From Rhodopirellula halodulae (GTDB lineage: Bacteria > Planctomycetota > Planctomycetia > Pirellulales > Pirellulaceae), in NCBI RefSeq assembly GCF_020966775.1, contig NZ_JAJKFV010000002.1, positions 558,001 to 622,000 of the forward strand: DNA of 64,000 bases, in the 5' to 3' direction. Position 1 is the stretch's first letter, and the number at the start of each line of letters is the position of its first letter. Under the pieces are notes generated by a model. That model was given only the letters and a program-made list of their open reading frames with translations. It did not search any database and had not been told where the DNA came from. Positions 1 through 64,000 of the stretch are shown here, piece after piece. Position numbers and translations under genes: made by a program.

Positions 1-1
1 G

Positions 2-160
2 ACGTTGGACGGAGTTTCCGTCAGCGCTTCGGTGTTGGGCATGGCCCAGGACAAAAAGATTTACGTCCAAAAGTTCCGTCGTCGTAAGCACAGCAAAAAG
101 CGCACGGGACACCGCCAAAAGAACACCCGCATCCGAATCGAAGAGATCGCGGGCGTATGA
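2..160 (+). CDS. rplU: 50S ribosomal protein bL21, C-terminal part (5' end outside window)
   Basis: The last 52 codons of bL21, a structural protein of the large ribosomal subunit that contacts 23S rRNA; the start lies before base 1. The segment reads VLGMAQDKKIYVQKF, then a very basic stretch RRRKHSKKRTGHRQ and a closing beta-strand around IRIEEIAGV, which is the typical L21 tail (basic loop followed by GHRQ). The stop is TGA at 158-160. In most bacteria rpmA (bL27) follows directly. Here a protein kinase gene begins 23 bases later instead, so the usual rplU-rpmA pair is broken at this locus. Confidence 0.9.
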   Translation, partial: TLDGVSVSASVLGMAQDKKIYVQKFRRRKHSKKRTGHRQKNTRIRIEEIAGV

Positions 161-183
161 CGCTTTCCTGATCGGCTGGAACA

Positions 184-1269
184 ATGCCCCACCTTCGCCT
201 GACTGATTTCGAATTGGGCGTGGTGCTTGGTGTGGGCACGGTCGGTACGGTCTACGACGGAAAAGTTCGCGACGATATCGAAGTCCATCCTGCTGCGGAT
301 GCGATTCGAGGCCAAGACCTGGCCATCAAAAAGCTGCACCCTGCCGTTTCGCAAGACGACCTAATTCAAGCTCGTTTTCGCCGGGAAATGGTGATTCTCG
401 AGCGAGTGCAGCACCCCAACATCATTGGCTATTTCGGCGGTGGTACCGAAGATGGCCAATTGTTTTATGTGATGGAGCGGGTCGATGGCGGAACGATCAA
501 GGATCTGCTGGAAACCAACGGCGCACTGGCTTGGCCCGTGGTCGTCGACGTGGCGCGGCAAGTCTGCTCAGCACTGCAATGTGCCCACAACCACGGCGTC
601 ATTCACCGGGATTTGAAACCCGGCAATCTCTTCCTGACACGAGACGCTCAGGTCAAATTGGGTGATTTCGGCATCGCTCGTGACCAATACTCTTCGGATC
701 TGACGTCCCAGGGTCTCACCGTTGGCACCCATGCTTACATGGCCCCGGAACAGATCACTGGAGACGAATCGATTAGCGGAAAAGCAGATTTGTACGCTTT
801 GGGCTGCGTGCTATTTGAAATGCTGAGCAATCGAAAGGTCTTCGCTGGAGAAAACTTCGCTCAGTTGTTTGAACAGCATTTACGGACCAAAGCACCTTCG
901 ATTTCGTCTCTGGTCGCGGATTTGCCGCCAGAGCTGGATCAAGTGATCGCAGAATGCTTGGAAAAGTCGCCCGATGATCGTCCGTTCAACGCTCGGTCTG
1001 TTCAGGGCGTGATGATCCAAATCGGTGAGAAGTACGATTTGTCGACTTCGGACGATGGGTCCGCGGCGGGCTCTCAATCGACGGATCACCCGTCAGCGGA
1101 CGTCAGTGCCGAAAGTGTGACAGAAAAGGGACGTTTGCTGCTGGAGGAACAAATCCTGCATCGTTTGGGGGGCACCCCGCGGGAGCCGGTGGGATGGGCA
1201 AAGATCTGCGTGGTGGGGATCGCGATCGTCGTGCTGATCGCCATCGCAATTTCAACGTCCGGCGGCTAA
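184..1269 (+). CDS. Tail-anchored serine/threonine protein kinase
   Basis: A 361-residue Hanks-type kinase that would phosphorylate Ser/Thr of cytoplasmic targets. The kinase domain fills about residues 8-275: glycine loop GVGTVGTVY (16-24), candidate ATP lysine in LAIKKLHP (about 49), catalytic HRDLKPGN (141-148), DFG (161-163) and APEQ (187-190). A low-complexity Ser/Asp-rich linker follows, then one hydrophobic helix (about 341-356) with only a few residues after it, so the protein is probably tail-anchored with the kinase in the cytoplasm and no extracellular sensor. It starts 23 bases after rplU and may be co-transcribed with it. Substrate and signal are unknown. Confidence 0.9.
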   Translation: MPHLRLTDFELGVVLGVGTVGTVYDGKVRDDIEVHPAADAIRGQDLAIKKLHPAVSQDDLIQARFRREMVILERVQHPNIIGYFGGGTEDGQLFYVMERVDGGTIKDLLETNGALAWPVVVDVARQVCSALQCAHNHGVIHRDLKPGNLFLTRDAQVKLGDFGIARDQYSSDLTSQGLTVGTHAYMAPEQITGDESISGKADLYALGCVLFEMLSNRKVFAGENFAQLFEQHLRTKAPSISSLVADLPPELDQVIAECLEKSPDDRPFNARSVQGVMIQIGEKYDLSTSDDGSAAGSQSTDHPSADVSAESVTEKGRLLLEEQILHRLGGTPREPVGWAKICVVGIAIVVLIAIAISTSGG

Positions 1270-1507
1270 GCGGCGGTCTTGGACATTGTTCATCCGTGTT
1301 CATGAAATTTGGATCCGCCACCGCAGAGAATGGTTCGTCGATTCACAAAATCACTGTTTCCGCAGGCTGTTGTCGCACCAATTCGCAGGGGCGTGAAGTA
1401 TCCTGCGTCGACTGGTATCTTGAATGCAGGCAGCACGAAGTCTCGAAGGTTGTTGGCGATTGTCTGCCCACAACGCGTCTGCTTGCCTCCCTCTAAGGAC
1501 ATTACCG

Positions 1508-2227
1508 ATGCCCCGTCTCTCCCGCCTTTTGATTCCCACCCTCTGTTTGGCCTCGTTCGTCATGACTTCCCCCGCCCAAGCCCAAGACGATTCCGCGGCC
1601 ACGGTCGATGACCAGCTTGGGTACTTCCTCGGCTTCACCGTGGGAAGCTCGTTTGCTCAGCAAGGTTTCAAACCGTCTGACTTCACCGTCGAAGGCATGA
1701 ACCAAGGCCTGACGGACGCTCTTTCTCAGAAAGATCCCGCTCTTTCCGATGAGCAATTGCAAGAGATCCAGGGCAAGATCCAAGCCATGATGGAAAAACG
1801 CCAAGCGGCTCGCATGGCAGAATTTCAAAAGCAGGGTGTCGCGAATAAAGAGAAAAGCGAACTGTGGATGAAGCAGAACGCGAAAGCCGAAGGCATCAAG
1901 GAGCTGGAAGGTGGACTGCAATATAAAGTGGTCAAGGAAGGCGAAGGTGCTTCCCCGTCCGCAGAAGACACGGTCGCGGTGCACTACACCGGCAAATTGA
2001 CCAACGGCGAAGTGTTTGACAGCTCCGTCCAACGAGGTCAGCCGGCAAAGTTCCCAGTCAACCGAGTGATCCAAGGTTGGCAAATGGCTCTTCAACAAAT
2101 GAAGGTCGGTTCGAAGTGGATGCTGTACATTCCACCAGAATTGGCGTACGGCGAAAACGGTTCGCCACCCAAAATCGGCCCCAACGAAGTGTTGGTGTTC
2201 GAAGTGGAATTGCTGGAGATCCTGTAG
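1508..2227 (+). CDS. Secreted FKBP-type peptidyl-prolyl cis-trans isomerase
   Basis: A 239-residue protein with a Sec signal peptide ending near AQA (residue 24), a helical dimerisation-type FKBP N-domain (about 30-130) and a C-terminal FKBP domain (about 145-239). The FKBP core shows VHYTGKLTNGEVFDSS, the VIQGWQ-like loop and IPPELAYGENGSP followed by VFEVELLEI, so the active-site aromatic residues are present. This is the Mip/FkpA architecture: a periplasmic foldase that isomerises Xaa-Pro bonds. The ATG at 1508 is chosen over an upstream in-frame ATG at 1424 because it places the signal peptide at the N-terminus. A strong hairpin terminator lies just downstream. Confidence 0.92.
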   Translation: MPRLSRLLIPTLCLASFVMTSPAQAQDDSAATVDDQLGYFLGFTVGSSFAQQGFKPSDFTVEGMNQGLTDALSQKDPALSDEQLQEIQGKIQAMMEKRQAARMAEFQKQGVANKEKSELWMKQNAKAEGIKELEGGLQYKVVKEGEGASPSAEDTVAVHYTGKLTNGEVFDSSVQRGQPAKFPVNRVIQGWQMALQQMKVGSKWMLYIPPELAYGENGSPPKIGPNEVLVFEVELLEIL

Positions 2228-2261
2228 GTTCACCTTCGAATCTTCCAATCGAATATTCAAG

Positions 2262-2291
2262 GACGCTCGTCAATTGACGGGCGTCTTTTTT
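2262..2291 (+). terminator. Rho-independent terminator after the FKBP gene
   Basis: Stem GACGCTCGTC pairs with GACGGGCGTC around an AATT loop (one U-G pair) and is followed by six T. It lies 34 bases after the isomerase stop, so it should end that transcript. It also argues against the in-frame ATG at 2290 being the start of the next gene. Confidence 0.85.
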
Positions 2292-2334
2292 GCTATCTCC
2301 ACTCATCCCGTTCTCACTCATCAAGGTTGTTCTC

Positions 2335-3633
2335 ATGCAGAAGCCCCATGATTCTCGTTCATTGCTCCGGCGATCCCTTCTCGGTGGTGTCGTGACGGCG
2401 TGCTTGACGGCAGCACCGCTACAGGCCGCTTCTCCAGAGGCAGTCACCGCCACACCCAAACCATCCGCAGAAACGATCAACCTTGCGAAGCCGCCGGAGT
2501 CGTTGGACGTTTCGCCAATGCCCGTGAAAACGGTGGAAGCGTACCCCAACCTTCGCATCAGCCGGCCCGTGATCATCACGGGCGCCGGTGATGGAAGCGG
2601 ACGCTTGTTTGTTGCCAGCCAGACCGGCGAAGTGTACGTCTTTGACGAAAATGATCAGGATGTATCCGAGCCTGAACTCTTCGCTGATTTCAGCGAGCTG
2701 GTGACTTATAAAGATCGCGAAAACGAAGAAGGTTTCTTGGGCATGGCCTTCCATCCCAAGTTCAAAGAGAACGGTTTGCTCTACGCTTACTTCACAACAT
2801 CCGACAAACCTCATGTCTCGGTGTTGGCGGAGTTCAGCACTGTCAAAGGCAGCAACAACCAAAAGGGTGATCCGTCATCCATGCGTGAATTGATGCGGAT
2901 CGAGCAACCGTTTTGGAACCACAACGGTGGTACGGTGGCGTTTGGTCCTGACGGATACTTGTACGTCGCATTGGGAGACGGCGGGAAGGCGAACGACCCG
3001 CTGCAGTCGGGACAGGACCCGAGTCAGTTGTTGGGATCGATCATGCGAATTGATGTCGACAAACGGGACAACGGCAAAGCCTACGGCATTCCCGCGGACA
3101 ACCCTTTCGTTGACAAATCAGACGCCCAGCCCGAGATCTACGCGATTGGCATTCGTAATATCTGGCGAATGGCTTTCGATTCCAAAACCGATTTGCTTTG
3201 GGCTGCTGACGTCGGTCAAAACGATTGGGAAGAGGTCAACTTGATCCGCAAAGGCGGCAACTACGGTTGGAGCCTGCGAGAAGCGAACCACAAGTTCACC
3301 CTGAATGGAAACGGGTCTGACGCTCGTCCGGATTTGATCGATCCATTGGTGGAGTACCCGCACACGGACGACTGGGGCAAATCGGTCACGGGTGGCGCGG
3401 TTTACCGAGGCACTCAAACACCGATGCTCGATGGTTATTACCTCTACGGCGACTATGTCAGCGGCAAGGTTTGGGCGTTGAAGTACGATGATTCGACCGG
3501 AACGGTGACCGAAAACCGTCCCATCGAAGCCAGCGGATTGCCCGTGTTCACCTTCGGACAAACCGACTCCGGTGAAGTCCTAGTCAGCACCATGATGGGC
3601 GGCGGACGAATCTACAAATTCGTCAAGAAGTGA
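2335..3633 (+). CDS. Secreted PQQ-dependent sugar dehydrogenase family protein (GSDH-type six-bladed propeller)
   Basis: A 432-residue protein with a signal peptide (LLRRSLLGGVVTACLTAAPLQA). The mature part matches the glucose/sorbosone dehydrogenase fold: an opening block where RPVIITGAGDGSGRLFVASQTG precedes EGFLGMAFHPKF, then WNHNGGTVAFGPDGYLYVALGDGG, a GSIMRIDVD strand, IYAIGIRNIWRMAFD, AADVGQNDWEEVNLI and GGNYGWSLREA. In characterised relatives the His of the NHNGG block and the following loops serve catalysis and PQQ binding. The likely role is periplasmic oxidation of sugars, but the substrate is not known. The start at 2335 is used because an earlier ATG at 2290 overlaps the terminator and leaves an atypical leader. 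Confidence 0.88.
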   Translation: MQKPHDSRSLLRRSLLGGVVTACLTAAPLQAASPEAVTATPKPSAETINLAKPPESLDVSPMPVKTVEAYPNLRISRPVIITGAGDGSGRLFVASQTGEVYVFDENDQDVSEPELFADFSELVTYKDRENEEGFLGMAFHPKFKENGLLYAYFTTSDKPHVSVLAEFSTVKGSNNQKGDPSSMRELMRIEQPFWNHNGGTVAFGPDGYLYVALGDGGKANDPLQSGQDPSQLLGSIMRIDVDKRDNGKAYGIPADNPFVDKSDAQPEIYAIGIRNIWRMAFDSKTDLLWAADVGQNDWEEVNLIRKGGNYGWSLREANHKFTLNGNGSDARPDLIDPLVEYPHTDDWGKSVTGGAVYRGTQTPMLDGYYLYGDYVSGKVWALKYDDSTGTVTENRPIEASGLPVFTFGQTDSGEVLVSTMMGGGRIYKFVKK

Positions 3634-3647
3634 GCTGATTCAGTTAG

Positions 3648-3677
3648 GGAAAGGTCCGGCTCCGTCTGGACCTTTCC
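3648..3677. terminator. Perfect 10-bp hairpin after the sugar dehydrogenase gene
   Basis: GGAAAGGTCC and GGACCTTTCC form a perfect 10-bp stem with a 10-base loop, 14 bases after the upstream stop. There is no T-run, so it could be a Rho-dependent end or an mRNA-stabilising stem rather than a classical terminator. Confidence 0.5.
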
Positions 3678-3788
3678 ACTTGATACATTCTGACCTTATA
3701 CAGAGCCAAACATGGCGAGGGCGTTTCGCCGCCTGGGCGAATTGCATTCAACTCTCTGTTCGAATCGAGTTGAAGAAAACCAATCACG

Positions 3789-4625
3789 ATGGAGGAATGC
3801 CACGCGGTCACCATGTCTTCTTCGACCGAACAACCACTTACCGACGGGATGCAATCCACGGCGGATGAGCTTTCACTTTTGTCCATCGTGATCCCGGCAA
3901 AGAATGAAGAGGGTTGCATCGCTTCCACGGTCGAGCATCTTCATCTGGAACTATCGATCCAGAAAGTCCCCCACGAAATCGTTGTGGTTGATGACGGAAG
4001 CGACGACCGGACGTGGGAGATACTGAATGACGTTTCCGCCAGGATTGACGAGCTTCGGCCAATTCAGAACAGAGGGCCCCATGGATTTGGTCGCGCTATC
4101 ATTCACGGCATCGATCACTCCGGTGGCGATGCAGTGGTGATCATGATGGCCGACGAATCGGACGATTGTCGGGATGTCGCGAAATATTGGAATCTGTTGA
4201 ATGAGGGGTGGGACTGTGTCTTTGGCAGTCGCTTCATTAAAGGCGGAGGTGTCATCGACTATCCATGGATCAAACTACGGCTCAATCGATTCGCGAACTG
4301 GTTCATCAAACTGCTATTCCGAATCAAACTGAACGACACCACCAATGCCTTCAAAGCCTACCGACGAACGACGATCGATGGTTGTCGACCCTTTCTCTCA
4401 CCGCACTTCAACCTAACAGTGGAACTGCCACTGAAAGCAATTGTGCGAGGCTATACGTGGACGACCATGCCAATCACCTGGCGAAATCGCCGAACGGGGC
4501 TTGCCAAGCTCAAGATCACTGAGATGGGCAGTCGCTATTTCTTCATCGTTGCCTACGTTTGGTTGGAACGATATTTCAGTCGCGGCGACTACATGAAGCC
4601 GGTGTCGCAAGCAAGGCCCAAGTAG
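3789..4625 (+). CDS. Family 2 glycosyltransferase (dolichol-phosphate-mannose-synthase-like)
   Basis: A 278-residue GT-A fold enzyme without an obvious membrane domain. It opens with LSIVIPAKNEEGCI (residues about 32-45), then the nucleotide-binding IVVVDDGSDD (about 64-73), a metal-site region MMADESDD (about 118-125) and the ITWRNRRTGLAKLKI block typical of polyprenyl-phosphate sugar transferases. It probably moves a sugar from a nucleotide donor to a lipid or glycan acceptor in surface-polysaccharide assembly. An internal ATG at 3813 is an equally possible start. The next gene, 91 bases on, is a nucleotide-sugar epimerase, which supports a shared pathway. By eye both genes look richer in A/T than their neighbours. 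Confidence 0.85.
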   Translation: MEECHAVTMSSSTEQPLTDGMQSTADELSLLSIVIPAKNEEGCIASTVEHLHLELSIQKVPHEIVVVDDGSDDRTWEILNDVSARIDELRPIQNRGPHGFGRAIIHGIDHSGGDAVVIMMADESDDCRDVAKYWNLLNEGWDCVFGSRFIKGGGVIDYPWIKLRLNRFANWFIKLLFRIKLNDTTNAFKAYRRTTIDGCRPFLSPHFNLTVELPLKAIVRGYTWTTMPITWRNRRTGLAKLKITEMGSRYFFIVAYVWLERYFSRGDYMKPVSQARPK

Positions 4626-4716
4626 TTACCCTTCGAGTGAAGGCCAACTAAGCCGGTTCGGCTGGACGTCATTTCTGGTAAGCCTACTACCTTCTTTTCA
4701 TCAAAACGTTTTGGCT

Positions 4717-5793
4717 ATGAAGACTGTCCTTATTTCGGGCGTGTGTGGCTTTGTTGGATCGTCCTTGGCCAAGTATTTTCGTCATGCCTATCCGGCTACT
4801 GAACTCGAGCTCGTAGGTTTTGACAATCTAACGCGACCAGGCGCTTGGTCAAATCTGCAATCGCTGAAGTCGTTGGATGTTCAATTTCATCACTTAGACG
4901 TGCGGAGCGTCACGGACTTAGACTCGCTGCCGAAATTTGATTGGGTCATTGATGCGGCTGCGAATCCGTCTGTCTTGGCCGGAACCACCAAAGCATCTGG
5001 TTCCCGCTCATTGATGGAAACCAATCTGATCGGCACGTTGAATTTGCTTGAGTTATGCAAATGCCACTCCGCTGGTATGGTTCTACTTAGCACGAGTCGC
5101 GTCTATGGGTTGGATGCTCTTTGCAATTTGCCCTTGAAACCGGCGTGCGACCGTTTTGTATTGGATGAGAGTTGTTTGCCGGAGGGAGTCTCCGCACGTG
5201 GTGTGCAAGAGTCGTTTTCGACTCAACCACCTGTCTCGCTATATGGTTGCTCCAAATTGGCCTCTGAATCATTGGCGACGGAATACTCTCTCGCCTATGA
5301 CTTTCCTGTTTGGATCAATCGATGTGGAGTCCTTGCCGGGGCAGGACAATTCGGCAAACCCGACCAGGGCATCTTCGCTTTTTGGCTTCATAGTTGGCGA
5401 GAGAAACAGCCCTTGAGATACATCGGATTCAACGGGAGCGGGCATCAGGTGCGCGACTGCCTGCATCCTGAAGACTTGTTTCGTTTGGTCGATCGGCAAA
5501 TACAATCATCGAACCCTGACTTCGATCGGGTGATCAATGTCTCGGGAGGTTGCAATTCAGCACGTTCGCTGAAGATGGTTAGCGATTGGTGCAAGGATCG
5601 GTGGGGCACCCACGAAGTGAACAGCGCATCGAACGAAGAACGTCCTTACGATATTCCTTGGATCGTATTGGACTCTTCAAAAGCTGCTGAGTTGTGGGAC
5701 TGGCAACCCGAGAAATCAACAAACGACATTTTGGAAGAAATCGCGGATTTTGCCGACGAAAACCCATCGTGGCTGAAGCTGTCCAGCACCTAG
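4717..5793 (+). CDS. NAD-dependent epimerase/dehydratase, CDP-paratose 2-epimerase (tyvelose epimerase)-like
   Basis: A 358-residue extended short-chain dehydrogenase. The N-terminal Rossmann motif is LISGVCGFVGSSLA. The catalytic region has LSTSRVYG and the YxxxK pair in VSLYGCSKLASE. Further blocks WVIDAAANPSVLAG, WINRCGVLAGAGQFGKPDQG and GHQVRDCLHPEDL are those I associate with CDP-tyvelose/paratose 2-epimerase relatives, so it probably epimerises a nucleotide-bound deoxy-sugar for the cell surface. ATG 4717 is preferred to a TTG two codons earlier. No synthesis genes for a CDP-3,6-dideoxyhexose are in the window, so the exact substrate stays open. Confidence 0.82.
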   Translation: MKTVLISGVCGFVGSSLAKYFRHAYPATELELVGFDNLTRPGAWSNLQSLKSLDVQFHHLDVRSVTDLDSLPKFDWVIDAAANPSVLAGTTKASGSRSLMETNLIGTLNLLELCKCHSAGMVLLSTSRVYGLDALCNLPLKPACDRFVLDESCLPEGVSARGVQESFSTQPPVSLYGCSKLASESLATEYSLAYDFPVWINRCGVLAGAGQFGKPDQGIFAFWLHSWREKQPLRYIGFNGSGHQVRDCLHPEDLFRLVDRQIQSSNPDFDRVINVSGGCNSARSLKMVSDWCKDRWGTHEVNSASNEERPYDIPWIVLDSSKAAELWDWQPEKSTNDILEEIADFADENPSWLKLSST

Positions 5794-5797
5794 ATCG

Positions 5798-5832
5798 AAT
5801 CTGAGGGAGTCACCGTTTGACTCCCTCAGATT
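5798..5832. terminator. Bidirectional hairpin between convergent genes
   Basis: A 15-bp perfect stem, AATCTGAGGGAGTCA against TGACTCCCTCAGATT with a 5-base loop, sits between the convergent ends of the epimerase gene (stop at 5793) and the propeller gene (stop at 5858). Its length and position suit termination from both sides, though no long T-run is present. Confidence 0.7.
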
Positions 5833-5857
5833 CAAGCAGTATTGAAAACGGCTGCTC

Positions 5858-7204
5858 TCAACGAGCGATATCGAATGCGAAGACGAGGTTTTGGTCGCGG
5901 ATGTAAAGGGTTTGATCCGCGATCACGGGGTGAGCCCAGATCGCTCCGCTGCCACGTGGAAGTGTCGTTTCACGTGGCAGGGTCAGTGATCCTTGGGGCG
6001 ACCATTCTTCGGCAGAGGGTTCGACCAGCACAACCGTCCCGTCTTTGTCGTTGTAGCAATACAGACGACCATCTGCGAAACCGATTGAGCCACTGGTATT
6101 GCCTCGCAGCTTTTCGACCCAGAGTGTGTCACCGCTGGAGACTTCCTGAGCCATCCAAACTCCGCCATTGGCTTTGGTAAAACCGTACACCACACCATCA
6201 AGTTCCACGACACCGCCGTGGTGATTCAACATGGTTTTCCCATTGAGGTGGTAAACCTGCTCGGCGTCGATGCCGCTTCCGGACGCGGTCAGATTCAACA
6301 AGACATTGCCCGCACCGTAGTCACTGGTGTGATAGACCTGATCCCCAAGAATCAATGGCGTGGGAATGGTGGCAACTTGGTTTCCCGTGTTGGAGTTCTC
6401 AAAGAGCTTGTTCCCGTTTTCGGTATCAAAAGCAACCACTCCAATGCTGCTTGCTGTGACGTAGTAGCTCTTTCCGCCAACTTCGCCCTTCATGATTGAA
6501 ACGTAGTGTGCGGGTGCGTCGACGCCTTTGGATTGCCAGACTTGTTTGCCCGTTCGTCGATCCAAACCGATGGCAAAGTTGTTGCCGCCAGGTGTAACCA
6601 ACACGCGATCACCGTCGACCAACACGGACTCGCTGTAACCCCATTTGGGAATTCCACCGCCGTACTCTGCCACCAGATCCACCGACCAGAGTTTCCGACC
6701 ATCCTGTCGACGAATTGCTGACACGACGCCAACATCTGACAAAACGAAGATTTGGTCGCCATCGACGGTGGGGGTGCTTCGAGGTCCGGCGCCCCAACCG
6801 GTGTTGTAGTCATCTCCGCCGCCGGCTCGCGAAATGGGTGTTTGCCAAACGCGTTGCCCGTTCTTGGCATTCAAACACACCGCGTAACAGGTCTGTTCAT
6901 CCGAACCCAACGTGTACAAACGACCGTCCACCGAAGAAACACTGCTGTAGCCACGCCCAGATTCAGCGAACGTCCATTTCAACTTGGGGCCGCCTTCCGG
7001 CCAGGATTGCAACAATTCCTGCTGAGCAGCTTTGCCATCGCGTTCGGGGCCTCGCCATTGAGGCCAATCCGAATCGCCGGCCTGAGCGTCCGAAAGCAAC
7101 ATGAAGCCTGCAACCAACAAAGTAGTTGCTGCAATTCGTTGTGCTATTGCCAAGATCGGTCGAGCAGAAGCGAAGGAGGGCAGGATACGAAGTCGACGAA
7201 GCAT
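5858..7204 (-). CDS. Secreted PQQ-like beta-propeller repeat protein
   Basis: A 448-residue protein with a long N-terminal signal region (basic residues, then IAATTLLVAGFMLLSDAQAG) followed by a propeller of repeated strands: DWPQWRGPERDGK at the mature start, then blades such as YAVCLNAKNGQRVWQTP, SAIRRQDGRKLWSVD, GLDRRTGKQVWQSK and AFDTENGNKLFE. The xxxGxxxW blade ends are those of PQQ_2 proteins, a family expanded in planctomycetes; many members are not proven enzymes. It likely works in the periplasm. ATG at 7204 is chosen because the longer form has an implausible leader. Confidence 0.85.
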   Translation of the reverse strand: MLRRLRILPSFASARPILAIAQRIAATTLLVAGFMLLSDAQAGDSDWPQWRGPERDGKAAQQELLQSWPEGGPKLKWTFAESGRGYSSVSSVDGRLYTLGSDEQTCYAVCLNAKNGQRVWQTPISRAGGGDDYNTGWGAGPRSTPTVDGDQIFVLSDVGVVSAIRRQDGRKLWSVDLVAEYGGGIPKWGYSESVLVDGDRVLVTPGGNNFAIGLDRRTGKQVWQSKGVDAPAHYVSIMKGEVGGKSYYVTASSIGVVAFDTENGNKLFENSNTGNQVATIPTPLILGDQVYHTSDYGAGNVLLNLTASGSGIDAEQVYHLNGKTMLNHHGGVVELDGVVYGFTKANGGVWMAQEVSSGDTLWVEKLRGNTSGSIGFADGRLYCYNDKDGTVVLVEPSAEEWSPQGSLTLPRETTLPRGSGAIWAHPVIADQTLYIRDQNLVFAFDIAR

Positions 7205-7549
7205 GAGGCTCGTTCCGTGAAGGGTGAAGGCGGGAAGGTTCGGAATTCTTGGCGAAGTTCCGACCGAGCACTGTAGCAAACGGTACCTGGCGATCCAAGC
7301 AAGCACCTCTGCTCAGCGACGTTCTTGGTCACCACTTTCCATCGGTTTTCCCGGCGAATCCGTTTGACCTAAGTGTTTGCGAGCCATCACCTTACGAAAC
7401 ACGAAAATCGCCACGATTGACGCAACATCGCACCGAATGGGCAATGACTGAAGCCAACGTGAGATGGGATTCATGTGTTCTTTCACGCACTTCAACAAGT
7501 CGGGCAATCAAATTGATTCCCAAACTGGACTAAACTAAACCAGCCTCCA
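7205..7549. other. Divergent intergenic region, no gene seen
   Basis: 345 bases between the leftward propeller gene and the rightward sigma factor gene, so it should hold promoters for both. I see no convincing small gene, RNA or operator. Close to the sigma gene is the short direct repeat ACTAAACTAAAC. Confidence 0.5.
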
Positions 7550-8224
7550 TTGCCCGAGAGATTTGTGTTGAACGATTCGTCACCCAACTCGTCTTCATCA
7601 AATACCACCACCGCGTTGGTCGTCGCATCGAAACGCGGTGACAACGAAGCGTTGGGCAAATTGATGTTGCGCTATCGTGGTTACTTGTTGATGCTGGCTC
7701 ATCGCTACTTGAGCGACCAGTTGCGACGACGAATCGATCCGGCGGATCTGGTCCAGGTGACATTCTTGGAAGCCAAACGCGATCTGCATTCTTTTCGAGG
7801 TGAATCCGCGGGCGAATTCGCGGGCTGGTTGCGAGGCATGTTGAAGAACAATGTTGCCTCCGCCGTCGCTCATCACGTGATGACGCAAAAGCGCTCGACA
7901 AAGAAAGAGGTGCACGCTGGTGGCGGTGGTGGCGAAGGAAGCTCTCCTGAAAACTGGATCGCCCAAATGCCGGGGGCCAAGACGAGTCCCAGCGGCGTCG
8001 CGGTTCGACGCGAAGCAGTTGGCGCGATGATGCAGGCCTTGCATGAGTTGCCTGAGACACAAGCGGAAGCAATCCGGCTTCGCTACATGGAAGGACTTTC
8101 GTTGAAGGAAATCGTCGATCGAATGGACAAGAGCGAAACCGCCGTCGCAGGTTTGCTCAAACGAGGTTTGAAGAAGCTTCGAACCATTTTGGACACCGAT
8201 AGCAGTCCTTGGTGGAAGACCTGA
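7550..8224 (+). CDS. ECF RNA polymerase sigma factor of the kinase-associated planctomycete type
   Basis: A sigma-70 family factor of up to 224 residues. Region 2 is visible as LMLRYRGYLLMLAHRYLSDQLRRRID then DPADLVQVTFLEAKRDLHSFRG and FAGWLRGMLKNNVASAVAHH. Region 4 is LHELPETQAEAIRLRYMEGLSLKEIVDRM followed by a helix-turn-helix GLLKRGLKKLRTIL. The start is uncertain: no ATG fits, and TTG 7550, GTG 7565 or TTG 7568 are possible. Its stop overlaps the ATG of the next gene (ATGA at 8224), so sigma factor and receptor kinase are translationally coupled. It is probably released or activated by that kinase to transcribe a stress or nutrient regulon. Confidence 0.88.
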   Translation: MPERFVLNDSSPNSSSSNTTTALVVASKRGDNEALGKLMLRYRGYLLMLAHRYLSDQLRRRIDPADLVQVTFLEAKRDLHSFRGESAGEFAGWLRGMLKNNVASAVAHHVMTQKRSTKKEVHAGGGGGEGSSPENWIAQMPGAKTSPSGVAVRREAVGAMMQALHELPETQAEAIRLRYMEGLSLKEIVDRMDKSETAVAGLLKRGLKKLRTILDTDSSPWWKT

Positions 8225-10515
8225 TGACCCAGTCCAACGAAGACGATTTGGATGAGATCTTCGCTTTGTATTTGTCGGCGTGTGACACGGGAGAGATCAC
8301 GTCACGAGAGGACTTTTTGCGTCAACATCCCGAACATGCGGATCAACTTCGTGAGCTGATGGATGCTGCGGATTTGATTGGCACATTCTCACTGTCGGGC
8401 GGTCCCACGGACGGATCATCTGATCCTTGGGCAAACCCAATCACCTTGCCATCGGATTTGGAAGTTCCCAAAGAAGAAGGCCTGCCGTCGACGGCCAGCC
8501 AGTTGGACCCACGCAGTGATCTGGCCGACACGATTGGCGTTGGTTCTCCCTTGAATCAGGAATTCTCGGGTGACGTGTCCGACGTCGATCCCAACATCAC
8601 TCTGCCGATGTCCAATCGCTCTCAAGGCGACACCGGCCCATCGTTGCCGTTTGATTTGGGCGACTATCAACTGCTGAAGGTATTGGGCGTTGGTGGCATG
8701 GGTGTGGTCTACCTCGCCAAACAACGCGAGCTGGATCGTTTGGTCGCTGTGAAAATGATTCGCAGTGGAATCTTGGCCGGACAAGATGAGGTCAAACGCT
8801 TTTACACCGAAGCGAAAGCGGCAGCCAAGCTTCGTCACCCCAACATCGTTGCGGTGCACCAGTTCGGCCGACGTGCCGGTCACCACTTCTTTTCGATGCA
8901 GTATGTCGAAGGCGAAGATCTTCAAAAGGTGATTTCCAAAGGTCCTTTGGAAGCGAAACGAGCCGCTGAAGTTGTTCGCGATGTTGCCATGGCCATTCAT
9001 CATGCTCACAGCCGAGGCGTTTTGCACCGTGATCTTAAGCCTGGCAACGTGCTGATCGATCACTCGGATCAAGTCCACGTCACTGATTTTGGTCTGGCCA
9101 AACATACCGACGCCGATAGCAGCGTGACGGGAAGCGGTGCTGCCGTTGGAACACCGCATTACATGGCCCCGGAACAAGCTCTCGGACACAGCGACCGAGT
9201 GACCCATCACAGCGACATCTATTCGCTTGGTGCGATTTTGTTCGCCGCGGTCACGTCTCGACCACCCATTGTTGGCGATACCGTGATGCAAACCTTGTTG
9301 AAGGTGGCTCACCAACCCGCGCCAAACCTCCGCTCCGTGTGTGCGGATGCGGATTCGGATCTGGAAGTCATCGTCGCGAAGTGTTTGGAGAAACAGCCCA
9401 AGGATCGCTACAAAACAGCCAAACATTTGGCCGATGATCTGCAACGATACCTGCAAGGACAATCCATCCACGCACGATCGCGGAGTCGCGCTCGCAAGGT
9501 CGCAGACTGGTTCGCACAAGTTCCCATCGTCGCGGCGATCGCGGGTCGTCAAACATCCGACACACCGCTCGGACAACGAAGGTTTCAAAACGGTGTGCTG
9601 GCGGCATCCTTCGTCATTCCGTTGTTGCTGGTTGGTGGTGTGATCTGGCAGGAAAGCGTCAACAACGCGATGCCCGCACGGGTTCGAATCGCCGGCGGAT
9701 TGCCGGGCGGTTTGTACACGCGAGCCTCGGAGCAACTTTCACAGACTCTTCAGTCACAAACGTCCGTGCCCTGCGAAGTCGTCTCCACCAATGGCACCTG
9801 GGACAATCGAGAGCGACTTCTCGCGGGTGAATTCGATTTGGCACCCATCCAAGCCACCGCGGTCAACGGCGAAACCCTGCGTGTTGTCGCGCCACTGTTT
9901 TATGAAGCGGTCCATGTCATCATTCGCGAAGACAGTGGCATTGATTCGGTGGAGGACCTTGCCGGACAAAGCATCGCCGTGGGGCCGCACGGTAGTGGAT
10001 CAAGGCGCGCTGCTGAAATGGTGTTGGAGTCATTGGAGCTATCCGAAACGATCTCGCCTCGCATCGAGATGCCGTGGCAAACGCTTCAGGAAACAGACCC
10101 AACAGTTTCCGCCGACGCGGCCATCATTTGCATCGGTGTGGGCAGTGATCTGGTCCAACACATGTTGTCAGAGCGACAATGGCATCTGCTTCCACTTCCC
10201 GATGGCGTTTCGATTGCCCTCCAGCATCCAACGCTTCATGCAATGACCATCAAAGCCCAGGCCTACCCGGGAGCGTCTCTTCCGCCGACGGGAGTGCATA
10301 CCGTCGGCACAACGTCATTCCTGGTCTGCCGCGAAGATGCACCCGACCCGTTGATCGAAAGCACGTTGCATTCGCTGTATGACGAACCCAACATCATTGG
10401 ATTGATTCCGGCTCGCCAAGCGGCGGAGTGGCAGGGTCTCGCCTTTCACCGAATCTCACGTCGCTATTACGATCAACTTGAATCGGAAGCTCAAAAGGTA
10501 TCAGTCGCCGACTGA
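8224..10515 (+). CDS. Transmembrane Ser/Thr kinase with C-terminal TRAP-TAXI-like solute-binding domain
   Basis: A 763-residue receptor kinase. Residues 1-60 carry a short acidic N-terminal module common in planctomycete sigma-linked kinases. The kinase domain (about 147-411) has GVGGMGVVY (155-163), AVKMI (Lys177), HRDLKPGN (268-275), DFG (288-290) and APEQ (315-318). One membrane helix lies at about 458-475. The outside part (about 485-755) resembles TAXI-family TRAP solute receptors: an opening RIAGGLPGGLY strand, a loop on leaving LLAGEFDLAPIQ, then VHVIIREDSGIDSVEDLAGQ and IAVGPHGSGSRRAAEM. The binding domain may sense a periplasmic ligand and pass the signal to the coupled sigma factor. 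The ligand is unknown and no TRAP permease is nearby. The 3' end overlaps the convergent sulfatase gene by 15 bases. Confidence 0.88.
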   Translation: MTQSNEDDLDEIFALYLSACDTGEITSREDFLRQHPEHADQLRELMDAADLIGTFSLSGGPTDGSSDPWANPITLPSDLEVPKEEGLPSTASQLDPRSDLADTIGVGSPLNQEFSGDVSDVDPNITLPMSNRSQGDTGPSLPFDLGDYQLLKVLGVGGMGVVYLAKQRELDRLVAVKMIRSGILAGQDEVKRFYTEAKAAAKLRHPNIVAVHQFGRRAGHHFFSMQYVEGEDLQKVISKGPLEAKRAAEVVRDVAMAIHHAHSRGVLHRDLKPGNVLIDHSDQVHVTDFGLAKHTDADSSVTGSGAAVGTPHYMAPEQALGHSDRVTHHSDIYSLGAILFAAVTSRPPIVGDTVMQTLLKVAHQPAPNLRSVCADADSDLEVIVAKCLEKQPKDRYKTAKHLADDLQRYLQGQSIHARSRSRARKVADWFAQVPIVAAIAGRQTSDTPLGQRRFQNGVLAASFVIPLLLVGGVIWQESVNNAMPARVRIAGGLPGGLYTRASEQLSQTLQSQTSVPCEVVSTNGTWDNRERLLAGEFDLAPIQATAVNGETLRVVAPLFYEAVHVIIREDSGIDSVEDLAGQSIAVGPHGSGSRRAAEMVLESLELSETISPRIEMPWQTLQETDPTVSADAAIICIGVGSDLVQHMLSERQWHLLPLPDGVSIALQHPTLHAMTIKAQAYPGASLPPTGVHTVGTTSFLVCREDAPDPLIESTLHSLYDEPNIIGLIPARQAAEWQGLAFHRISRRYYDQLESEAQKVSVAD

Positions 10516-11919
10516 CCTCTTCTGCTTGTTCGTTTTCTTTTTGGGTTTCTGGCCTCGTTTCATGTGGTTGAGAGCGTCCATTTCGGTGGCTTGGCCTTGG
10601 TCGCCGCAGTATTGCATCCAATCGTCCAGTTCCTTGCGGAGCGATGTCATGGTTGCTTCGTATTGCGGATCCGTGGCCAGATTGTTCAGTTCCAACGGAT
10701 CTTTCTGTAGGTCGTAGAATTCGATCTCGGGACGATGTTGATAGCGACTCACCAACTCCGCTGCCCGGGTGTCTCCCGCATTGGCCGCTTTGATCCAACT
10801 CCTGAATTCTTTGGATTCTGTGCAAGCGTTTTGGAAAGTGACTTCTGGGGTGAAGTTCCAAATGTACTTGTAGCGGTCGGAACGCACGCTGCGGATCCCA
10901 TAGTGGTCCGACCCGCTGTTGATTCCTCGAGTGGTCATCTCACCAAAGACCAGCGACTTGTGCGTCTGTTCGCCCGCTAGCACTGGCAAAAGACTCTTTC
11001 CATCCAGCTTGGTTGCCGGACCGGATTCTAAGTCACCGCCCGCGATCTCGATCCAAGTCGGAAGGAAGTCGATGTATTCCATCATCGCTGGATTGATCGA
11101 TCCGGCTTCGACGTGCCCCGGCCAACGAACGATGCATCCCGACTGAAGTCCGCTGTCGTAGCAGGTCCACTTGGCGAATGGCATGGAGTTGCCTTGTTCG
11201 CTGACCACGATCAGCAGGGTGTTGTCGGCAAGTTGGTGCTGATCCAGAAGATCAATGGCTTGTCCAACCTGCGAGTCGAAATAGGTGATCTCGGCCAAAT
11301 ACCGGGTCATTCCTTCACGGGTCTCGGGTGTATCCGCCAGATATGGCGGCAATACTACGTCCGCGGCGTTGTAGCGGGAGGCATCCCCTTTGTTCCAAGG
11401 AGTATGAGGTTCGTTGGAACACAGAAACAAACAAAACGGCTGTTCCTGCTCACCACATTCATCCAGAAACTCGTCCACGGCCGCGAAATCTGGATTGGAT
11501 TTTCCGGGCAAACGCTCCCACGAAAAGACCGAGGGCGGGCCGATATGTCCCTTGCCACTGTGTGCGACCCGGTAACCGAGCGGTTTCAAGAATTGAACAA
11601 CGCTGCTGGTTCCATCGGGCACGAAGGTGTGATTGGGATACGCACCGGTTTTTACCGGGTACTGACCACAATAGATGCTGTGCCGCGTGGGGGAACACAT
11701 CGCGACCGATTGAAAGCATCGGGTGAAACGCATGCCTTCTTCTGCCAAGGCATCGATTCGAGGGGTATGGGCTTGTCCGCCGTAGCATCCCAAATCACGA
11801 AAGGTGCAATCGTCGGCGATGATGAAAACAAAATTCGTCGCGTCTTTTGCGATTGCACTCGATGGTCCCAGGATCCCAATTAACAAAGCGATCCAGAAAT
11901 TGGGTTTGAAGTTCTTCAT
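10501..11919 (-). CDS. Secreted Cys-type sulfatase
   Basis: A 472-residue alkaline-phosphatase-superfamily sulfatase with a signal peptide (WIALLIGILGPSSAIA). The metal-binding DD is in FIIADDCTFRDLGCYGG. The formylglycine motif is CSPTR (Cys75), a CxPxR variant with Thr at the fourth place. Downstream are GKGHIGPPS, the EPHTPWNKG block and KWTCYDSGLQSGCIVRWPG. It should hydrolyse sulfate esters of algal or host polysaccharides once the cysteine has been oxidised by a maturation enzyme encoded elsewhere. Its ATG overlaps the stop of the upstream sulfatase (ATGA at 11916-11919), showing translational coupling. The substrate cannot be told from sequence alone. Confidence 0.92.
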   Translation of the reverse strand: MKNFKPNFWIALLIGILGPSSAIAKDATNFVFIIADDCTFRDLGCYGGQAHTPRIDALAEEGMRFTRCFQSVAMCSPTRHSIYCGQYPVKTGAYPNHTFVPDGTSSVVQFLKPLGYRVAHSGKGHIGPPSVFSWERLPGKSNPDFAAVDEFLDECGEQEQPFCLFLCSNEPHTPWNKGDASRYNAADVVLPPYLADTPETREGMTRYLAEITYFDSQVGQAIDLLDQHQLADNTLLIVVSEQGNSMPFAKWTCYDSGLQSGCIVRWPGHVEAGSINPAMMEYIDFLPTWIEIAGGDLESGPATKLDGKSLLPVLAGEQTHKSLVFGEMTTRGINSGSDHYGIRSVRSDRYKYIWNFTPEVTFQNACTESKEFRSWIKAANAGDTRAAELVSRYQHRPEIEFYDLQKDPLELNNLATDPQYEATMTSLRKELDDWMQYCGDQGQATEMDALNHMKRGQKPKKKTNKQKRSVGD

Positions 11920-13373
11920 GAGTCCGCCTTCTTTCGCCAAACGGGACGAGCGTTTTGGGTGATCTCCCGATCCAGTTCCTCCATTCGTGCCTGCATTTGC
12001 TTCACACGTTCTGGGTCATCGGATGCTAAGTTGGTCTGCTCTTCGAGGTCATCTGCCAAATTGAACAGAAAAATTTGAGGCTTCTGCGGCGTGCCCTTTT
12101 TGTTTTTCAACGCACGGGGGACTTTCCGCATGTACTTCCAATCACCCATCCGAATTCCTTCCAATGCCCCATGCGCTGAGTAGTAGACGAACTCTTTGCG
12201 TGGTGAATCATCCGAGGTGAACGTTGGAGTCAGGTCGACACCGTCGACTTGTCGATCGGACGTCAACGGCGTTCCCGTGACGGCCGCGATGGTTGGCAAC
12301 AAATCCATGTTGGTCGCGAAAGCGTTGGTTGACGTTCCGGCGGGAATGCGTCCCGGCGCCCACATCACACAAGGAACTCGTTGGCCGCCTTCAAAGGTGG
12401 TTCCTTTTCCCGCTCGCAAGGGAAAAGCACTGCCACCATGATTTTTGAACTGTAGCCAAGGACCATTGTCGCTGGTGTAAATGATCACCGTGTCTTCCGC
12501 CAAACCCAGCTCACGGACTGTGTCGACCAAACGGCCCACTTCCGCGTCGATATGCTCGATCACGCATTTGTAGGCATTTTGCGGATCCGCATCGTAAACA
12601 TCCTCCGGCACATACAGTGGGATGTGAGGCATGGAATGAGGCAGATAGAGGAAGAACGGTTGGTCCTTGTTCTCCGTGATGAACTCGATTGCTCGATCGG
12701 TGTAGCGACGTGTGATGGTGCGTTGGTCAACGGGCAGTTCAATGATCTCCTCGTTCTGCACGAGTGGAGTGTTCCAACCTGTGACTGCCGTCGATTGATC
12801 TTTCCAAAGTTCATCCGATCGCATTTTTGTCTTGCGTTTGTTGTCCGGATGATTCATGTCGTTGGAATAAGGAATGCCATAGTACGAATCAAATCCGTTG
12901 GACGTCGGCAAGGTTTCTTTGTGATGACCGAGGTGCCATTTGCCGACACAAGCTGTCGCATAGCCCGCCGATTTCAGATGATCCGCGATGGTGACTTCGT
13001 CTGGATGCAAACCGGTTTTGCTTTGCGGAAAGAGAACGTGTTGATGCAATCCAACCCGTTTTGGATAGCAACCGGTTAGCAAAGCAGCTCGTGAGGGCGA
13101 ACAAACCGAACAGGCCGAATAGAAACTGGTGTAACGGCGGCCCTCGGCAGCGAGTCGGTCCACATTGGGTGTTTTGATATTTGGCGAACCAAAGCAACCC
13201 AAATCGTTGTATCCCTGGTCATCGGTGAAGATCACAATGACGTTGGGTTTGCCATCACGAGTCGGTGCGGCGTCAGCGATCGAGACGCCAAGCGTCACCG
13301 GAACCACCATGGCGATCACCAACCACATGATCGATGGACGCCAAGTTTGACGAGGGATTGGACGGGCTCGCAT
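11916..13373 (-). CDS. Secreted Cys-type sulfatase (arylsulfatase A-like)
   Basis: A 485-residue sulfatase, first gene of a two-sulfatase operon. It has an N-terminal signal helix (IMWLVIAMVVPVTLGVSIADA), metal residues in VIFTDDQGYNDLGCFG, the formylglycine motif CSPSR (Cys91) within CSVCSPSRAALLTG, the KWHLGHH block and IIYTSDNGPW, which supplies the second metal-binding Asp-Asn pair. It should be exported and remove sulfate from polysaccharides or related esters. ATG 13373 is used; the reading frame is open a further 83 codons upstream but that part lacks a signal peptide and crosses a short tandem repeat. No sulfatase-maturing enzyme is in the window. Confidence 0.93.
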   Translation of the reverse strand: MRARPIPRQTWRPSIMWLVIAMVVPVTLGVSIADAAPTRDGKPNVIVIFTDDQGYNDLGCFGSPNIKTPNVDRLAAEGRRYTSFYSACSVCSPSRAALLTGCYPKRVGLHQHVLFPQSKTGLHPDEVTIADHLKSAGYATACVGKWHLGHHKETLPTSNGFDSYYGIPYSNDMNHPDNKRKTKMRSDELWKDQSTAVTGWNTPLVQNEEIIELPVDQRTITRRYTDRAIEFITENKDQPFFLYLPHSMPHIPLYVPEDVYDADPQNAYKCVIEHIDAEVGRLVDTVRELGLAEDTVIIYTSDNGPWLQFKNHGGSAFPLRAGKGTTFEGGQRVPCVMWAPGRIPAGTSTNAFATNMDLLPTIAAVTGTPLTSDRQVDGVDLTPTFTSDDSPRKEFVYYSAHGALEGIRMGDWKYMRKVPRALKNKKGTPQKPQIFLFNLADDLEEQTNLASDDPERVKQMQARMEELDREITQNARPVWRKKADS

Positions 13374-13731
13374 GAAGTCCACCTGTGTGCGGGGAAGGAA
13401 GGATTCAAAATCCCCGGAGAGCTGACTTCTCGAATCTCGCGTGGAACCGGCGTCGCTGCCGGTGATGTTCCTGGCTTGCGTCGCGAACTGGGTCGGCAGC
13501 GAACTGGGTCGGCAGCGAACAAGGAGAAACTTCTTGCTACAGCTGATCCACCACGGCTGATTCAACACGGTTCGGACGATGAGAAAGCAGATGGGAGGGG
13601 ATTGGGAGGGAGCCCCAATCATAGCTGCTTTTAATGCCGCGGATCGATAGACTTCACGAGTCCGCTAAGAAATCGCCCTACGTGCTGACTCTGGTATCGC
13701 GACCGAGCAGTAGCCACAACGGATGATCGCT
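13374..13731. other. Intergenic region between trpC and the sulfatase operon
   Basis: 358 bases with no convincing gene. It should carry the promoter of the sulfatase operon on the minus strand and the 3' untranslated region of trpC. The only structure I see is a short 16-base tandem repeat, listed separately. Confidence 0.5.
13484..13520. repeat. 16-bp tandem repeat, about 2.3 copies
   Basis: The unit CGAACTGGGTCGGCAG occurs twice back to back (13484-13499, 13500-13515) and is followed by the first five bases of a third copy. It lies upstream of the sulfatase operon start. It probably arose by slippage and may vary in copy number between strains. Confidence 0.8.
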
Positions 13732-14508
13732 TCAGGAGAGCAATTCTCGCGTGGCGGCTTCAATGTCCGGTTTCCGCATCAACGATTCGCCAACGAGAAT
13801 GGCTTTGATGCCGCCGGCTTTCAATGCGGCCACGTCGTCTGCGGTACGGATCCCGCTTTCGCCGACAATCAAACGATCGCTGGGGATGTCGGTGGCAAGA
13901 CGCACGCAGTGTTGCAGATCGGTCTTGAATGTTCGCAGGTCTCGATTGTTGATTCCCACCAAACGAGTCTTGGTCGCGAGAACGGCGTCCAGGTTCTCCG
14001 GTTCGAAAAGTTCGATCAGCGTTTGCAGACCCAACTCAGAGGCTTGTTCGTCCAGCTCAATCAGTTGCTGTGGCGAGAGACATTCGGCAATCAAAAGCAC
14101 CGCATCGGCACCCGCCTGGCGTGCTTGCAACAGTTGATAAGGATCGACGATGAAGTCCTTCCGTAGGATCGGAAGCTCCACCGCGGAACGGACCTGTCGC
14201 AGGTAATCGAGCGAACCTTGAAAGAACGGTTCATCCGTGAGAACGCTGATGCACGCGGCTCCGCCTGACTCATAGTCGCGAGCGATCGTCGGCGGATCAA
14301 AGTCCTCTCGGATCAATCCCGCGGACGGGCTGGCTCGTTTGACCTCGGCGATCAAGCGAACTCGATCGGTTGCCGCGAGTGAACCGTGAAAGTCTTTGCA
14401 GGGCGGCAAATCCTTCACCGCCGCCGACAGTTCAGCCGGGGCGATCGAAGCTTTGTCTCGCGCGATGACGTCGCGGGTTTTGACCAGGATGTCGTCGAGA
14501 ATGGTCAT
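13732..14508 (-). CDS. trpC: Indole-3-glycerol phosphate synthase
   Basis: A 258-residue TIM-barrel enzyme that closes the indole ring of CdRP to give indole-3-glycerol phosphate in tryptophan synthesis. Seen: AEVKRASPSAG (catalytic Lys57), PILRKDFIVDPYQ (Lys117), AVLLIAECL, GINNRDLRTF (186-195) and the phosphate-binding GESGI (216-220) and LVGESLMR. Length is normal for the family. One place is a little unusual: the strand that reads EVHDE in many homologues reads ELFEP here. The gene begins 18 bases after the purH stop, so the two are probably co-transcribed. No other trp gene is in the window. Confidence 0.95.
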   Translation of the reverse strand: MTILDDILVKTRDVIARDKASIAPAELSAAVKDLPPCKDFHGSLAATDRVRLIAEVKRASPSAGLIREDFDPPTIARDYESGGAACISVLTDEPFFQGSLDYLRQVRSAVELPILRKDFIVDPYQLLQARQAGADAVLLIAECLSPQQLIELDEQASELGLQTLIELFEPENLDAVLATKTRLVGINNRDLRTFKTDLQHCVRLATDIPSDRLIVGESGIRTADDVAALKAGGIKAILVGESLMRKPDIEAATRELLS

Positions 14509-14526
14509 CGCTGGGGAAGGATCCGA

Positions 14527-16098
14527 TCAGTGTTTGAAGTGACGGCGGCCGGTGAAGACCATTGCGATTTCATGTTCATCGCAAGCGGCAACGACTTCGT
14601 CATCACGACGCGAACCGCCGGGTTGGATGATCGCCAGCACACCGGCTTTGGCGGCGGCTTCGATCGAATCGGGGAAGGGGAAGAAAGCATCCGACGCCAA
14701 GATCGCTCCGTCGGAACGCTCGCCGGCTTTGTTGATCGAGATTTCAACACTATCCACGCGGCTCATCTGTCCCGCGCCCACACCGATCAGCGAGGTGTCT
14801 TTTGCCAAGACAATCGCGTTGCTTTTGACATGACGGACCATTTCCCAACCGAAAGAGATGTCGTCCCACAAGTCATCGTCGACGGGGGTTTCCGTGACCG
14901 TTTTCCATTGCAGTGGTGAGCTGACCATTCGATCAGCATCTTGAACCAGCATGCCGCCGCTGATGAATCGTCGGGAAATTTGGCGGGTTGCTTCGTCCAA
15001 ACGCCCGACCTGCATCAAACGAACGTTGTCTTTCCAACGAGGTTTGGTGGTCAGCAAACCGACTGCACCGGCTTCAAAGTCGGGGGCCACGATGGCTTCG
15101 ATGAACAAGCCTGGCTGGCAAAGGAATTCCGCCGTGGCTTCGTCCACGGTTCGGTTCATGCCGATGACCGAACCAAAGGCGGACAGTGGGTCACCCGCCA
15201 TGGCTTTGTCGACCGCATCGGACAGCGTTTCGCCGGTGGCGGCACCGCACGGGTTGTTGTGTTTGATGACCGAGACGGCTGGTTCGGCGAAACTGCGAGC
15301 GATGTCCAGTGCCGCGTCGAGGTCCAACAGGTTGTTGTACGACAGTTCCTTACCGCTGATCTGGCGAGCCGAAACTAGGTTGGCAGAACGATCCGACGAA
15401 TCGGTGTACAGAGCGGCGCGCTGGTGAGGGTTCTCACCGTATCGCAATTGGGTTTTGCGTCGCAGCGACACGTGCATCGATGCGGGGAACTCGCCGCCGA
15501 CCGAATCGCCCTGCATGTAATCCGCGATGGCTCGGTCGTAGCCAGCCGTGTGGTCGAAAGCTTCCGCCGCCAATTGGGTTCGCAATTCGTCCGTGGTGCC
15601 GCCCATGTTCTCGAGCTGGTCCAGGATCTCGCCGTACTGTTCCGGGCTGGTGGCGATCGCGACGTCGCCATGATTCTTCGCTGCGGCTCGCACCAAGCTT
15701 GGTCCGCCGATGTCGATCTGTTCGATGCATTCGCCTCGGGTCGCACCCGGACGACTGACGGTGGCAGCGAATGGATACAAATTCACAACGACCAAATCGA
15801 ACGGTTCGATGTCGTGATCGGCGATCGTATCCATGTGATCGTCCAAATCACGCCGAGCCAGAATCCCAGCGAAAATTCGCGGATGCAGGGTTTTGACTCG
15901 GCCGTTGAGCATCTCGGGAAACCCCGTGTACTCTGCGACGTCTTCGACTTCGATGCCGGATTGCTCCAAATGGGCTCGCGTCCCACCGGTGCTGTAGATC
16001 GTGACTCCGGCGGCGGACAGTCCAGCTGCAAAATCGGTCAGACCCATCTTGTCGCTGACACTGATCAATGCGTTTCGGACGGGGACGACATCTGACAC
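14527..16098 (-). CDS. purH: Bifunctional AICAR formyltransferase / IMP cyclohydrolase
   Basis: A 523-residue enzyme for the last two steps of purine synthesis: formyl transfer to AICAR and ring closure to IMP. The N-terminal methylglyoxal-synthase-like cyclohydrolase domain (1 to about 190) shows ALISVSDKMGL, IYSTGGT, DVAEYTGFPEMLNGRVKTLHPRI in part, and VNLYPF. The transformylase domain follows with LRYGENPHQRAALY, GKELSYNNLLDLDAA and the catalytic KHNNPCGAA, ending with DAFFPFPDS and a PGGSRRDDEV loop. Length and order match the family. It is followed by trpC 18 bases on, in the same direction. Confidence 0.96.
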   Translation of the reverse strand: MSDVVPVRNALISVSDKMGLTDFAAGLSAAGVTIYSTGGTRAHLEQSGIEVEDVAEYTGFPEMLNGRVKTLHPRIFAGILARRDLDDHMDTIADHDIEPFDLVVVNLYPFAATVSRPGATRGECIEQIDIGGPSLVRAAAKNHGDVAIATSPEQYGEILDQLENMGGTTDELRTQLAAEAFDHTAGYDRAIADYMQGDSVGGEFPASMHVSLRRKTQLRYGENPHQRAALYTDSSDRSANLVSARQISGKELSYNNLLDLDAALDIARSFAEPAVSVIKHNNPCGAATGETLSDAVDKAMAGDPLSAFGSVIGMNRTVDEATAEFLCQPGLFIEAIVAPDFEAGAVGLLTTKPRWKDNVRLMQVGRLDEATRQISRRFISGGMLVQDADRMVSSPLQWKTVTETPVDDDLWDDISFGWEMVRHVKSNAIVLAKDTSLIGVGAGQMSRVDSVEISINKAGERSDGAILASDAFFPFPDSIEAAAKAGVLAIIQPGGSRRDDEVVAACDEHEIAMVFTGRRHFKH

Positions 16099-16127
16099 GG
16101 GAAACCACTCGGCTCAAGAAAACGGTT

Positions 16128-16145
16128 GGAAACCAAATGGTTTCC
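16128..16145 (-). terminator. Small hairpin between hisF and purH
   Basis: GGAAACC and GGTTTCC form a perfect 7-bp stem with an AAAT loop, 65 bases after the hisF stop and about 30 bases before the purH ATG. There is no T-run, so it may be an mRNA stem or weak attenuating structure instead of a terminator. Confidence 0.3.
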
Positions 16146-16209
16146 GGCAAATCAAACCGACATGTTCCTTCCCACCGCCAAGACGGTCAAGGCACCGTTG
16201 CAGATCCGA

Positions 16210-16998
16210 TCATGCGGCAAAAGGTTCCGCGGGCATGCGGACCGGAATCCCGGCCGCGGCCATGTGCTGTTTCGTCTCTCCGATGGGGTGGGTGCCGAAG
16301 TGAAAAATGCTGGCGGCCAGAACCGCGTCGGCTTTCCCGTCGCGAATGGCCTCGACTAAGTGATCCGGATGTCCCGCGCCGCCACTGGCCACGACGGGGA
16401 TCTTCACCGCTTCGCTGACCGCTCGCGTGATGGGAATGTCATACCCGTCGCAGGTACCATCGGCGTCCATGCTGGTCAGCACGATTTCACCCGCTCCCAG
16501 CTCCTCGACGCGTTTGGCCCATTCGACCGCCTGCAATCCGGTTGGTTTGCGACCGCCGTTGATGTGCACTTCCCAGAATTCCTCGCCGTTCTTCTGGACT
16601 CGTTTCGGGTCGATGTTCACCACGATGCATTGGCGTCCAAATCGATCGGCCGCTTGGCGAATGAAGTCCGGATTGGTGACCGCCGAGGAGTTGATCGAAA
16701 CCTTGTCACATCCGGCGGACAGCAACGCTCGCACATCATCGACGGTTCGAACGCCACCACCGACGGTCAGCGGCATGAAGACTTGCTCCGCCGTTCGCCG
16801 AACCACGTCCAGCAAGATCGCCCGTTCCTCGTGGCTGGCGGTGATGTCCAAAAAGACCAGCTCGTCCGCACCCTCCGCTTCGTAGCGACGAGCCACCTCG
16901 ACCGGATCCCCCGCATCGCGAAGATTGACAAAGTTGGTGCCTTTGACGACTCGGCCGCCGTGAACATCGAGGCAGGGAATGACGCGAGCGGAAAGCAT
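16210..16998 (-). CDS. hisF: Imidazole glycerol phosphate synthase, cyclase subunit HisF
   Basis: A 262-residue TIM barrel that uses ammonia from HisH to make imidazole glycerol phosphate and AICAR in histidine synthesis. The two catalytic aspartates are visible at the expected positions: Asp11 in [16 protein letters not shown] and Asp130 in VVNIDPKRV. The phosphate sites are LTVGGGVR and ASGGAGH, and the C-terminal half has [17 protein letters not shown] 16998 is chosen over a TTG four codons earlier. HisH is not in the window. The AICAR by-product is a substrate of PurH, encoded just downstream, which makes the adjacency metabolically sensible. Confidence 0.96.
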
Positions 16999-17125
16999 GG
17001 TGAGTTCCAAATGAATCGGCTGATGAGCGAGGCAACGCTATCAACGTACCCAATCAGATTTCAAAACGGCAAGCATGCATGTCGGCCGTTGGTGCCCGGA
17101 AGCGAGCGAAAACGATTGGCGGGAA

Positions 17126-17473
17126 CTATTCCGCTTGAACTTTGAACCGCAGATCATTGATCTTGGCCTGCGGGTGTTCCTTGGCCAGCTTTTTCAAAAT
17201 CCGTCGTTTCTGAAACGTCAGCTCCTGCATCACGACGCTGTCAACGGCGTAGATCATCAACACGCCTCGCTGCAGTTTGCCGACTCGGAACGAATTCGCG
17301 ATTTGTGAATCGACGGCGGATTGGATGGTGCTGGTGAGTGCCGATTCGGCACCCACGGAAGCGTACCCGCGGCGGCTCATCAATTGAGAGATCAGACTGC
17401 CAATCGCCCTCGGGCCGCTGGATTTCTCCTCGACCAATTTCGGAGGCGGCTGGTTGGGGCGACGCGGTCCCAT
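17126..17473 (-). CDS. DUF721 / DciA-like protein
   Basis: A 115-residue basic protein with a flexible proline-rich start (PRRPNQPPPKL) and a compact domain (about 22-113) containing AIGSLISQLMSRRGY, then GKLQRGVLMIYAVDSVVMQEL and a closing KINDLRFKV strand, which fits the DUF721 family. DciA proteins of this family load or support the replicative helicase in bacteria without DnaC or DnaI. Here it lies 5 bases behind dnaN and in the same direction, a setting that fits a replication role. The assignment rests on this short pattern and context, so helicase loading remains inferred. Confidence 0.75.
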   Translation of the reverse strand: MGPRRPNQPPPKLVEEKSSGPRAIGSLISQLMSRRGYASVGAESALTSTIQSAVDSQIANSFRVGKLQRGVLMIYAVDSVVMQELTFQKRRILKKLAKEHPQAKINDLRFKVQAE

Positions 17474-17478
17474 GACGA

Positions 17479-18597
17479 TCAGCGATCGCGAGCCATGGGC
17501 ATGATCACGTAGGCGTACCCGTCATCGGTTTGCAACAGAGCCGGTGATTTCGCGGATTCAATTTCCATCACCACGGTCGACTCGTTGTCCATCACTTTGC
17601 AGAAGTCCGCCAGGTAACGATGGTCCATCGTCAGCGTGATTGACTCGCCGTCGTAAGCGATCGGAAGCTCAATTTGGGACTCTCCCAGATCCGCTGTTTT
17701 GGCTTCCAGCTTCAGCGTGCCATCGGCGAAAGTGAAGTCCACCCCGCGGCTGTCCAAGTCGGTCACAATCGCGGCTTGGCGAAGGGCGGCGAACAGAGGT
17801 CCGACCGTCACGTCGATCTGAACCGCGTTCTCTCGTTGGGGCAAAACCTGACGCCAGTTTGGATAGCGACCCTCGACCAGACGGCTGCTGATGACGGCTC
17901 GTGGCGTGCGAATCAAAAGATCGTTTCCGCGGGAAGCCACCTCGACGTGATCGTCCTTTTCACTGAGAGCCCGCTCGATCAATCCGATGGCTCGCGTGGG
18001 CACAATCGTGGTCATCCCGCTGGTCGCGTGACCGCCGACGGACTCACCGGTGCCTTCCATTCGTGCCAGCCGTCGACCGTCCGTTCCGACCGCGATGACG
18101 GAGGATTCTTCCATCTCCAACAACACGCCGCCGAGTGCGTAACGGCTGCTTTCCGAGTCGGTCGCGAAGACGGTTCGGCGGAGCATTTCGCGGAAGGTGC
18201 GAGTGCTGATTTGGTGGTACTTCGACTCGTCGAATTCGTGGACGCTGGGGAACTCATCCGGGTTGTTTCCCGGCAGTCGAAACTTGCTCCGGCTGCCCGA
18301 AATTTTGATGCCCGCCTCATCGGTTTCGATCGTGATCGTTTCGTCGTTGCTCTCGCGCAGAATCGGTCCGGTTCGCAGGACGGGCAGCAGGGCGGTGCCC
18401 TCGGTTTCGACCTCGATCCCTTCGGTCACGTCCAACCGAATTCCCACCTCTTGGTCCGTCGCCATCAGCGTGATCTTGTCACCCGCCGCGGTGACTTTGA
18501 CGTTCTGCAAAATCTCCTTCGGCGACCGACTCGGAGCGATCGATGCAGCGAGGACGAAAGCGTTGGCGAGGATGTCTCGTTGGCAGGTGATCTTCAT
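17479..18597 (-). CDS. dnaN: DNA polymerase III sliding clamp (beta subunit)
   Basis: A 372-residue beta clamp, the ring that tethers DNA polymerase III to DNA. Three clamp domains are visible: domain 1 begins MKITCQRDILANAFVLAASI and includes KVTAAGDKITLMATDQEVGI; domain 2 has YHQISTRTFREMLRRTVFAT and GTDGRRLARMEG; domain 3 has NAVQIDVTVGPLFAALRQA and ends with the partner-binding C-terminus YAYVIMPMARDR (xxPMxR type). Length is typical. It is transcribed away from a 504-base region carrying DnaA boxes and is followed by the dciA-like gene. Confidence 0.96.
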   Translation of the reverse strand: MKITCQRDILANAFVLAASIAPSRSPKEILQNVKVTAAGDKITLMATDQEVGIRLDVTEGIEVETEGTALLPVLRTGPILRESNDETITIETDEAGIKISGSRSKFRLPGNNPDEFPSVHEFDESKYHQISTRTFREMLRRTVFATDSESSRYALGGVLLEMEESSVIAVGTDGRRLARMEGTGESVGGHATSGMTTIVPTRAIGLIERALSEKDDHVEVASRGNDLLIRTPRAVISSRLVEGRYPNWRQVLPQRENAVQIDVTVGPLFAALRQAAIVTDLDSRGVDFTFADGTLKLEAKTADLGESQIELPIAYDGESITLTMDHRYLADFCKVMDNESTVVMEIESAKSPALLQTDDGYAYVIMPMARDR

Positions 18598-18861
18598 CGG
18601 TGCGACTGGAAAAAGAGACCGGGCTGGAACGCCGACGTCCGCCGGCCGAGCCCGGATGACTTGGCTTCAAACGAGTCGTTCAGGGCGGTCCAAGTTGTAA
18701 CGCGATCGATGCGATCTGGCATCCCCCGCAACGTCCGCATCGAGGGCTTCCGCGAACACCCTGCAAAACCGGGTGATGACTAGGAAGGTCTTTCCCAGGA
18801 TGTTTGCTATCAAAAAGAACTAATTTAACTACCGTCGTCGTCGTAATGCGTGGACGACGAG

Positions 18862-18870
18862 TGTCTCAAA
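18862..18870 (+). repeat. TGTCTCAAA iteron-like motif, copy 1
   Basis: First copy of the 9-base motif TGTCTCAAA, outside the main dyad on the dnaN side. The other copies are at 18951, 18962, 19022, 19032 and 19043. Confidence 0.6.
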
Positions 18871-18928
18871 GCATTGTTCGAAACGCGATTGGATCGGCAA
18901 ATCACGTAGAAAACAGGCACGATAGCGA

Positions 18929-18943
18929 TGTGGATAACCTGTC
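18929..18943 (-). promoter_or_regulatory. DnaA box in left arm of dyad
   Basis: TGTGGATAA (18929-18937) is the exact complement of the classical DnaA box TTATCCACA. It is continued by CCTGTC to give a 15-base arm matched perfectly, in inverted orientation, at 19059-19073. Confidence 0.8.
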
Positions 18944-18950
18944 GTTTGGA

Positions 18951-18970
18951 TGTCTCAAATCTGTCTGAAA
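18951..18970 (+). repeat. Left tandem pair of TGTCT iteron-like motifs
   Basis: TGTCTCAAA (18951-18959) and TGTCTGAAA (18962-18970) start 11 bases apart, one helical turn. The 20-base block is repeated in inverted form at 19032-19051 with 17 of 20 bases equal. Confidence 0.7.
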
Positions 18971-19021
18971 TCGGAGGTACTTCGAACACGGACCGACAGT
19001 GGCTTGTCCGAGGCTGTCAAA

Positions 19022-19051
19022 AGTCAGACATTTTGAGACAGACTTCAGACA
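19022..19051 (-). repeat. Right cluster of three TGTCT iteron-like motifs on the minus strand
   Basis: Read on the minus strand: TGTCTGAAG (19043-19051), TGTCTCAAA (19032-19040) and TGTCTGACT (19022-19030), spaced 11 and 10 bases. The first two mirror the left pair exactly about position 19001. Confidence 0.7.
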
Positions 19052-19058
19052 GTGAAAA

Positions 19059-19073
19059 GACAGGTTATCCACA
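19059..19073 (+). promoter_or_regulatory. DnaA box in right arm of dyad
   Basis: TTATCCACA (19065-19073) is a perfect DnaA box, preceded by GACAGG. The whole 15-base arm is the reverse complement of 18929-18943. It ends 28 bases before the cutA start. Confidence 0.8.
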
Positions 19074-19101
19074 GGTGTTTTCGGGGTGAAAACGAGGGTT
19101 C

Positions 19102-19482
19102 ATGAGCGCCAAAAAAGAATTTGAAAACGTTCCAAAAAAGTCCGTTTCCAGTCCGTCCAAAGACCCGTCGTTGATGGTTTTGTGGACGACGGTGGAATCG
19201 AACGAGCAAGCGGAGATGCTTGCACGAGGCTTGTTGGAGCAGCGATTGGCGGCGTGCGTGCAGATCGATTCACCGATCACCAGCCACTACGTTTGGAAGG
19301 GTCAAACGTGTTCGGAAACGGAGCTACGAGTGGTGGTCAAAACGCTGGCCTCGAAGGTCGACGAAGCGATGACGTGGCTGGCTGAGAACCATCCCTACGA
19401 CGAGCCTCAGTTGGTCGTGTTGCCGGTCGAGAAAGCGTCGTCAGGCTACGCGAGATGGGTCGCCGAATCGACTTCGAAGTAG
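19102..19482 (+). CDS. cutA: CutA-like divalent-cation tolerance protein
   Basis: A 126-residue CutA1 family protein, usually a trimer of ferredoxin-like subunits linked to copper or other metal tolerance. After a 20-residue polar extension rich in Lys and Ser comes LMVLWTTVESNEQAEMLARG, LLEQRLAACVQIDSPITSHY, then VWKGQTCSETELRVVVKT, LAENHPYDEPQLVVLPVE and SGYARWV, covering the family from end to end. The gene points away from dnaN across the candidate origin. Its molecular role in bacteria is not well understood. Confidence 0.92.
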   Translation: MSAKKEFENVPKKSVSSPSKDPSLMVLWTTVESNEQAEMLARGLLEQRLAACVQIDSPITSHYVWKGQTCSETELRVVVKTLASKVDEAMTWLAENHPYDEPQLVVLPVEKASSGYARWVAESTSK

Positions 19483-19660
19483 TGGATCGCTGGAAAGAAT
19501 TCGAGGTCCAAATCGATCACCGACGGGCCTCGCTGGAGCCCCGTCTGAACCCGCTCGTGAAGAGCCGAAGCGGTGTTCAAACGGAGTTGTTTCACGCCGT
19601 CGCGAATGTCCCGAGACGGGTCACTCGCCAGGCAAAAAAATGCCGTGTCGCGGACTCACA

Positions 19661-21340
19661 TCACTCGGCTTCGGCGATCTGAATTGCATCGACCGAGGTG
19701 AACTTTCCGACCTGCATGTTGGCTCCGCCGAGCATCACCAATTGGGTCGGTGAAGTCGGAATCATGCGGTGGAAGAAGCGGGCCGGATCCACCTGCGAAA
19801 CGGTTTGCCAGGTCTGTCCATCGGCCGACAAACGATGCACGAAACCGTCCAGCGTCGTCACGTACAGACGACCTCCGGTGGCGAACGCGGAGGATCCAAA
19901 ACCAGCCATCCCGGAGCCGGGCAGGGCGGGGCCGAGCGACCAGGTTTGCGAGGCCGGGTCGTAGACATCGACTCGCGTGGTGGGGCCACCCTCGGACCGC
20001 ATGCCGCCAACCACGTACAGCTTTCCGTCGTGTGCCGCGACGCTGATCGCTCGACGTTGGAACGGCGGATTGGCGACCGGCTGCCAGCCCGATTGAGGCT
20101 CCAACAGATTCAGCGACCAAGCGGTTTTGTGCCAGGTGCTCTCGTCGCTTTCGCCGTCGAGTTTCCATCCGCCGAAGACGTAGACGGTGTCGTTCAAGAC
20201 CGCTGCGTCGAGCGAAGATCGGCCCTCGGGAAGAGCGGGCAGATCGGTCCAAGATTTCGACGCCGCATCGAATCGTGCCACGCTGGTTTGCGATCGCAGA
20301 TCGTGTTCTTCTCCCGCGTCGTTCACCGCCGTGAAGCCGCCGATGCGGATCAGCGAATCGTCGTGACCAACCATCGCCAAACCTTGCAATCGCGGTCCGG
20401 TGGCGAGCTGTTGCCACTGGGGTTTGTCGGCGGTGGTGTCGATGGCCCACAGACGATTGGATTGCTCTTCGGTGGAGTACGAGTGGGCGCTGCCGGTGTG
20501 CCCACCGTAGACATACAGCGTTCCACTGACGAAGGCTGCACCGAAGCTGGTCAGTTCTTCTGGCAATTCAGGCAGCACGGATTCAACGATCGTCACGCCG
20601 CTGTTGTCGATGACTTTCGGGGTGGTGTCCGCCTTGTCGGCTTTCGCCATCGATCGCTTGTTGATCCGGAACGATGCGGTGAGGTAATCCGCGGTGCTGG
20701 TGTAGGCTTTGCCATCCAGTTCACCTTGAACGCCTTCGGCTGTGACACCCGCCATGACGGAATTCAAACCCGGCTCGATCAAGTCCGCGGCAAAGGTGAC
20801 TTGCCCATCGCTGTTGGTGGTTTCGGTACCGGCTTCGTGTCCGTCTTCGAGGAACAACCGCACCGAGGTTTCCGCGAGAGGTTTGCCGTCGTGTAGCACT
20901 TGGACTTGCAAGTCACCGTTGTCGGCGGTGGTGATCACCGACTGCAAGGAAGCATTTTCGCGAGCCTGGGTGGGCCACTGCTGTGGATCGGATTGCGGCA
21001 AGTGCTCGACGTGATACGTCAGCTTCATTCCGTGATACAAGCCGTAAGTGATCGAACCCGCGATTTCGTGATCGGTGGGAACGGCGGCTTGGCTTTGAAT
21101 GCCAACCAGATCGCTGCCGTCGACGGGGCTCATCGCGATCGATTGGTCGCCGCTGAGCAACTGAATTTTTTGGACTGTTTCCGGCATCGGGTACGTTCGG
21201 TCATCGGTGGATTCGCCGAACCACATCACGGCCTTGCCGTCCGAATCAGTGGCGAGCCAAGGAAAGTGAGCCGAAGCCGGGGTGGCGGATGCCAGCATCA
21301 AAGCGAGTGCCAGCAGTTTGCGTTTGGAGGAACGTTTCAT
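19661..21340 (-). CDS. Secreted protein with DUF4198-like N-terminus and Kelch propeller
   Basis: A 559-residue exported protein. A signal peptide (KLLALALMLASATPASA) leads to HFPWLATDSDGKAVMWFGE, which resembles the start of DUF4198 / metal-uptake periplasmic proteins, and a carboxypeptidase-regulatory-like section (about 130-220, with DGKPLAETSVRLFLEDG). Residues about 260-559 form six or so Kelch blades: FVSGTLYVYGGHTG, LIRIGGFTA, TVYVFGGWKLDG, KLYVVGGMRSEG and LVMLGGANMQV. It is the last gene of a three-gene unit with a lipoprotein and a DUF1559 protein. ATG 21340 avoids overlap with the lipoprotein gene. A role in surface binding or metal handling is only a guess. Confidence 0.75.
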   Translation of the reverse strand: MKRSSKRKLLALALMLASATPASAHFPWLATDSDGKAVMWFGESTDDRTYPMPETVQKIQLLSGDQSIAMSPVDGSDLVGIQSQAAVPTDHEIAGSITYGLYHGMKLTYHVEHLPQSDPQQWPTQARENASLQSVITTADNGDLQVQVLHDGKPLAETSVRLFLEDGHEAGTETTNSDGQVTFAADLIEPGLNSVMAGVTAEGVQGELDGKAYTSTADYLTASFRINKRSMAKADKADTTPKVIDNSGVTIVESVLPELPEELTSFGAAFVSGTLYVYGGHTGSAHSYSTEEQSNRLWAIDTTADKPQWQQLATGPRLQGLAMVGHDDSLIRIGGFTAVNDAGEEHDLRSQTSVARFDAASKSWTDLPALPEGRSSLDAAVLNDTVYVFGGWKLDGESDESTWHKTAWSLNLLEPQSGWQPVANPPFQRRAISVAAHDGKLYVVGGMRSEGGPTTRVDVYDPASQTWSLGPALPGSGMAGFGSSAFATGGRLYVTTLDGFVHRLSADGQTWQTVSQVDPARFFHRMIPTSPTQLVMLGGANMQVGKFTSVDAIQIAEAE

Positions 21341-21390
21341 AGTGGTGATGGAATGGTTGAAGGGTGGGTCAAAGGAGGCGGGAAGCGTGT

Positions 21391-21855
21391 TCAACGCTTG
21401 CTCAATTCAAACACAAAGGGCTCGTTGGCCGACGGCGAAACGTTGGCTGAAAGTTGCCCGGTACTTTGGTAACGCACGGGAATCGTTTTCGACTTCAGAG
21501 GGTCTCGATCCCCTTCTTGCATGGCCTGCATCGCTTCGTTCATCTCCGGTTCAATCGGGGTGATGACGACGTGATGCTCGCCGGGGGAAGGACCGTTGGT
21601 GTCGTCAAAAACAAACCGTCCCTCCGTAATCATGGTAACGCTGTCGTGTTGGCCCAGTTCGCCTTGGACCGGTACGAAGCGGATCATCGCGGCGGCAATT
21701 GGTTTCTTTTGCAGGGTCACCTCGCCAGAGATTGGCACGTGAGTGAACTCCGCTTCGGAAGAACAACCAATCAACAGACAGCATGACACGACCATCGGCA
21801 CCAATCCGGAACGCGGTGCAAGATGAAGAACACTGCGTTGCAGATGGTTAATCAC
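21391..21855 (-). CDS. Small lipoprotein, carboxypeptidase-regulatory-like
   Basis: A 154-residue protein with a signal peptide and lipobox ([10 protein letters not shown], Cys about 31), so it is probably lipid-anchored. The mature part has [24 protein letters not shown], a pattern frequent in small planctomycete lipoproteins with one beta-sandwich domain, followed by [22 protein letters not shown]. It starts with GTG, which overlaps the stop of the DUF1559 gene (GTGA at 21852-21855), so the two are translationally coupled. The function is unknown; the DUF1559-lipoprotein pairing recurs at 51.4-53.0 kb. Confidence 0.78.
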
Positions 21856-22748
21856 GGCGCGTCCTCCACCACTTCGTGACCGTTGCGAGTCGCCAAAGCG
21901 TTGAGCAATTCACGGTCCAGGGATTCGGATGTGAAACGAACGCTGCCATCACCGAACAAGAAGTAAACGCCGCCTTCGTGCATGCTTTGGAACCCACCGT
22001 TGTTGGCGGCGTTGTGAACGTTCAGTTCCTTTTGGCTGGTTCCCAGCGAAACCTTGGGATAGCCCAGCACCCAGCGAGCCGTTCCCCACTTCACCGTTCC
22101 CGCAACGCTGGCGGGACTGGTCCAAAGGTAGTCCTTCATGTCGTAGGTCGTTTCGCCGTAGGCGATGGTGTTGCTGGTTCCGTCCGTGAGATCGCGGAAA
22201 CCAGTGGCCGGGTTTTCGTATCCGTAGGCTGGCCAATTCAATCCAAACATGCCGTCGGCTTTTTGCATGTAAGCCGCCGTTCCTTCACAGGCGAGATAGC
22301 TCGACGGACCACCGGTTTCACCCAAATCCGTCGCGGGGACTTCGCGCGGCAGAACCATGGACGGGCAAAGGTAGGTGGCAATGGTCTGAGCCGCCACCTC
22401 TTGGTTGATGGGATCCGAATAGGACCGACCGAAATCAAATTGTTGGTAGGTGTTGGCTTCTTCCAGGAAAGGCAGGGCGGCGGTCAATGGGCCGAGGAAG
22501 TTGCTGAGCCTCGAACCTTCGGGGAACTTCTTGAAAGCACTGTGGTAATTGTGAAGTGCCAACCCGATTTGCTTCATGTTGTTGCTGCAGCTCATGCGGC
22601 GAGCAGCGGCACGGGCGGATTGAACCGCAGGAAGAAGCAATCCGACCAGGACACCAATGATGGCAATCACCACCAGTAGTTCGACCAGGGTGAATGCGGA
22701 TCGTTGAGAGACGGAAGCACGGGCGCAGGGGCGCGCAGAAATGGGCAT
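21852..22748 (-). CDS. DUF1559 prepilin-like protein
   Basis: A 298-residue member of the large planctomycete DUF1559 family. The type IV prepilin-like N-terminus [27 protein letters not shown] (read in two parts, residues about 17-43) is followed by [24 protein letters not shown], conserved in the family, and the C-terminal [10 protein letters not shown] block. The N-terminal helix should be cleaved and methylated by a prepilin peptidase and pack into a pseudopilus or remain in the membrane. It is the first gene of a coupled operon with a lipoprotein and a Kelch protein. The precise function of DUF1559 is not established. Confidence 0.88.
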
Positions 22749-22967
22749 GGGTTTCTCCAGCCAAAGAGATCACGAAACGGGAAACGACCCCTCTCGGGGA
22801 CGGATCGAGCGTGGCTGGCTAGAGAGCGAAATGCTCGTCGCTTGCTGCGTCGTCGATGCTGATATTGCGAATCAGTCGCATCAATTATGCTTCTTGTACC
22901 GTTTATTGCAACGGCGGAGGGGAGCAAATCTCAAGAGAAATCGTCGAATATCACCCCTCGTCAGTAG

Positions 22968-22984
22968 GTCAGGTCTCACCTGAC
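22968..22984. repeat. Short palindromic repeat GTCAGGT-CTC-ACCTGAC
   Basis: A perfect 7-bp inverted repeat with a 3-base loop. A near-identical element (GTCAGG-CTCCA-CCTGAC) lies at 29295-29311, also between genes, and the shared core GGTCAGG...CACCTGACG suggests a short interspersed repeat. Confidence 0.6.
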
Positions 22985-23016
22985 GTGGGCTTCGATTCCG
23001 CATGGACGCTCCACGT

Positions 23017-23041
23017 TTCCACCGGAAACCGTTCGGTGGAA
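23017..23041. terminator. Hairpin downstream of the fumarylacetoacetase-family gene
   Basis: TTCCACCG and CGGTGGAA form an 8-bp stem with a 9-base loop, starting 41 bases beyond the stop of the leftward gene that ends at 23083. No T-run follows on the minus strand, so the terminator role is uncertain. Confidence 0.4.
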
Positions 23042-23082
23042 CCGAACCTACGGAATGTTGCAAGTTATTTCCAAGAAACGAC

Positions 23083-23979
23083 TTATGCTTCTGCTTGGCA
23101 GGTGTTTTCCAGGCGGCCGATGCCGTCGATTTCCACCACGCAGCGGTCTCCCGGAGCCAGGTAGCGGGGCGGGGTTCGGGCGTCGCCGACTCCCGATGGG
23201 GTACCGGTGAAAATCAGGTCGCCGGGACGCAGGGTCATGAATTTCGTCAAATGGGCGATCAACGCTGGGATGTCAAAGATCAACTGCTCGGTGTTGCTGT
23301 CTTGCAAAGTTTCGCCATTGATCAGCATCCGGATCGGAAGGTTGCCGGGATCGGCGATCTCGTCGGCGGTGACAACTGCCGGCCCGAGAGGCGCGAAAGT
23401 GTCAAAGGACTTGCCCACCAACCACTGACCGCCGGGGCGACCTTTTTGCCAGTCTCGCGAAGAGACATCGTGACCGACCGCGTAGCCAAAGACGCACTGC
23501 ATGGCGTCCTCGGCCGCGACGTGCCGGCATTCTTTTCCGATGACCACAACCAGCTCAGCTTCGTAGTCGACACGGTCGCTGATGGATGGCAACACGATGT
23601 CTTGTCCGTGACCGACCAACGCAGAATTGAACTTGCTAAAGACGACGGGCAACGTCGGCTTTTCAGCGCCGGTTTCAATCGCGTGATCCAAGTAGTTCAA
23701 GCCGATGCAAAGAATCTTTTCCGGGGTCGCAACCGGGGGCAGCATGGTCGCGGGAGCATCCATCCATTGCGACGCATCCGGCGTGGGCAAGGCTTTCAGT
23801 TCGTCCGATGACAACGCGAACAGGTTGTTGCCTTGCAGCCACTCTTGCTCGGTCGCTTCGTCCAACAAGTCAGCGATGGGACAAACCTTTGGCCGAGGTG
23901 CCAACTGCGTTTCCGGTTCTTTGCGAATGGCCAAACGAGTGACACCCGATGATTCAACGTAGCGACAAAAAGCAACCAT
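23083..23979 (-). CDS. Fumarylacetoacetate hydrolase family protein
   Basis: A 298-residue protein of the FAH superfamily, metal-dependent enzymes that hydrolyse or decarboxylate beta-keto acids in aromatic and sugar-acid breakdown. The N-terminal third is variable. The catalytic domain (about 90-295) has [30 protein letters not shown], the metal-binding glutamates in [28 protein letters not shown] with its aspartate, and [13 protein letters not shown]. Substrate is not determined; 2-keto-3-deoxy-sugar-acid or ureidoglycolate-type activity would be typical. It diverges from a TIM-barrel sugar isomerase gene across a region with two identical palindromes, so they may share a regulator. Confidence 0.88.
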
Positions 23980-24060
23980 GGAGAAAGAAACCAGTGAGAG
24001 AATGTGCGTTGAGAAACGGACGTTTGATGTTCAATGAATGGCGATGTGCAGAGCATTCTG

Positions 24061-24092
24061 TTTGCTAGCAAATCGCGTTGTTTTGCTAGCAA
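24061..24092. promoter_or_regulatory. Pair of perfect TTGCTAGCAA palindromes (putative operator)
   Basis: TTTGCTAGCAA occurs at 24061-24071 and 24082-24092. Each holds the perfect 10-base palindrome TTGCTAGCAA, and the copies are exactly 21 bases apart, two helical turns. They lie between divergent genes starting at 23979 (minus) and 24240 (plus). This arrangement suits cooperative binding of a dimeric repressor or activator. The regulator is not identified in the window. Confidence 0.6.
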
Positions 24093-24239
24093 TACCATAG
24101 CGATGAAAACTTCCGACGGGGCATGGCTGCGAAGGCGAAAACGAATCTTTACACTGCGACGGTGCACCGGCATACTCCGATGCCCCGTCCTGTTTGGACC
24201 TGACTCGTCCTCTTCGATTCTCCTTTTTACGACCCGTCT

Positions 24240-25058
24240 ATGAACACCTTGGCGATCAACCAATTGTCGACTCTGAGATGGGAATTCGAGCAAGATGCTC
24301 AAGCGTATTCCGATCGCGGGTTCGAAGGCATTGGCTTGTTTCGTCCCAAGCTAGACGATCTCGGACTGACGCGAGCCGCAGAGTTGCTCAGCGAAACGGA
24401 CCTGCAAGTCACGTCACTGAGTTGGGTCGGTGGATTCACCGGCAGTGATGGTCGTGGATTTGACGACGCGGTTCGTGATGCGATGCAAGCCGTTCGTGAC
24501 GCCGCGGAACTACGGGCGAACACATTGATTGTGTTGGCCGGTGGTCGGAACAACCACATTCGAAAGCACGCACGACGCACGTTGTGTGATGCGTTGTCAC
24601 ATTTGGCGATCATTGCGGAAGAGTTCGGTGTGAACTTGTCGCTTGAACCAATCCATGCGGGATGCGGCGTGGAGTGGTCCTTCGTGAACGACTTGGAATC
24701 GACGTTGGAAATCTTGGATTTGGTCGACAGTCCAAACTTGGGACTCGTGCTGGACACCTATCACGTCGGGATGGACGATCGCGTTCAAGACATGTTGCCT
24801 CACGTCGTGCCTTTGATGCATTTGATGCAGCTCGGCGATGGTCGACACAGCCCGCTCGGCGAAATGAATCGTTGCTTGCTCGGCGAAGGCTGCGTGCCGA
24901 TCGAGTCGCTGGTTCACCGCGTGTTGGAACTTGGCTACGAAGGCCCGATCGAAGTGGAAGTCTTGGGCGAAGACGTGGAAGCACTGAGCTATGAATCCGT
25001 GCTGGATCACACCAAGTCCTATCTGGACCAAAACGTGGGCCCAGTGAAGTCGAGCTGA
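24240..25058 (+). CDS. Sugar phosphate isomerase/epimerase family protein (xylose-isomerase-like TIM barrel)
   Basis: A 272-residue AP-endonuclease-2/xylose-isomerase-like TIM barrel. Seen are GFEGIGLFRPKLDDLG at the start, then VTSLSWVGGFTG, TLIVLAGGRN, the metal-ligand glutamate in NLSLEPIHAG, LGLVLDTYHVGMDD with Asp and His ligands, and the closing GYEGPIEVEVLGED glutamate. These residues match the divalent-metal site of the family, which isomerises or epimerises sugars and inositols. The substrate is unknown. It is divergent from the FAH-family gene, and a shared catabolic role for the pair is plausible. Confidence 0.85.
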   Translation: MNTLAINQLSTLRWEFEQDAQAYSDRGFEGIGLFRPKLDDLGLTRAAELLSETDLQVTSLSWVGGFTGSDGRGFDDAVRDAMQAVRDAAELRANTLIVLAGGRNNHIRKHARRTLCDALSHLAIIAEEFGVNLSLEPIHAGCGVEWSFVNDLESTLEILDLVDSPNLGLVLDTYHVGMDDRVQDMLPHVVPLMHLMQLGDGRHSPLGEMNRCLLGEGCVPIESLVHRVLELGYEGPIEVEVLGEDVEALSYESVLDHTKSYLDQNVGPVKSS

Positions 25059-25137
25059 AGAAACGACTTCGTTTAGAATGACGTCCGGCGGAACCGGACG
25101 GAGATCTTGCTTGAGTTTGAACCGCAAACTCGCGAAA

Positions 25138-26046
25138 TCACAGCAGGCGGCAGTGCTTCAGAATGTCGTCCGCACCGGCTTTGTAACCGACGTAAAACGG
25201 ACCGAACTCGGCGTATTTCGCGCTCGCTTTATCAAACCGCATCTTGTAGACGATGTCTTTCAAGTATTGCGGGTTGCGACCCCAAAGCGTCACCATCCAT
25301 TCCCAATCGTCCAAGCCGACTCCCACGGAGATCAACTGGCTGACGCGGCCGGCAAAGGCCATCCCACTTTGGGCATGTTCCGCCATCATCTGATTGCGTT
25401 CACTGAATGATTCCATGAACCAGTTGGCACCGGGAACACGGCTTTTGTTCATGGGATAGAAACACGCCGACGGCCAATCCGGGATCTCGGGCTGCAATCG
25501 ATTGCGGTTCATCATTGGCAGTCGACGTTCGTACGCGGCGACTTTGGCGGCCAACTCGGGTGAGTCGGGAGTGTTCCCTTCCTTGATCAAGCGTTCGCGA
25601 TATTCTTCGATCGAGGGAACGTATTCGCTGATTTCGCTGACGGAAACAAACGACCAAGCGGGCTCGACCAAGCGGCCGATCCCCGGTGTCATGATCGCTT
25701 GATGGATCCCGTCGACCTTGGCCGGATCGGGGTCCATGACCATGATCCCAAAGTCGCACTCGTGGCCGCTGATCCAATACGACGCCAACCGTTCCGGAAC
25801 GTCATCGCCGCTGGGATGCAACGCGGCCAAGAACTGATCGCGGTGATGAGGTGCGATGGCTCCCTCAAACATTTCACGGCGGAATCGATAGAAGTAGTGC
25901 CCGCAGTGCCAACCTTGCTCTGGAATCACGCTGGGCTCGGGCAAGTTGGCGTGTCCGGGACGACCACCGCCGGGACGTCCGACACTGGCGGGTGGACCAC
26001 CGGCGGAAGCAGCGGGTGGGCGAGACGAGGAGGGGTCGGAACTCAT
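25138..26046 (-). CDS. hemQ: Coproheme decarboxylase HemQ (chlorite-dismutase family)
   Basis: A 302-residue member of the chlorite-dismutase superfamily. The first 45 residues are Pro/Gly/Ser-rich and probably disordered. The fold follows with two ferredoxin-like halves. HemQ hallmarks are present: the catalytic tyrosine in CFYPMNKSR (Tyr197), the proximal histidine in MMAEHAQSG (His224), then AGRVSQLISVGVGLDDWEWMV and the closing IVYKMRFDKASAKYAEFGPF. HemQ turns coproheme III into heme b in the coproporphyrin-dependent pathway. ATG 26046 is preferred over GTG 26076. Other heme genes are not adjacent. Confidence 0.88.
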   Translation of the reverse strand: MSSDPSSSRPPAASAGGPPASVGRPGGGRPGHANLPEPSVIPEQGWHCGHYFYRFRREMFEGAIAPHHRDQFLAALHPSGDDVPERLASYWISGHECDFGIMVMDPDPAKVDGIHQAIMTPGIGRLVEPAWSFVSVSEISEYVPSIEEYRERLIKEGNTPDSPELAAKVAAYERRLPMMNRNRLQPEIPDWPSACFYPMNKSRVPGANWFMESFSERNQMMAEHAQSGMAFAGRVSQLISVGVGLDDWEWMVTLWGRNPQYLKDIVYKMRFDKASAKYAEFGPFYVGYKAGADDILKHCRLL

Positions 26047-26172
26047 GTTGTCAATCAAGGCGTGGGGAACGGACACGATTCGGTTTTTCTAACCGATTGG
26101 GACCAATCGGGAACACACTCCAGTGTAGATCTCGATTGGCGTATTTACAGCGTTTTATCGCAGAGTACCGGT

Positions 26173-26913
26173 TTAACGCAGGGTCCATTGCAACGAACGA
26201 TCGCGGTATCCGTGTTGTCGGGACCAATGTCGTTTTCCCTCCGCACCGAAATACCCGTACGAATAGGGCGTTTTCCATTGGGGATAGACGGTCGCGTTGG
26301 GGATGGAGGGCCGAGCCTGCGGGTTTTTGACCCAGTGTTCCCCGACACCCAATCGGCCCGGTCCTTTCGCCGACGGATCGTTCTCTACTCCGGGCGGATG
26401 AGTCAGCGGGCGAACCGCTTGAGCCGCTTTTTGCCCCGCGTGATGCAGATGCGAATGGATTGGACGATGCGGCTGACCGGTTGGATTTTGCTGGTAGGTG
26501 GTGCCATTGGCGGACGGATCGGACACCGGATGCGAAGAGATGGTCTCGTGCATGGTTGTTTCCGGAACGAATGAACCGGAGCGGGCACGAGGACGGGGCG
26601 CCTGCTGGGGAGCTTGGATCACAACATGCGGCACTTGTGCGGCCCCAAACCAAGGGTTCGTTCCCGACCAATAGTCCGACAAACCGACCATCGTGTCGGA
26701 ATGGTGCGACATGGAATCGTTCGCGGACAGTCGCACCGGATCGGGCAGGGGAGCCATCGTGGGCTCCTGGGCAGACGCCACGCAAAAGCAGGCTGTGGCC
26801 GCGGCAACCCAGACCCAAAATTGAACGCATCGACGGACGACGGTGCGACTTGGATGGTTCAAGCAGCTAGCCGTCTTCAACGGCCGCCCCGAATTCGTAT
26901 CGCCCAATTGCAT
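26173..26913 (-). CDS. Secreted hypothetical protein
   Basis: A 246-residue protein I do not recognise by function. A twin-basic region and hydrophobic helix (VVRRCVQFWVWVAAATACFCVASAQ, read in parts, about residues 23-48) look like a signal peptide. The rest is low in hydrophobic residues and rich in Pro, His and Ser. The C-terminus (PYSYGYFGAEGKRHWSRQHG) has an aromatic-glycine motif that I have seen at the end of many small exported planctomycete proteins, so it may be family-specific. ATG 26913 is used; the frame is open for 101 more codons upstream without a credible leader. Confidence 0.6.
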   Translation of the reverse strand: MQLGDTNSGRPLKTASCLNHPSRTVVRRCVQFWVWVAAATACFCVASAQEPTMAPLPDPVRLSANDSMSHHSDTMVGLSDYWSGTNPWFGAAQVPHVVIQAPQQAPRPRARSGSFVPETTMHETISSHPVSDPSANGTTYQQNPTGQPHRPIHSHLHHAGQKAAQAVRPLTHPPGVENDPSAKGPGRLGVGEHWVKNPQARPSIPNATVYPQWKTPYSYGYFGAEGKRHWSRQHGYRDRSLQWTLR

Positions 26914-27237
26914 CGGTTTCCCCAGTTTGCGGTGTTGATCCTGACGCGATGATCGCGAATCTGGCGTCCCAGAATCGATGTCACCACTTGTGCGTCCAGT
27001 ACACAGGTGTGCGTCCAACCCAAGAGTGTTGGGTCCGGAAAGGGGAATCGAAGACTCGAACTCTCCGACGCCAATTTCCCAATGTTTCGCTATCAAACGC
27101 GTCGCGTTCATCACAAGGCACGAATCACCCTGGCGGGCAATTCCGGCGGCTTGGTACAAGCGACCCTTCGTAGCCGCGTGCACCCGAAGCGTGTCGCCCG
27201 GCCGAAATTTGTTCACTCGCTCGCTTGTTGTGCTTCC
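26914..27237. other. Divergent intergenic region, no gene seen
   Basis: 324 bases between a leftward secreted-protein gene and the rightward ABC exporter gene. Both strands stay open here in some frames, but the encoded peptides look unnatural. I see no RNA gene: a TTCGATTCC-like patch near 27050 lacks paired arms. Confidence 0.5.
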
Positions 27238-29280
27238 ATGAAGAGTTTTCGCCGGGTTCTGCGAATATCGCTGCGACGCAAGATGTCCTTGGTGGGCATC
27301 CTGTTGTCGTCGTTGGTGATTGCGGCATTGTGGGGCGCGAACATCGGAACGCTTTATCCGATGGTGGAAGTGGTCTTCAAAGGCGATGACTTGCCGTCAT
27401 ACGTCAAAGAACGATTGGCCAGTTCCAAGGAAGAAGCCAACGAGCAGACCGTCAAAATCACGCACCTTCAACAGCAGTTGGCTTCGTTGGAACAACAAGC
27501 CACTTCGCCAGACGTGTCTGCGGACGATCCCGCGTTCCAGCAGAAGCTCAGCTCGCTTCAATTCGAGTTGTCGTCGGCTGAACTGGCACGCACCGCATCC
27601 GAAAAAACAGCTGAGTGGCTGACTTGGGCAGAACCTTGGGTCAACCGCATGGCACCTCGCGGTGCGTTTCCCACGTTGGTTTTCATTGTGGCCATGTTGG
27701 TGGGTGGGACCGCAATCAAGCTGGTCGCCCTGACGATCAACCTGATGTTGGTTCAGTACGTCGCCGAAGGCACGGTGATGGAACTGCGCGAAAAGTACTT
27801 TCGAAAATCATTGCACCTGGATCTCGATCACTTTGGTCAAAACGGTTCCGCGAATTTGACCAGTCGATTGACCAACGATGTGGCTCACATTGCGGTCGGT
27901 ATCAGCACGTTGTTAGGACGCCTGATTCGCGAACCGCTGAAGATGGCGGTTTGTTTGGTTGGTGCCGCGACGGTGTGCTGGCGTTTGCTGTTGTTGGTAT
28001 TGATCGTTTCACCGGTCATGGCGTTGGTGATGCAGCACCTCAGCCGTGCCATTCGGCGAGCCAGCCGACGCGCGATGGAAGAGATGAGCAGCTTGTACGG
28101 CATGCTGAACGATGCGTTCGGTGGCATTCACGTTGTGAAATCGTTCAATACTCAAGCCTACGAACGGGCACGTTTTCGAACCCGCGTTCAAGCCTACTTT
28201 CGTCGTTCGATGAAGGTTGCTCTGTACAACACTTTGGCTCGCAGCAGCAGTGAATTGCTGGGTTTGACCATGGTGGGTCTGGCCATCTTGGCCGGTGGAT
28301 ACTTGGTGATCAATCAGCAAACTCACTTGCTTGGCATCCGCATGAGTCCTCGTCCATTGGATGTCGGACAGGTGCTGTTGTTCTTTGGATTGTTGATCGG
28401 TGCTTCGGACCCAGCGCGGAAACTATCGGATGTTTGGACATCGCTTCAGCGTGGAATCGCCGCGTCGCATCGGGTGTACGAGATCATCGACGAACCCATT
28501 CGCGTCACGGATCCACCCAATCCCGTTCACTTGGACCGACCGCACAAGGCAATTCAGTTCAAAGGCGTTCATTTTCAATATCCGTCGGGACCAATGGTCT
28601 TGCGAGGAATTGATTTGACCATTGAGCACGGTGAAACCATCGCGCTCATTGGTCCCAATGGTTGTGGCAAAAGCACGCTGATCAATCTGCTCTGTCGTTT
28701 TGATGATCCGCATCAAGGCGAAGTTTGTTTCGATGATGTGCCAATCAATCGATTGCCGACCCGGGATCTACGCCGACGCATCGCATTGGTCAACCAACGG
28801 ACGGTGTTGTTCGATGACACCATTGAGAACAACATCCGCTACGGAAGTCCCAGTGCGGACGCTCACGACGTGGTGCGAGCCGCGAAAATGGCGTTTGCTG
28901 ATGACTTCATCCGACGCAAGACTCCCGATGGTTATCAAACGTTGCTTGGCTCGGGCGGCGTTCGATTGTCCGGTGGTCAAATGCAGCGTATCGCACTCGC
29001 TCGTGCTTTCCTGCGAGACCCTGACATCTTGATCTTGGACGAAGCGACCAGTCAGATCGACATTGAGAGCGAGCAATTGATCCACCAAGCGTTGGAAACG
29101 TTCCTCGAAGGTCGCACGGGAATCATGATTACCCACCGAGCCAGCACCTTGGCGATGACGGATCGGGTGGCCGTGTTGGATCTCGGCCAAGTCGCGGATG
29201 TCGGCACGCACCGACAATTGTTGGCCAGCAATTCGTTCTATCGAAGCCTTTGCCACAGCGACATGGCCGACGCGGCCTGA
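27238..29280 (+). CDS. MsbA-like ABC exporter (fused membrane and ATPase domains)
   Basis: A 680-residue half-transporter. The ATPase domain (about 440-675) has Walker A GPNGCGKST, Q-loop, signature LSGGQ, Walker B ILILDEATSQ and the H-loop MITHRAS. The membrane domain has six helices. Between the first (about 17-37) and second (about 143-165) helix is an unusually long, polar, partly coiled-coil insertion of around 100 residues (KEEANEQTVKITHLQQQLAS and following), normally a short outer loop in MsbA-type exporters. Export of lipid or lipid-linked glycan is likely by family resemblance. ATG 27238 is chosen; the open frame before it has no family resemblance. Confidence 0.9.
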   Translation: MKSFRRVLRISLRRKMSLVGILLSSLVIAALWGANIGTLYPMVEVVFKGDDLPSYVKERLASSKEEANEQTVKITHLQQQLASLEQQATSPDVSADDPAFQQKLSSLQFELSSAELARTASEKTAEWLTWAEPWVNRMAPRGAFPTLVFIVAMLVGGTAIKLVALTINLMLVQYVAEGTVMELREKYFRKSLHLDLDHFGQNGSANLTSRLTNDVAHIAVGISTLLGRLIREPLKMAVCLVGAATVCWRLLLLVLIVSPVMALVMQHLSRAIRRASRRAMEEMSSLYGMLNDAFGGIHVVKSFNTQAYERARFRTRVQAYFRRSMKVALYNTLARSSSELLGLTMVGLAILAGGYLVINQQTHLLGIRMSPRPLDVGQVLLFFGLLIGASDPARKLSDVWTSLQRGIAASHRVYEIIDEPIRVTDPPNPVHLDRPHKAIQFKGVHFQYPSGPMVLRGIDLTIEHGETIALIGPNGCGKSTLINLLCRFDDPHQGEVCFDDVPINRLPTRDLRRRIALVNQRTVLFDDTIENNIRYGSPSADAHDVVRAAKMAFADDFIRRKTPDGYQTLLGSGGVRLSGGQMQRIALARAFLRDPDILILDEATSQIDIESEQLIHQALETFLEGRTGIMITHRASTLAMTDRVAVLDLGQVADVGTHRQLLASNSFYRSLCHSDMADAA

Positions 29281-29294
29281 CCACTCAGCGGTGG

Positions 29295-29311
29295 GTCAGG
29301 CTCCACCTGAC
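29295..29311. repeat. Short palindromic repeat, second copy
   Basis: GTCAGG-CTCCA-CCTGAC, 14 bases after the ABC exporter stop. It resembles the element at 22968-22984 in stem, size and intergenic setting. Confidence 0.5.
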
Positions 29312-29382
29312 GCCGACTCTTGGAATCGAACGCTCGCCCGGTTGCATGCAGCCGATGCAACGGATGAACTAGAGGAATCAGG

Positions 29383-29418
29383 ATTCTGTCCCCCCTCGTG
29401 TTCTGTCCCCCTCGTGTT
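29383..29418. repeat. Tandem repeat of a TTCTGTCCCCCTCGTG unit
   Basis: Two copies of about 17 and 16 bases (differing by one C), just before the S46 peptidase gene. It lies in the probable leader region, so copy number could alter expression. Confidence 0.6.
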
Positions 29419-29432
29419 TTGGATTGTCCAAG

Positions 29433-31499
29433 ATGTTTGCACACGCGCGTCGCTGGTTCTTGTCGGGAAGTTGCATGGTTTTTGCTTTGTCGGGGATGCC
29501 AAGTCATTCCCAAGCCGATGAGGGCATGTACCTCTTCAACGACGTTCCACGCGAATTGTTGCGTGAGAAATATGATTTCGAACCGTCCGAGGAATGGTTG
29601 CAGCATCTGCAGCTATCGTCGGTTCGATTCAATTCGGGCGGGTCGGGATCGTTCGTGTCTTCCAATGGTTTGGTCCTGACCAATCACCATGTGGCCAGCG
29701 AGACCTTGGCGAAACTCAGCACCGAAGATCGCAATCTGATCGAAGACGGTTTCTTGGCGAAGGACTTTGAGGAAGAGCTCAAAGCCCCGGACTTGGAGCT
29801 GAATCAATTGATCAGCATCGAAGACGTCACCGACCGGATCAACAAACAGATCACCGCGGGTGACGACGCGGAAGAAGCGGCCAAGCAACGCCGCGCCGCG
29901 ATCGCAACGATTGAAAAGGAGTCGCTCGACCAAACTGGTCTTCGAAGCGATGTGGTCACCTTGTTTGGTGGAGCGAAGTACCACCTCTATCGCTACAAGA
30001 AATACACCGATGTGCGTTTGGTTTGGGCACCGGAAACTGCGGCGGCATTCTTTGGTGGCGACGCGGATAACTTCGAGTACCCGCGATACAACTTGGACGC
30101 CACGTTGATGCGAGTCTACGAAGATGGCAAACCCGCGAAGTTAGAACATTTTTTAAAGTGGAACTCCGAACCCGCCAAAGAAGGAGACTTGGTGTTCGTC
30201 AGCGGACACCCCGGACGTACCCAGCGGATCTTCACCGTCGAAGCGCTGGAATACTTGCGAGACAAACGACTGCCATCTGTTTTGGATCTGCTGCGACGGA
30301 AAGAAATTCTGTTGCAGCAATATGGGTTGGAAGGCAAAGAGGCCGCCCGCCGGGGTCGCGACGAATTGTTTGGGATTCAGAACGCTCGCAAGGCCTACAC
30401 GGGGATGCTTGCCGGACTGCAAGACCCACAAACGTTCGTCGCCAAACGCGGACGCCAAGATCGGTTGCTGGCGGAACTGAAAAAATCGGATGAGAACGCG
30501 TCTCTGGCGGATGCGTGGGCCGAAGTTGCGGCAATTCAAACCGAGAAAGCCGAGTTGCTCGATCAGTCGGTTTCGCTGCGAAGCGAATTGTTTCAAATCG
30601 CTTTGCGAATTGTCTTGCTCGCGGAAGAAGACCGCAAACCCAACGCCGAGCGATTGCCCGCCTACACCGAATCCGGTCGTGAATCTTTGTTGGCACAGTT
30701 GTTGTCACCCGCACCGATCTACGACGATTTGGAGATGGTGAAGTTGGCGGATGAAGTCGCTTTGTTGTTGGAAAACCGTGGCCCCGAGGACACGATCGTT
30801 CAAGAAGTTCTGGCGGGTCGATCGCCCAAGCAAGTGGCGAGTGACTTGGTGACGAAAACGAAAGTCAAAGATGTCGAGTTCCGACAATCGCTCGTCGATG
30901 GTGGTCTCGACGCCGTGTTGGCATCAGACGATCCGATGTTGCGTCTGGCTCGCGTGATCGCACCGGAGTATCGCCGAATCGATGAGATCAGCGAACAACT
31001 GAGCGAGCGCGAAAAGCAGGCCTATGCCGATATCACCCAAGCGACAACGATGATCGAAGGCACGGGGGGCTATCCCGATGCGACATTCACGTTGCGTTTG
31101 GCATTCGGTGTCATTTCGGGCTACGAAGAGCGAGGTGAACGCGTCGATCCCACCACCAATTTCGCCGGTGCCTTCACACATTCCAAAGAACACGAGGGCC
31201 AAGAAGACTTCGACTTGCCTGAGTCTTGGATGAACGCCAAAGAGAACATTGCTTTGGACACGCAACTCAACTTTGTCTGCACCGCTGACATCATCGGTGG
31301 CAACAGCGGGTCACCGGTGGTCGATCGCGACGGGACATTGGTGGGTTTGATCTTTGATGGCAACATTCAAAGTCTTACCAGCGACTACCTTTACACTGAC
31401 GTGCAAAGCCGAGCGGTGAGCGTGTCCGGTGTCGCGATTCCGGAAGCACTGCGGTCGATCTACCGAGCAGAAGGCTTGGCTGATCAACTCGGTAACTGA
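29433..31499 (+). CDS. Exported S46 family serine peptidase (dipeptidyl-peptidase 7/11-like)
   Basis: A 688-residue peptidase with a signal peptide ending near SQA (about 28). The chymotrypsin-like double barrel is split by a helical region. The catalytic histidine is in VLTNHHVAS (His86) and the catalytic serine in IIGGNSGSPVVD. Mature features such as DEGMYLFNDVPRE and GSGSFVSSNGL fit S46 dipeptidyl-peptidases, which remove dipeptides from protein fragments in the periplasm. The central helical part (about 280-560) is acidic and of normal size. ATG 29433 is used rather than TTG 29424. It is followed by a bidirectional terminator. Confidence 0.9.
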   Translation: MFAHARRWFLSGSCMVFALSGMPSHSQADEGMYLFNDVPRELLREKYDFEPSEEWLQHLQLSSVRFNSGGSGSFVSSNGLVLTNHHVASETLAKLSTEDRNLIEDGFLAKDFEEELKAPDLELNQLISIEDVTDRINKQITAGDDAEEAAKQRRAAIATIEKESLDQTGLRSDVVTLFGGAKYHLYRYKKYTDVRLVWAPETAAAFFGGDADNFEYPRYNLDATLMRVYEDGKPAKLEHFLKWNSEPAKEGDLVFVSGHPGRTQRIFTVEALEYLRDKRLPSVLDLLRRKEILLQQYGLEGKEAARRGRDELFGIQNARKAYTGMLAGLQDPQTFVAKRGRQDRLLAELKKSDENASLADAWAEVAAIQTEKAELLDQSVSLRSELFQIALRIVLLAEEDRKPNAERLPAYTESGRESLLAQLLSPAPIYDDLEMVKLADEVALLLENRGPEDTIVQEVLAGRSPKQVASDLVTKTKVKDVEFRQSLVDGGLDAVLASDDPMLRLARVIAPEYRRIDEISEQLSEREKQAYADITQATTMIEGTGGYPDATFTLRLAFGVISGYEERGERVDPTTNFAGAFTHSKEHEGQEDFDLPESWMNAKENIALDTQLNFVCTADIIGGNSGSPVVDRDGTLVGLIFDGNIQSLTSDYLYTDVQSRAVSVSGVAIPEALRSIYRAEGLADQLGN

Positions 31500-31528
31500 G
31501 ACCGCGGTAAACGCATCGCACCCAATAA

Positions 31529-31567
31529 AAAAGCAACGAGTCCGACCAAGTCAGACTCGTTGCTTTT
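31529..31567. terminator. Bidirectional terminator between convergent genes
   Basis: A perfect 14-bp stem (AAAAGCAACGAGTC with GACTCGTTGCTTTT) with an 11-base loop lies between the S46 peptidase stop (31499) and the small lipoprotein stop (31604). Its A-rich and T-rich flanks suit both directions. Confidence 0.85.
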
Positions 31568-31603
31568 CTTGATGATCGAATTCGTTGTGGTGACGAAAAC
31601 GAA

Positions 31604-31870
31604 TCAGTCTGTCTTTTCTTCGATCAAGTCGCCTGTTTGCTCAGCGACTTCGCCGGCGGCTTCTTGGATCTCTTCGTTCTGGTCTTGAAGTTCTTCCATT
31701 TCATCTTCTGACAGGGCTCCATCGACCTGAGCTTCATTCAGCTCTTCGCGGCCTTCTTGGACCTCTTCGTTGTAGTTGTCGACGGCCATGTCGTATTGGG
31801 CTTCATCGCAACCAATGGTGGTCAAGCAAGCAGCCAAAGCAGCGGACAGGGTGAGTGATTTCCAAAGCAT
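31604..31870 (-). CDS. Small acidic lipoprotein
   Basis: An 88-residue protein with a short signal peptide (LTLSAALAACLTTIGC) and a lipobox cysteine at about residue 20. The mature part is very rich in Glu, Gln and Asp (EEVQEGREELNEAQV, then EMEELQDQNEEIQEA) and is predicted to be helical, perhaps coiled-coil, and strongly acidic. No known domain is recognised. ATG 31870 is chosen from an open frame reaching back to 31966 because it places the signal peptide first. It lies between two strong bidirectional hairpins and so is probably a monocistronic gene. Confidence 0.65.
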   Translation of the reverse strand: MLWKSLTLSAALAACLTTIGCDEAQYDMAVDNYNEEVQEGREELNEAQVDGALSEDEMEELQDQNEEIQEAAGEVAEQTGDLIEEKTD

Positions 31871-31977
31871 GATGGACCTTTCAAATGGGAGTTCGGTGTT
31901 CGATACGTCCACCCACCGTCGCATTTCGCGTGCCAATCGTACGGATCTCAAAACACAGGCAATCACGTATGAAAAAG

Positions 31978-32016
31978 AAAAAAGCCCGCGCGTCTGAGAC
32001 GCTGCGGGCTTTTTTT
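31978..32016. terminator. Bidirectional terminator downstream of the anti-sigma-like gene
   Basis: AAAAAAGCCCGC pairs with GCGGGCTTTTTT around a 14-base loop. On the minus strand the stem is followed by a run of T, which suits ending the gene that stops at 32044. Confidence 0.85.
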
Positions 32017-32043
32017 GGGGAGAGACTGCTTGTTCTTGAACAA

Positions 32044-33348
32044 CTACCTGATGATGACCAATACCTCGGTGATGAAATCGTTGCCGGTACTGGCGGCTTC
32101 TGGTGAGCCCAAAGCGAAGTTGATGCGATTGGAAAACGACTCCGCCTTCACAGGCATGAAATCGCGATTGCTCAGTGCGACGCCCAATTGCTGCAGCGAC
32201 TCTTTGTCATCCGCGTTCAATTCGTAGGCGACCGCGTCGGCACCCACTGTTTCGTTCTCTTGTTTCCAAGCGATTCCGGAAACCGCGTTGCCCATGGCCA
32301 TCGACATTCCGACCGAATCAACTGATTCATCGTCCGACAACAGTTCCAAGAACAAACGATCCAATTGTTTGGCGGGACCGCGAAGCAACAGAATTTGATA
32401 CCGCGTGTCGTCATCCAACGTGACCGATTCACGCGTGGCTTCGATCAATCGTTCGCTGACCAATTGCTTGCTGGACGCTTCCAGACCAGCGGAGGTCATC
32501 GCTTTGCGAATTGGATCGCCGGCCGATGCAAACTGGTTTCGCAAACCAGGGTTGCGTGCTTCGGGCGTCAATCGAACGTCATAGACTAAAACCGCACCGG
32601 ACAGCGTTTGCAGGTCCTTGCTACTTTGGCTGGCGACCATCGATGAAACGTCGGCCGCTGGTACTTCTCGTGCTGTCGTCGGTGTTGGCATGTCATCCGA
32701 CTGGAGCGACGGTGAGACTGACTCGCCGCCAAGATCTGCCGAAGCGATCATTGCTTCGGGGGCCGTGGTGGGAAGGTCGTCCGAGGCAATCATTTCGCTC
32801 GCGGGTTCATCGGCCATAGTTGGCTCGGGAACCACCTGCGGCTGAATCCCGGTTGGTGGATTGCTCGGGTCGGAATCGTTTTGTGCGATGGTTGTCGACG
32901 GATCCAAAACAGGATTGTCCGGCGTTGGGCCGGGCACCTGGGTTCGCAGTGAAGCGACGAGCAAACCGGCGGCGGCCAATCCCGCGACGGCAGCGATCCA
33001 AGCACGCTTTCCGTAACGGTTAGATTGGGCAACGGCGGCTTCGACGGGAATCGATACTTTCATCTGGCGCAGTGGATGTACTGCGGACAAATCTTCATCG
33101 ATCGCACGCTGTTGAGCGGCGGCCACGACGCGAGACGCGAAATCGGAAGGGAGGGCTCGGGAGGCGGTTGTGTTTTCATGCAGAGATCGCAACATTTTGC
33201 GATCGAGTTCTGCATCGCGAATTCGCTGGGCAAAGTCTGCGTCCATGCGCAACTGCTCGGCGAGCCATTGCGATTGATCTTCCGTCAAACGACCATCCAA
33301 ATGGTCGCTGATCAGTTGATCGATCTGTTCGGGTGTGGGAGACATCAT
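32044..33348 (-). CDS. Membrane anti-sigma-factor-like protein
   Basis: A protein of about 434 residues. The N-terminus (PEQIDQLISDHLDGRLTEDQ and on) is a small helical domain like those in planctomycete anti-sigma proteins, and resembles the start of the PSD1 fusion at 48696. One membrane helix follows at about 116-133. The outer part is first a Pro/Ser/Asp-rich linker, then an alpha-beta domain from about residue 235 (VLVYDVRLTPEARN, YQILLLRGPAKQLDRL), of no family I recognise. No sigma factor is adjacent, so it is an orphan or regulates one encoded elsewhere. The start is uncertain: 33348 is used, but 33408 is possible. Confidence 0.65.
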   Translation of the reverse strand: MMSPTPEQIDQLISDHLDGRLTEDQSQWLAEQLRMDADFAQRIRDAELDRKMLRSLHENTTASRALPSDFASRVVAAAQQRAIDEDLSAVHPLRQMKVSIPVEAAVAQSNRYGKRAWIAAVAGLAAAGLLVASLRTQVPGPTPDNPVLDPSTTIAQNDSDPSNPPTGIQPQVVPEPTMADEPASEMIASDDLPTTAPEAMIASADLGGESVSPSLQSDDMPTPTTAREVPAADVSSMVASQSSKDLQTLSGAVLVYDVRLTPEARNPGLRNQFASAGDPIRKAMTSAGLEASSKQLVSERLIEATRESVTLDDDTRYQILLLRGPAKQLDRLFLELLSDDESVDSVGMSMAMGNAVSGIAWKQENETVGADAVAYELNADDKESLQQLGVALSNRDFMPVKAESFSNRINFALGSPEAASTGNDFITEVLVIIR

Positions 33349-33599
33349 GCTGTTCTGTTGCAGCGGGAGCGAGGTTTGAAACGTTTCGAACCAACGCAAC
33401 GCGTCCATGCGTAGAGTTACCTTCTGAGGCAGCTGACCGCCAGTGCGGTCGGACGACCAAACGGTCGAGTGGGCTGTCAAGGTGTCAGATGACCGGTGGG
33501 CGGGGAAAGTTCCCAAATTAACCCGAAATCGATCCGTCTGGGGGATTCACCATCGACCGCGACACCATCTTAGGGGCTAATCGAAAGGCTTATCAGCGG

Positions 33600-34496
33600 A
33601 TGACGGCCTCCGGGTCGCCCCTGTGCCAGATCGTTTCCGACCAGGAATTGGTCAATCCGCTGAAAACGGTGGACGGGGCCGGGTGGTTGGGTGACGACAT
33701 CACGGGGGCCAAAGTGCTGTGTTTAGCCGCGGGCGGTGGACGTCAGAGCAGTCTTTACGCGGCGGCGGGGGCTCACGTCACGGTGGTCGATTTGTCTCCG
33801 GCAATGCTGGAACAAGACCGTGTGGCGGCTCGCAAGCGCGGCCACCAAGTCGAGCTGATCGAAGGATCGATGGACGATCTTTCGATGCTTCCGGTGGCTC
33901 ATTTCGACATCGTGATTCACCCCGTCAGCACCTGCTATTTGCCTTCCATCACCGCCGTCTACGCTCAGGTCGCCCGCGTGATTCGTGGAGGCGGCCTGTA
34001 TATCAGCCAGCACAAATCGCCGACCAGCTTGCAATCGTCGACCCAGCCTCGAACTTCGGTCAATGGATCGCCACGCTATACCATCGAGCACGCTTACTAC
34101 CGCAATGATCCGTCCGCCAATCCGGCCGGGAACGTTCCGATTTCACCCTCAGACAACAATCCCGTCGCGGCTCGACTCAGAGAGCCCGGGGCGGTGGAGT
34201 TCTTGCATCGATGGGAAGAAATGATCGGGGGTCTGTGTCGCTGCGGGTTTGTGATCGAGGATCTGTCGGAACCGCTGCATGCCAAACGCGACGCGGAACC
34301 CGGCAGTTTTGCCGACCGTGCCCGTTACATCGCTCCGTATGTCCGCATCAAGGCTCGTCGATCTAAAAACGGGGGTCTCGGGCGTGCGGGACTTCGAAGT
34401 GAGGGGGCGGGCGTTGAGTTTTTGGGTGGCGAGTTTTTGGGTGAGGATCCTTCGTCCGAGTCACCCACGCCGAAGCTCTGGATTCCCGAAAACTGA
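33600..34496 (+). CDS. SAM-dependent methyltransferase (class I)
   Basis: A protein of at least 298 residues. The SAM-binding site is seen as VLCLAAGGGRQSSLYAAAG (about 39-57), VTVVDLSPAML (about 60-70) and a helix-strand DIVIHPVSTCYL. The C-terminal 30 residues are low-complexity (GGEFLGEDPSSESP) and overlie a short direct DNA repeat. The substrate is unknown. The start is a puzzle: codons before the ATG still look coding (ANRKAYQRM, like the start of related enzymes), and the frame is open back to 33522, but no ATG, GTG or TTG occurs there. An ATC/ATT-type start or a sequence error is possible. Confidence 0.82.
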   Translation: MTASGSPLCQIVSDQELVNPLKTVDGAGWLGDDITGAKVLCLAAGGGRQSSLYAAAGAHVTVVDLSPAMLEQDRVAARKRGHQVELIEGSMDDLSMLPVAHFDIVIHPVSTCYLPSITAVYAQVARVIRGGGLYISQHKSPTSLQSSTQPRTSVNGSPRYTIEHAYYRNDPSANPAGNVPISPSDNNPVAARLREPGAVEFLHRWEEMIGGLCRCGFVIEDLSEPLHAKRDAEPGSFADRARYIAPYVRIKARRSKNGGLGRAGLRSEGAGVEFLGGEFLGEDPSSESPTPKLWIPEN

Positions 34497-34631
34497 CCTA
34501 GCTGAGCGAACGTCGCAGTTGTTAGTTCCGATGTTTCCGCGACGCGTGTTTCGATGGCTGATCGATTGGCCGGAACTCAGGGACTCGTGAGACGCGGCTT
34601 TCCCACCGGAAACATCGAGTTTCACACGTTG

Positions 34632-35084
34632 ATGCAACGTCATTCCGATCATCGAACGTTCTTCGTGACGCCAACAATTCTGCCACTGATGCTGCTGTGC
34701 ATGGTTTGGATCGCGGGCTCGGGTTGCGTCCGGCGTCGCATGACCGTCCGGACCAGTCCTCCTGGAGCCACGGTTTCGATCGACAACCAATTGATCGGAA
34801 CCTCTCCCGCGGCGACTGATTTCATCTACTATGGCACACGCGAGGTCCGCATCGAACGTGAGGGCTACCGCACCGAAGTTGTGCTCAAGAAAATGAAGCC
34901 ACCGTGGTATCAATTGCCCGTGTTAGACTTCGTCAGCGAAACACTTTGGCCCGGCGAGATTCGTGATGAGCGGATCATCGATATCGAATTGGTGCCCCAA
35001 GTGATCGAACCTTCCGAGGATGTTCTGAACCGTGCCGAAGCCCTCCGCAATCAATCGCGTGGCGGCATGGTTCCATCGGGTTGA
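34632..35084 (+). CDS. PEGA-domain lipoprotein
   Basis: A 150-residue protein with a signal peptide and lipobox (MVWIAGSGC, Cys about 32). The mature part begins with a PEGA domain, a short beta-sandwich: VRTSPPGATVSIDNQLIGTS, then REVRIEREGYRTEVVL. The final region has PVLDFVSETLWPGEIRDERI, a stretch repeatedly found in planctomycete PEGA lipoproteins. It is probably anchored to a membrane surface with an adhesive or structural role. ATG 34632 is chosen over 34554 to bring the signal peptide to the start. The following gene overlaps its 3' end if translated from the GTG at 35032. Confidence 0.78.
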   Translation: MQRHSDHRTFFVTPTILPLMLLCMVWIAGSGCVRRRMTVRTSPPGATVSIDNQLIGTSPAATDFIYYGTREVRIEREGYRTEVVLKKMKPPWYQLPVLDFVSETLWPGEIRDERIIDIELVPQVIEPSEDVLNRAEALRNQSRGGMVPSG

Positions 35085-37596
35085 TCCAACCGATCCGTCG
35101 GGATTGCCGAAGCAAGCCGATGGCTCGCAAAGCAGTGGGGCTCAGCAAGGTTGCTGGAGTTGGCTGCGTTGCTGGAGTCGGCTGCGTGACGAATGGCCCG
35201 TTTGGTTCGGACCTTTGTGCCTGACGTGGTTGCTGTTTGGCACATTGATTGGTCGCGAACGACTCGCCTTTCGTGACGTCAGTCATTTCTACACACCGCT
35301 GTATCAATACGTGGGGGAACGATGCGCGGAGCGTCCGCTGTCGTTCTTCTTCCACGCGATGTGGAATCCGCATGATCAAACGGGAATGCCCCTGGCGGGC
35401 GAAACCACGACGGCGGTTTTCTACCCGACTCGCCATGCCGTTTATCTCGCGTTCTCACGCGACGATTCGACTTTGGCATTGGCGATTTATGTTTGGCTGC
35501 ATTTGGTCTTGGCCTCGGTTGCAGCGTATTGGTCCGCTCGAAAGTTTGGTTGCCAGCCCGCTTCGTCGGCGATAGCTGGCTTGGCCTATCCGTTGTCGGG
35601 TGCGGTGTTGTTTCTGACGACCAACCCTCCGTTCCTGGTCGGTGCCGCATGGTTGCCGCTCGCGATGACGTCGCTAATCCATCGTGAAAGTGGAAGTTGG
35701 AAACTCGCCGCGATTTCGCTGAGCATGATGGTTTTGGGAGGCGATCCACAGACGGCGCTGCATGTGGTCATGATGGCCGGGCTTTGGATTGCGACACAAA
35801 TTGTGCTCTCAAATTGGCAACGACATCGCGAGAGACGTCCGTTGTCCAAGTCGGTCCAGTGGTTTGGACGTGTCGTGGCGGCCAGCTTGTTTGCGGTGAT
35901 GTTATCCGCACCTCAAATCGCATCGTCCGTCGCATGGGCATCACAAAGTGGTCGCGTCGCGGAGACCCGATCGGCTTCGCAAACCTTTGCGTTCTCGGTG
36001 GGGCCATGGCGTTGGGCGGAACTTGCCTTCCCGAATGGTTTCGGATCGCCGTGGCCCATCCATCACCGTTGGGATCGCCCCGCGTTTCTTGGTGAGTTTC
36101 GTTGCTTCGATGCGTTGTGGACGCCATCGTTGTACGTCGGGACCGCGGTGTTCGTCTTGGTTGCTCACGCGGTTATTGGTGGCCTAGTGAAACGTTCCAC
36201 GAACACGGTTTCGTTTTGCGTGATGGGTGTCTTCGCCGCATTTGCAGCAATGGGATGGTACGGTCCGTGGCATGCGCCCTATCAATGGTTGGTCGATGTG
36301 GTGCCGGGGTACGATGCGTTTCGATATCCTTCCAAGTGGTTGCCAGTTGTCGCCTACGTCGTTTCTATGTTGGCCACTTTGGGAGCGAAACAGTGGCATG
36401 AGACAAAGCAAAGTCAGCATCCCGTTTCGCGTACGTCGCCAGATTCGCAACCGAGGATCGGTCATCTGTTTCGCGAACTTTTTGGCCAGAAAGCGATCTG
36501 GGTCGCTGGGCCGCTGATCGTTGGTTTGAGTGGCTGTGTTTGGCTCACGTTGGCATCCATCGAAACGACACCGATTGATTCTGTCTGGGGACCCTTCCAA
36601 ATGGAGCGTGCTTGGACCGCGTGGCTGTTGGCAGCAATCCATGCTTGGATGGTTTTTGTCATGGCGATGGCGATTCGGTACGCGGGCCAACTCGGGGTGT
36701 CGCCGAGGAAACTCGGTTGTCTTTGGATGTTGCTGGTCGCGACGGATTTGGTTTGGGCACAACGCAGTCTAGTACCGACGATCAACTTGCAGGCCGAGCA
36801 AACCGCGTGGGCCGCTGCGTCGATAATCATCGATCCGATCTCGGGAACTCGCCGTTGGATGCGGATGGGCGATTCCTCGGAGTTTCCAAAAAGCTGGTCC
36901 GAGTCATCGGACGCCGAGCGACTATTGGCCCTGGAAGTTCATGATCGATGTCGTTGGCAAGGACGTTGGCACTTGATGGAGCACCAATCGGTCTTCAACA
37001 GTTTGGTGTCGATCCGTCCGGTCGCGATGGATCGGTTCTGGGGCGTCGCATTGACTGAAAATGAGGAACTCAATTGGCGGAACCTTTCCGCTTGGTTGGG
37101 CGTCGGCGGTTCCCGATCCAATGGCGGCGATACTGAGACTTGGGCCATCAAGTCAACGCGACAGCATTCCTTTGACGAGGTCGAAACGGAGCATCGTTTC
37201 CCATGGTCGGAACGCATCGACCTCGCATCGCGGTTGGGTGAAAACGCGAATCGTATTGCGCTGGAAGAAGACGCGATTCAAGGAGGTGCACCGGGCCTGA
37301 TCTTTGTCTCGCGTCGCATTTATCAAGACGGAGGATGGCGCGCGGAGGGGCTTCGGATGGACGGCGCAATACAGGACCGTTCTGAACCGGTCACGATGCG
37401 GGTGTATCGGGCGGATGGAGTTGGGCAGGGCGTTTGGTGCCCGCCGGGTGATTGGACCATTCGTTGGATCTACGATCCGTTTTGGCATCGTCCCGCCTGT
37501 GGGCTGGCGGTGGTGACGTGGGCGTTGATCGTCGCATCGCTGTTCAGGCGAAAGCGTTTTGCAGAAACGAAAAGTGAACGGGCAACGATCTGCTGA
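35032..37596 (+). CDS. YfhO-like multi-pass membrane protein
   Basis: Up to 854 residues with about twelve hydrophobic segments, for instance PVWFGPLCLTWLLFGTL, LALAIYVWLHLVLASVAAYW, VVAASLFAVMLSAPQIA, LYVGTAVFVLVAHAVIGG, VWLTLASIET and a C-terminal ALIVASLFRR. The early FRDVSHFYTPLYQYV and NPHDQTGMPLAGE segments fit the YfhO family, linked in other bacteria to glycosylation of lipoteichoic acid or other lipid-linked sugars. The GTG at 35032 overlaps the previous gene by 53 bases; TTG 35104 would avoid this. An 18-base tandem repeat lies inside the coding sequence near the N-terminus. Confidence 0.78.
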   Translation: MPKPSAINRVAAWFHRVDPTDPSGLPKQADGSQSSGAQQGCWSWLRCWSRLRDEWPVWFGPLCLTWLLFGTLIGRERLAFRDVSHFYTPLYQYVGERCAERPLSFFFHAMWNPHDQTGMPLAGETTTAVFYPTRHAVYLAFSRDDSTLALAIYVWLHLVLASVAAYWSARKFGCQPASSAIAGLAYPLSGAVLFLTTNPPFLVGAAWLPLAMTSLIHRESGSWKLAAISLSMMVLGGDPQTALHVVMMAGLWIATQIVLSNWQRHRERRPLSKSVQWFGRVVAASLFAVMLSAPQIASSVAWASQSGRVAETRSASQTFAFSVGPWRWAELAFPNGFGSPWPIHHRWDRPAFLGEFRCFDALWTPSLYVGTAVFVLVAHAVIGGLVKRSTNTVSFCVMGVFAAFAAMGWYGPWHAPYQWLVDVVPGYDAFRYPSKWLPVVAYVVSMLATLGAKQWHETKQSQHPVSRTSPDSQPRIGHLFRELFGQKAIWVAGPLIVGLSGCVWLTLASIETTPIDSVWGPFQMERAWTAWLLAAIHAWMVFVMAMAIRYAGQLGVSPRKLGCLWMLLVATDLVWAQRSLVPTINLQAEQTAWAAASIIIDPISGTRRWMRMGDSSEFPKSWSESSDAERLLALEVHDRCRWQGRWHLMEHQSVFNSLVSIRPVAMDRFWGVALTENEELNWRNLSAWLGVGGSRSNGGDTETWAIKSTRQHSFDEVETEHRFPWSERIDLASRLGENANRIALEEDAIQGGAPGLIFVSRRIYQDGGWRAEGLRMDGAIQDRSEPVTMRVYRADGVGQGVWCPPGDWTIRWIYDPFWHRPACGLAVVTWALIVASLFRRKRFAETKSERATIC
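35150..35185. repeat. 18-bp tandem repeat within the YfhO-like gene
   Basis: Two copies of GTTGCTGGAGTTGGCTGC (second with one C for T), coding for CWSWLR-CWSRLR. The repeat keeps the frame (18 = 6 codons), so copy-number change would add or remove six residues. Confidence 0.8.
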
Positions 37597-37635
37597 GGCT
37601 CGGGAGGACACAAGGACCCGAACCCCAGCAGACCG

Positions 37636-38955
37636 TCAAGTTTCTTCGAAGAACAATTCGTCGGCGGGATTCCAGCGGATGCGTTGCATCGCCTCAATCG
37701 ACAATCGGCCTTGGTTGCGTTGCGGGTCACACGCGGGAGCCACCACCTCGTTGGGCGTTTCCAACAGATCGACCCGTTCACCATCCGAGCTTTGCAGCAC
37801 AGGGCAAGCGTAACCTTCGATGGGACGACGAATGACATCGGCCCATTTTCCATTGGCCAACTCAACGCGACTTCCCAATGGGAACAACGACTTCGTTCGA
37901 AGGAATGCGTGAATGACTTTGGGATCAAAGATTCCGTAGCGAGCTTGGTGCAGGATGAACCCCAGGGCGTCATGCGGCACCAACGCTTTTCGGAAGCTGG
38001 TCCCGATGGTCAAACGCAGGTAGGTATCGCAAACATTCAGGATGCGAGCGTATTGATGGATCCGGTTGCCTTCCAATCCAAACGGATAACCGGTGCCATT
38101 GAATTGCTCGTGAACCTGTTCAATGGCCAGCAGCACCGAGTGCGGTATGTCGGAAACTTCACGCAAACTGTTCGCCGAGACGACGGGGTGTTTGCGATAT
38201 TCCCATGTTTCTTCTTGTGATAGCGGAGGACGCCCCGGAACGCTGAGTGCCGCGTCCATGGTGTAGAGACCGATGTCATGCAGCAAACCAGCCATGCCGA
38301 TTTCAAGCACCGACGGGCCGTCCAAGCCAAGTTCCGTGCCGATGGCCATTCCCAGCACGCCCAATTTGACGCTGCGATCGGTCAGCGACATTTCCGTATC
38401 CGCCGCAACCACATCGCCGACGGTTTGGTCATGGTCATCGACCATCGCGGAAGCAAACGCACCTGACAAATCAGACAACGCTTCCACGGTTTGCATCTTT
38501 TGTTCGGTCAACGCCAAACGAATTTCTTCGAACCGGGTCCGCGCCAATTGGACGTGCCCTTTGAGCACCTTGCGACGTGAGACGTCGATGGGCTCGTGAT
38601 GACGATTGACCAGAGCATCCTTCAATGGCACGCCCTTGCGCCACTTCGTATGATCCTGACCATTGGTATGGTGGCGTTCTTTGGGACGCACCGGTTTTGG
38701 TTTTGGCTTGCCGCCACCACCTTTGTTTCCCGAGCGAAGGTTTTCGGCTTCGTCCGCTTTAATCGCCAGATCTTGGATGCCGCGTTCACGCAGACCCTCA
38801 ATCACTTCTGGCGTGATTCGGGTGCCGGTTCCCAACAGCAATCGGCCGACCTCATCTTCAATCGGCGTGCGGCAGATCGCACCCACTTGAAGGTCGTCGA
38901 CAGAAACAAGAACAGTGTTCTTGCCTGGATTCGCTTTCAGATTAGTAGTACTCAT
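37636..38955 (-). CDS. HD-GYP-family protein with altered metal-site residues
   Basis: A 439-residue cytoplasmic protein. An N-terminal domain (about 1-70, VSVDDLQVGAICRTPI) is like the PilZ-like or DUF3391 modules that precede HD-GYP domains, followed by a Lys/Gly/Pro linker. The HD-GYP domain (about 165-330) has LLHDIG, KHP, and NGTGYP. Active HD-GYP enzymes degrade c-di-GMP. Here several ligands differ: the first His position reads TDRSVK, HDIGK is HDIGLY, and HHE is VHE. The Asp of VCDTY is kept. It may therefore be a non-catalytic or altered phosphodiesterase. The C-terminal region (about 350-439) has a small beta-rich fold. Confidence 0.8.
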   Translation of the reverse strand: MSTTNLKANPGKNTVLVSVDDLQVGAICRTPIEDEVGRLLLGTGTRITPEVIEGLRERGIQDLAIKADEAENLRSGNKGGGGKPKPKPVRPKERHHTNGQDHTKWRKGVPLKDALVNRHHEPIDVSRRKVLKGHVQLARTRFEEIRLALTEQKMQTVEALSDLSGAFASAMVDDHDQTVGDVVAADTEMSLTDRSVKLGVLGMAIGTELGLDGPSVLEIGMAGLLHDIGLYTMDAALSVPGRPPLSQEETWEYRKHPVVSANSLREVSDIPHSVLLAIEQVHEQFNGTGYPFGLEGNRIHQYARILNVCDTYLRLTIGTSFRKALVPHDALGFILHQARYGIFDPKVIHAFLRTKSLFPLGSRVELANGKWADVIRRPIEGYACPVLQSSDGERVDLLETPNEVVAPACDPQRNQGRLSIEAMQRIRWNPADELFFEET

Positions 38956-39098
38956 TGTGTGCCCAGTTCATTTCCTCTCCGGTGTGGAGTGAGATCGAGT
39001 GAGTCCATCCCAATGCTGCCCATGCACGGGGAACTCGTCCGACATATCAAATGTAGGTTTCAATTTGAGCTAGGGACCCGGAATGAAGAACTTTTTTT

Positions 39099-40382
39099 AT
39101 GTGCTACACAGCATCTGAATCGTGCGATTTGGCCGTGATTGGGGGGGGAGTCGTTGGCCTGGCCACCGCGATGACGTGGCTTCGTCGGTTCCCTGGTCAA
39201 CGAGTCGTTGTGCTGGAAACGGAGGATTCTGTCGCCGCGCACCAGAGCGGTCACAACTCCGGCGTGATTCATTCCGGGATCTACTATCAACCCGGCAGTG
39301 AGAAAGCGTTGCTGTGCCGAGAAGGCAAAGCCAAGCTGGAATCGTTTTGCACGGAGAACGCGATTCCCTGGGAAAAATGCGGGAAAGTCGTGGTCGCAAC
39401 CGACGAATCCGAGGTCGAATCGCTCGAACGAATCATCTCACGAGCTGCCGCGAATGAGGTCCCTTTCCGCCGGATCACCACCGACGAGCTGCACAAAATC
39501 GAGCCGTCAGTGGCGGGAGTGGAAGCCATCGCGGTCCCCGGCACCGGCATCGTGGACTACCGCCAAGTTGCACTGGCCTACCGAAATCACATCCAACAGG
39601 CCGGTGGCATCGTGCGATTGAACTGCCCGGTGCGGACAGTGTTCACGGAGGATCGTGAAGTTCGTTTGGATTGTATTGATCACGCGAATCGAAGCGAACG
39701 AAGGGAGTGTCGGGCCAAATCGGTGATCGCATGTGCCGGGCTGCACAGCGATGAGCTCTTTCACCAAACGCGAAAACAGGTGGAACAGGGCATTGGGCTT
39801 GGAGGAGTGAATGGATCGGGTGACGTTCGGATCGTCCCCTTTCGCGGTGAGTACTACATGCTGCGACCAGAGAAACGTGGACTTTGCCGGCATCTGATTT
39901 ACCCGGTTCCGGATCCGTCATTTCCGTTTTTGGGCGTCCATCTCACTCGCATGATTGATGGCAATGTCGAGTGCGGTCCCAATGCGGTGTTGGCACTGGC
40001 GAAAGAGGGTTACCGGTGGCGCGATATCGATGTTCGATATTTGCAACGAACATTGGGTTACCGTGGATTCCTTCGTTTGGCGCAGAAGCACTGGCGCAAG
40101 GGGCTCGGCGAAATGCACCGTTCGCTCCGAAAGTCAGCCTTCACGCATGCCCTGCAGCGCTTGATCCCCGAACTGCGATCGTCTGATCTCATTCCCGCTC
40201 GCGCCGGGGTCCGAGCCCAAGCCGTGCGAGACAACGGCGAGTTGGTGGATGATTTTTTGTTCGAGTCCACCCCGCACATGACTCACGTGTTGAACGCACC
40301 CAGCCCGGCTGCCACGGCGTCACTTGCGATCGCAGAACGTGTGGTTGAGAAACACTGCCACGATTCGGGCGTGTCCATTTGA
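39099..40382 (+). CDS. lhgO: L-2-hydroxyglutarate oxidase/dehydrogenase
   Basis: A 427-residue FAD-dependent oxidoreductase of the DAO family. The dinucleotide-binding motif is LAVIGGGVVGLATAMTW, followed by HQSGHNSGVIHSGIYYQPGS, a hallmark of LhgO, then VPGTGIVDYRQVA and, near the end, DLIPARAGVRAQAV and NAPSPAATASLAIAE. The family oxidises L-2-hydroxyglutarate to 2-oxoglutarate at the inner membrane with quinone as acceptor, and serves in lysine breakdown and metabolite repair. Length and motif order are normal. A GAAGAA purine run sits just before a T-rich stretch ahead of ATG 39099. The 3' end faces cobW 19 bases away. Confidence 0.9.
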   Translation: MCYTASESCDLAVIGGGVVGLATAMTWLRRFPGQRVVVLETEDSVAAHQSGHNSGVIHSGIYYQPGSEKALLCREGKAKLESFCTENAIPWEKCGKVVVATDESEVESLERIISRAAANEVPFRRITTDELHKIEPSVAGVEAIAVPGTGIVDYRQVALAYRNHIQQAGGIVRLNCPVRTVFTEDREVRLDCIDHANRSERRECRAKSVIACAGLHSDELFHQTRKQVEQGIGLGGVNGSGDVRIVPFRGEYYMLRPEKRGLCRHLIYPVPDPSFPFLGVHLTRMIDGNVECGPNAVLALAKEGYRWRDIDVRYLQRTLGYRGFLRLAQKHWRKGLGEMHRSLRKSAFTHALQRLIPELRSSDLIPARAGVRAQAVRDNGELVDDFLFESTPHMTHVLNAPSPAATASLAIAERVVEKHCHDSGVSI

Positions 40383-40401
40383 TCAGGACTCCGACAAAGA
40401 C

Positions 40402-41505
40402 TCACTGAACTCGGTAGGTGGGCTCGGGGCGTCCGGGGCGGAAACTGTCGAGCTGAGTTGTTTCCGTGGTGGCACCCAGTCCGTTTGCGATCTTGTCGAT
40501 TGTTTGCTGAACATCTTCCGCAAGCGATTCGGGAGCCAAACGCACTCGCGCGTTGATGATGGCCGTGGCGTGGGTGGTGTTCACTTCGGAAGCGATCGAA
40601 AGCACGGTTTCGGAATCACTATCGATCAAGTTGGCGACGCTGACCGTGTCACCATTTGACTCGTCATTGCAGAGCACCTTGAGGTGACCGGGTTCGGCAC
40701 CCGCGGCGAGAAAGCGTTGCCGCAATTCTTCGATGATGTTGACGCTGAGCGAATCCAACGCGAATGGTTCTCTCGAAGTGAACTGAACCGTTGCATTCAG
40801 CCAACCCAGTTCCGCTTCGCCGTCGGCGTACACGTCGTAATCGACTTCCATCATCGATTCGCGATCCGACGCAATGCCTTGATAGGTTTCAAACAGTGCG
40901 TCCAGGTTTTCTCCGGTTTTGGCCGACAAGGGAATGATCTTTCGTCCGGGATACTGCCGATTCAGTTCGTCCGTCAGCAGTCGCAGGTCTTCCTGTGAAA
41001 GTTCATCCACGCGATTGATCAGGATTACTTCTGATTCTTCGAGCTGCTTGCGAAAGATGTATTCGGCCTTTTCGCTGAAGCCACCGCCGGTTCCGGTGAG
41101 AATCTTTTTCCCGTGGTTGGGCTTCAGCACGACGGCGTACGGACGATGCACAAACTTTTCGCCCAGTCGCTGCATCATCGGCGCCGCGATCGTGGCGATT
41201 AAATCGGTGCAACTTCCCACGGGCTCCGCCAAGATCACATCAGGACGCTGACGCGTTTCGAATTCTTCCATGGCATTGGTCAAACCATCGAAGTTGCAAC
41301 AGAAACAGGAACCGGCCACTTCATTGACTTCCAAACCTTGGCTCTTGAGCAATTGCGTGTCGACCAAACCGGCGGCTTGATCGTTGGTCACCACGCAAAC
41401 GTGCTTGCCTTCCGCTTGCAATCGTTTCGCGAGCCGGCTGATCAGAGTTGTTTTTCCGGCACCCAAAAAGCCGCCGATCATCACAAATTCAATGGGCTGC
41501 GTCAT
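40402..41505 (-). CDS. CobW/COG0523-family GTPase (putative zinc metallochaperone)
   Basis: A 367-residue G3E GTPase. It has P-loop GGFLGAGKTT (9-18), the metal-binding CFCC motif (family CxCC), LAEPVGSCTDL, NRVDEL (NKxD-like) and SAKTGENLD. The C-terminal part (about 230-360) is the CobW_C domain. COG0523 proteins hand Zn or Co to client enzymes when metal is scarce. It stands behind an ArsR-type regulator in the same direction, and a 24-base palindrome lies between them, suggesting metal-dependent control. ATG 41505 is chosen because a longer form reads back into the palindrome. Confidence 0.88.
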   Translation of the reverse strand: MTQPIEFVMIGGFLGAGKTTLISRLAKRLQAEGKHVCVVTNDQAAGLVDTQLLKSQGLEVNEVAGSCFCCNFDGLTNAMEEFETRQRPDVILAEPVGSCTDLIATIAAPMMQRLGEKFVHRPYAVVLKPNHGKKILTGTGGGFSEKAEYIFRKQLEESEVILINRVDELSQEDLRLLTDELNRQYPGRKIIPLSAKTGENLDALFETYQGIASDRESMMEVDYDVYADGEAELGWLNATVQFTSREPFALDSLSVNIIEELRQRFLAAGAEPGHLKVLCNDESNGDTVSVANLIDSDSETVLSIASEVNTTHATAIINARVRLAPESLAEDVQQTIDKIANGLGATTETTQLDSFRPGRPEPTYRVQ

Positions 41506-41574
41506 CGCGAATTCTCCGTGCAAAATGGTTGGTAGCAGTCGCGAATTAACGGAACCAGGTGCGACTTGGAATGA

Positions 41575-41598
41575 ACATTCTGACAATCGTTAGAATGT
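41575..41598. promoter_or_regulatory. Putative ArsR/Zur-type operator
   Basis: ACATTCTGAC-AATC-GTTAGAATGT is a 10+4+10 inverted repeat with one mismatch, between the arsR stop (41656) and the cobW start (41505). Its position about 70 bases before the cobW ATG fits a repressor site. Confidence 0.6.
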
Positions 41599-41655
41599 CA
41601 GTCAATCAGATTCGCGGTGCCGACACGTGGTGGTGATGGTCGGTGTCTGGGTGAG

Positions 41656-41991
41656 TCAGTTGGCGTCGGGATTCATCGGGCCCATGTCCACTTTGCAACA
41701 ACCCAGATTCAAGGAGCTTTGCTTGGATTTGCCGCGGCCGTTTAGCATCCCGTCTTTAAGCGAATAGTAGATGTACTTGCCTTCGCGTTGCGTCTGCACG
41801 AGATCAGCATGAAAGAGGACCCGCAGGTGGTGGGAAACCGTGCCGATTTCTTGCTCGACCAACAACGCCAGATCCGAAACGCTCAGCGGCCCGGTTTGCA
41901 GCGCGCGAACGATCTGCAGACGAAGTGGATCACCGAGGGCCTTGAAGTAATCGGCACACTGAGACGAGTCAGATGGATTGAGCGAATTCAT
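41656..41991 (-). CDS. ArsR/SmtB-family transcriptional regulator
   Basis: A 111-residue winged-helix regulator. DYFKALGDPLRLQIVRALQ and the recognition helix region VEQEIGTVSHHLRVLFHADL, then a wing QTQREGKYIYYSL, match the family. Such dimers leave DNA when metal binds or on a thiol switch. A CC pair lies near the C-terminus (NLGCCKVDMGP), but the classical alpha3 CVC metal motif is absent. It probably regulates the following CobW-family gene through the palindrome at 41575-41598. Metal specificity cannot be told from sequence. Confidence 0.87.
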   Translation of the reverse strand: MNSLNPSDSSQCADYFKALGDPLRLQIVRALQTGPLSVSDLALLVEQEIGTVSHHLRVLFHADLVQTQREGKYIYYSLKDGMLNGRGKSKQSSLNLGCCKVDMGPMNPDAN

Positions 41992-42105
41992 GATTGTGAA
42001 GGAATTGGAAATTCCCGCGAAAATTCGTGCTGAACAGAGATTCTATGAGCCAGTCGGAAGAGGTTCATCCATGGTAAAGGAAGTTTGCCGGACTAGAGTG
42101 GACGC

Positions 42106-43557
42106 ATGTCCCGCATGGTCGTTAACGAGACCGCCTTCGACGAAATGAATCGCGAATTGGTGGAGTCGACACCCGCACCCGAGTCATCCACCGGAGTGTT
42201 GCAGGGACTGTTTGCCTTGGCGATTCCCCTGTTGTTGATTCTAGCCGCCGCGCTGAATCCATTGGATCAGTCGGATGCGACGCCGGCCGGTTCTGCCGGC
42301 GCGGGGCTCACGTTAGAAGTTGCACTGAAACTGCTGTTGGCGGCGAACGTTGGCCTGGTGGCATTGGCGGGCTGGTTGTTGTGCCCGCCGGTTCGTCAAC
42401 GATTGGCTCGGTTTCCTGGATCGGTCTTGGTGATGCTGGGTGTCGTCTTGTTGGGAACCAGTGTCGTTGCCTATACACCGGCGGCCAATGTGTCGCGGGC
42501 GGCTTCGCTGATCAACGGTTTCTACATTGTCTTCGCTGCGGTTGCGTTGCATTTTCTGACGCTGCAACAAACCATCCGGTGTGTCTTGATCGGATTGGTG
42601 ATTCACTTGGTGGCCGCGTGGGCTTTGTACTGGATGGGTGGTGACACCGCGGTCTACGAAGAAGAGTTTTCGCAGACGCTGATCGTCGAGCGGATGGGCA
42701 GCACCGCTCACCCTAATTCTCTCGGTCGCATCGCAACCCTGGCGATCGTCACGTGTTTGTCCCTTTGGCGAATTCGAACACGGCCCATGCGACCATTTGA
42801 TTTTGTCTCGCTGGGTTTTGTTTTCGTGATTGCCGCGGCAACCATTTTGGAGACCATGAGTCGCACCGCCGCGGTTGCCTGTGCCGCTTCCGCTTTGGCA
42901 ATCATGAGCGACCGTCTGTCCAATCGGCGAGGCGTGGCGCTTTCGCTGTTGGCGGCCATGACCATCTGTTTGATTGTTCTGTCGATCGGGTTGTTGTCCG
43001 AGGGATCCGATGTGGGCAGCCGCGTCGTTGCGGTGGGGACCAAAACAGGGGATGTGGATGAATTGACTTCCGCGACCGGGCGGACTGAAATCTGGGCAGA
43101 GGCCATTCGATTGATTGCTCATCGCCCTTTGACCGGATGGGGTTTGAACAGTTCGCCGCTGTTGATGGAAGACTATTCACACCACACGCACAACTTGTTG
43201 TTGCATGCATTCTTCTCGGCAGGCTTGTTCGCGGGTCTGTGCATGGCCGTGTTGATTGGATGGACGATCTATCACGGATTCACCGTCGTCGACCCGTTGT
43301 TTCGCGGCATCGCGGCTTACATTTGTGTCTCAGGTTTGTTTGAAGACACCGCGTTTGAAACGTTCCCTTTCGCGTCCACGTTGCTGTGGATGTTGGTGCT
43401 GTTGGCTGCGGCAGATCAGAGAGCAACGGATCAGCGAGCGGCGGATCTCGCGACGGACGCGGACGCAAACGAAGACGAGGAGCTCGTCCAAACTCACGCG
43501 ACGGGGATCATGCAACCGGGGACCACGCCACCAGGAATCACGCAATCAAATCCTTGA
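42106..43557 (+). CDS. O-antigen ligase/polymerase-like membrane protein
   Basis: A 483-residue protein with about eleven hydrophobic segments. The Wzy_C/O-antigen ligase signature is in the C-terminal half: [19 protein letters not shown] and [20 protein letters not shown] with the conserved histidines, then [15 protein letters not shown]. These enzymes join or polymerise lipid-linked glycans at the periplasmic side of the inner membrane. The C-terminal 45 residues are polar and acidic. The last 20 bases overlap the convergent DUF1501 gene. No other polysaccharide gene is adjacent, so its polymer is unknown. Confidence 0.85.
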
Positions 43558-45049
43558 TCACATGAGCTTCTTCGACTCCAGTGAGTCTTTGACTGAGGCC
43601 TCGGAATTTGAAAGTGAAACGTTCGTGATCGATGCCCAGCAAATTCAACACGGTCGCATTCAAGTCGCGAATGTGCACGGGGTTTTCGAGAATGTTGTAG
43701 GAGAACTCATCGGTCTTTCCGTAGTCGTAACCTGACTTGACGCCGCCGCCGGCCATCCAGGTTGTGAAGCAACGTCCGTGGTGGTCTCGTCCGGAACTCG
43801 GGTTGTCGATTTGGCCTTGGCTGTACACGGTGCGTCCAAATTCGCCGCCCCAAATGACCAGCGTGTCCTCCAACATGCCAAGCCGTTTCAAATCGGTCAC
43901 CAACGCCGCGGAAGCCTGATCGACGTCCTTGCACTGTCGCGGCAATTGATTGCGAATGGCAATGTGTTGGTCCCATCCGCGATGAAACAATTGAATGAAC
44001 CGAACACCACGCTCAGCCATTCTTCGCGCCAGCAAACAATTTGCCGCGAAGGAACCTGGCCGACGTGCCTCTTCGCCGTACAGCTCAAACGTGGATTCGG
44101 GCTCATCGGAAACATCCGTTAGGTCGGGCACCGAAGTTTGCATTCGGTAGGCCATCTCATAGGCCTCGATGCGAGCGAGTGTTTCTGGATCACCGGTTGC
44201 TTCGGAATGCATTTGATTCAATTGACCCAAGGTGTTCAGTAGTTCCCGTCTCGAGTCACGGGAGACACCCTTGGGGTTCTTCAGATACAACACCGGATTG
44301 GCTCCCGGACGGAGCATCACACCTTGATGACTGGAGGGCAGATAGCCGCTTCCCCACAACCTGGAAAACAGCGGTTGGCCAGGGTTCTTTCCACTGCCTT
44401 GGCTGAGCAACACCATGTACGCGGGAAAGTCCTCGTTCTCGGATCCCAATCCGTAGCTCAACCAAGCCCCCATCGATGCGTGGCCCATTTGTTGGGAACC
44501 CGTGTTGATGTAAGTTACCGCGGGGTCGTGGTTGATGGCCTCCGTCCACATCGATCGGACAATCGAGATGTCATCCGTGATGCCTTGCAAATGCGGCAGC
44601 AGATTGCCAATCCAGGTTCCATGCTCCCCGCATCGTTTTCCGCCCCAAAGTGGTTTGACCACAGGAAAACTATTTTGACGCGACGTCATGCCCGTCAATC
44701 GTTGTCCGCCACGAACGGAATCGGGCAAGTTCGTTCCGTGCAACTGTTCCAGTTCGTCTTTGTGATCGAACAAATCGATGTGGCTGGGACCGCCGGATTG
44801 GAACAGATAAATGACCCGCTTGGCTTTGGGGGCAAAGTGAGGCAGTCCTGGCATTCCTCCCGACGCAATCTTTGACGGATCGTTTTGAGGTGACGTTGGT
44901 GGTGACGCGGTTTGATTGGATGCGTCGGAGGCCAACAGTTTTCCGAGTGCCATAGCACCCAGTCCCGCCGCGGTGCTGCTGAACAGTGCACGTCGAGTCA
45001 TCCATTGCGATTGACGCAAACCGACTTCGTGGAGCAAGGATCGATTCAT
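43538..45049 (-). CDS. DUF1501 (sulfatase-fold) exported protein, partner of PSD1
   Basis: A 503-residue DUF1501 protein. The twin-arginine signal ([20 protein letters not shown]) suggests folded export through Tat. Features include [56 protein letters not shown] and [17 protein letters not shown]. The fold belongs to the alkaline-phosphatase superfamily. DUF1501 genes nearly always follow PSD1 cytochrome genes in planctomycetes, as here (62 bases downstream of the PSD1 fusion). The reaction is not known. ATG 45049 is used so that the Tat signal is N-terminal. Confidence 0.9.
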
Positions 45050-45111
45050 GATGGATTGGGAAATGGTGGGGAGCGGGTGAACGTGATAGAGACGTGGATT
45101 CAGAATGCGGA

Positions 45112-48100
45112 TTAGAGCCGCGTCAATGTTTCGCTGAGATTCAACATCAAGCTGGCGACTTGCATCCACGCTGCGTGTTCGACGGGATCCAATTGTTCGG
45201 ATCGAGGCGACTCGCCGACTGAGATCGCTGCCGCCGCATCGTTGGGCGATTGGGAAAAACGTTCTCGCTGCGAAAGCAGGAACTGTTTCATGGCAGACTG
45301 TTCCGCAGGTTTTGCAGCTCGCCCCAGAACGATCTGGTACGCTCGCTCGACACGTTCCGAGTCCGTGTCGTCACCCGTCAACAAACGCTCGGCCAACGCT
45401 CGTGCGGCCTCGGCGAACTGAGGATCGTTCAATGTGACCAACGCCTGGATGGGAGTGTTGGTCGCGCCTCGCTGCATCACACACATCTCTCGGCTGGGTG
45501 CATCAAAGGCGGACATCGCCGGGTGCGGGCTGGTCCGTTTGACGATGGTGTAAAGACTACGTCGATAGAGTTTCTCGCCGTGGTCTTGAACGAAGACTTG
45601 TTTGGTTGCGGGCGTGCTGCCGAAGTGACTGACTTCTTTCCACAACGCGGGCGGTTGATAAGGTTGCACGCTGGGGCCACCAATTCGTGGAACCAACAAT
45701 TGACTGACCGCCAATGCTTGATCGCGAATGAACTCGGCGGGCAAACGAAAGCGAGGTCCGCGGGCCAGCAGCCGATTTTGGGGATCCAGTTCCAATTGTT
45801 CCGCGGTGGCGCGCGATTGTTGTCGGTAGGTGGCGCTGCCGACAATTTGTCGGATCAGTTCCTTTTGATTCCAACCCGATTGAACGAACTGAGTCGCCAA
45901 GTGATCGAGCAATTCCGGGTGACTTGGATATTCGCCTTGCGAGCCAAAGTCCGCCGACGTCGCAACCAAACCCGTGCCAAAGAACAAGGCCCAAAGGCGA
46001 TTGACCGCAACGCGAGACGTCAGCGGATGTTCCGGGGCAATCAACCACTTGGCCAGATCCAAACGGGTCGAACTTTCGGACGATAGTTCCGGCAGCACGC
46101 GTGGAACCTGCGGCGTCACGCGATCGGTCGGCGAATCATATTGCCCGCGATCGAGAACGAACGTCTCCCGTGGTTTCGTTGCGGTGTTCATGACCATGGT
46201 CGAATGAGCCGCCGTCAGGACGTTCACCCTCTCCTCCAAATTCGCAACTCGAACACGAAGAGGCCTTAGCTCGGGGCTGTGCTTACGAAACGCTTGCAGA
46301 ACAGTCGCTCGCTTTGCATCGTCCCAGGTGGCCGGTTCCTCTTGGATGGCTGCAATCAAAGAGTCCGACCAACGACTATCGGTGTCGTTTCCGGTGAAAG
46401 GTTGCACTTGCCATTGAAACGGCATCGACTGATTCTGACCGAACACCAATAGGACACTCATGAATGGCGTTTGTTTCGGATCAATCGGTCGGTCAAACGT
46501 CAGCGTCAGATGTTGTTCTGTTTGGCCATCGGCTGGTTGCCACCAAAGCGAGTTGTCTTCGGTGAGAACGGAATCGGCGGGATGTCCTTCGGGTTGGCTG
46601 CTTGCCGTGACCTGGTCAAAAGCAACTTGGCTGTGATAGTCGACTTGTTCCGCCGGTTGCTGAGTGGCCGAAACCAGAATCGTGGTGACTTTGGGAACGG
46701 AGCCTGCAAACGGCGTCAAAGCCATTTGTGGCGGGGTCGGTTCCTTGGTGACATCGTCGGTCTTCTTTGGCGGTAGTTCACGCGGTTGAAAGACGATTCG
46801 CAGACCATGGATGGGTAATTGAGAGTCTTCGCCGGTTGCCAATCGAAGCGAATGGCTCATTCCGTTCAATCCACCACTGGGTTGCTCAATCGTTACTGTT
46901 CCGTCAGGCGAGAAATCAAAGTCGCCGCGCATGTTGGGTGACGAGACGTCTTGCAACTCAATAGGAACCAACGCGAATTGGTCGCCGCGATTTTGTTCTG
47001 TCTTTCGTTGTTGCTTGAGCCAGCGATCCAGTCCCTCAGTGGTGGTTGCGAGCTCGTCATGGAGTTGTTGCAGTTCCGTTTGTAGCGATTCAAGTTCATC
47101 GGTTTTCAGGACGGTCTGAGCCTGCATCTGCGGTGCGGCGTTCCGACCAGCGTTGCCATCCAACCCACGATCCTCAAGCTCATTGAAGAAGGCAAAGAAC
47201 TCGTAATATTCCCGTTGTGAAATAAGATCGTACTTGTGGTCGTGGCATTGAGCACAACCCATGGTCAATCCCAGGAACACTTCGCTGGTCGTCTTGACTC
47301 GATCCGCCGTGTAGTTCGTGAGGTTTTCTTCTGGGATCGTGCCGCCTTCATGGGTGATCATGTGATTGCGATTGAATCCCGTTGCGATTCGTTGCGAGGC
47401 GGTCGCGTTGGGCAACAAATCGCCCGCCAATTGCTCCATCAAGAATTGATCAAATGGCATGTTGTCGTTGTAGGCTTGGATCACCCAGTCTCGCCACAGC
47501 CACATGTGCCGACCACCGTCGATGGAATAGCCGTTGGTGTCCGCGTAGCGAGCTTGATCCAACCAAGGCAACGCCATGCGTTCGCCAAAATGTGGTGACC
47601 GCAACAGTCGGTTGACGGTTTCCTCGTAAGCGGGTTCACCGTCAGGCTGATAATCGGATACGAAACGCTCCACCTCATCGGGCGATGGCGGCAACCCGGT
47701 CAAGTCCAACGTCAACCGACGAATCAGGGTACGAGGATCAGCTTCGGGTGAAGGCACCATGCCGGCTTCTGCCAGTCGCTGAGCCACAAATCGGTCCAAG
47801 TCGTTTCGAACCCAATTCGAATCGGAGCCTTCCTCTTCGAAGTCGACCTGCGGCACTTTCGGTTCAGCCGGCGGGATGAACGCCCAATGGCCTTCATAAA
47901 CGGCACCTTCTTCGATCCAGCGTTTCAGGAGAGTTTTCTGCTCCGCCGTCAGAACCAGATGCGACTCGGGTGGCGGCATCAGCAGGTCAGGGTCGTCGCT
48001 GGTGATGCGATTCCAAGCCTCACTGCTTTCCAAATCGCCGGGCACGATCGGCTGGTAGCCACCGAGGTCTTCTGTGGCTCCTTCCAGTGTGTCCAGACGC

Positions 48101-48696
48101 AGGTCTGCGCGACGACCATGTTCGTCGGGTCCGTGACAATGAAAGCAAGTTTCCGAAAGAATTGGGCGGATGTCGCGGTTGAATTGCAAGGGCCGATCCT
48201 TCGCCGATTGGACTTCTGGGATGGAAGCCACGGTCAATGCCGGATGGTTCATCGAACCAGTCGACTGAATGACCTTCCAAGGATTGGGCGAACGGCGAGA
48301 TGGCACGTTACCTGCCGCCGCATTGGGAGCTTCGATCGCAGCGGTTGTCGTAGGCCTCGGATCGGAAATGTTGACGGACGCCACACGGATCGGTGATGTC
48401 ACGAAACTGGACTGCGGCGCGATCACTCCCACGACCACCACCGCGACTGCGGCGACGCTCCATGTCAAGAAATGACGAAAGGTGGTGGGATCCGCTTTTG
48501 CGACTGTGGTGACGTTCCGATCAACCTTCGAAGTTGAGTTGGACAACGCCTGCACTAATTCGCACGCGTCCAAGTATTGATCGAGCGCCTCCGGTTCGGT
48601 GAGCAAAAGCTGACGCAGCTCTTCCGCGGTGTCTGTTGTCAATTGACCCGATAGATGATCGGACAGCAGGATATCCAGTCGTTCCTGAGAACTCAT
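45112..48696 (-). CDS. Fusion of anti-sigma domain, membrane helix, c-type cytochrome and PSD1 (DUF1549/DUF1553)
   Basis: A 1194-residue protein. Residues 1-70 ([20 protein letters not shown]...) are an anti-sigma-like helical domain, and one membrane helix lies at about 75-93. The periplasmic part begins with a heme-c segment with CFHCH (184-188), then DUF1549 (about 300-520, [20 protein letters not shown]) with a second CxxCH (CAQCH) near residue 500, a less conserved insertion, and DUF1553 (about 870-1130, [13 protein letters not shown]). The ATG overlaps the stop of the ECF sigma gene (ATGA at 48693-48696). This suggests a redox or polymer signal passed from the cytochrome part to the sigma factor. 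The enzyme activity is unknown. Confidence 0.88.
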
Positions 48697-49292
48697 TGGG
48701 CTTCTGCGATTTGATGAGGAAGGGAATGCAGCGGAGGATTGGGTTCCGCATCGTTGATATTCGCGTGAGATCGAACGCAGCGAATCAGTTGTTGTCGAGC
48801 TCGATGAAGCGCTTGCCCGATCGCATTGGGGGTGCGGTTTCGGGAAACGGCCAGGTCGTGAAGGCTATGTCCATGTAAATAAAACTGTTCCACCAATTCG
48901 CGTTGATGGTCAGGCAACTTGTCCAAGCAATGATTCAACTGGTTCCAGTTCAATTGTTGTTGGTCCTGCTGCATTCTTTCGCGATGTCGCTTTTCGATCA
49001 CCTCATGCAGACGGTCGTCGACCAGCATCACGGACTTGGTGGTTGCCGCTTTGCGTGATTGATTGCGATGATGGTTGCAGGCAATTTGGCTGAGCCACGC
49101 ATTGAAGTTGGTGTTCTCAACGTACGAGTCTCGCTTTTCCATCGCGGTCACGTTGGCCGATTGCAGCAAGTCCTGCGCAGCATGCACCGAACCGGTGAGC
49201 CGGATTAAATATCCGAGCACCGGTTGTTGAGCCTGCTGAAGCAGCGTTTCGAATTCCGCTTGCGAATCTGCCAAACCTGGGGTCTCCACCAA
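48693..49292 (-). CDS. ECF RNA polymerase sigma factor, partner of the PSD1 fusion
   Basis: A 199-residue sigma factor. Region 2: [21 protein letters not shown], then [20 protein letters not shown] and [19 protein letters not shown]. Region 4: [20 protein letters not shown] with the DNA-binding helix [27 protein letters not shown]. The start codon is TTG (49292) or GTG (49289); no ATG is available. The gene is the first of an operon with the anti-sigma/cytochrome fusion and the DUF1501 gene, and diverges from a sialate esterase gene. It may control these or other polysaccharide genes. Confidence 0.88.
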
Positions 49293-49432
49293 GAGATGTC
49301 TCCAACAACAGCCGTTTTACTCGGAATCTTGGGACTTTTCCCGAATCGGTCGGCACACCATCGGGTTGTGGTGAGCGATTATGCTGCTGCGTTCCCCCTC
49401 CTTTCCTTCCTACCTTCGGAGACCCTCCCACC

Positions 49433-50989
49433 ATGAAATCTCTTAAATGGCGGCCATCTGTGCTCGCCGCATTTGTTGTCGCTGAGTGTTTGTTGCTCCA
49501 ATTGCAAACACCAGCTCAGGCTGAATTGATGATGCCATCGATCTTTGGCGATTCGATGGTGGTTCAACGGAACGAACCCGTTCATGTCTGGGGATGGACG
49601 GAGCCCGGGCAAGAAGTTCGCGTTCAATTGGGTGATCGTGCGGCTTCGGGCAAGGCCAACGGCGAAGGACGTTTTGATGTTTCGGTGCCCTCCCTTCCCG
49701 CAGGTGGACCTTACGAATTGACGGTCAAAGCCGACGAGACAAAAACCTTCACGGATGTGCTCGTGGGAGAGGTTTGGATTTGTTCAGGCCAGTCCAACAT
49801 GGCGTGGTCGGTTCGCAGTGCCAACGATCCTGATTTGGAATCGTTGTCGGCAAATTATCCCGAGATTCGTTTGATCTCGGTTCCACAAGTCGGAACGCAA
49901 GAGCCGCAACGCGATTTCAAAGGGCAATGGGCCGCGGCGACACCGGAAACCGTCAAGGACTTCTCGGCCGTTGGTTATTTTTTTGGTCGTCAACTGCATC
50001 AAACACTCGATGTCCCGATCGGTTTGATTGACAACGCCTGGGGTGGTTCCGCCGCAGAAGCCTGGGTTCCACGCGACGTGTTGGAAGCCGATGGCAAGTA
50101 CGAATCGATGCTCGCCGGTTGGGACAACCGAATGGCCAAGTACGATTACGATGCGCTACTGGAAGCTTGGAAAGAAAAGCAAAAGGCGTGGGTTGAAAAA
50201 GGTCGAAATGGGAACGCGCCGCGACGACCGCGGGACGATTCGGCCGGAAATCATCGTCCTGCCAATATCTACAACGGAGTCTTGCTACCGACCATTGGTT
50301 ACACGATGCGAGGTGTGATTTGGTACCAAGGCGAATCCAATGCAGGGCGAGCCTACGAGTACCGCGATTTGTTCCCGTTGATGATTCAAACGTGGCGCGA
50401 CCAATGGGGACAAGGTGATTTTCCGTTTTACTGGGTTCAGCTTGCTGACTTTCGATCCGAAGTTGATGAGCCCACCGACAGTTCGTGGGCCGAACTTCGC
50501 GAAGCCCAAACGATGACCATGTCTCGGTTGCCCAACACGGGCGAAGCGGTGATTCTGAACTTGGGCGAATCGGCGGACATTCACCCCAAGAACAAACAGG
50601 ACGTTGCCAAGCGATTGGCTCGTTGGGCGTTGGCGAAAGACTATGGCTATGATTTGCCGTATCGCAGTCCCACCTATCGCGATGCCGAGTTCGATGGCAA
50701 CAAAGCCATTGTCCGCTTTGATCATGTGGGTGCCGGCTTGGACACGTTCGATGTCAATGAAGCCATCGGGTTCACCTTGGCAGGCGAAAATCAAAAGTTC
50801 GTTCGTGCGAACGCCAAGATTGTCTCCAAGGACACGGTCGAAGTCACCGCCGAAGGCATCACCAACCCGGTCGCCGTCCGATACGCTTGGGCCGACAACC
50901 CCGTGTGCAACGTCCAAAGCAAAGAAGGTCTCCCGATGACCCCCTTCCGATCCGACGACTGGCCGGGCGTCACTCAACCCAAAGAGTGA
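49433..50989 (+). CDS. Secreted sialate O-acetylesterase family protein
   Basis: A 518-residue exported SGNH-hydrolase. A signal peptide ([21 protein letters not shown]) leads to [24 protein letters not shown], a beta domain, then the catalytic-serine block [45 protein letters not shown] with the conserved Gly/Glu/Asn, and [20 protein letters not shown] with the catalytic Asp-x-x-His (DIHP). The family removes acetyl esters from sialic acids or other sugars. It is divergent from the sigma/PSD1 operon and ends in a clear terminator. The substrate here may be an algal acetylated sugar. Confidence 0.9.
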
Positions 50990-51452
50990 GTTGAAACAAT
51001 ACCGATTGCTGCGACGCAGTTCATACCAGCCCCATTTTCCCGATCGGCGGAGAGTGGGGCTTTTTGTTAGGTAAACAGAGAATCACTTTTCGAGGGTAAG
51101 AGGCAGCGGCAGTTTGTGGCGGGGCGAACGCCACTCTGCGAGGGTGCGAACTGGAACCAGATGGAGGTGAAAGCGGCTTCATGCTCGGGAAGATAGATTC
51201 TTTGACCTCCAGTTTCAGCCTTGCGTGAATTTGCTCTCTTTGTGAGATAAGGCACCTCTAAATGAAGTTGAAGAGATTTGAGGCGACTTTCAGGCGATCT
51301 CAATTTTCATCGCTTTATTTCCAGAAATGATCGTTTTTTAGTTGCTTGTGCTCAAAAACCACCCATAGGATCTGTCTATAGGCTTCTAGCGGTGGGGGTG
51401 TGGAACTCCCTGCCGCATCGTTTTAATCCATTTGGCAGAAGACGAGGGAAAG
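50990..51452. other. Intergenic region upstream of the DUF1559 gene
   Basis: 463 bases. It starts with a terminator (51028-51065). The rest is A/T-richer than the surrounding genes, particularly 51230-51370, and probably holds the promoter of the DUF1559 gene. A short open frame on the minus strand (51067-51303) looks unnatural and is not called. Confidence 0.5.
51028..51065 (+). terminator. Terminator after the sialate esterase gene
   Basis: AGCCCCA pairs with TGGGGCT across a loop that itself holds the palindrome CCGATCGG, followed by five T. It lies 38 bases after the esterase stop. Confidence 0.75.
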
Positions 51453-52709
51453 ATGATTGGGCACGAAAACGGTTCTCGACGAACCGCCTTTACCTTGGTG
51501 GAATTGTTGGTGGTGATTGCCATCATCGGGGTCCTAGTCGGGTTGCTTCTACCGGCGGTCCAGGCCGCTCGTGAAGCGGCACGGCGGATGAGTTGCAGCA
51601 ACAACTTCAAGCAACTCGGGTTGGCAATTCACAACTACCACGCGGCGTTTAGCCAATTGCCTCCGCACGGAGGTGGAACTGGACCCGGCGTGGAAACACC
51701 ATCGGATTGGTGGCGGGCGAGCAACACCGCGAACCGCAAGAGCTTGAGCGTGATGGTCGCGCTCACTCCGTATTTCGAACAGCAAGGATTGTGGGAACAC
51801 ATCTCCAACCCAAGTCGTCAGACGGTGACCGGCGCCGCTCCTCCCGCACTGGGTGGCGTCTGGCCGGCGATGGGTCCCAGTCCAAAGGCGTATTCGACTA
51901 ACCCTGGTTACATTCCCTGGCAAACCGAGATCTCGATGCTTCGCTGTCCAAGCGATCCCGGGCAAGGATTGCCTGGTCGCGGACGCACGAACTATGGTCC
52001 ATGCCTGGGTGATTCACCTCAGATTCAGTTGCAGCTGCACTACGACTTGAGAACGTTTGTGCCGAGCACCAATACGGGCAATGTTGTGAAAGCCAAAGCT
52101 GCACATCGTGGCTACTTCGCACCCTATTCTTCGTTCAAATTTCGTGATGTCTTAGATGGTTTGTCCAACACGATTGCGATGGGCGAGTTGGTTTCGAACC
52201 TTGGTGACAATGCGATCAACGGTTCATTGTCGTGGGATTCGGGTGGATCCGATGGTGACGTCACCAACAATCCGCTTCACTGCGTCGACTCTGGCGAAAT
52301 TGATCCGCAACGTCCCCAGTTTTGGTGTCCGTCCGGCGGAACGGGGTGCACGCCACCGGCCCGCATCGTTAACGCGGAGACCAACGGTCGCGGAATGAGT
52401 TGGGCTTCTGCATTTCGCCTGTCGATTTCCGGTGTCTTTACCGTCAGGCCTCCCAATAGCGAACTCTGCATTGGTCACTGGGCGGACCACCCCGGGAACT
52501 TCTCACCCAGCAGTCATCACCAAGGCGGTTGCCATGTGTTGATGGGAGATGGTGCCGTCAAGTTCATTTCCGATTCCATCGAGTCGGGCAACCAAAGCGC
52601 TCCGATGATCAGTTCGACCAATCAGCCCGGCGGGATGAGCCCCTACGGAGTTTGGGGAGCACTCGGTAGTAAGGCGAGCAAAGAAACGATTTCTGACGAA
52701 GTGTTCTGA
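51453..52709 (+). CDS. DUF1559 prepilin-like protein
   Basis: A 418-residue DUF1559 protein. The prepilin-like N-terminus is [18 protein letters not shown] and onward, followed by [20 protein letters not shown] and the C-terminal [19 protein letters not shown] good ribosome-binding site (GAGGGAAAG) lies right before ATG 51453, unusual in this window and a reason to reject the TTG 21 bases upstream. The middle part (about 100-330) is longer than in the other DUF1559 protein of this window and contains several cysteines. It is followed 116 bases later by a small lipoprotein gene. Confidence 0.9.
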
Positions 52710-52825
52710 ACTCGCATCGGCATGTCGGGCACGATGGCGTGACATTCGAAAACGGAATGTTTGGCGACCCGATCCGACTTCATTTTTCAGTTTGATCGAA
52801 CGAAACCAATAACGAGGCATTTTTC

Positions 52826-53017
52826 ATGAGTCATCCAACACTCAAGCATTGTGCATGGACTTTTTCATGCATGTTGCTGATCACGTTTGCGACAGGTTGC
52901 GACGATTCCGACGGGACGATCGTTGTACCTGACACGGAGCAAACCTCTTCGGAAGTTCCCACCAGCGAAATGAGCGAGGAGGAATACGCAAAGGAGTTGC
53001 AGAAATCGATGCAGTGA
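52826..53017 (+). CDS. Small lipoprotein following the DUF1559 gene
   Basis: A 63-residue protein with a signal peptide and lipobox (LLITFATGC, Cys about 25), then a short acidic Ser/Thr/Glu-rich tail (EQTSSEVPTSEMSEEEYAKE). No domain is recognised. It follows a DUF1559 gene in the same direction, the same pairing as at 21.4-22.7 kb, which supports it as a real gene despite its size. Confidence 0.7.
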   Translation: MSHPTLKHCAWTFSCMLLITFATGCDDSDGTIVVPDTEQTSSEVPTSEMSEEEYAKELQKSMQ

Positions 53018-53077
53018 CCCGAGCGAGTCGTTCGCCGAGGCATATCGTGGTGACCGCTGTGCGGTGAGACACATGTG

Positions 53078-54349
53078 ATGTGCCCGAGGCCAGGTCACGT
53101 TCGAAGGGTGTGCCGATTCGTTCGGCGCACCCTTGCGGCATCTTTCAGTGTGGTTGATTGCGTTAAAAAGATTCCCAAGTTGCTCGTGAAAAGCTCTCTT
53201 GCCACCGATGCGTTTCTTCCATTCGCGAGATGGGGAATTCCGGTCTTCGTTTTGCTTGGAATGGCGTTACGAACCGATGCACAGGACACAGCCGCCCAAT
53301 TCGTCGGAAAAGCCGTGTGTGCGGAGTGTCACCAGGTGAACCATCGTTTGCATGCCATGTCGGGACATGCATCGACGTTTTCCATGGCGACGGAGCCCTC
53401 TGTGGCAAGATTGTTTGATGGGAAAACCGTTGATGCTGGGACGGAACATGGATTGTTGACTTACCAAGTTTCGGACGACGGATTGCGGGTCGATCGTTAT
53501 GCCACGGCAATCGAGTCAACGACCAAACAACCAAACAATGCAATCGATGGTGATCCAAAGGAACAAGCCGTCTTCCCGTATGCTTTGGGATCCGGACGCA
53601 ACGCAATCACTTTGCTGTCCCTGATGAATGACCAAGACGGTTCGTTCGCGATTGAGCACCGCGTTTCTTGGTATCCAAAGCGAGAACCCAACGCCACTCA
53701 CAACAAGCAAGACGGATACTTCGGTCTGACTCCGGGACATGATGGTGACGAACCGTCGGACTGGCTTGACTGTTTCGGTCAAAAGATTCGTGGTCAAAAG
53801 CTGGATTCTTGCATCGAGTGCCATTCCACAACCGGGCAAGTTGATCACGGCCAATTGGTGGATTTGATTCCAAACGTCAATTGTGAACGATGCCATGGAC
53901 CCGGCAGCGAGCATGTGCAACAAGCACGCCGTTCTGACTCACCGCCACCGTTCTCGGTTGGGCAAACTGATTGGGATTTCGAAGCCGAATTGCAACTGTG
54001 CGGTTCTTGTCATCGCTTGCCACGCCATTTGTCACCCAAGGAACTGCGAGACTACTCCAGCGAATTGCTGCGGTTGCAGCCGGTGGGTTTGTTGCGTAGC
54101 GAGTGCTATTTGCAATCCGATGGAAAGCTGATGTGTTCGACTTGTCACAACCCTCACATGGACGCGAAGCAGAAAACGAAGGATCAATACGACGCGGACT
54201 GTCGCGCATGCCACCAACCCGCGAAGGAAGACCACGTCGTTTGTTCAATTTCGACCGATAGTGGATGCGTCGATTGCCACATGCCGGCGATTGCAGTGGA
54301 ACAGGGCATGACCTTTCACGATCACTGGATTCGGATACGTGATGAGTGA
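53078..54349 (+). CDS. Exported multiheme cytochrome c (seven CxxCH)
   Basis: A protein of about 423 residues with seven heme-binding motifs: CAECH, CIECH, CERCH, CGSCH, CSTCH, CRACH and CVDCH. The arrangement and the late DCRACHQPAKEDH segment resemble cytochrome c554 or doubled-CxxCH families. A hydrophobic signal helix (WGIPVFVLLGMALRTDAQ) precedes the first heme. The role is periplasmic electron transfer, possibly with an enzyme function; the partner is unknown. The start is unclear: ATG 53078 is used, but GTG 53150 or GTG 53186 would give a more normal signal peptide. Its stop overlaps the next gene by 8 bases. Confidence 0.82.
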   Translation: MCPRPGHVRRVCRFVRRTLAASFSVVDCVKKIPKLLVKSSLATDAFLPFARWGIPVFVLLGMALRTDAQDTAAQFVGKAVCAECHQVNHRLHAMSGHASTFSMATEPSVARLFDGKTVDAGTEHGLLTYQVSDDGLRVDRYATAIESTTKQPNNAIDGDPKEQAVFPYALGSGRNAITLLSLMNDQDGSFAIEHRVSWYPKREPNATHNKQDGYFGLTPGHDGDEPSDWLDCFGQKIRGQKLDSCIECHSTTGQVDHGQLVDLIPNVNCERCHGPGSEHVQQARRSDSPPPFSVGQTDWDFEAELQLCGSCHRLPRHLSPKELRDYSSELLRLQPVGLLRSECYLQSDGKLMCSTCHNPHMDAKQKTKDQYDADCRACHQPAKEDHVVCSISTDSGCVDCHMPAIAVEQGMTFHDHWIRIRDE

Positions 54350-55763
54350 AACCACAGCGTTAAATCTTCTCGGTCAGAAGCGACGTTGGTGCTGGGTCAG
54401 TATCTTTTTAGTCGTCGGATGTGACGTCGCGAGTCTTCCCGAACACGCTCCGTCGGTTGAGGTACCGGTGGTGTCCGAGGTCGAAGCAGTCACGCCCAAC
54501 CGTTTGCCCAGTGACGAGTCGTCTGATCGATCAACGACGCGAATCTCTGAACCAACGGTCGCTTTGAAACCGGAGGGCGATGCAACGAAGTACCGTATGC
54601 TCGCGGAAGAAGCGTTGCAGAAGGGCAACGACGACGTGGCATACGAATACGCTCGCAAGGCCACACAGATCTCGCCGGATGACCCATTGGTTCTCTTCGT
54701 GATGGGAAGGGTTTTGGGTGTTCGGCATCGCTATGACGAAGCGATACGCCTTCTAAATCGTGTCGCCGAAAATGATCCTTCGGCTAGGCTGCCTTCACTG
54801 GGGCAGACGGCGCAGTGGATGGTGTTAAAGGGAGACTGGCGAGGTGCGGAGAAGAATTTCCAAGCGATCTTGCTGGACCTCCCGGACGCGATGATGGCTC
54901 ATGAGGAGTTGTCCAAACTTTTCCTCAGGCAGGGACGGCGATACGAAGCGGCAATTCATTGGAGGATTCTCTGTCGAGGTGGCATCGCTCATGAACCATG
55001 GCTACGGCAGATGTTATCGGTTTCAGTCGGTCCGCCCGAACCAATCCTGTCTGAGGAACAGGAGCCCATTGGAACGCTGGGTGAAGCCCATTTTCGCGCC
55101 TCGCACAATTCGCTCCGCGATGCGATTTCCTGGTTGCAATCCAACGGAGACAACAAGCCAGAAGAAGCAGCGTTTCTTGGAAGACTCCTGGCTTACGAAG
55201 ACGATCAGAAGTCTCTCGAAAACTGGGCGGAAGAGTTCCGTCTGCGGGAACCAAGCCGCGCAGATGGTTGGTTCGCCAAGGCGGCGGTGCACCGAATCCA
55301 TGACGAACATTCAGATGTTGTGCGGTCGATTGCGAACGCAATCTTGCTCGACCCGACCGATGCACGTGCCTATCGAATGTATTCCGAAAGCCTCTCGCTG
55401 TTACAACACAGCGAATTCGCAGAACTAGCGAATTCGCGGGCTGAATGGATTGAACGAACACAGGAAATAGGTTTGCAGCTTCTCGCCGACGGTGACGAGA
55501 AAAGCGACGAGAAAGCGGTTTTGAAAGATGAGTTGGCGGACCTGTTGGAACGACTTCAGCGTGACGACGAATCATTCGCGTGGCGAACATTGGCGATCGC
55601 CGCATCGGAAGAGAGTCCCGGTGAGATTCAGCGTATGGTTTTAGAGGTCAATCAGAAACGACTTCGATGGTTGAAGTCAAAATCTTTGACACCCAACGAA
55701 GAATTTCTTCTCTGTGGAGTGACGCTGCGACAACTGAATCAATTGGTGGCGGGATCAAAGTAG
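54342..55763 (+). CDS. TPR-repeat lipoprotein linked to the multiheme cytochrome
   Basis: A 473-residue protein with a short signal peptide and lipobox (VSIFLVVGC, Cys about 26). Several tetratricopeptide-like helical pairs follow, for example LAEEALQKGNDDVAYEYARK, then VLFVMGRVLGVRHRYDEAIR, WRGAEKNFQAILLDLPDAMM, and further pairs to about residue 430. TPR proteins provide a surface for protein assembly. The ATG lies inside the cytochrome gene end (8-base overlap), so the two products are probably made together and may form one periplasmic complex. Confidence 0.78.
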   Translation: MSETTALNLLGQKRRWCWVSIFLVVGCDVASLPEHAPSVEVPVVSEVEAVTPNRLPSDESSDRSTTRISEPTVALKPEGDATKYRMLAEEALQKGNDDVAYEYARKATQISPDDPLVLFVMGRVLGVRHRYDEAIRLLNRVAENDPSARLPSLGQTAQWMVLKGDWRGAEKNFQAILLDLPDAMMAHEELSKLFLRQGRRYEAAIHWRILCRGGIAHEPWLRQMLSVSVGPPEPILSEEQEPIGTLGEAHFRASHNSLRDAISWLQSNGDNKPEEAAFLGRLLAYEDDQKSLENWAEEFRLREPSRADGWFAKAAVHRIHDEHSDVVRSIANAILLDPTDARAYRMYSESLSLLQHSEFAELANSRAEWIERTQEIGLQLLADGDEKSDEKAVLKDELADLLERLQRDDESFAWRTLAIAASEESPGEIQRMVLEVNQKRLRWLKSKSLTPNEEFLLCGVTLRQLNQLVAGSK

Positions 55764-57218
55764 TCATGCATCTCGAAGCCAACTCCGCCAGTTTTGGGCG
55801 TAGAGTTCGAGGAATTCGTCGGTGGTGGTCGCGTTCCAGAGATTGCGGTTCCAGGAGGCGGAGATGCAGATTCGGCCCCAGTTGACGCAAATGGCGAGCG
55901 AAATGTTGGTGTTGTCTCGCGGTGGTGGTGCCGCCAGCACATCCGTCAAACGCGCGTCTCCAATCTGGCGTTGGCCGTCCACTTCTGGGAAGCGATTCTT
56001 CATCCCTCGCGAGATGTCGCCCGCGTAGGTGAGAACGCTGGTGGTCATTCGGCGGCTCTTTCGAATCGCCCATCGAAAGAAACGAGGGTGGTTTGAGGCG
56101 GCTTTCAGACCATCCAGAAAGTCGAGGTGAACTCGAGTGGCTTTGATGTCAGCAACTTCTTCGCGAACGCTGGCGATCAGATCATGGATGTTCTGGCACT
56201 GGTCTTTGCGTCGACCCAGAAACGCGAAGCTCAATCGGTTGCACGCCGGTAGGTTGAGGTCTCCTCGCGATCGCAGGTCGACAGGCATCAACAAACGGTA
56301 TCGTTTGGCTGCGCCATGACCATGTTGTTGTTCCCACTGTTCGAAGGTTTGAAACAGCAGTGCGATCGACAATTCGTTCAAGCTGACGTTCAGCGCGGAA
56401 CATGCATCTTGGATTGCCTCTGATTCAGCCACGTCGAACCGATAGTGTCGAAGTGGATCGTCATGGCTAGAATGACTTGGTGAGTTGTCAACGTGCTTCT
56501 GCGAGCTTCCCCGAGAAGGCGACAGCGATGCGGGAAGTTGAAAGTGAAAGTAGTACGCGTTACGCAACCGGTCCCAAGTTGTCAGGGACTTCTTCGGTGG
56601 TTTCGAAAGCAATTCACCGAGATCCATTCGCTCCCGTAAACGTTCCGGGACCGGGGTGGACCGAGCAGCCAAACGTGAGGATCGCCCGCACTCGGGATCG
56701 CTCGTTTCGCGTGCGTAATGCGTCAGTACGCTCAACAGAATTTGTCGTATCGCGACGCCATCGCAACACACGTGATGCAATTGCAGGACCACGCGAGAGA
56801 CCGGTTTTGCAGCCTTCGAGGTCGATTGCGAAGGCTTCGGCGAATTAGATTCATGATCCGTCAGGTACCAGACGCGGCAACCGGATTCTTTGAACAGGTC
56901 AAAGGGATGTGGGCGTGGGTTGTCGGGTGAACCGGTGGTGAGCGGGAGGTCACCAGAACGGAGCAATCGCGGCGCGAGTTCCCGCTCAAAATGCCAAAAA
57001 TATTGGCCGTTGGTTTCCGCAATTTTGCAGGAGAGCAGGGGATGTTCGTCGACCGTGCGATCCACCGCGGACTGAAGTTTGACAGGATCCAGGGCCGTCG
57101 AAAAATGCAGTTCCACAAAGCTCGTTAGAGGACAAGCTTCGGTTTCGTCGAGAATGAAAAACGTTTCCAGCGGAGTCAGCGGCAGCGGAAACAAGGGGTC
57201 GGTGGTCTCGGCGAGCAT
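55764..57218 (-). CDS. Condensation-domain/PapA-like acyltransferase (HHxxxDG)
   Basis: A 484-residue protein of the CoA-dependent acyltransferase fold. It starts LPLTPLETFFILDE, typical of the polyketide-associated PapA and wax-ester-type groups, and has the catalytic HHVCCDG (148-154), i.e. HHxxxDG. The C-terminal half shows LLMPVDLRSRGDLNLPACNR and SLAICVNWGRICISASWN, a floor-strand region of the fold. It would esterify or amidate an acyl donor onto an acceptor. It is the last gene of a run with a BshB1-like deacetylase and a membrane propeller. ATG 57218 is chosen; GTG 57263 is possible. Confidence 0.78.
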   Translation of the reverse strand: MLAETTDPLFPLPLTPLETFFILDETEACPLTSFVELHFSTALDPVKLQSAVDRTVDEHPLLSCKIAETNGQYFWHFERELAPRLLRSGDLPLTTGSPDNPRPHPFDLFKESGCRVWYLTDHESNSPKPSQSTSKAAKPVSRVVLQLHHVCCDGVAIRQILLSVLTHYARETSDPECGRSSRLAARSTPVPERLRERMDLGELLSKPPKKSLTTWDRLRNAYYFHFQLPASLSPSRGSSQKHVDNSPSHSSHDDPLRHYRFDVAESEAIQDACSALNVSLNELSIALLFQTFEQWEQQHGHGAAKRYRLLMPVDLRSRGDLNLPACNRLSFAFLGRRKDQCQNIHDLIASVREEVADIKATRVHLDFLDGLKAASNHPRFFRWAIRKSRRMTTSVLTYAGDISRGMKNRFPEVDGQRQIGDARLTDVLAAPPPRDNTNISLAICVNWGRICISASWNRNLWNATTTDEFLELYAQNWRSWLRDA

Positions 57219-57297
57219 TTCAAAACCGATGCGAAGAAAAGGGCGGAGCGGAAAGCTCGCCACTTCAAACTAGCTCGCGACCCTCAAAAATCAAATC

Positions 57298-58053
57298 TCA
57301 GATCAAATCACGAAGACTGGACATCGCCAGCGGTTCTTTGGTGGCAAAGGGTTCGCCGTACTGACGTTCGATCAAACGGCCCCAGTAAGCCGCGTCGTCA
57401 CGAAAACGATCGGTGAGGCTGGGCGGTCCCGGATCGCGACCGGTGATGAATTGGCTCTCGTAAGCTCGAATCGCATCGAGCTTTCGATCCCACTGATCCG
57501 AAATGTCCACGATCCAACTGGGCTGAACCGCCAACCGAAGATGGATGCAGAAATAGTAGTAGAGTCGTTCCGGATGATGTCGTGGTCCGGGCATCGCGGT
57601 CTTGCTCAGTTTGGCGTGGAAGCGAGCCGCCTCCACCAATTGAGTTGCAGCGATGTGGTCGGGGTGAGCATCGTGGTAATACGGTGCAAACAACCATCGA
57701 GGCCGCAAGCAACGAACGAAGGAAGCGATGTGTTCTCGGGCTGGCAAACTGGCTTCGACCGCACGATTGGTTAACCCGGCGTTGCCCCGCCAAGTCAGCT
57801 TCATGATTTCCGTTGCGTGAGCGGTTTCGCGACGCCGTATTTCCAGGCTGCCGTGCGGTGTGGGTTCACCGCTCGTCAAATCCAGCACGCCGACACGCAT
57901 GCCTTCATCGATCATTCGCATAATGGTCCCACCCATTCCCAGTTCGGCGTCGTCCGGGTGCGGTGCGACGACCAAGAAATCCAATGGCGGTATCTGATCG
58001 GGATCCGGGTAGGGATCGGAATCACTGAAGACGGAAGAGGTCAATGCGTTCAT
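57298..58053 (-). CDS. bshB1: PIG-L deacetylase, BshB1-like
   Basis: A 251-residue zinc deacetylase. Metal-binding residues are in [13 protein letters not shown] (His32, Asp35) and AHPDHIAA (His130 or His133), with [17 protein letters not shown] and [12 protein letters not shown], and [20 protein letters not shown] matching the bacillithiol-synthesis group BshB1. BshB1 removes the acetyl from GlcNAc-malate in bacillithiol synthesis. Neither BshA nor BshC lies in the window, so it may serve bacillithiol or another N-acetyl sugar. Its ATG overlaps the stop of the upstream gene (ATGA at 58050-58053). Confidence 0.82.
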
Positions 58054-59795
58054 TCAGGTAGTTCCAGTGCGATGGCTTGTCGGGCGTTGCGAACGAGAAT
58101 CAAATTGCCAACGACTGTGGGGATGTTCCACGTCTTGTGCTGGAGGGCTGGGATGCGAAGGATCTCGCGGTATTCATCAGGAGTCGCTTCGACCAGCAAC
58201 ACTTCGCCTTCTTCGGATTGAACGACCAAAACATCGTCGATCAAAACGGCTTGACCTTGGCCGCAGCGTTCTCGTCGTGACTGCTCCCACAACCGTTTAC
58301 CGGATTCGACTTCGACAGCCTGCAAAGCCCCGTTGCTGATGCCATAGGCGATCCCGTCTTGGACCAAGCAATGATTGAATTTGGTTTTCAAGACACGAGA
58401 TGAATGCCAAAGTTCAGTGACTTCAAAGGAGCGAGCTTCTTCTGAATCATTCGTTGTTTCGGCCCATGTAACAGAGATCAACGAACTTCCACCGCCATAG
58501 CCTTTGCCGATGAGAAACTGATCTTTGCCGGCTGGGATGGCGGCGGCGCAGTTGGCACCCGAGTTGGACTTGCCTTCCCAAGGAAACGACCACAGAACCG
58601 ATCCCGATGAGATGTCGTGGCCGGTGATGTCGGCTTCGTTGACCGACACAATCTGACGTTTGCCACCCAATGTCATGACCATCGGCGATGCGTAGCTGAT
58701 CTGTTGGTTGCCGGCTCGCCACCGCATGTCGCCCGAGTCGGCGTCCAGCGCGATCAGCGAACGGCCTTTTTCCGCGGCAGCGTCGGGTCCACCAAGCGGG
58801 ATGATGCACAATCCATCGGTCAACAAAGGTGAACCTGATCGTCCCCATAAAATCGCGGCTTCGGAATCCTCTTTGTTCCAACCACTGACTTCCAACAGGT
58901 CTTTCTGCCAGATGACCTCGCCGGTTGCCAGATTTAAACACCACAATCTTCCGGTGGCTCCTTGAGCGTACACGCGTGCGGGATGTTCTTCGTTGGCCGG
59001 AACAATGGCTGGGGTGGAACGCGGTCCGCCACCTCCGAGGGCTTGGAAATGGCTGGCTTCATGATCGACCAACCAAAGCAATTGCCCGTCGGACAAACGA
59101 TACGCGGTGACACATTCACTTTCGTCGCGTTGTTCCAGCGTCACCGCCACGTTGTCAAAGACTGCAAAAGAGGACCAGCCTTCGCCGACACCGATGTCCC
59201 AGCGCCGCGAAACCTGATCCAGCGAGGTCGGAATCTCGAATTGTCGGTCGGTCACGATTCCGGTGCGTTGGTCCCCGAGAAACTGAGACCAGGTTGTTTG
59301 AGACGCTGCGGTTTCGTCCGTTGGAATCGTGGCATCCTCCGTGATTTCCTTGGGTGATTGCTCGGTCAGCGGGTTGACCTTCATCGCGGGAGTCGAGGAT
59401 CCGCCGAAACGCCATGAAAACCGAGGGAACATTTCCCCAGAAAAACTTTCAAACTTGAACAGCGTTGCGGCGATGCCGATCAAGCCAAGGCAGCAGGCGG
59501 GCACGAGCCATGGACGTGAAGCCGCCATGGCCGCACGCTGAAGTTGGTACAAGGCAATCAGTAGAACAATGCCAACCACCGCCAAACTTTGCAGCAAAGC
59601 GGCTTGGTAGTCAGTTCCGGGTGCACGCCACTGAATCAATCCAATCACCATCGCACCGGCGATGACTGAAACGATCGCGCGTAGAATGCGACGGCGGATG
59701 ACCAAGTCGGCATCGGTGGTCACTGACGCGGCATTCGAGTCAGATTCAGATGCCTTCACTTGGTTGGCATCGGATGTGTTGGAATGATCGGTCAT
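58050..59795 (-). CDS. Membrane-anchored PQQ-like beta-propeller protein
   Basis: A 581-residue protein. After a polar start there are two or three hydrophobic helices (RAIVSVIAGAMVIGLIQW, then SLAVVGIVLLIALYQ and a third, WLVPACCLGLIGIAATLF). The outer part is an eight-bladed-type propeller with repeats such as TAYRLSDGQLLWLVD, CLNLATGEVIWQKD, IALDADSGDMRWRAG, HDISSGSVLWSFPWE and VEVESGKRLWEQS. ATG 59795 is used. It is the first gene of a coupled run with bshB1 and the HHxxxDG acyltransferase. Whether it binds PQQ is not clear. Confidence 0.83.
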   Translation of the reverse strand: MTDHSNTSDANQVKASESDSNAASVTTDADLVIRRRILRAIVSVIAGAMVIGLIQWRAPGTDYQAALLQSLAVVGIVLLIALYQLQRAAMAASRPWLVPACCLGLIGIAATLFKFESFSGEMFPRFSWRFGGSSTPAMKVNPLTEQSPKEITEDATIPTDETAASQTTWSQFLGDQRTGIVTDRQFEIPTSLDQVSRRWDIGVGEGWSSFAVFDNVAVTLEQRDESECVTAYRLSDGQLLWLVDHEASHFQALGGGGPRSTPAIVPANEEHPARVYAQGATGRLWCLNLATGEVIWQKDLLEVSGWNKEDSEAAILWGRSGSPLLTDGLCIIPLGGPDAAAEKGRSLIALDADSGDMRWRAGNQQISYASPMVMTLGGKRQIVSVNEADITGHDISSGSVLWSFPWEGKSNSGANCAAAIPAGKDQFLIGKGYGGGSSLISVTWAETTNDSEEARSFEVTELWHSSRVLKTKFNHCLVQDGIAYGISNGALQAVEVESGKRLWEQSRRERCGQGQAVLIDDVLVVQSEEGEVLLVEATPDEYREILRIPALQHKTWNIPTVVGNLILVRNARQAIALELPE

Positions 59796-59878
59796 GGTCG
59801 ACCAGTCAAAATGAGTGAGAGATGTTGAAACGCAGGAAAAACCGTCCGGCTTCCGTGCACGGTAACACGTTGCCACGA

Positions 59879-60733
59879 ATGGCGGAATTAGTTCCCCATG
59901 CTGATTTAGCGCGCCCGATGCGGTTGGCGTTTATTTCGGACCTGCATCTGTTCAGTTCGCGATGTCACTATGACCGTCACGAACCTGCTATCCGCCGCGC
60001 GTTGGAGGCATCGGACGTCTGCGTTTGGGGCGGCGATCTGTTTGATTTTTGCTGGAGCCAGTTGGGTGACGGTGAGCAATCGCGAAGGGCGGCGGTCGAT
60101 TGGTTGGAAGATTGGCGAAGTGAATTTCCGGATAAGGTGTTTGTTTACCTCAATGGCAACCACGATGCGCAAGCCAAATTCCGGGATTCATTGTCAGAGT
60201 GGGCCAAGCCACACGCTCGCAGCGGTGATCAGCAGCATCAGAATTTGAGTCCCGTGACGAAGGACTCCGTAAAAAGTTCGGAACCGACCCGGTTGAGTTT
60301 GCGTCCGGGTGCCATTCATGTCGGCTGGGACGCCCTGCGTTTTGCGGACACCTTGTTGGTCCACGGGGACGTGATGGAGGGCGGCAATCATGACATGGCG
60401 CTTGCTCAGTACCGACATCGCTGGTCGCACGAACCCAACACTTCGCCCGCGAATCTTCAGAATGGTTTGTACGATGCCGCCGTGACGGCGCGTTTGCACT
60501 TGGCCGCGGCGAGCGTCGTTCATCGACGTCGTTCGACCTGTTTGCGATTGTTGCATTGGGCCCGTCAGCAACCGGCATGGCTGCATCACGATCTGAAAAG
60601 AATTGTCTTCGGTCACACACATCGGCATATTAATGGCGTGCGAGTTGCAGGGATCGATTTTTACAACGGTGGTGCCGCGGTAAGGCACGTGAAGTTCGAT
60701 CCGGTGCTTCTCCAGGTGTCATGCCGAGATTGA
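59879..60733 (+). CDS. Metallophosphoesterase (UDP-2,3-diacylglucosamine hydrolase-like)
   Basis: A 284-residue calcineurin-like phosphoesterase. All metal-site motifs are present: LAFISDLHLFSS (D-x-H), VWGGDLFDF (GD), LNGNHDAQA (GNHD), LLVHGDVMEGG (H) and IVFGHTHRHIN (GHTH). The insertion between GNHD and the next His is longer than in LpxH. LpxH-type enzymes cut UDP-2,3-diacylglucosamine in lipid A synthesis, but other substrates are possible. ATG 59879 is chosen; ATG 59822 would add 19 residues and leave only 26 bases to the divergent gene. Confidence 0.78.
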   Translation: MAELVPHADLARPMRLAFISDLHLFSSRCHYDRHEPAIRRALEASDVCVWGGDLFDFCWSQLGDGEQSRRAAVDWLEDWRSEFPDKVFVYLNGNHDAQAKFRDSLSEWAKPHARSGDQQHQNLSPVTKDSVKSSEPTRLSLRPGAIHVGWDALRFADTLLVHGDVMEGGNHDMALAQYRHRWSHEPNTSPANLQNGLYDAAVTARLHLAAASVVHRRRSTCLRLLHWARQQPAWLHHDLKRIVFGHTHRHINGVRVAGIDFYNGGAAVRHVKFDPVLLQVSCRD

Positions 60734-60978
60734 GCGTTTTTCGCGAGATCTTAATGGTACGCTCCCCCCACCTAAGTCGGGACGGAGGGAACTTGGTTTT
60801 CCTTGGATGCAGAAGTTTGCAATTCGTTTCAATGCGTCCGTGGCTTGGGATACACTGCTGCGTATGAGTCAGAGGCGGACTGACCGGAGAACCCAGGTGA
60901 TCACAGGATCACGTGGCTGTCTATCGTCGTGAAAACTCTGTCAGCCGATTCGTTGTCAGCGAACCGGAAAGCTGCTCT

Positions 60979-62529
60979 ATGCAAAATCAATCGCAGTCGT
61001 TTCAGTCGCAATCCAGTTCCTCAGATATGGATTCGATGCAGTCGCAAAGTCAAACCGGGATGAACCCTTGTTTGCCGGGTTATGAAACGGATTGCTTCTT
61101 CGATGAGGTGGTGGACCAAAAGGGCGTGGCACGTCCGGATTCCGTGGCCTTGGTGGATTTGATCAATCGTTTGCCACCTGGCGAATTGAAGCGTCGCCAA
61201 CAAGCCATCGAACGGTCGCTGTACCAGATGGGAATCACGTTCACGGTTTACAGTGATTCGGCCGGCACAGAAAAGATCATGCCGTTCGACATCGTGCCTC
61301 GGATTGTGGCGCCGGACGTTTGGACTCACATCGACAGCGGGTTGAAGCAACGTATCCGTGCTCTCAACCGATTCCTTTCCGACATCTACAACGAACGCAA
61401 AATCATTGCCGACGGCATCATCCCGGCGACGGTGATCGATTCCTGTCCCGCATACCTGGATCAGTGCAAGGGTTTGCGTCCACCGCATGACGTTTGGTGT
61501 CACATCACCGGAACGGATTTGGTGCGTGACAACGAGGGCAATGTCTTTGTGCTCGAAGACAATTTGCGCTGCCCATCGGGCGTGTCCTACGTGTTGCAAA
61601 ACCGTTCGGTGATGAAGCGGAACTTCCCACAAGCCTTCACGGCTTCGAAGGTGCGTCCGGTCAGCGATTATCCATCACGGCTGTATCAGATGTTGCGTCG
61701 GATGGCACCGATGGAGAACGCGGATCCCAATGTCGTTGTGTTGACACCCGGAGTTTACAACAGCGCCTATTACGAACATTCGTACTTGGCGCACCAAATG
61801 GGCGTGGAGTTGGTCGAAGGTCGTGATTTGTTGGTCAAAGACGATCGGGTCTACTCTCGAACCACGGACGGATTGCAGCAGGTCGATGTGATCTATCGTC
61901 GCGTCGATGACACGTTTTTGGATCCGAAGGTTTTCAACCCGGACTCGGTCCTTGGCGTTCCCGGTTTGATGGCGGCTTACCGCGCCGGCAACGTGGCTTT
62001 GGCCAATGCGCCGGGAACCGGCGTGGCAGATGACAAAGTGGTCTACGCCTACGTGCCTGAGATGATTCGTTACTACTTGGGCGAAGAACCCATTTTGTCC
62101 AACGTGCCGACTTACCTTTGTGACCGGGAAGACGATCGCGCTTATGTGTTGGATCATCTAGACGAGCTCGTGGTGAAAGCCGCGGGTGAGTCAGGCGGCT
62201 ATGGCATCCTGATAGGACCGCAGGCCAGCCCCGAAGAGCGACAAGAATTCGCGGCCAAGATCAAAGAGAACCCGCGGAACTATATCGCTCAACCGACGCT
62301 TCAACTATCTCGCGTGCCGACCATGGTCGAAGAACACCTGGAAGGTCGTCACGTGGATCTGCGGCCGTACATTCTGTGCGAAGGACCTGACGATGTTTGG
62401 GTTTTGCCTGGCGGTCTGACTCGAGTCGCTCTGAAGAAGGGCTGCTTGGTCGTCAATTCATCTCAGGGCGGTGGCAGCAAAGACACATGGGTGGTCGCTC
62501 AGGCTGGTGAAACTGTCGCTCGGTTGTAG
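60979..62529 (+). CDS. Circularly permuted ATP-grasp protein
   Basis: A 516-residue protein of the CP_ATPgrasp_1 family (DUF404/DUF407). The first 30 residues are almost only Gln, Ser and Met (MQNQSQSFQSQSSSSD, then MDSMQSQSQTG), then CFFDEVVDQKGVARP. Conserved parts are WTHIDSGLKQRIRALNRFL, VLEDNLRCPSGVSYVL, VDVIYRRVDDTFLDP, VVKAAGESGGYGIL and VLPGGLTRVALKKG. These are the expected ATP-binding and Mg blocks. It is thought to join a carboxylate to an amine. It forms an operon with the two genes that follow; this trio recurs in many bacteria, and its product is not known. Confidence 0.9.
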   Translation: MQNQSQSFQSQSSSSDMDSMQSQSQTGMNPCLPGYETDCFFDEVVDQKGVARPDSVALVDLINRLPPGELKRRQQAIERSLYQMGITFTVYSDSAGTEKIMPFDIVPRIVAPDVWTHIDSGLKQRIRALNRFLSDIYNERKIIADGIIPATVIDSCPAYLDQCKGLRPPHDVWCHITGTDLVRDNEGNVFVLEDNLRCPSGVSYVLQNRSVMKRNFPQAFTASKVRPVSDYPSRLYQMLRRMAPMENADPNVVVLTPGVYNSAYYEHSYLAHQMGVELVEGRDLLVKDDRVYSRTTDGLQQVDVIYRRVDDTFLDPKVFNPDSVLGVPGLMAAYRAGNVALANAPGTGVADDKVVYAYVPEMIRYYLGEEPILSNVPTYLCDREDDRAYVLDHLDELVVKAAGESGGYGILIGPQASPEERQEFAAKIKENPRNYIAQPTLQLSRVPTMVEEHLEGRHVDLRPYILCEGPDDVWVLPGGLTRVALKKGCLVVNSSQGGGSKDTWVVAQAGETVARL

Positions 62530-62644
62530 TTGCGTGGCATTGTTTTCGTGCGACCATCGTTCCACGGGATCTCTACCGCCACGTTGCTGATTGGCACTGG
62601 ATCTCCACTCTTCTTGCTCTTCGTTTTTTGCAGACACCACTGAT

Positions 62645-63595
62645 ATGCTTTCCCGCGTTGCCGAATCCGTTTACTGGATGAGTCGCCAAGTGGAGCGTGC
62701 CGAGAACATCGCACGTTTCTTGGAAGTCACATTGAATTTGATCCTTGATCAGCCGGAGAACTTGGTGGACCCATGGAGTCCGCTGGTCCAAGTCACCGCT
62801 GATGAGGAATGGTTCGAAGCCAAATATGGCAAACCGGACAGCCGCAACGTGGTTCAGTTCTTGGCGTTTGACGACGAGTACCCGAACTCGATGGTTTCGT
62901 GCTTACGAGCCGCCCGCGAAAATGCTCGCGGGGTTCGTGAGACGCTGTCGTCCGAAGCCTTCGAGCAGCTCAATGAGTTTTATCATTTCGTGGGCGAAGC
63001 CTCTGCTGCTGCCGCGATGGATCCGACCAGCCAGTTCTTTGACGATGTGCGTCGACAAACGTTGCTGTGGAGCGGTGTGTTTGCCAGCACGATGGCCCAA
63101 GATCAAGGTTGGCACTTCGCGAATGTGGGGCGGATGCTCGAGCGAGCCGACAAGACTTCCCGAATCTTGGATGTGAAGTATTTCAATCTGCTGCCAAACT
63201 TGGCGGACGTCGGAACGGCGGTGGATGATTTGCAGTGGTCGGCATTGCTGTTGGCGATCAGTGGGTTTGAAGCCTACCGGCGCGATCATCATCAAATCGA
63301 AATCGAAAAGGTGGTGGATTTCTTTTTGTTCAATCGAACCTTCCCCCGGTCGATTCATCACTGCATCGCGTCGGCGGGATGGTCGTTGCGAGAAATTGAA
63401 GAAGCGTCCGAGAGCAATCTTCAACGGACGGCACGTCCCATTTTGGATGAACTGCAGCATCGTTTGGCTCACACGCAAGTCAAAGAAGCCCTCGCGGGCG
63501 GAATGCACCAGTTTGTTGATTCGGTCCAGATCGAAATCAACCAGATTGGTGAAGCACTCGGACAAGACTATTTTCAAACATCGGTGAATTCATGA
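62645..63595 (+). CDS. Alpha-E (DUF403) domain protein
   Basis: A 316-residue mainly helical protein that begins MLSRVAESVYWMSRQVERAE, the hallmark of the alpha-E family. It then shows LEVTLNLILDQPENL, LREIEEASESNL and the C-terminal AHTQVKEALAGGMHQFVD. The family always accompanies a circularly permuted ATP-grasp protein and a transglutaminase-like protein and probably works with them. It starts 115 bases after the ATP-grasp gene. The stop overlaps the next ATG (ATGA at 63592-63595). Confidence 0.9.
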   Translation: MLSRVAESVYWMSRQVERAENIARFLEVTLNLILDQPENLVDPWSPLVQVTADEEWFEAKYGKPDSRNVVQFLAFDDEYPNSMVSCLRAARENARGVRETLSSEAFEQLNEFYHFVGEASAAAAMDPTSQFFDDVRRQTLLWSGVFASTMAQDQGWHFANVGRMLERADKTSRILDVKYFNLLPNLADVGTAVDDLQWSALLLAISGFEAYRRDHHQIEIEKVVDFFLFNRTFPRSIHHCIASAGWSLREIEEASESNLQRTARPILDELQHRLAHTQVKEALAGGMHQFVDSVQIEINQIGEALGQDYFQTSVNS

Positions 63596-64000
63596 CGATC
63601 CGCGTCGCTCTGCATCACAAGACGTCTTACCACTACGAACGACCCATCGGCGTTGGACCTCAACAAGTTCGGCTGCGTCCGGCCTATCACGGTCGCACGC
63701 CCATCGTCTCGTACAGTTTGACGGTGTCGCCGAAAGATCATTTTTGCAACTGGCAGCAGGACCCGTTTGCCAATCCGGTTGCGCGATTGGTGTTCGAGAA
63801 GCCAACGAACCACTTGACGGTCGCCGTTGATTTGGTCGCCGACATGACGGTGATCAACCCGTTTGAATTCTTCGTGGATGATTCCGCGCAAGAATGGCCG
63901 TTTGAATACGGCGCCGAAACCAAACGGCAATTGGCGAGTTACCTGACACCGGGTGAGTCGTCGCCCAAGTTCATGCAGTGGATTGAAACGCTGCCGAAGA
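63592..64000 (+). CDS. Transglutaminase-like protein, N-terminal part (runs off the window)
   Basis: The first 136 codons; no stop before the window end. The start MTIRVALHHKTSYHYERPIG and the segment VGPQQVRLRPAYHGRTPIVSY match the beta-sandwich Bact_transglu_N domain, which precedes a papain-like transglutaminase core. The catalytic Cys-His-Asp region lies beyond the window edge. The gene overlaps the alpha-E gene by 4 bases and is the third member of the conserved trio. Confidence 0.88.
   Translation, partial: MTIRVALHHKTSYHYERPIGVGPQQVRLRPAYHGRTPIVSYSLTVSPKDHFCNWQQDPFANPVARLVFEKPTNHLTVAVDLVADMTVINPFEFFVDDSAQEWPFEYGAETKRQLASYLTPGESSPKFMQWIETLPK

What the first reader, a model, noticed from the sequence alone, without database searches (positions are those of the whole stretch)
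18598..19101. Highly symmetric DnaA-box dyad upstream of dnaN: candidate replication origin with a second iteron type
Two perfect DnaA boxes occur in inverted orientation inside exact 15-base arms. The dyad centre is 19001. Motifs TGTCT(C/G)AA at 18951 and 18962 have mirror partners at 19043-19051 and 19032-19040, matched to the base about the same centre, with 11-base steps. A sixth copy lies outside. An A/T-rich patch is adjacent. Such order is unlikely by chance and is not a usual dnaN promoter. It could be an origin with a second initiator or regulator that binds TGTCT sites.
Basis: partly seen in the sequence, partly recalled or inferred. Interest (0 to 1): 0.8.

Follow-up and report, generated by a model that had tools for sequence, protein, structure and literature searches.

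The report
Planctomycete replication origin with two initiators
This is very probably where a marine planctomycete bacterium starts copying its chromosome, and comparison with relatives suggests that two different versions of the starter protein DnaA read two interleaved kinds of landing site there, which would be an unusual division of labour.

Summary
The dyad is real: 42-nt inverted arms (18929-18970, 19032-19073), 35 of 42 paired, the best in the window. It lies between dnaN-dciA and cutA in a Rhodopirellula-like genome and is very probably oriC. The same head-to-head DnaA-box pair, 132-138 bp apart, lies upstream of dnaN in 51 of 85 Planctomycetia regions. GC skew changes sign around this locus in two relatives; the window's own contig agrees only partly.

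The TGTCTSAA motifs belong to a lattice. Inward from each box a YGKY-core site recurs at +11 (79 of 88 arms), +22 (59), +33 (37) and +43/44 (40), against about 2.7 at other offsets. The geometry is kept while the motif changes (TGTC in Rhodopirellula, TGGCGCGC in family f8).

Planctomycetes usually carry two DnaA paralogs: exactly two in 105 of 118 genomes. One mostly keeps the canonical box-reading residues; the other has Asp433 or His439 in 0 of 82. Best reading: the canonical paralog anchors at the outer boxes and the divergent one fills the lattice, an E. coli-like R1/R4 orisome split between two proteins. Who binds the lattice is inferred, not shown.

The parts
18929..18937 (+). outer DnaA box, left arm (TGTGGATAA reading inward)
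   Evidence: exact match; pair kept upstream of dnaN in relatives
19065..19073 (-). outer DnaA box, right arm (TGTGGATAA reading inward)
   Evidence: exact match; start-to-start distance 136 bp
18940..18947 (+). lattice site +11, left arm (TGTC core)
18951..18958 (+). lattice site +22, left arm (TGTCTCAA)
18962..18969 (+). lattice site +33, left arm (TGTCTGAA)
19055..19062 (-). lattice site +11, right arm (TGTC core)
19044..19051 (-). lattice site +22, right arm (TGTCTGAA)
19033..19040 (-). lattice site +33, right arm (TGTCTCAA)
19023..19030 (-). lattice site +43, right arm (TGTCTGAC); no counterpart in the left arm
18929..19073 (.). whole dyad, centre 19001
18859..18870 (+). outside TGTC site; GAGTGTC block present in 7 of 7 aligned Rhodopirellula-like regions (own included)
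   Evidence: alignment
18833..18848 (-). CATTACGACGACGACG block beside the A/T-rich patch; exact in 6 of the 7 aligned regions, one change in the seventh
   Evidence: alignment
18803..18832 (-). A/T-rich patch ending in TTTGATAGCAAA; candidate unwinding element
   Evidence: function inferred
17479..18597 (-). dnaN, sliding clamp
   Evidence: Pfam; TIGR00663
17126..17473 (-). dciA, helicase operator
   Evidence: PF05258
19102..19482 (+). cutA-like gene, at the place where 41 of the 60 class genomes with two DnaA matches have the short dnaA
   Evidence: PF03091; positions (my count)

Best explanation
The dyad is the chromosomal origin, oriC, and works like the R1/R4 scaffold of E. coli oriC. DnaA bound at two inward-facing canonical boxes nucleates two cooperative filaments that grow towards each other over sites spaced 11 bp. 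The filaments then drive opening of the neighbouring A/T-rich patch (18803-18832) and loading of the helicase with the DciA product of the adjacent gene. The twist is a division of labour. A short DnaA (DnaA-S: lacking the N-terminal part, canonical box-reading residues) anchors at the outer boxes. A long DnaA (DnaA-L: with the N-terminal part, altered recognition helix) occupies the lattice sites, whose fourth base is C or T instead of the G of the DnaA box. Shown here: the architecture, its conservation, the two paralogs and their paralog-specific residues. Inferred: which protein binds which site, filament growth, the unwinding site and the role of DciA.
For: Origin: pair upstream of dnaN in 51 of 85 regions; a search with boxes up to one mismatch each found it in 44 of 85, against 2 of 1,700 shuffles; skew sign changes around the locus in G234 and CA13. 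Lattice: YGKY at +11 in 79 and +22 in 59 of 88 arms, mean 2.7 at other offsets; 23 hand-picked representatives give 69 hits at +11 and +22 in 46 arms, against a shuffled mean of 4.5, maximum 12. Two paralogs: exactly two DnaA matches in 105 of 118 phylum genomes. Recognition residues, with paralogs assigned by gene and place and not by these residues: DnaA-S has R399 in 65 of 65, D433 in 50, H439 in 60; DnaA-L has D433 in 0 of 82 and H439 in 0 of 82. They form separate groups in a quick tree of 87 rows (L support 99, S 91). Code: with D433 in DnaA-S, base 4 of the outer box is G in 74 of 74 boxes although base 4 was not scored; with N433 G 8, C 8, T 2; with T433 C in 2 of 2; base 4 of the +11 and +22 sites is C or T in 182 of 204. 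Loss: in family f7, DnaA-S was not found in 8 of 18 genomes and lacks H434 in 9 of 9 copies read; the 132-138-bp dyad is found in 1 of 16 f7/f69/f70 regions against 50 of 69 elsewhere.
Against: No binding data. The link of residue 433 and base 4 rests on one clade (f6) for the non-Asp DnaA-S. Where DnaA-S was not read, the outer boxes have G 5, C 2, T 1. G192 and G195 have the same DnaA-L recognition helix but different 3' halves of their lattice sites. In f7, TGTGGATAA-like pairs 200-204 bp apart remain in six regions, so an Asn433 DnaA-L may also read canonical boxes; and some f7 dnaN regions keep pairs 115-137 bp apart with partial lattices (G336, G342, G316, G334: scores 2-3, reached by 2 of 400 random pieces), so the loss in f7 is not complete. 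34 of 85 regions showed no 132-138-bp pair. The own contig's skew minimum is off the site. The YGKY core and its offsets were chosen after seeing the arms. Pfam recognised no N-terminal DnaA domain in either own protein; that the long form has it rests on the TIGR00362 match starting at position 4 instead of 165.
Confidence: 0.6

Rival explanations
1. Ordinary oriC: one DnaA, the canonical DnaA-S, binds both the strong boxes and the lattice sites as weak low-affinity sites, as in E. coli. DnaA-L has another job, for example regulation.
For: E. coli oriC has two anchors in the same inward orientation, 180 bp apart. Its low-affinity sites deviate from the box, need recruitment by bound DnaA, and lie four to a gap, 2 bp apart (PMC6727663, passages), which for 9-mers is an 11-bp step.
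Against: Lattice sites are strongly patterned within a clade (TGTC; TGGCGCGC), more than degenerate weak sites need. Asp433 of DnaA-S goes with G at base 4 in 74 of 74 outer boxes, yet lattice base 4 is C or T in 182 of 204. DnaA-L is also usually present and has lost the two box-reading residues.
Confidence: 0.27
2. An origin whose TGTCT sites are bound by an unrelated regulator, such as a repressor of initiation.
For: The TGTCTSAA consensus is clade-specific and one copy lies outside the dyad.
Against: The sites sit at 11-bp steps counted from the DnaA box and share its orientation, from Pirellulaceae to f8, although their sequence changes. A separate regulator would not need this register.
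Confidence: 0.08
3. A regulatory dyad for dnaN or cutA, not an origin.
For: It lies in the intergenic region between dnaN and cutA, and DnaA can act as a transcription factor.
Against: It is kept when the upstream gene differs (short dnaA in many relatives, cutA here), and skew changes sign around it in two relatives.
Confidence: 0.05

Closest known systems
E. coli oriC (R1/R4 anchors with arrays of low-affinity sites)
   Same: Two inward-facing TGTGGATAA boxes flank the origin, read from NC_000913.3; arrays of weak sites 2 bp apart, filled from R1 and R4 towards the centre (PMC6727663, passages).
   Different: 180 bp between anchors instead of 132-138; E. coli has a middle R2 box and an IHF site (PMC6727663, passages); of the lattice offsets +11, +22, +33 and +43/44 only +33 in the R4 arm has YGKY; one DnaA in E. 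coli (recalled), two paralogs here.
Thermotoga maritima oriC
   Same: A DnaA with another box; strongest pairing of two direct boxes at 2-bp spacing (PMC10316083, passages). PDB chain 2z4r_A, which I recall to be T. maritima DnaA, has RSH where the canonical helix has RDH (alignment).
   Different: One box type and, as far as I recall, one DnaA.
Basal unwinding system (DnaA boxes plus DnaA-trios)
   Same: A trinucleotide run (GAC)n next to an A/T-rich patch, kept in close relatives.
   Different: The run does not match the 3'-GAT-5' trio given in PMC8287927 (passages) and is not directly beside a canonical box.
Multiple dnaA genes in PVC bacteria
   Same: Three dnaA genes in Ca. Kuenenia, one beside dnaN at the skew origin (PMC7709395, passages); DnaA1 and DnaA3 in Waddlia (PMC4989314, passages).
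   Different: The passages seen do not describe origin sites or a split of box-reading residues.

Membership tests
bacterial oriC (DnaA-dependent) | DnaA boxes near dnaN or dnaA | tested here: met
   two perfect boxes beside dnaN; dnaA-S within about 1 kb upstream of dnaN in 41 of 60 class genomes with two DnaA matches
bacterial oriC (DnaA-dependent) | strand-skew change at the site | tested here: inconclusive
   seen in G234 and CA13 at the resolution of 20 samples each; own contig has its local minimum 19 kb away and its lowest point at 399 kb
bacterial oriC (DnaA-dependent) | conserved in related genomes | tested here: met
   51 of 85 regions
bacterial oriC (DnaA-dependent) | autonomous replication or initiation at the site | not testable with these tools
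   needs plasmid or sequencing-depth assays
E. coli-type R1/R4 orisome | inward-facing anchors with arrays in 11-bp steps | tested here: met
   E. coli comparison
E. coli-type R1/R4 orisome | cooperative ATP-DnaA filling of the arrays | not testable with these tools
   biochemistry needed
two-paralog origin (proposed) | two DnaA proteins with different box-reading residues | tested here: met
   other classes
two-paralog origin (proposed) | lattice bound by DnaA-L | not testable with these tools
   only the association
BUS / DnaA-trio | 3'-GAT-5' trios directly beside a DnaA box | tested here: not met
   by eye on the sequence and the alignment: a (GAC)n run 80-95 bp from the left box; no formal BUS search was run

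The most novel reading that the evidence does not exclude
Planctomycetes start replication with a mixed DnaA complex: one paralog anchors at canonical boxes and a second, re-targeted paralog forms the filament on its own interleaved 11-bp lattice, so that initiation needs two initiators. The lattice sequence drifts between lineages while the geometry is kept.
Probability: 0.5. Interest if true: 0.85.

Novelty: new variant of a known kind. Interest (0 to 1): 0.7.

Why it matters
In well-studied bacteria one DnaA reads both strong and weak origin sites (recalled). A lineage where the two tasks are split between paralogs would let the roles of anchor and filament be separated genetically, and would explain why most sampled planctomycete genomes keep two dnaA genes (105 of 118). 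It gives a directly testable residue-to-base proposal (position 433 against base 4) and a marker for locating origins in a phylum whose origin architecture I did not find described in the listed rows (open-licence papers only; several lists were capped and most rows were seen as title and start of abstract).

Tried and rejected
Skew in the own genome: only contig C2 (722 kb of 6.6 Mb) was read, 665 kb of it. It falls to 399 kb, rises to about 500 kb, falls again to 558 kb and then rises through and beyond the site, which could be an inverted segment; it was not used as main evidence.

A tight recognition code from the whole helix: rejected, since G192 and G195 share the helix but not the 3' halves of the sites. 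R399 as the explanation of the changed half-site: rejected, since f8 DnaA-L keeps R399 but its sites are GC-rich.

DnaA-trios: no match to the consensus. The element TGATA[GTC]C near dnaN: in 27 of 80 regions, at varying positions, where the background is 0.15 per 700 bp; not claimed as a class-wide element. The (GAC)n block was found in close relatives and hardly beyond.

A lattice near the moved DnaA-S genes of f7: not found in the 9 regions read. Autoregulation: 400 bp upstream of the own dnaA-S hold one TGTGGATAA at -52, and of dnaA-L one TGTGGAAAA at -286, with no TGTC pair at 11 bp.

Phylum pattern search with exact boxes: 19 of 294 genomes matched, the reversed control pattern in 3; some matches look like chance. 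Outside the class, of 14 dnaN regions read, 2 (G167, G132; 124-bp spacing) showed a pair.

Rows left out: four f7 genomes of the 70 drawn (G315, G330, G336, G345) are not among the 85 regions; they were looked at later with another score (best pairs 128 bp in G330, 115 bp in G336; G345 held 598 bases only). L062, a foreign-looking DnaA in G303, was left out; rows there are one per genome and sequence. The tree used 28 of 65 S, 31 of 82 L and 28 of 30 rows from other classes; it is a quick tree with six long branches flagged. Position 423 could not be aligned reliably and was not used. G339 and G341 have lattice pairs at 123-124 bp and count as misses.

Full report
What is there. The window lies in a 6.6-Mb genome (C2:558001-622000) close to Rhodopirellula: its DnaN is 99% identical to that of R. 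europaea 6C. Between dnaN (17479-18597, minus; dciA downstream of it) and a cutA gene (19102-19482, plus; Pfam) there is an inverted repeat with arms 18929-18970 and 19032-19073, 35 of 42 positions paired. The next best in the window is 28 of 42, and 10 shuffles gave 25-26. Each arm starts with a perfect DnaA box and reads inward with TGTC at +11, +22 and +33 from the box; the right arm has a further one at +43.

Conservation. I read the dnaN upstream regions of 85 genomes or loci: the own one, the 19 named loci, and 65 of the 70 class members drawn (the other five are the own genome and four f7 genomes). With each box allowed one mismatch and 130-140 bp spacing, 44 of 85 have the pair, against 2 of 1,700 shuffles. 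With base 4 of the box left free, up to two mismatches in all and 132-138 bp, 51 of 85 have it. The distance is 136 in Rhodopirellula, 137 in the other named Pirellulaceae ('Rubripirellula-like', my label), 133-135 in f8 and 133 in the named Gemmata/Gemmataceae, 135 in most f6 with a pair (134 in two). The class members are unnamed handles with family codes only, and many are close relatives of each other.

Lattice. In the 88 arms of the 44 origins, the four-base core YGKY occurs at +11 in 79, +22 in 59, +33 in 37, +43 in 27 and +44 in 13; the mean at other offsets from 10 to 59 is 2.7, the highest of them 16 at +32. In 23 representatives (46 arms, picked by hand to reduce near-copies) it is 40 and 29 at +11 and +22; the sum 69 compares with 4.5 (SD 2.1, maximum 12 in 2,000 shuffles). 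Lattice positions were not used to choose the origins, but the core was chosen after looking. Within clades the motif is sharper: TGTCTGAA-like in Rhodopirellula, TGGCGCGC in most f8 and, partly, in three genomes of another genus of the own family (G089, G195, G246), both kinds side by side in G329.

Origin. In G234 (one contig of 6.96 Mb) 20-kb samples have zero to negative skew from 1 bp to 2.65 Mb, positive skew from 2.68 to 6.0 Mb and negative skew at 6.5 Mb; the site is at 2.673 Mb. In CA13 (8.58-Mb contig) samples are negative up to 4.70 Mb, near zero at 4.88 Mb, weakly positive at 4.91 and 5.1 Mb, positive from 5.5 Mb (7.0 Mb near zero) to 7.5 Mb and slightly negative at 8.0 Mb; the site is at 4.905 Mb. 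The samples nearest the site are weak one by one, so the change is placed to tens of kb in G234 and about 0.2 Mb or more in CA13 (20 samples each). In the own contig, skew is positive on the right of the site and negative on most of the left, but 400-480 kb is positive, the local minimum is at 557,857 and the lowest point at 399,204, against 577,001 for the dyad. I therefore rest the origin claim on conservation, gene context and relatives.

Further conserved blocks. The (GAC)n block with an A/T-rich stretch recurs in L025 and L029, with TGATAGCAAA in L029. I take this as the candidate unwinding site; that is inference.

Two DnaA proteins. The DnaA model finds two proteins in the own genome (C14:139292-140947 from model position 4, and C2:9933-10751 from position 165). 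In 118 phylum genomes, 105 have exactly two matches at E <= 1e-15, 12 have one and 1 has three. In the class, 10 of 70 show only one. The short one lacks the N-terminal part and, by my count, lies within about 1 kb upstream of dnaN in 41 of the 60 class genomes that have two; in the own genome it lies about 566 kb away and cutA stands in its place. In E. coli the N-terminal domain I binds the helicase (PMC10316083, passage). In a quick tree of 87 rows short and long forms are separate groups. Residues named as base-contacting in E. coli, including R399, P423, D433, H434, T435 and H439 (PMC7561715, passage, citing Fujikawa 2003), split by paralog: short form R399 65/65, D433 50/65, H439 60/65; long form D433 0/82, H439 0/82, R399 55/82. 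In 15 genomes of other classes, 14 have one copy with D433 (H439 in 11 of these, Tyr in 3); 13 other copies that the pattern could read lack both residues, three could not be read so, and in G066 both copies lack D433.

A link between protein and site. With base 4 unscored, outer boxes of genomes whose short DnaA has D433 carry G there in 74 of 74 boxes; with N433 8 G, 8 C, 2 T; with T433 2 C; where the short DnaA was not read 5 G, 2 C, 1 T. The long DnaA is never D433, and the fourth base of the +11 and +22 sites is C or T in 84 of 92 (L433 = S), 55 of 56 (T), 27 of 36 (N), 4 of 4 (R) and 12 of 16 (not read). One rule, Asp433 with G and other residues with C/T, thus covers both. It is an association: the non-Asp short DnaAs all come from f6, and related genomes are not independent. 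Against it stand G192 and G195 (same helix, different 3' halves) and f7, where the long DnaA (N433) may serve TGTGGATAA-like boxes 200-204 bp apart.

Loss. Family f7 shows no second DnaA in 8 of 18 genomes; in the 9 f7 short copies read, H434 is replaced by P, K or A. There, and in single members of f69 and f70, the 132-138-bp dyad is found in 1 of 16 regions, against 50 of 69 in the rest. That fits a joint role of DnaA-S and the dyad, but f7 is one clade, and some f7 dnaN regions keep pairs of 115-137 bp with two to four lattice cores (G336, G342, G316, G334), more than random pieces do (score 2 in 2 of 400, none higher). The architecture there is reduced, not cleanly absent.

Compared with the known. 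E. coli oriC has the same two inward-facing anchors, 180 bp apart; the review PMC6727663 (passages) describes four low-affinity sites 2 bp apart in each gap, filled from R1 and R4 towards the centre. This origin works, I think, in the same way, with a shorter gap and two proteins. Several dnaA genes in PVC bacteria are on record; a link to two site types was not seen in the rows listed, which cover open-licence papers only and were in part capped lists.

Verdict. Chromosomal origin: about 0.93. An 11-bp lattice widespread in the class: strongly supported. Lattice read by the second DnaA: about 0.55. Overall a new variant of a known kind, worth a binding experiment.

Noticed in passing
G000:C2:9933-10751 (L060); window 19102-19482: In the own genome dnaA-S lies about 566 kb from the origin and a cutA gene stands beside the origin, whereas 41 of 60 class genomes with two DnaA matches keep dnaA-S next to dnaN.
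   Followed up: partly
L327-L335 (family f7): DnaA-S of this family has lost His434 (RDP/RDK/RDA instead of RDH) in 9 of 9 copies read, and is not found in 8 of 18 genomes: an initiator paralog that seems to be decaying.
   Followed up: partly
window 18833-18848; L018-L022, L025, L029, L032: A (GAC)n trinucleotide run beside an A/T-rich patch is kept in close relatives; it resembles DnaA-trios in period but not in the stated consensus.
   Followed up: partly
G119:C1 and G172:C1 (places): Repeated ORFs of 278-316 aa with the same score match the DnaA ATPase part weakly (16 DnaA-model matches in G119); perhaps helper ATPases of a multiplied insertion sequence.
   Followed up: no
L295, L298 (G066): Two DnaA copies with identical domain IV, both with Lys at position 433, and no dnaN match at E <= 1e-15 in that genome.
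   Followed up: no
G000:C2:400001-480000: GC skew is reversed in this stretch compared with its surroundings, as after an inversion.
   Followed up: no
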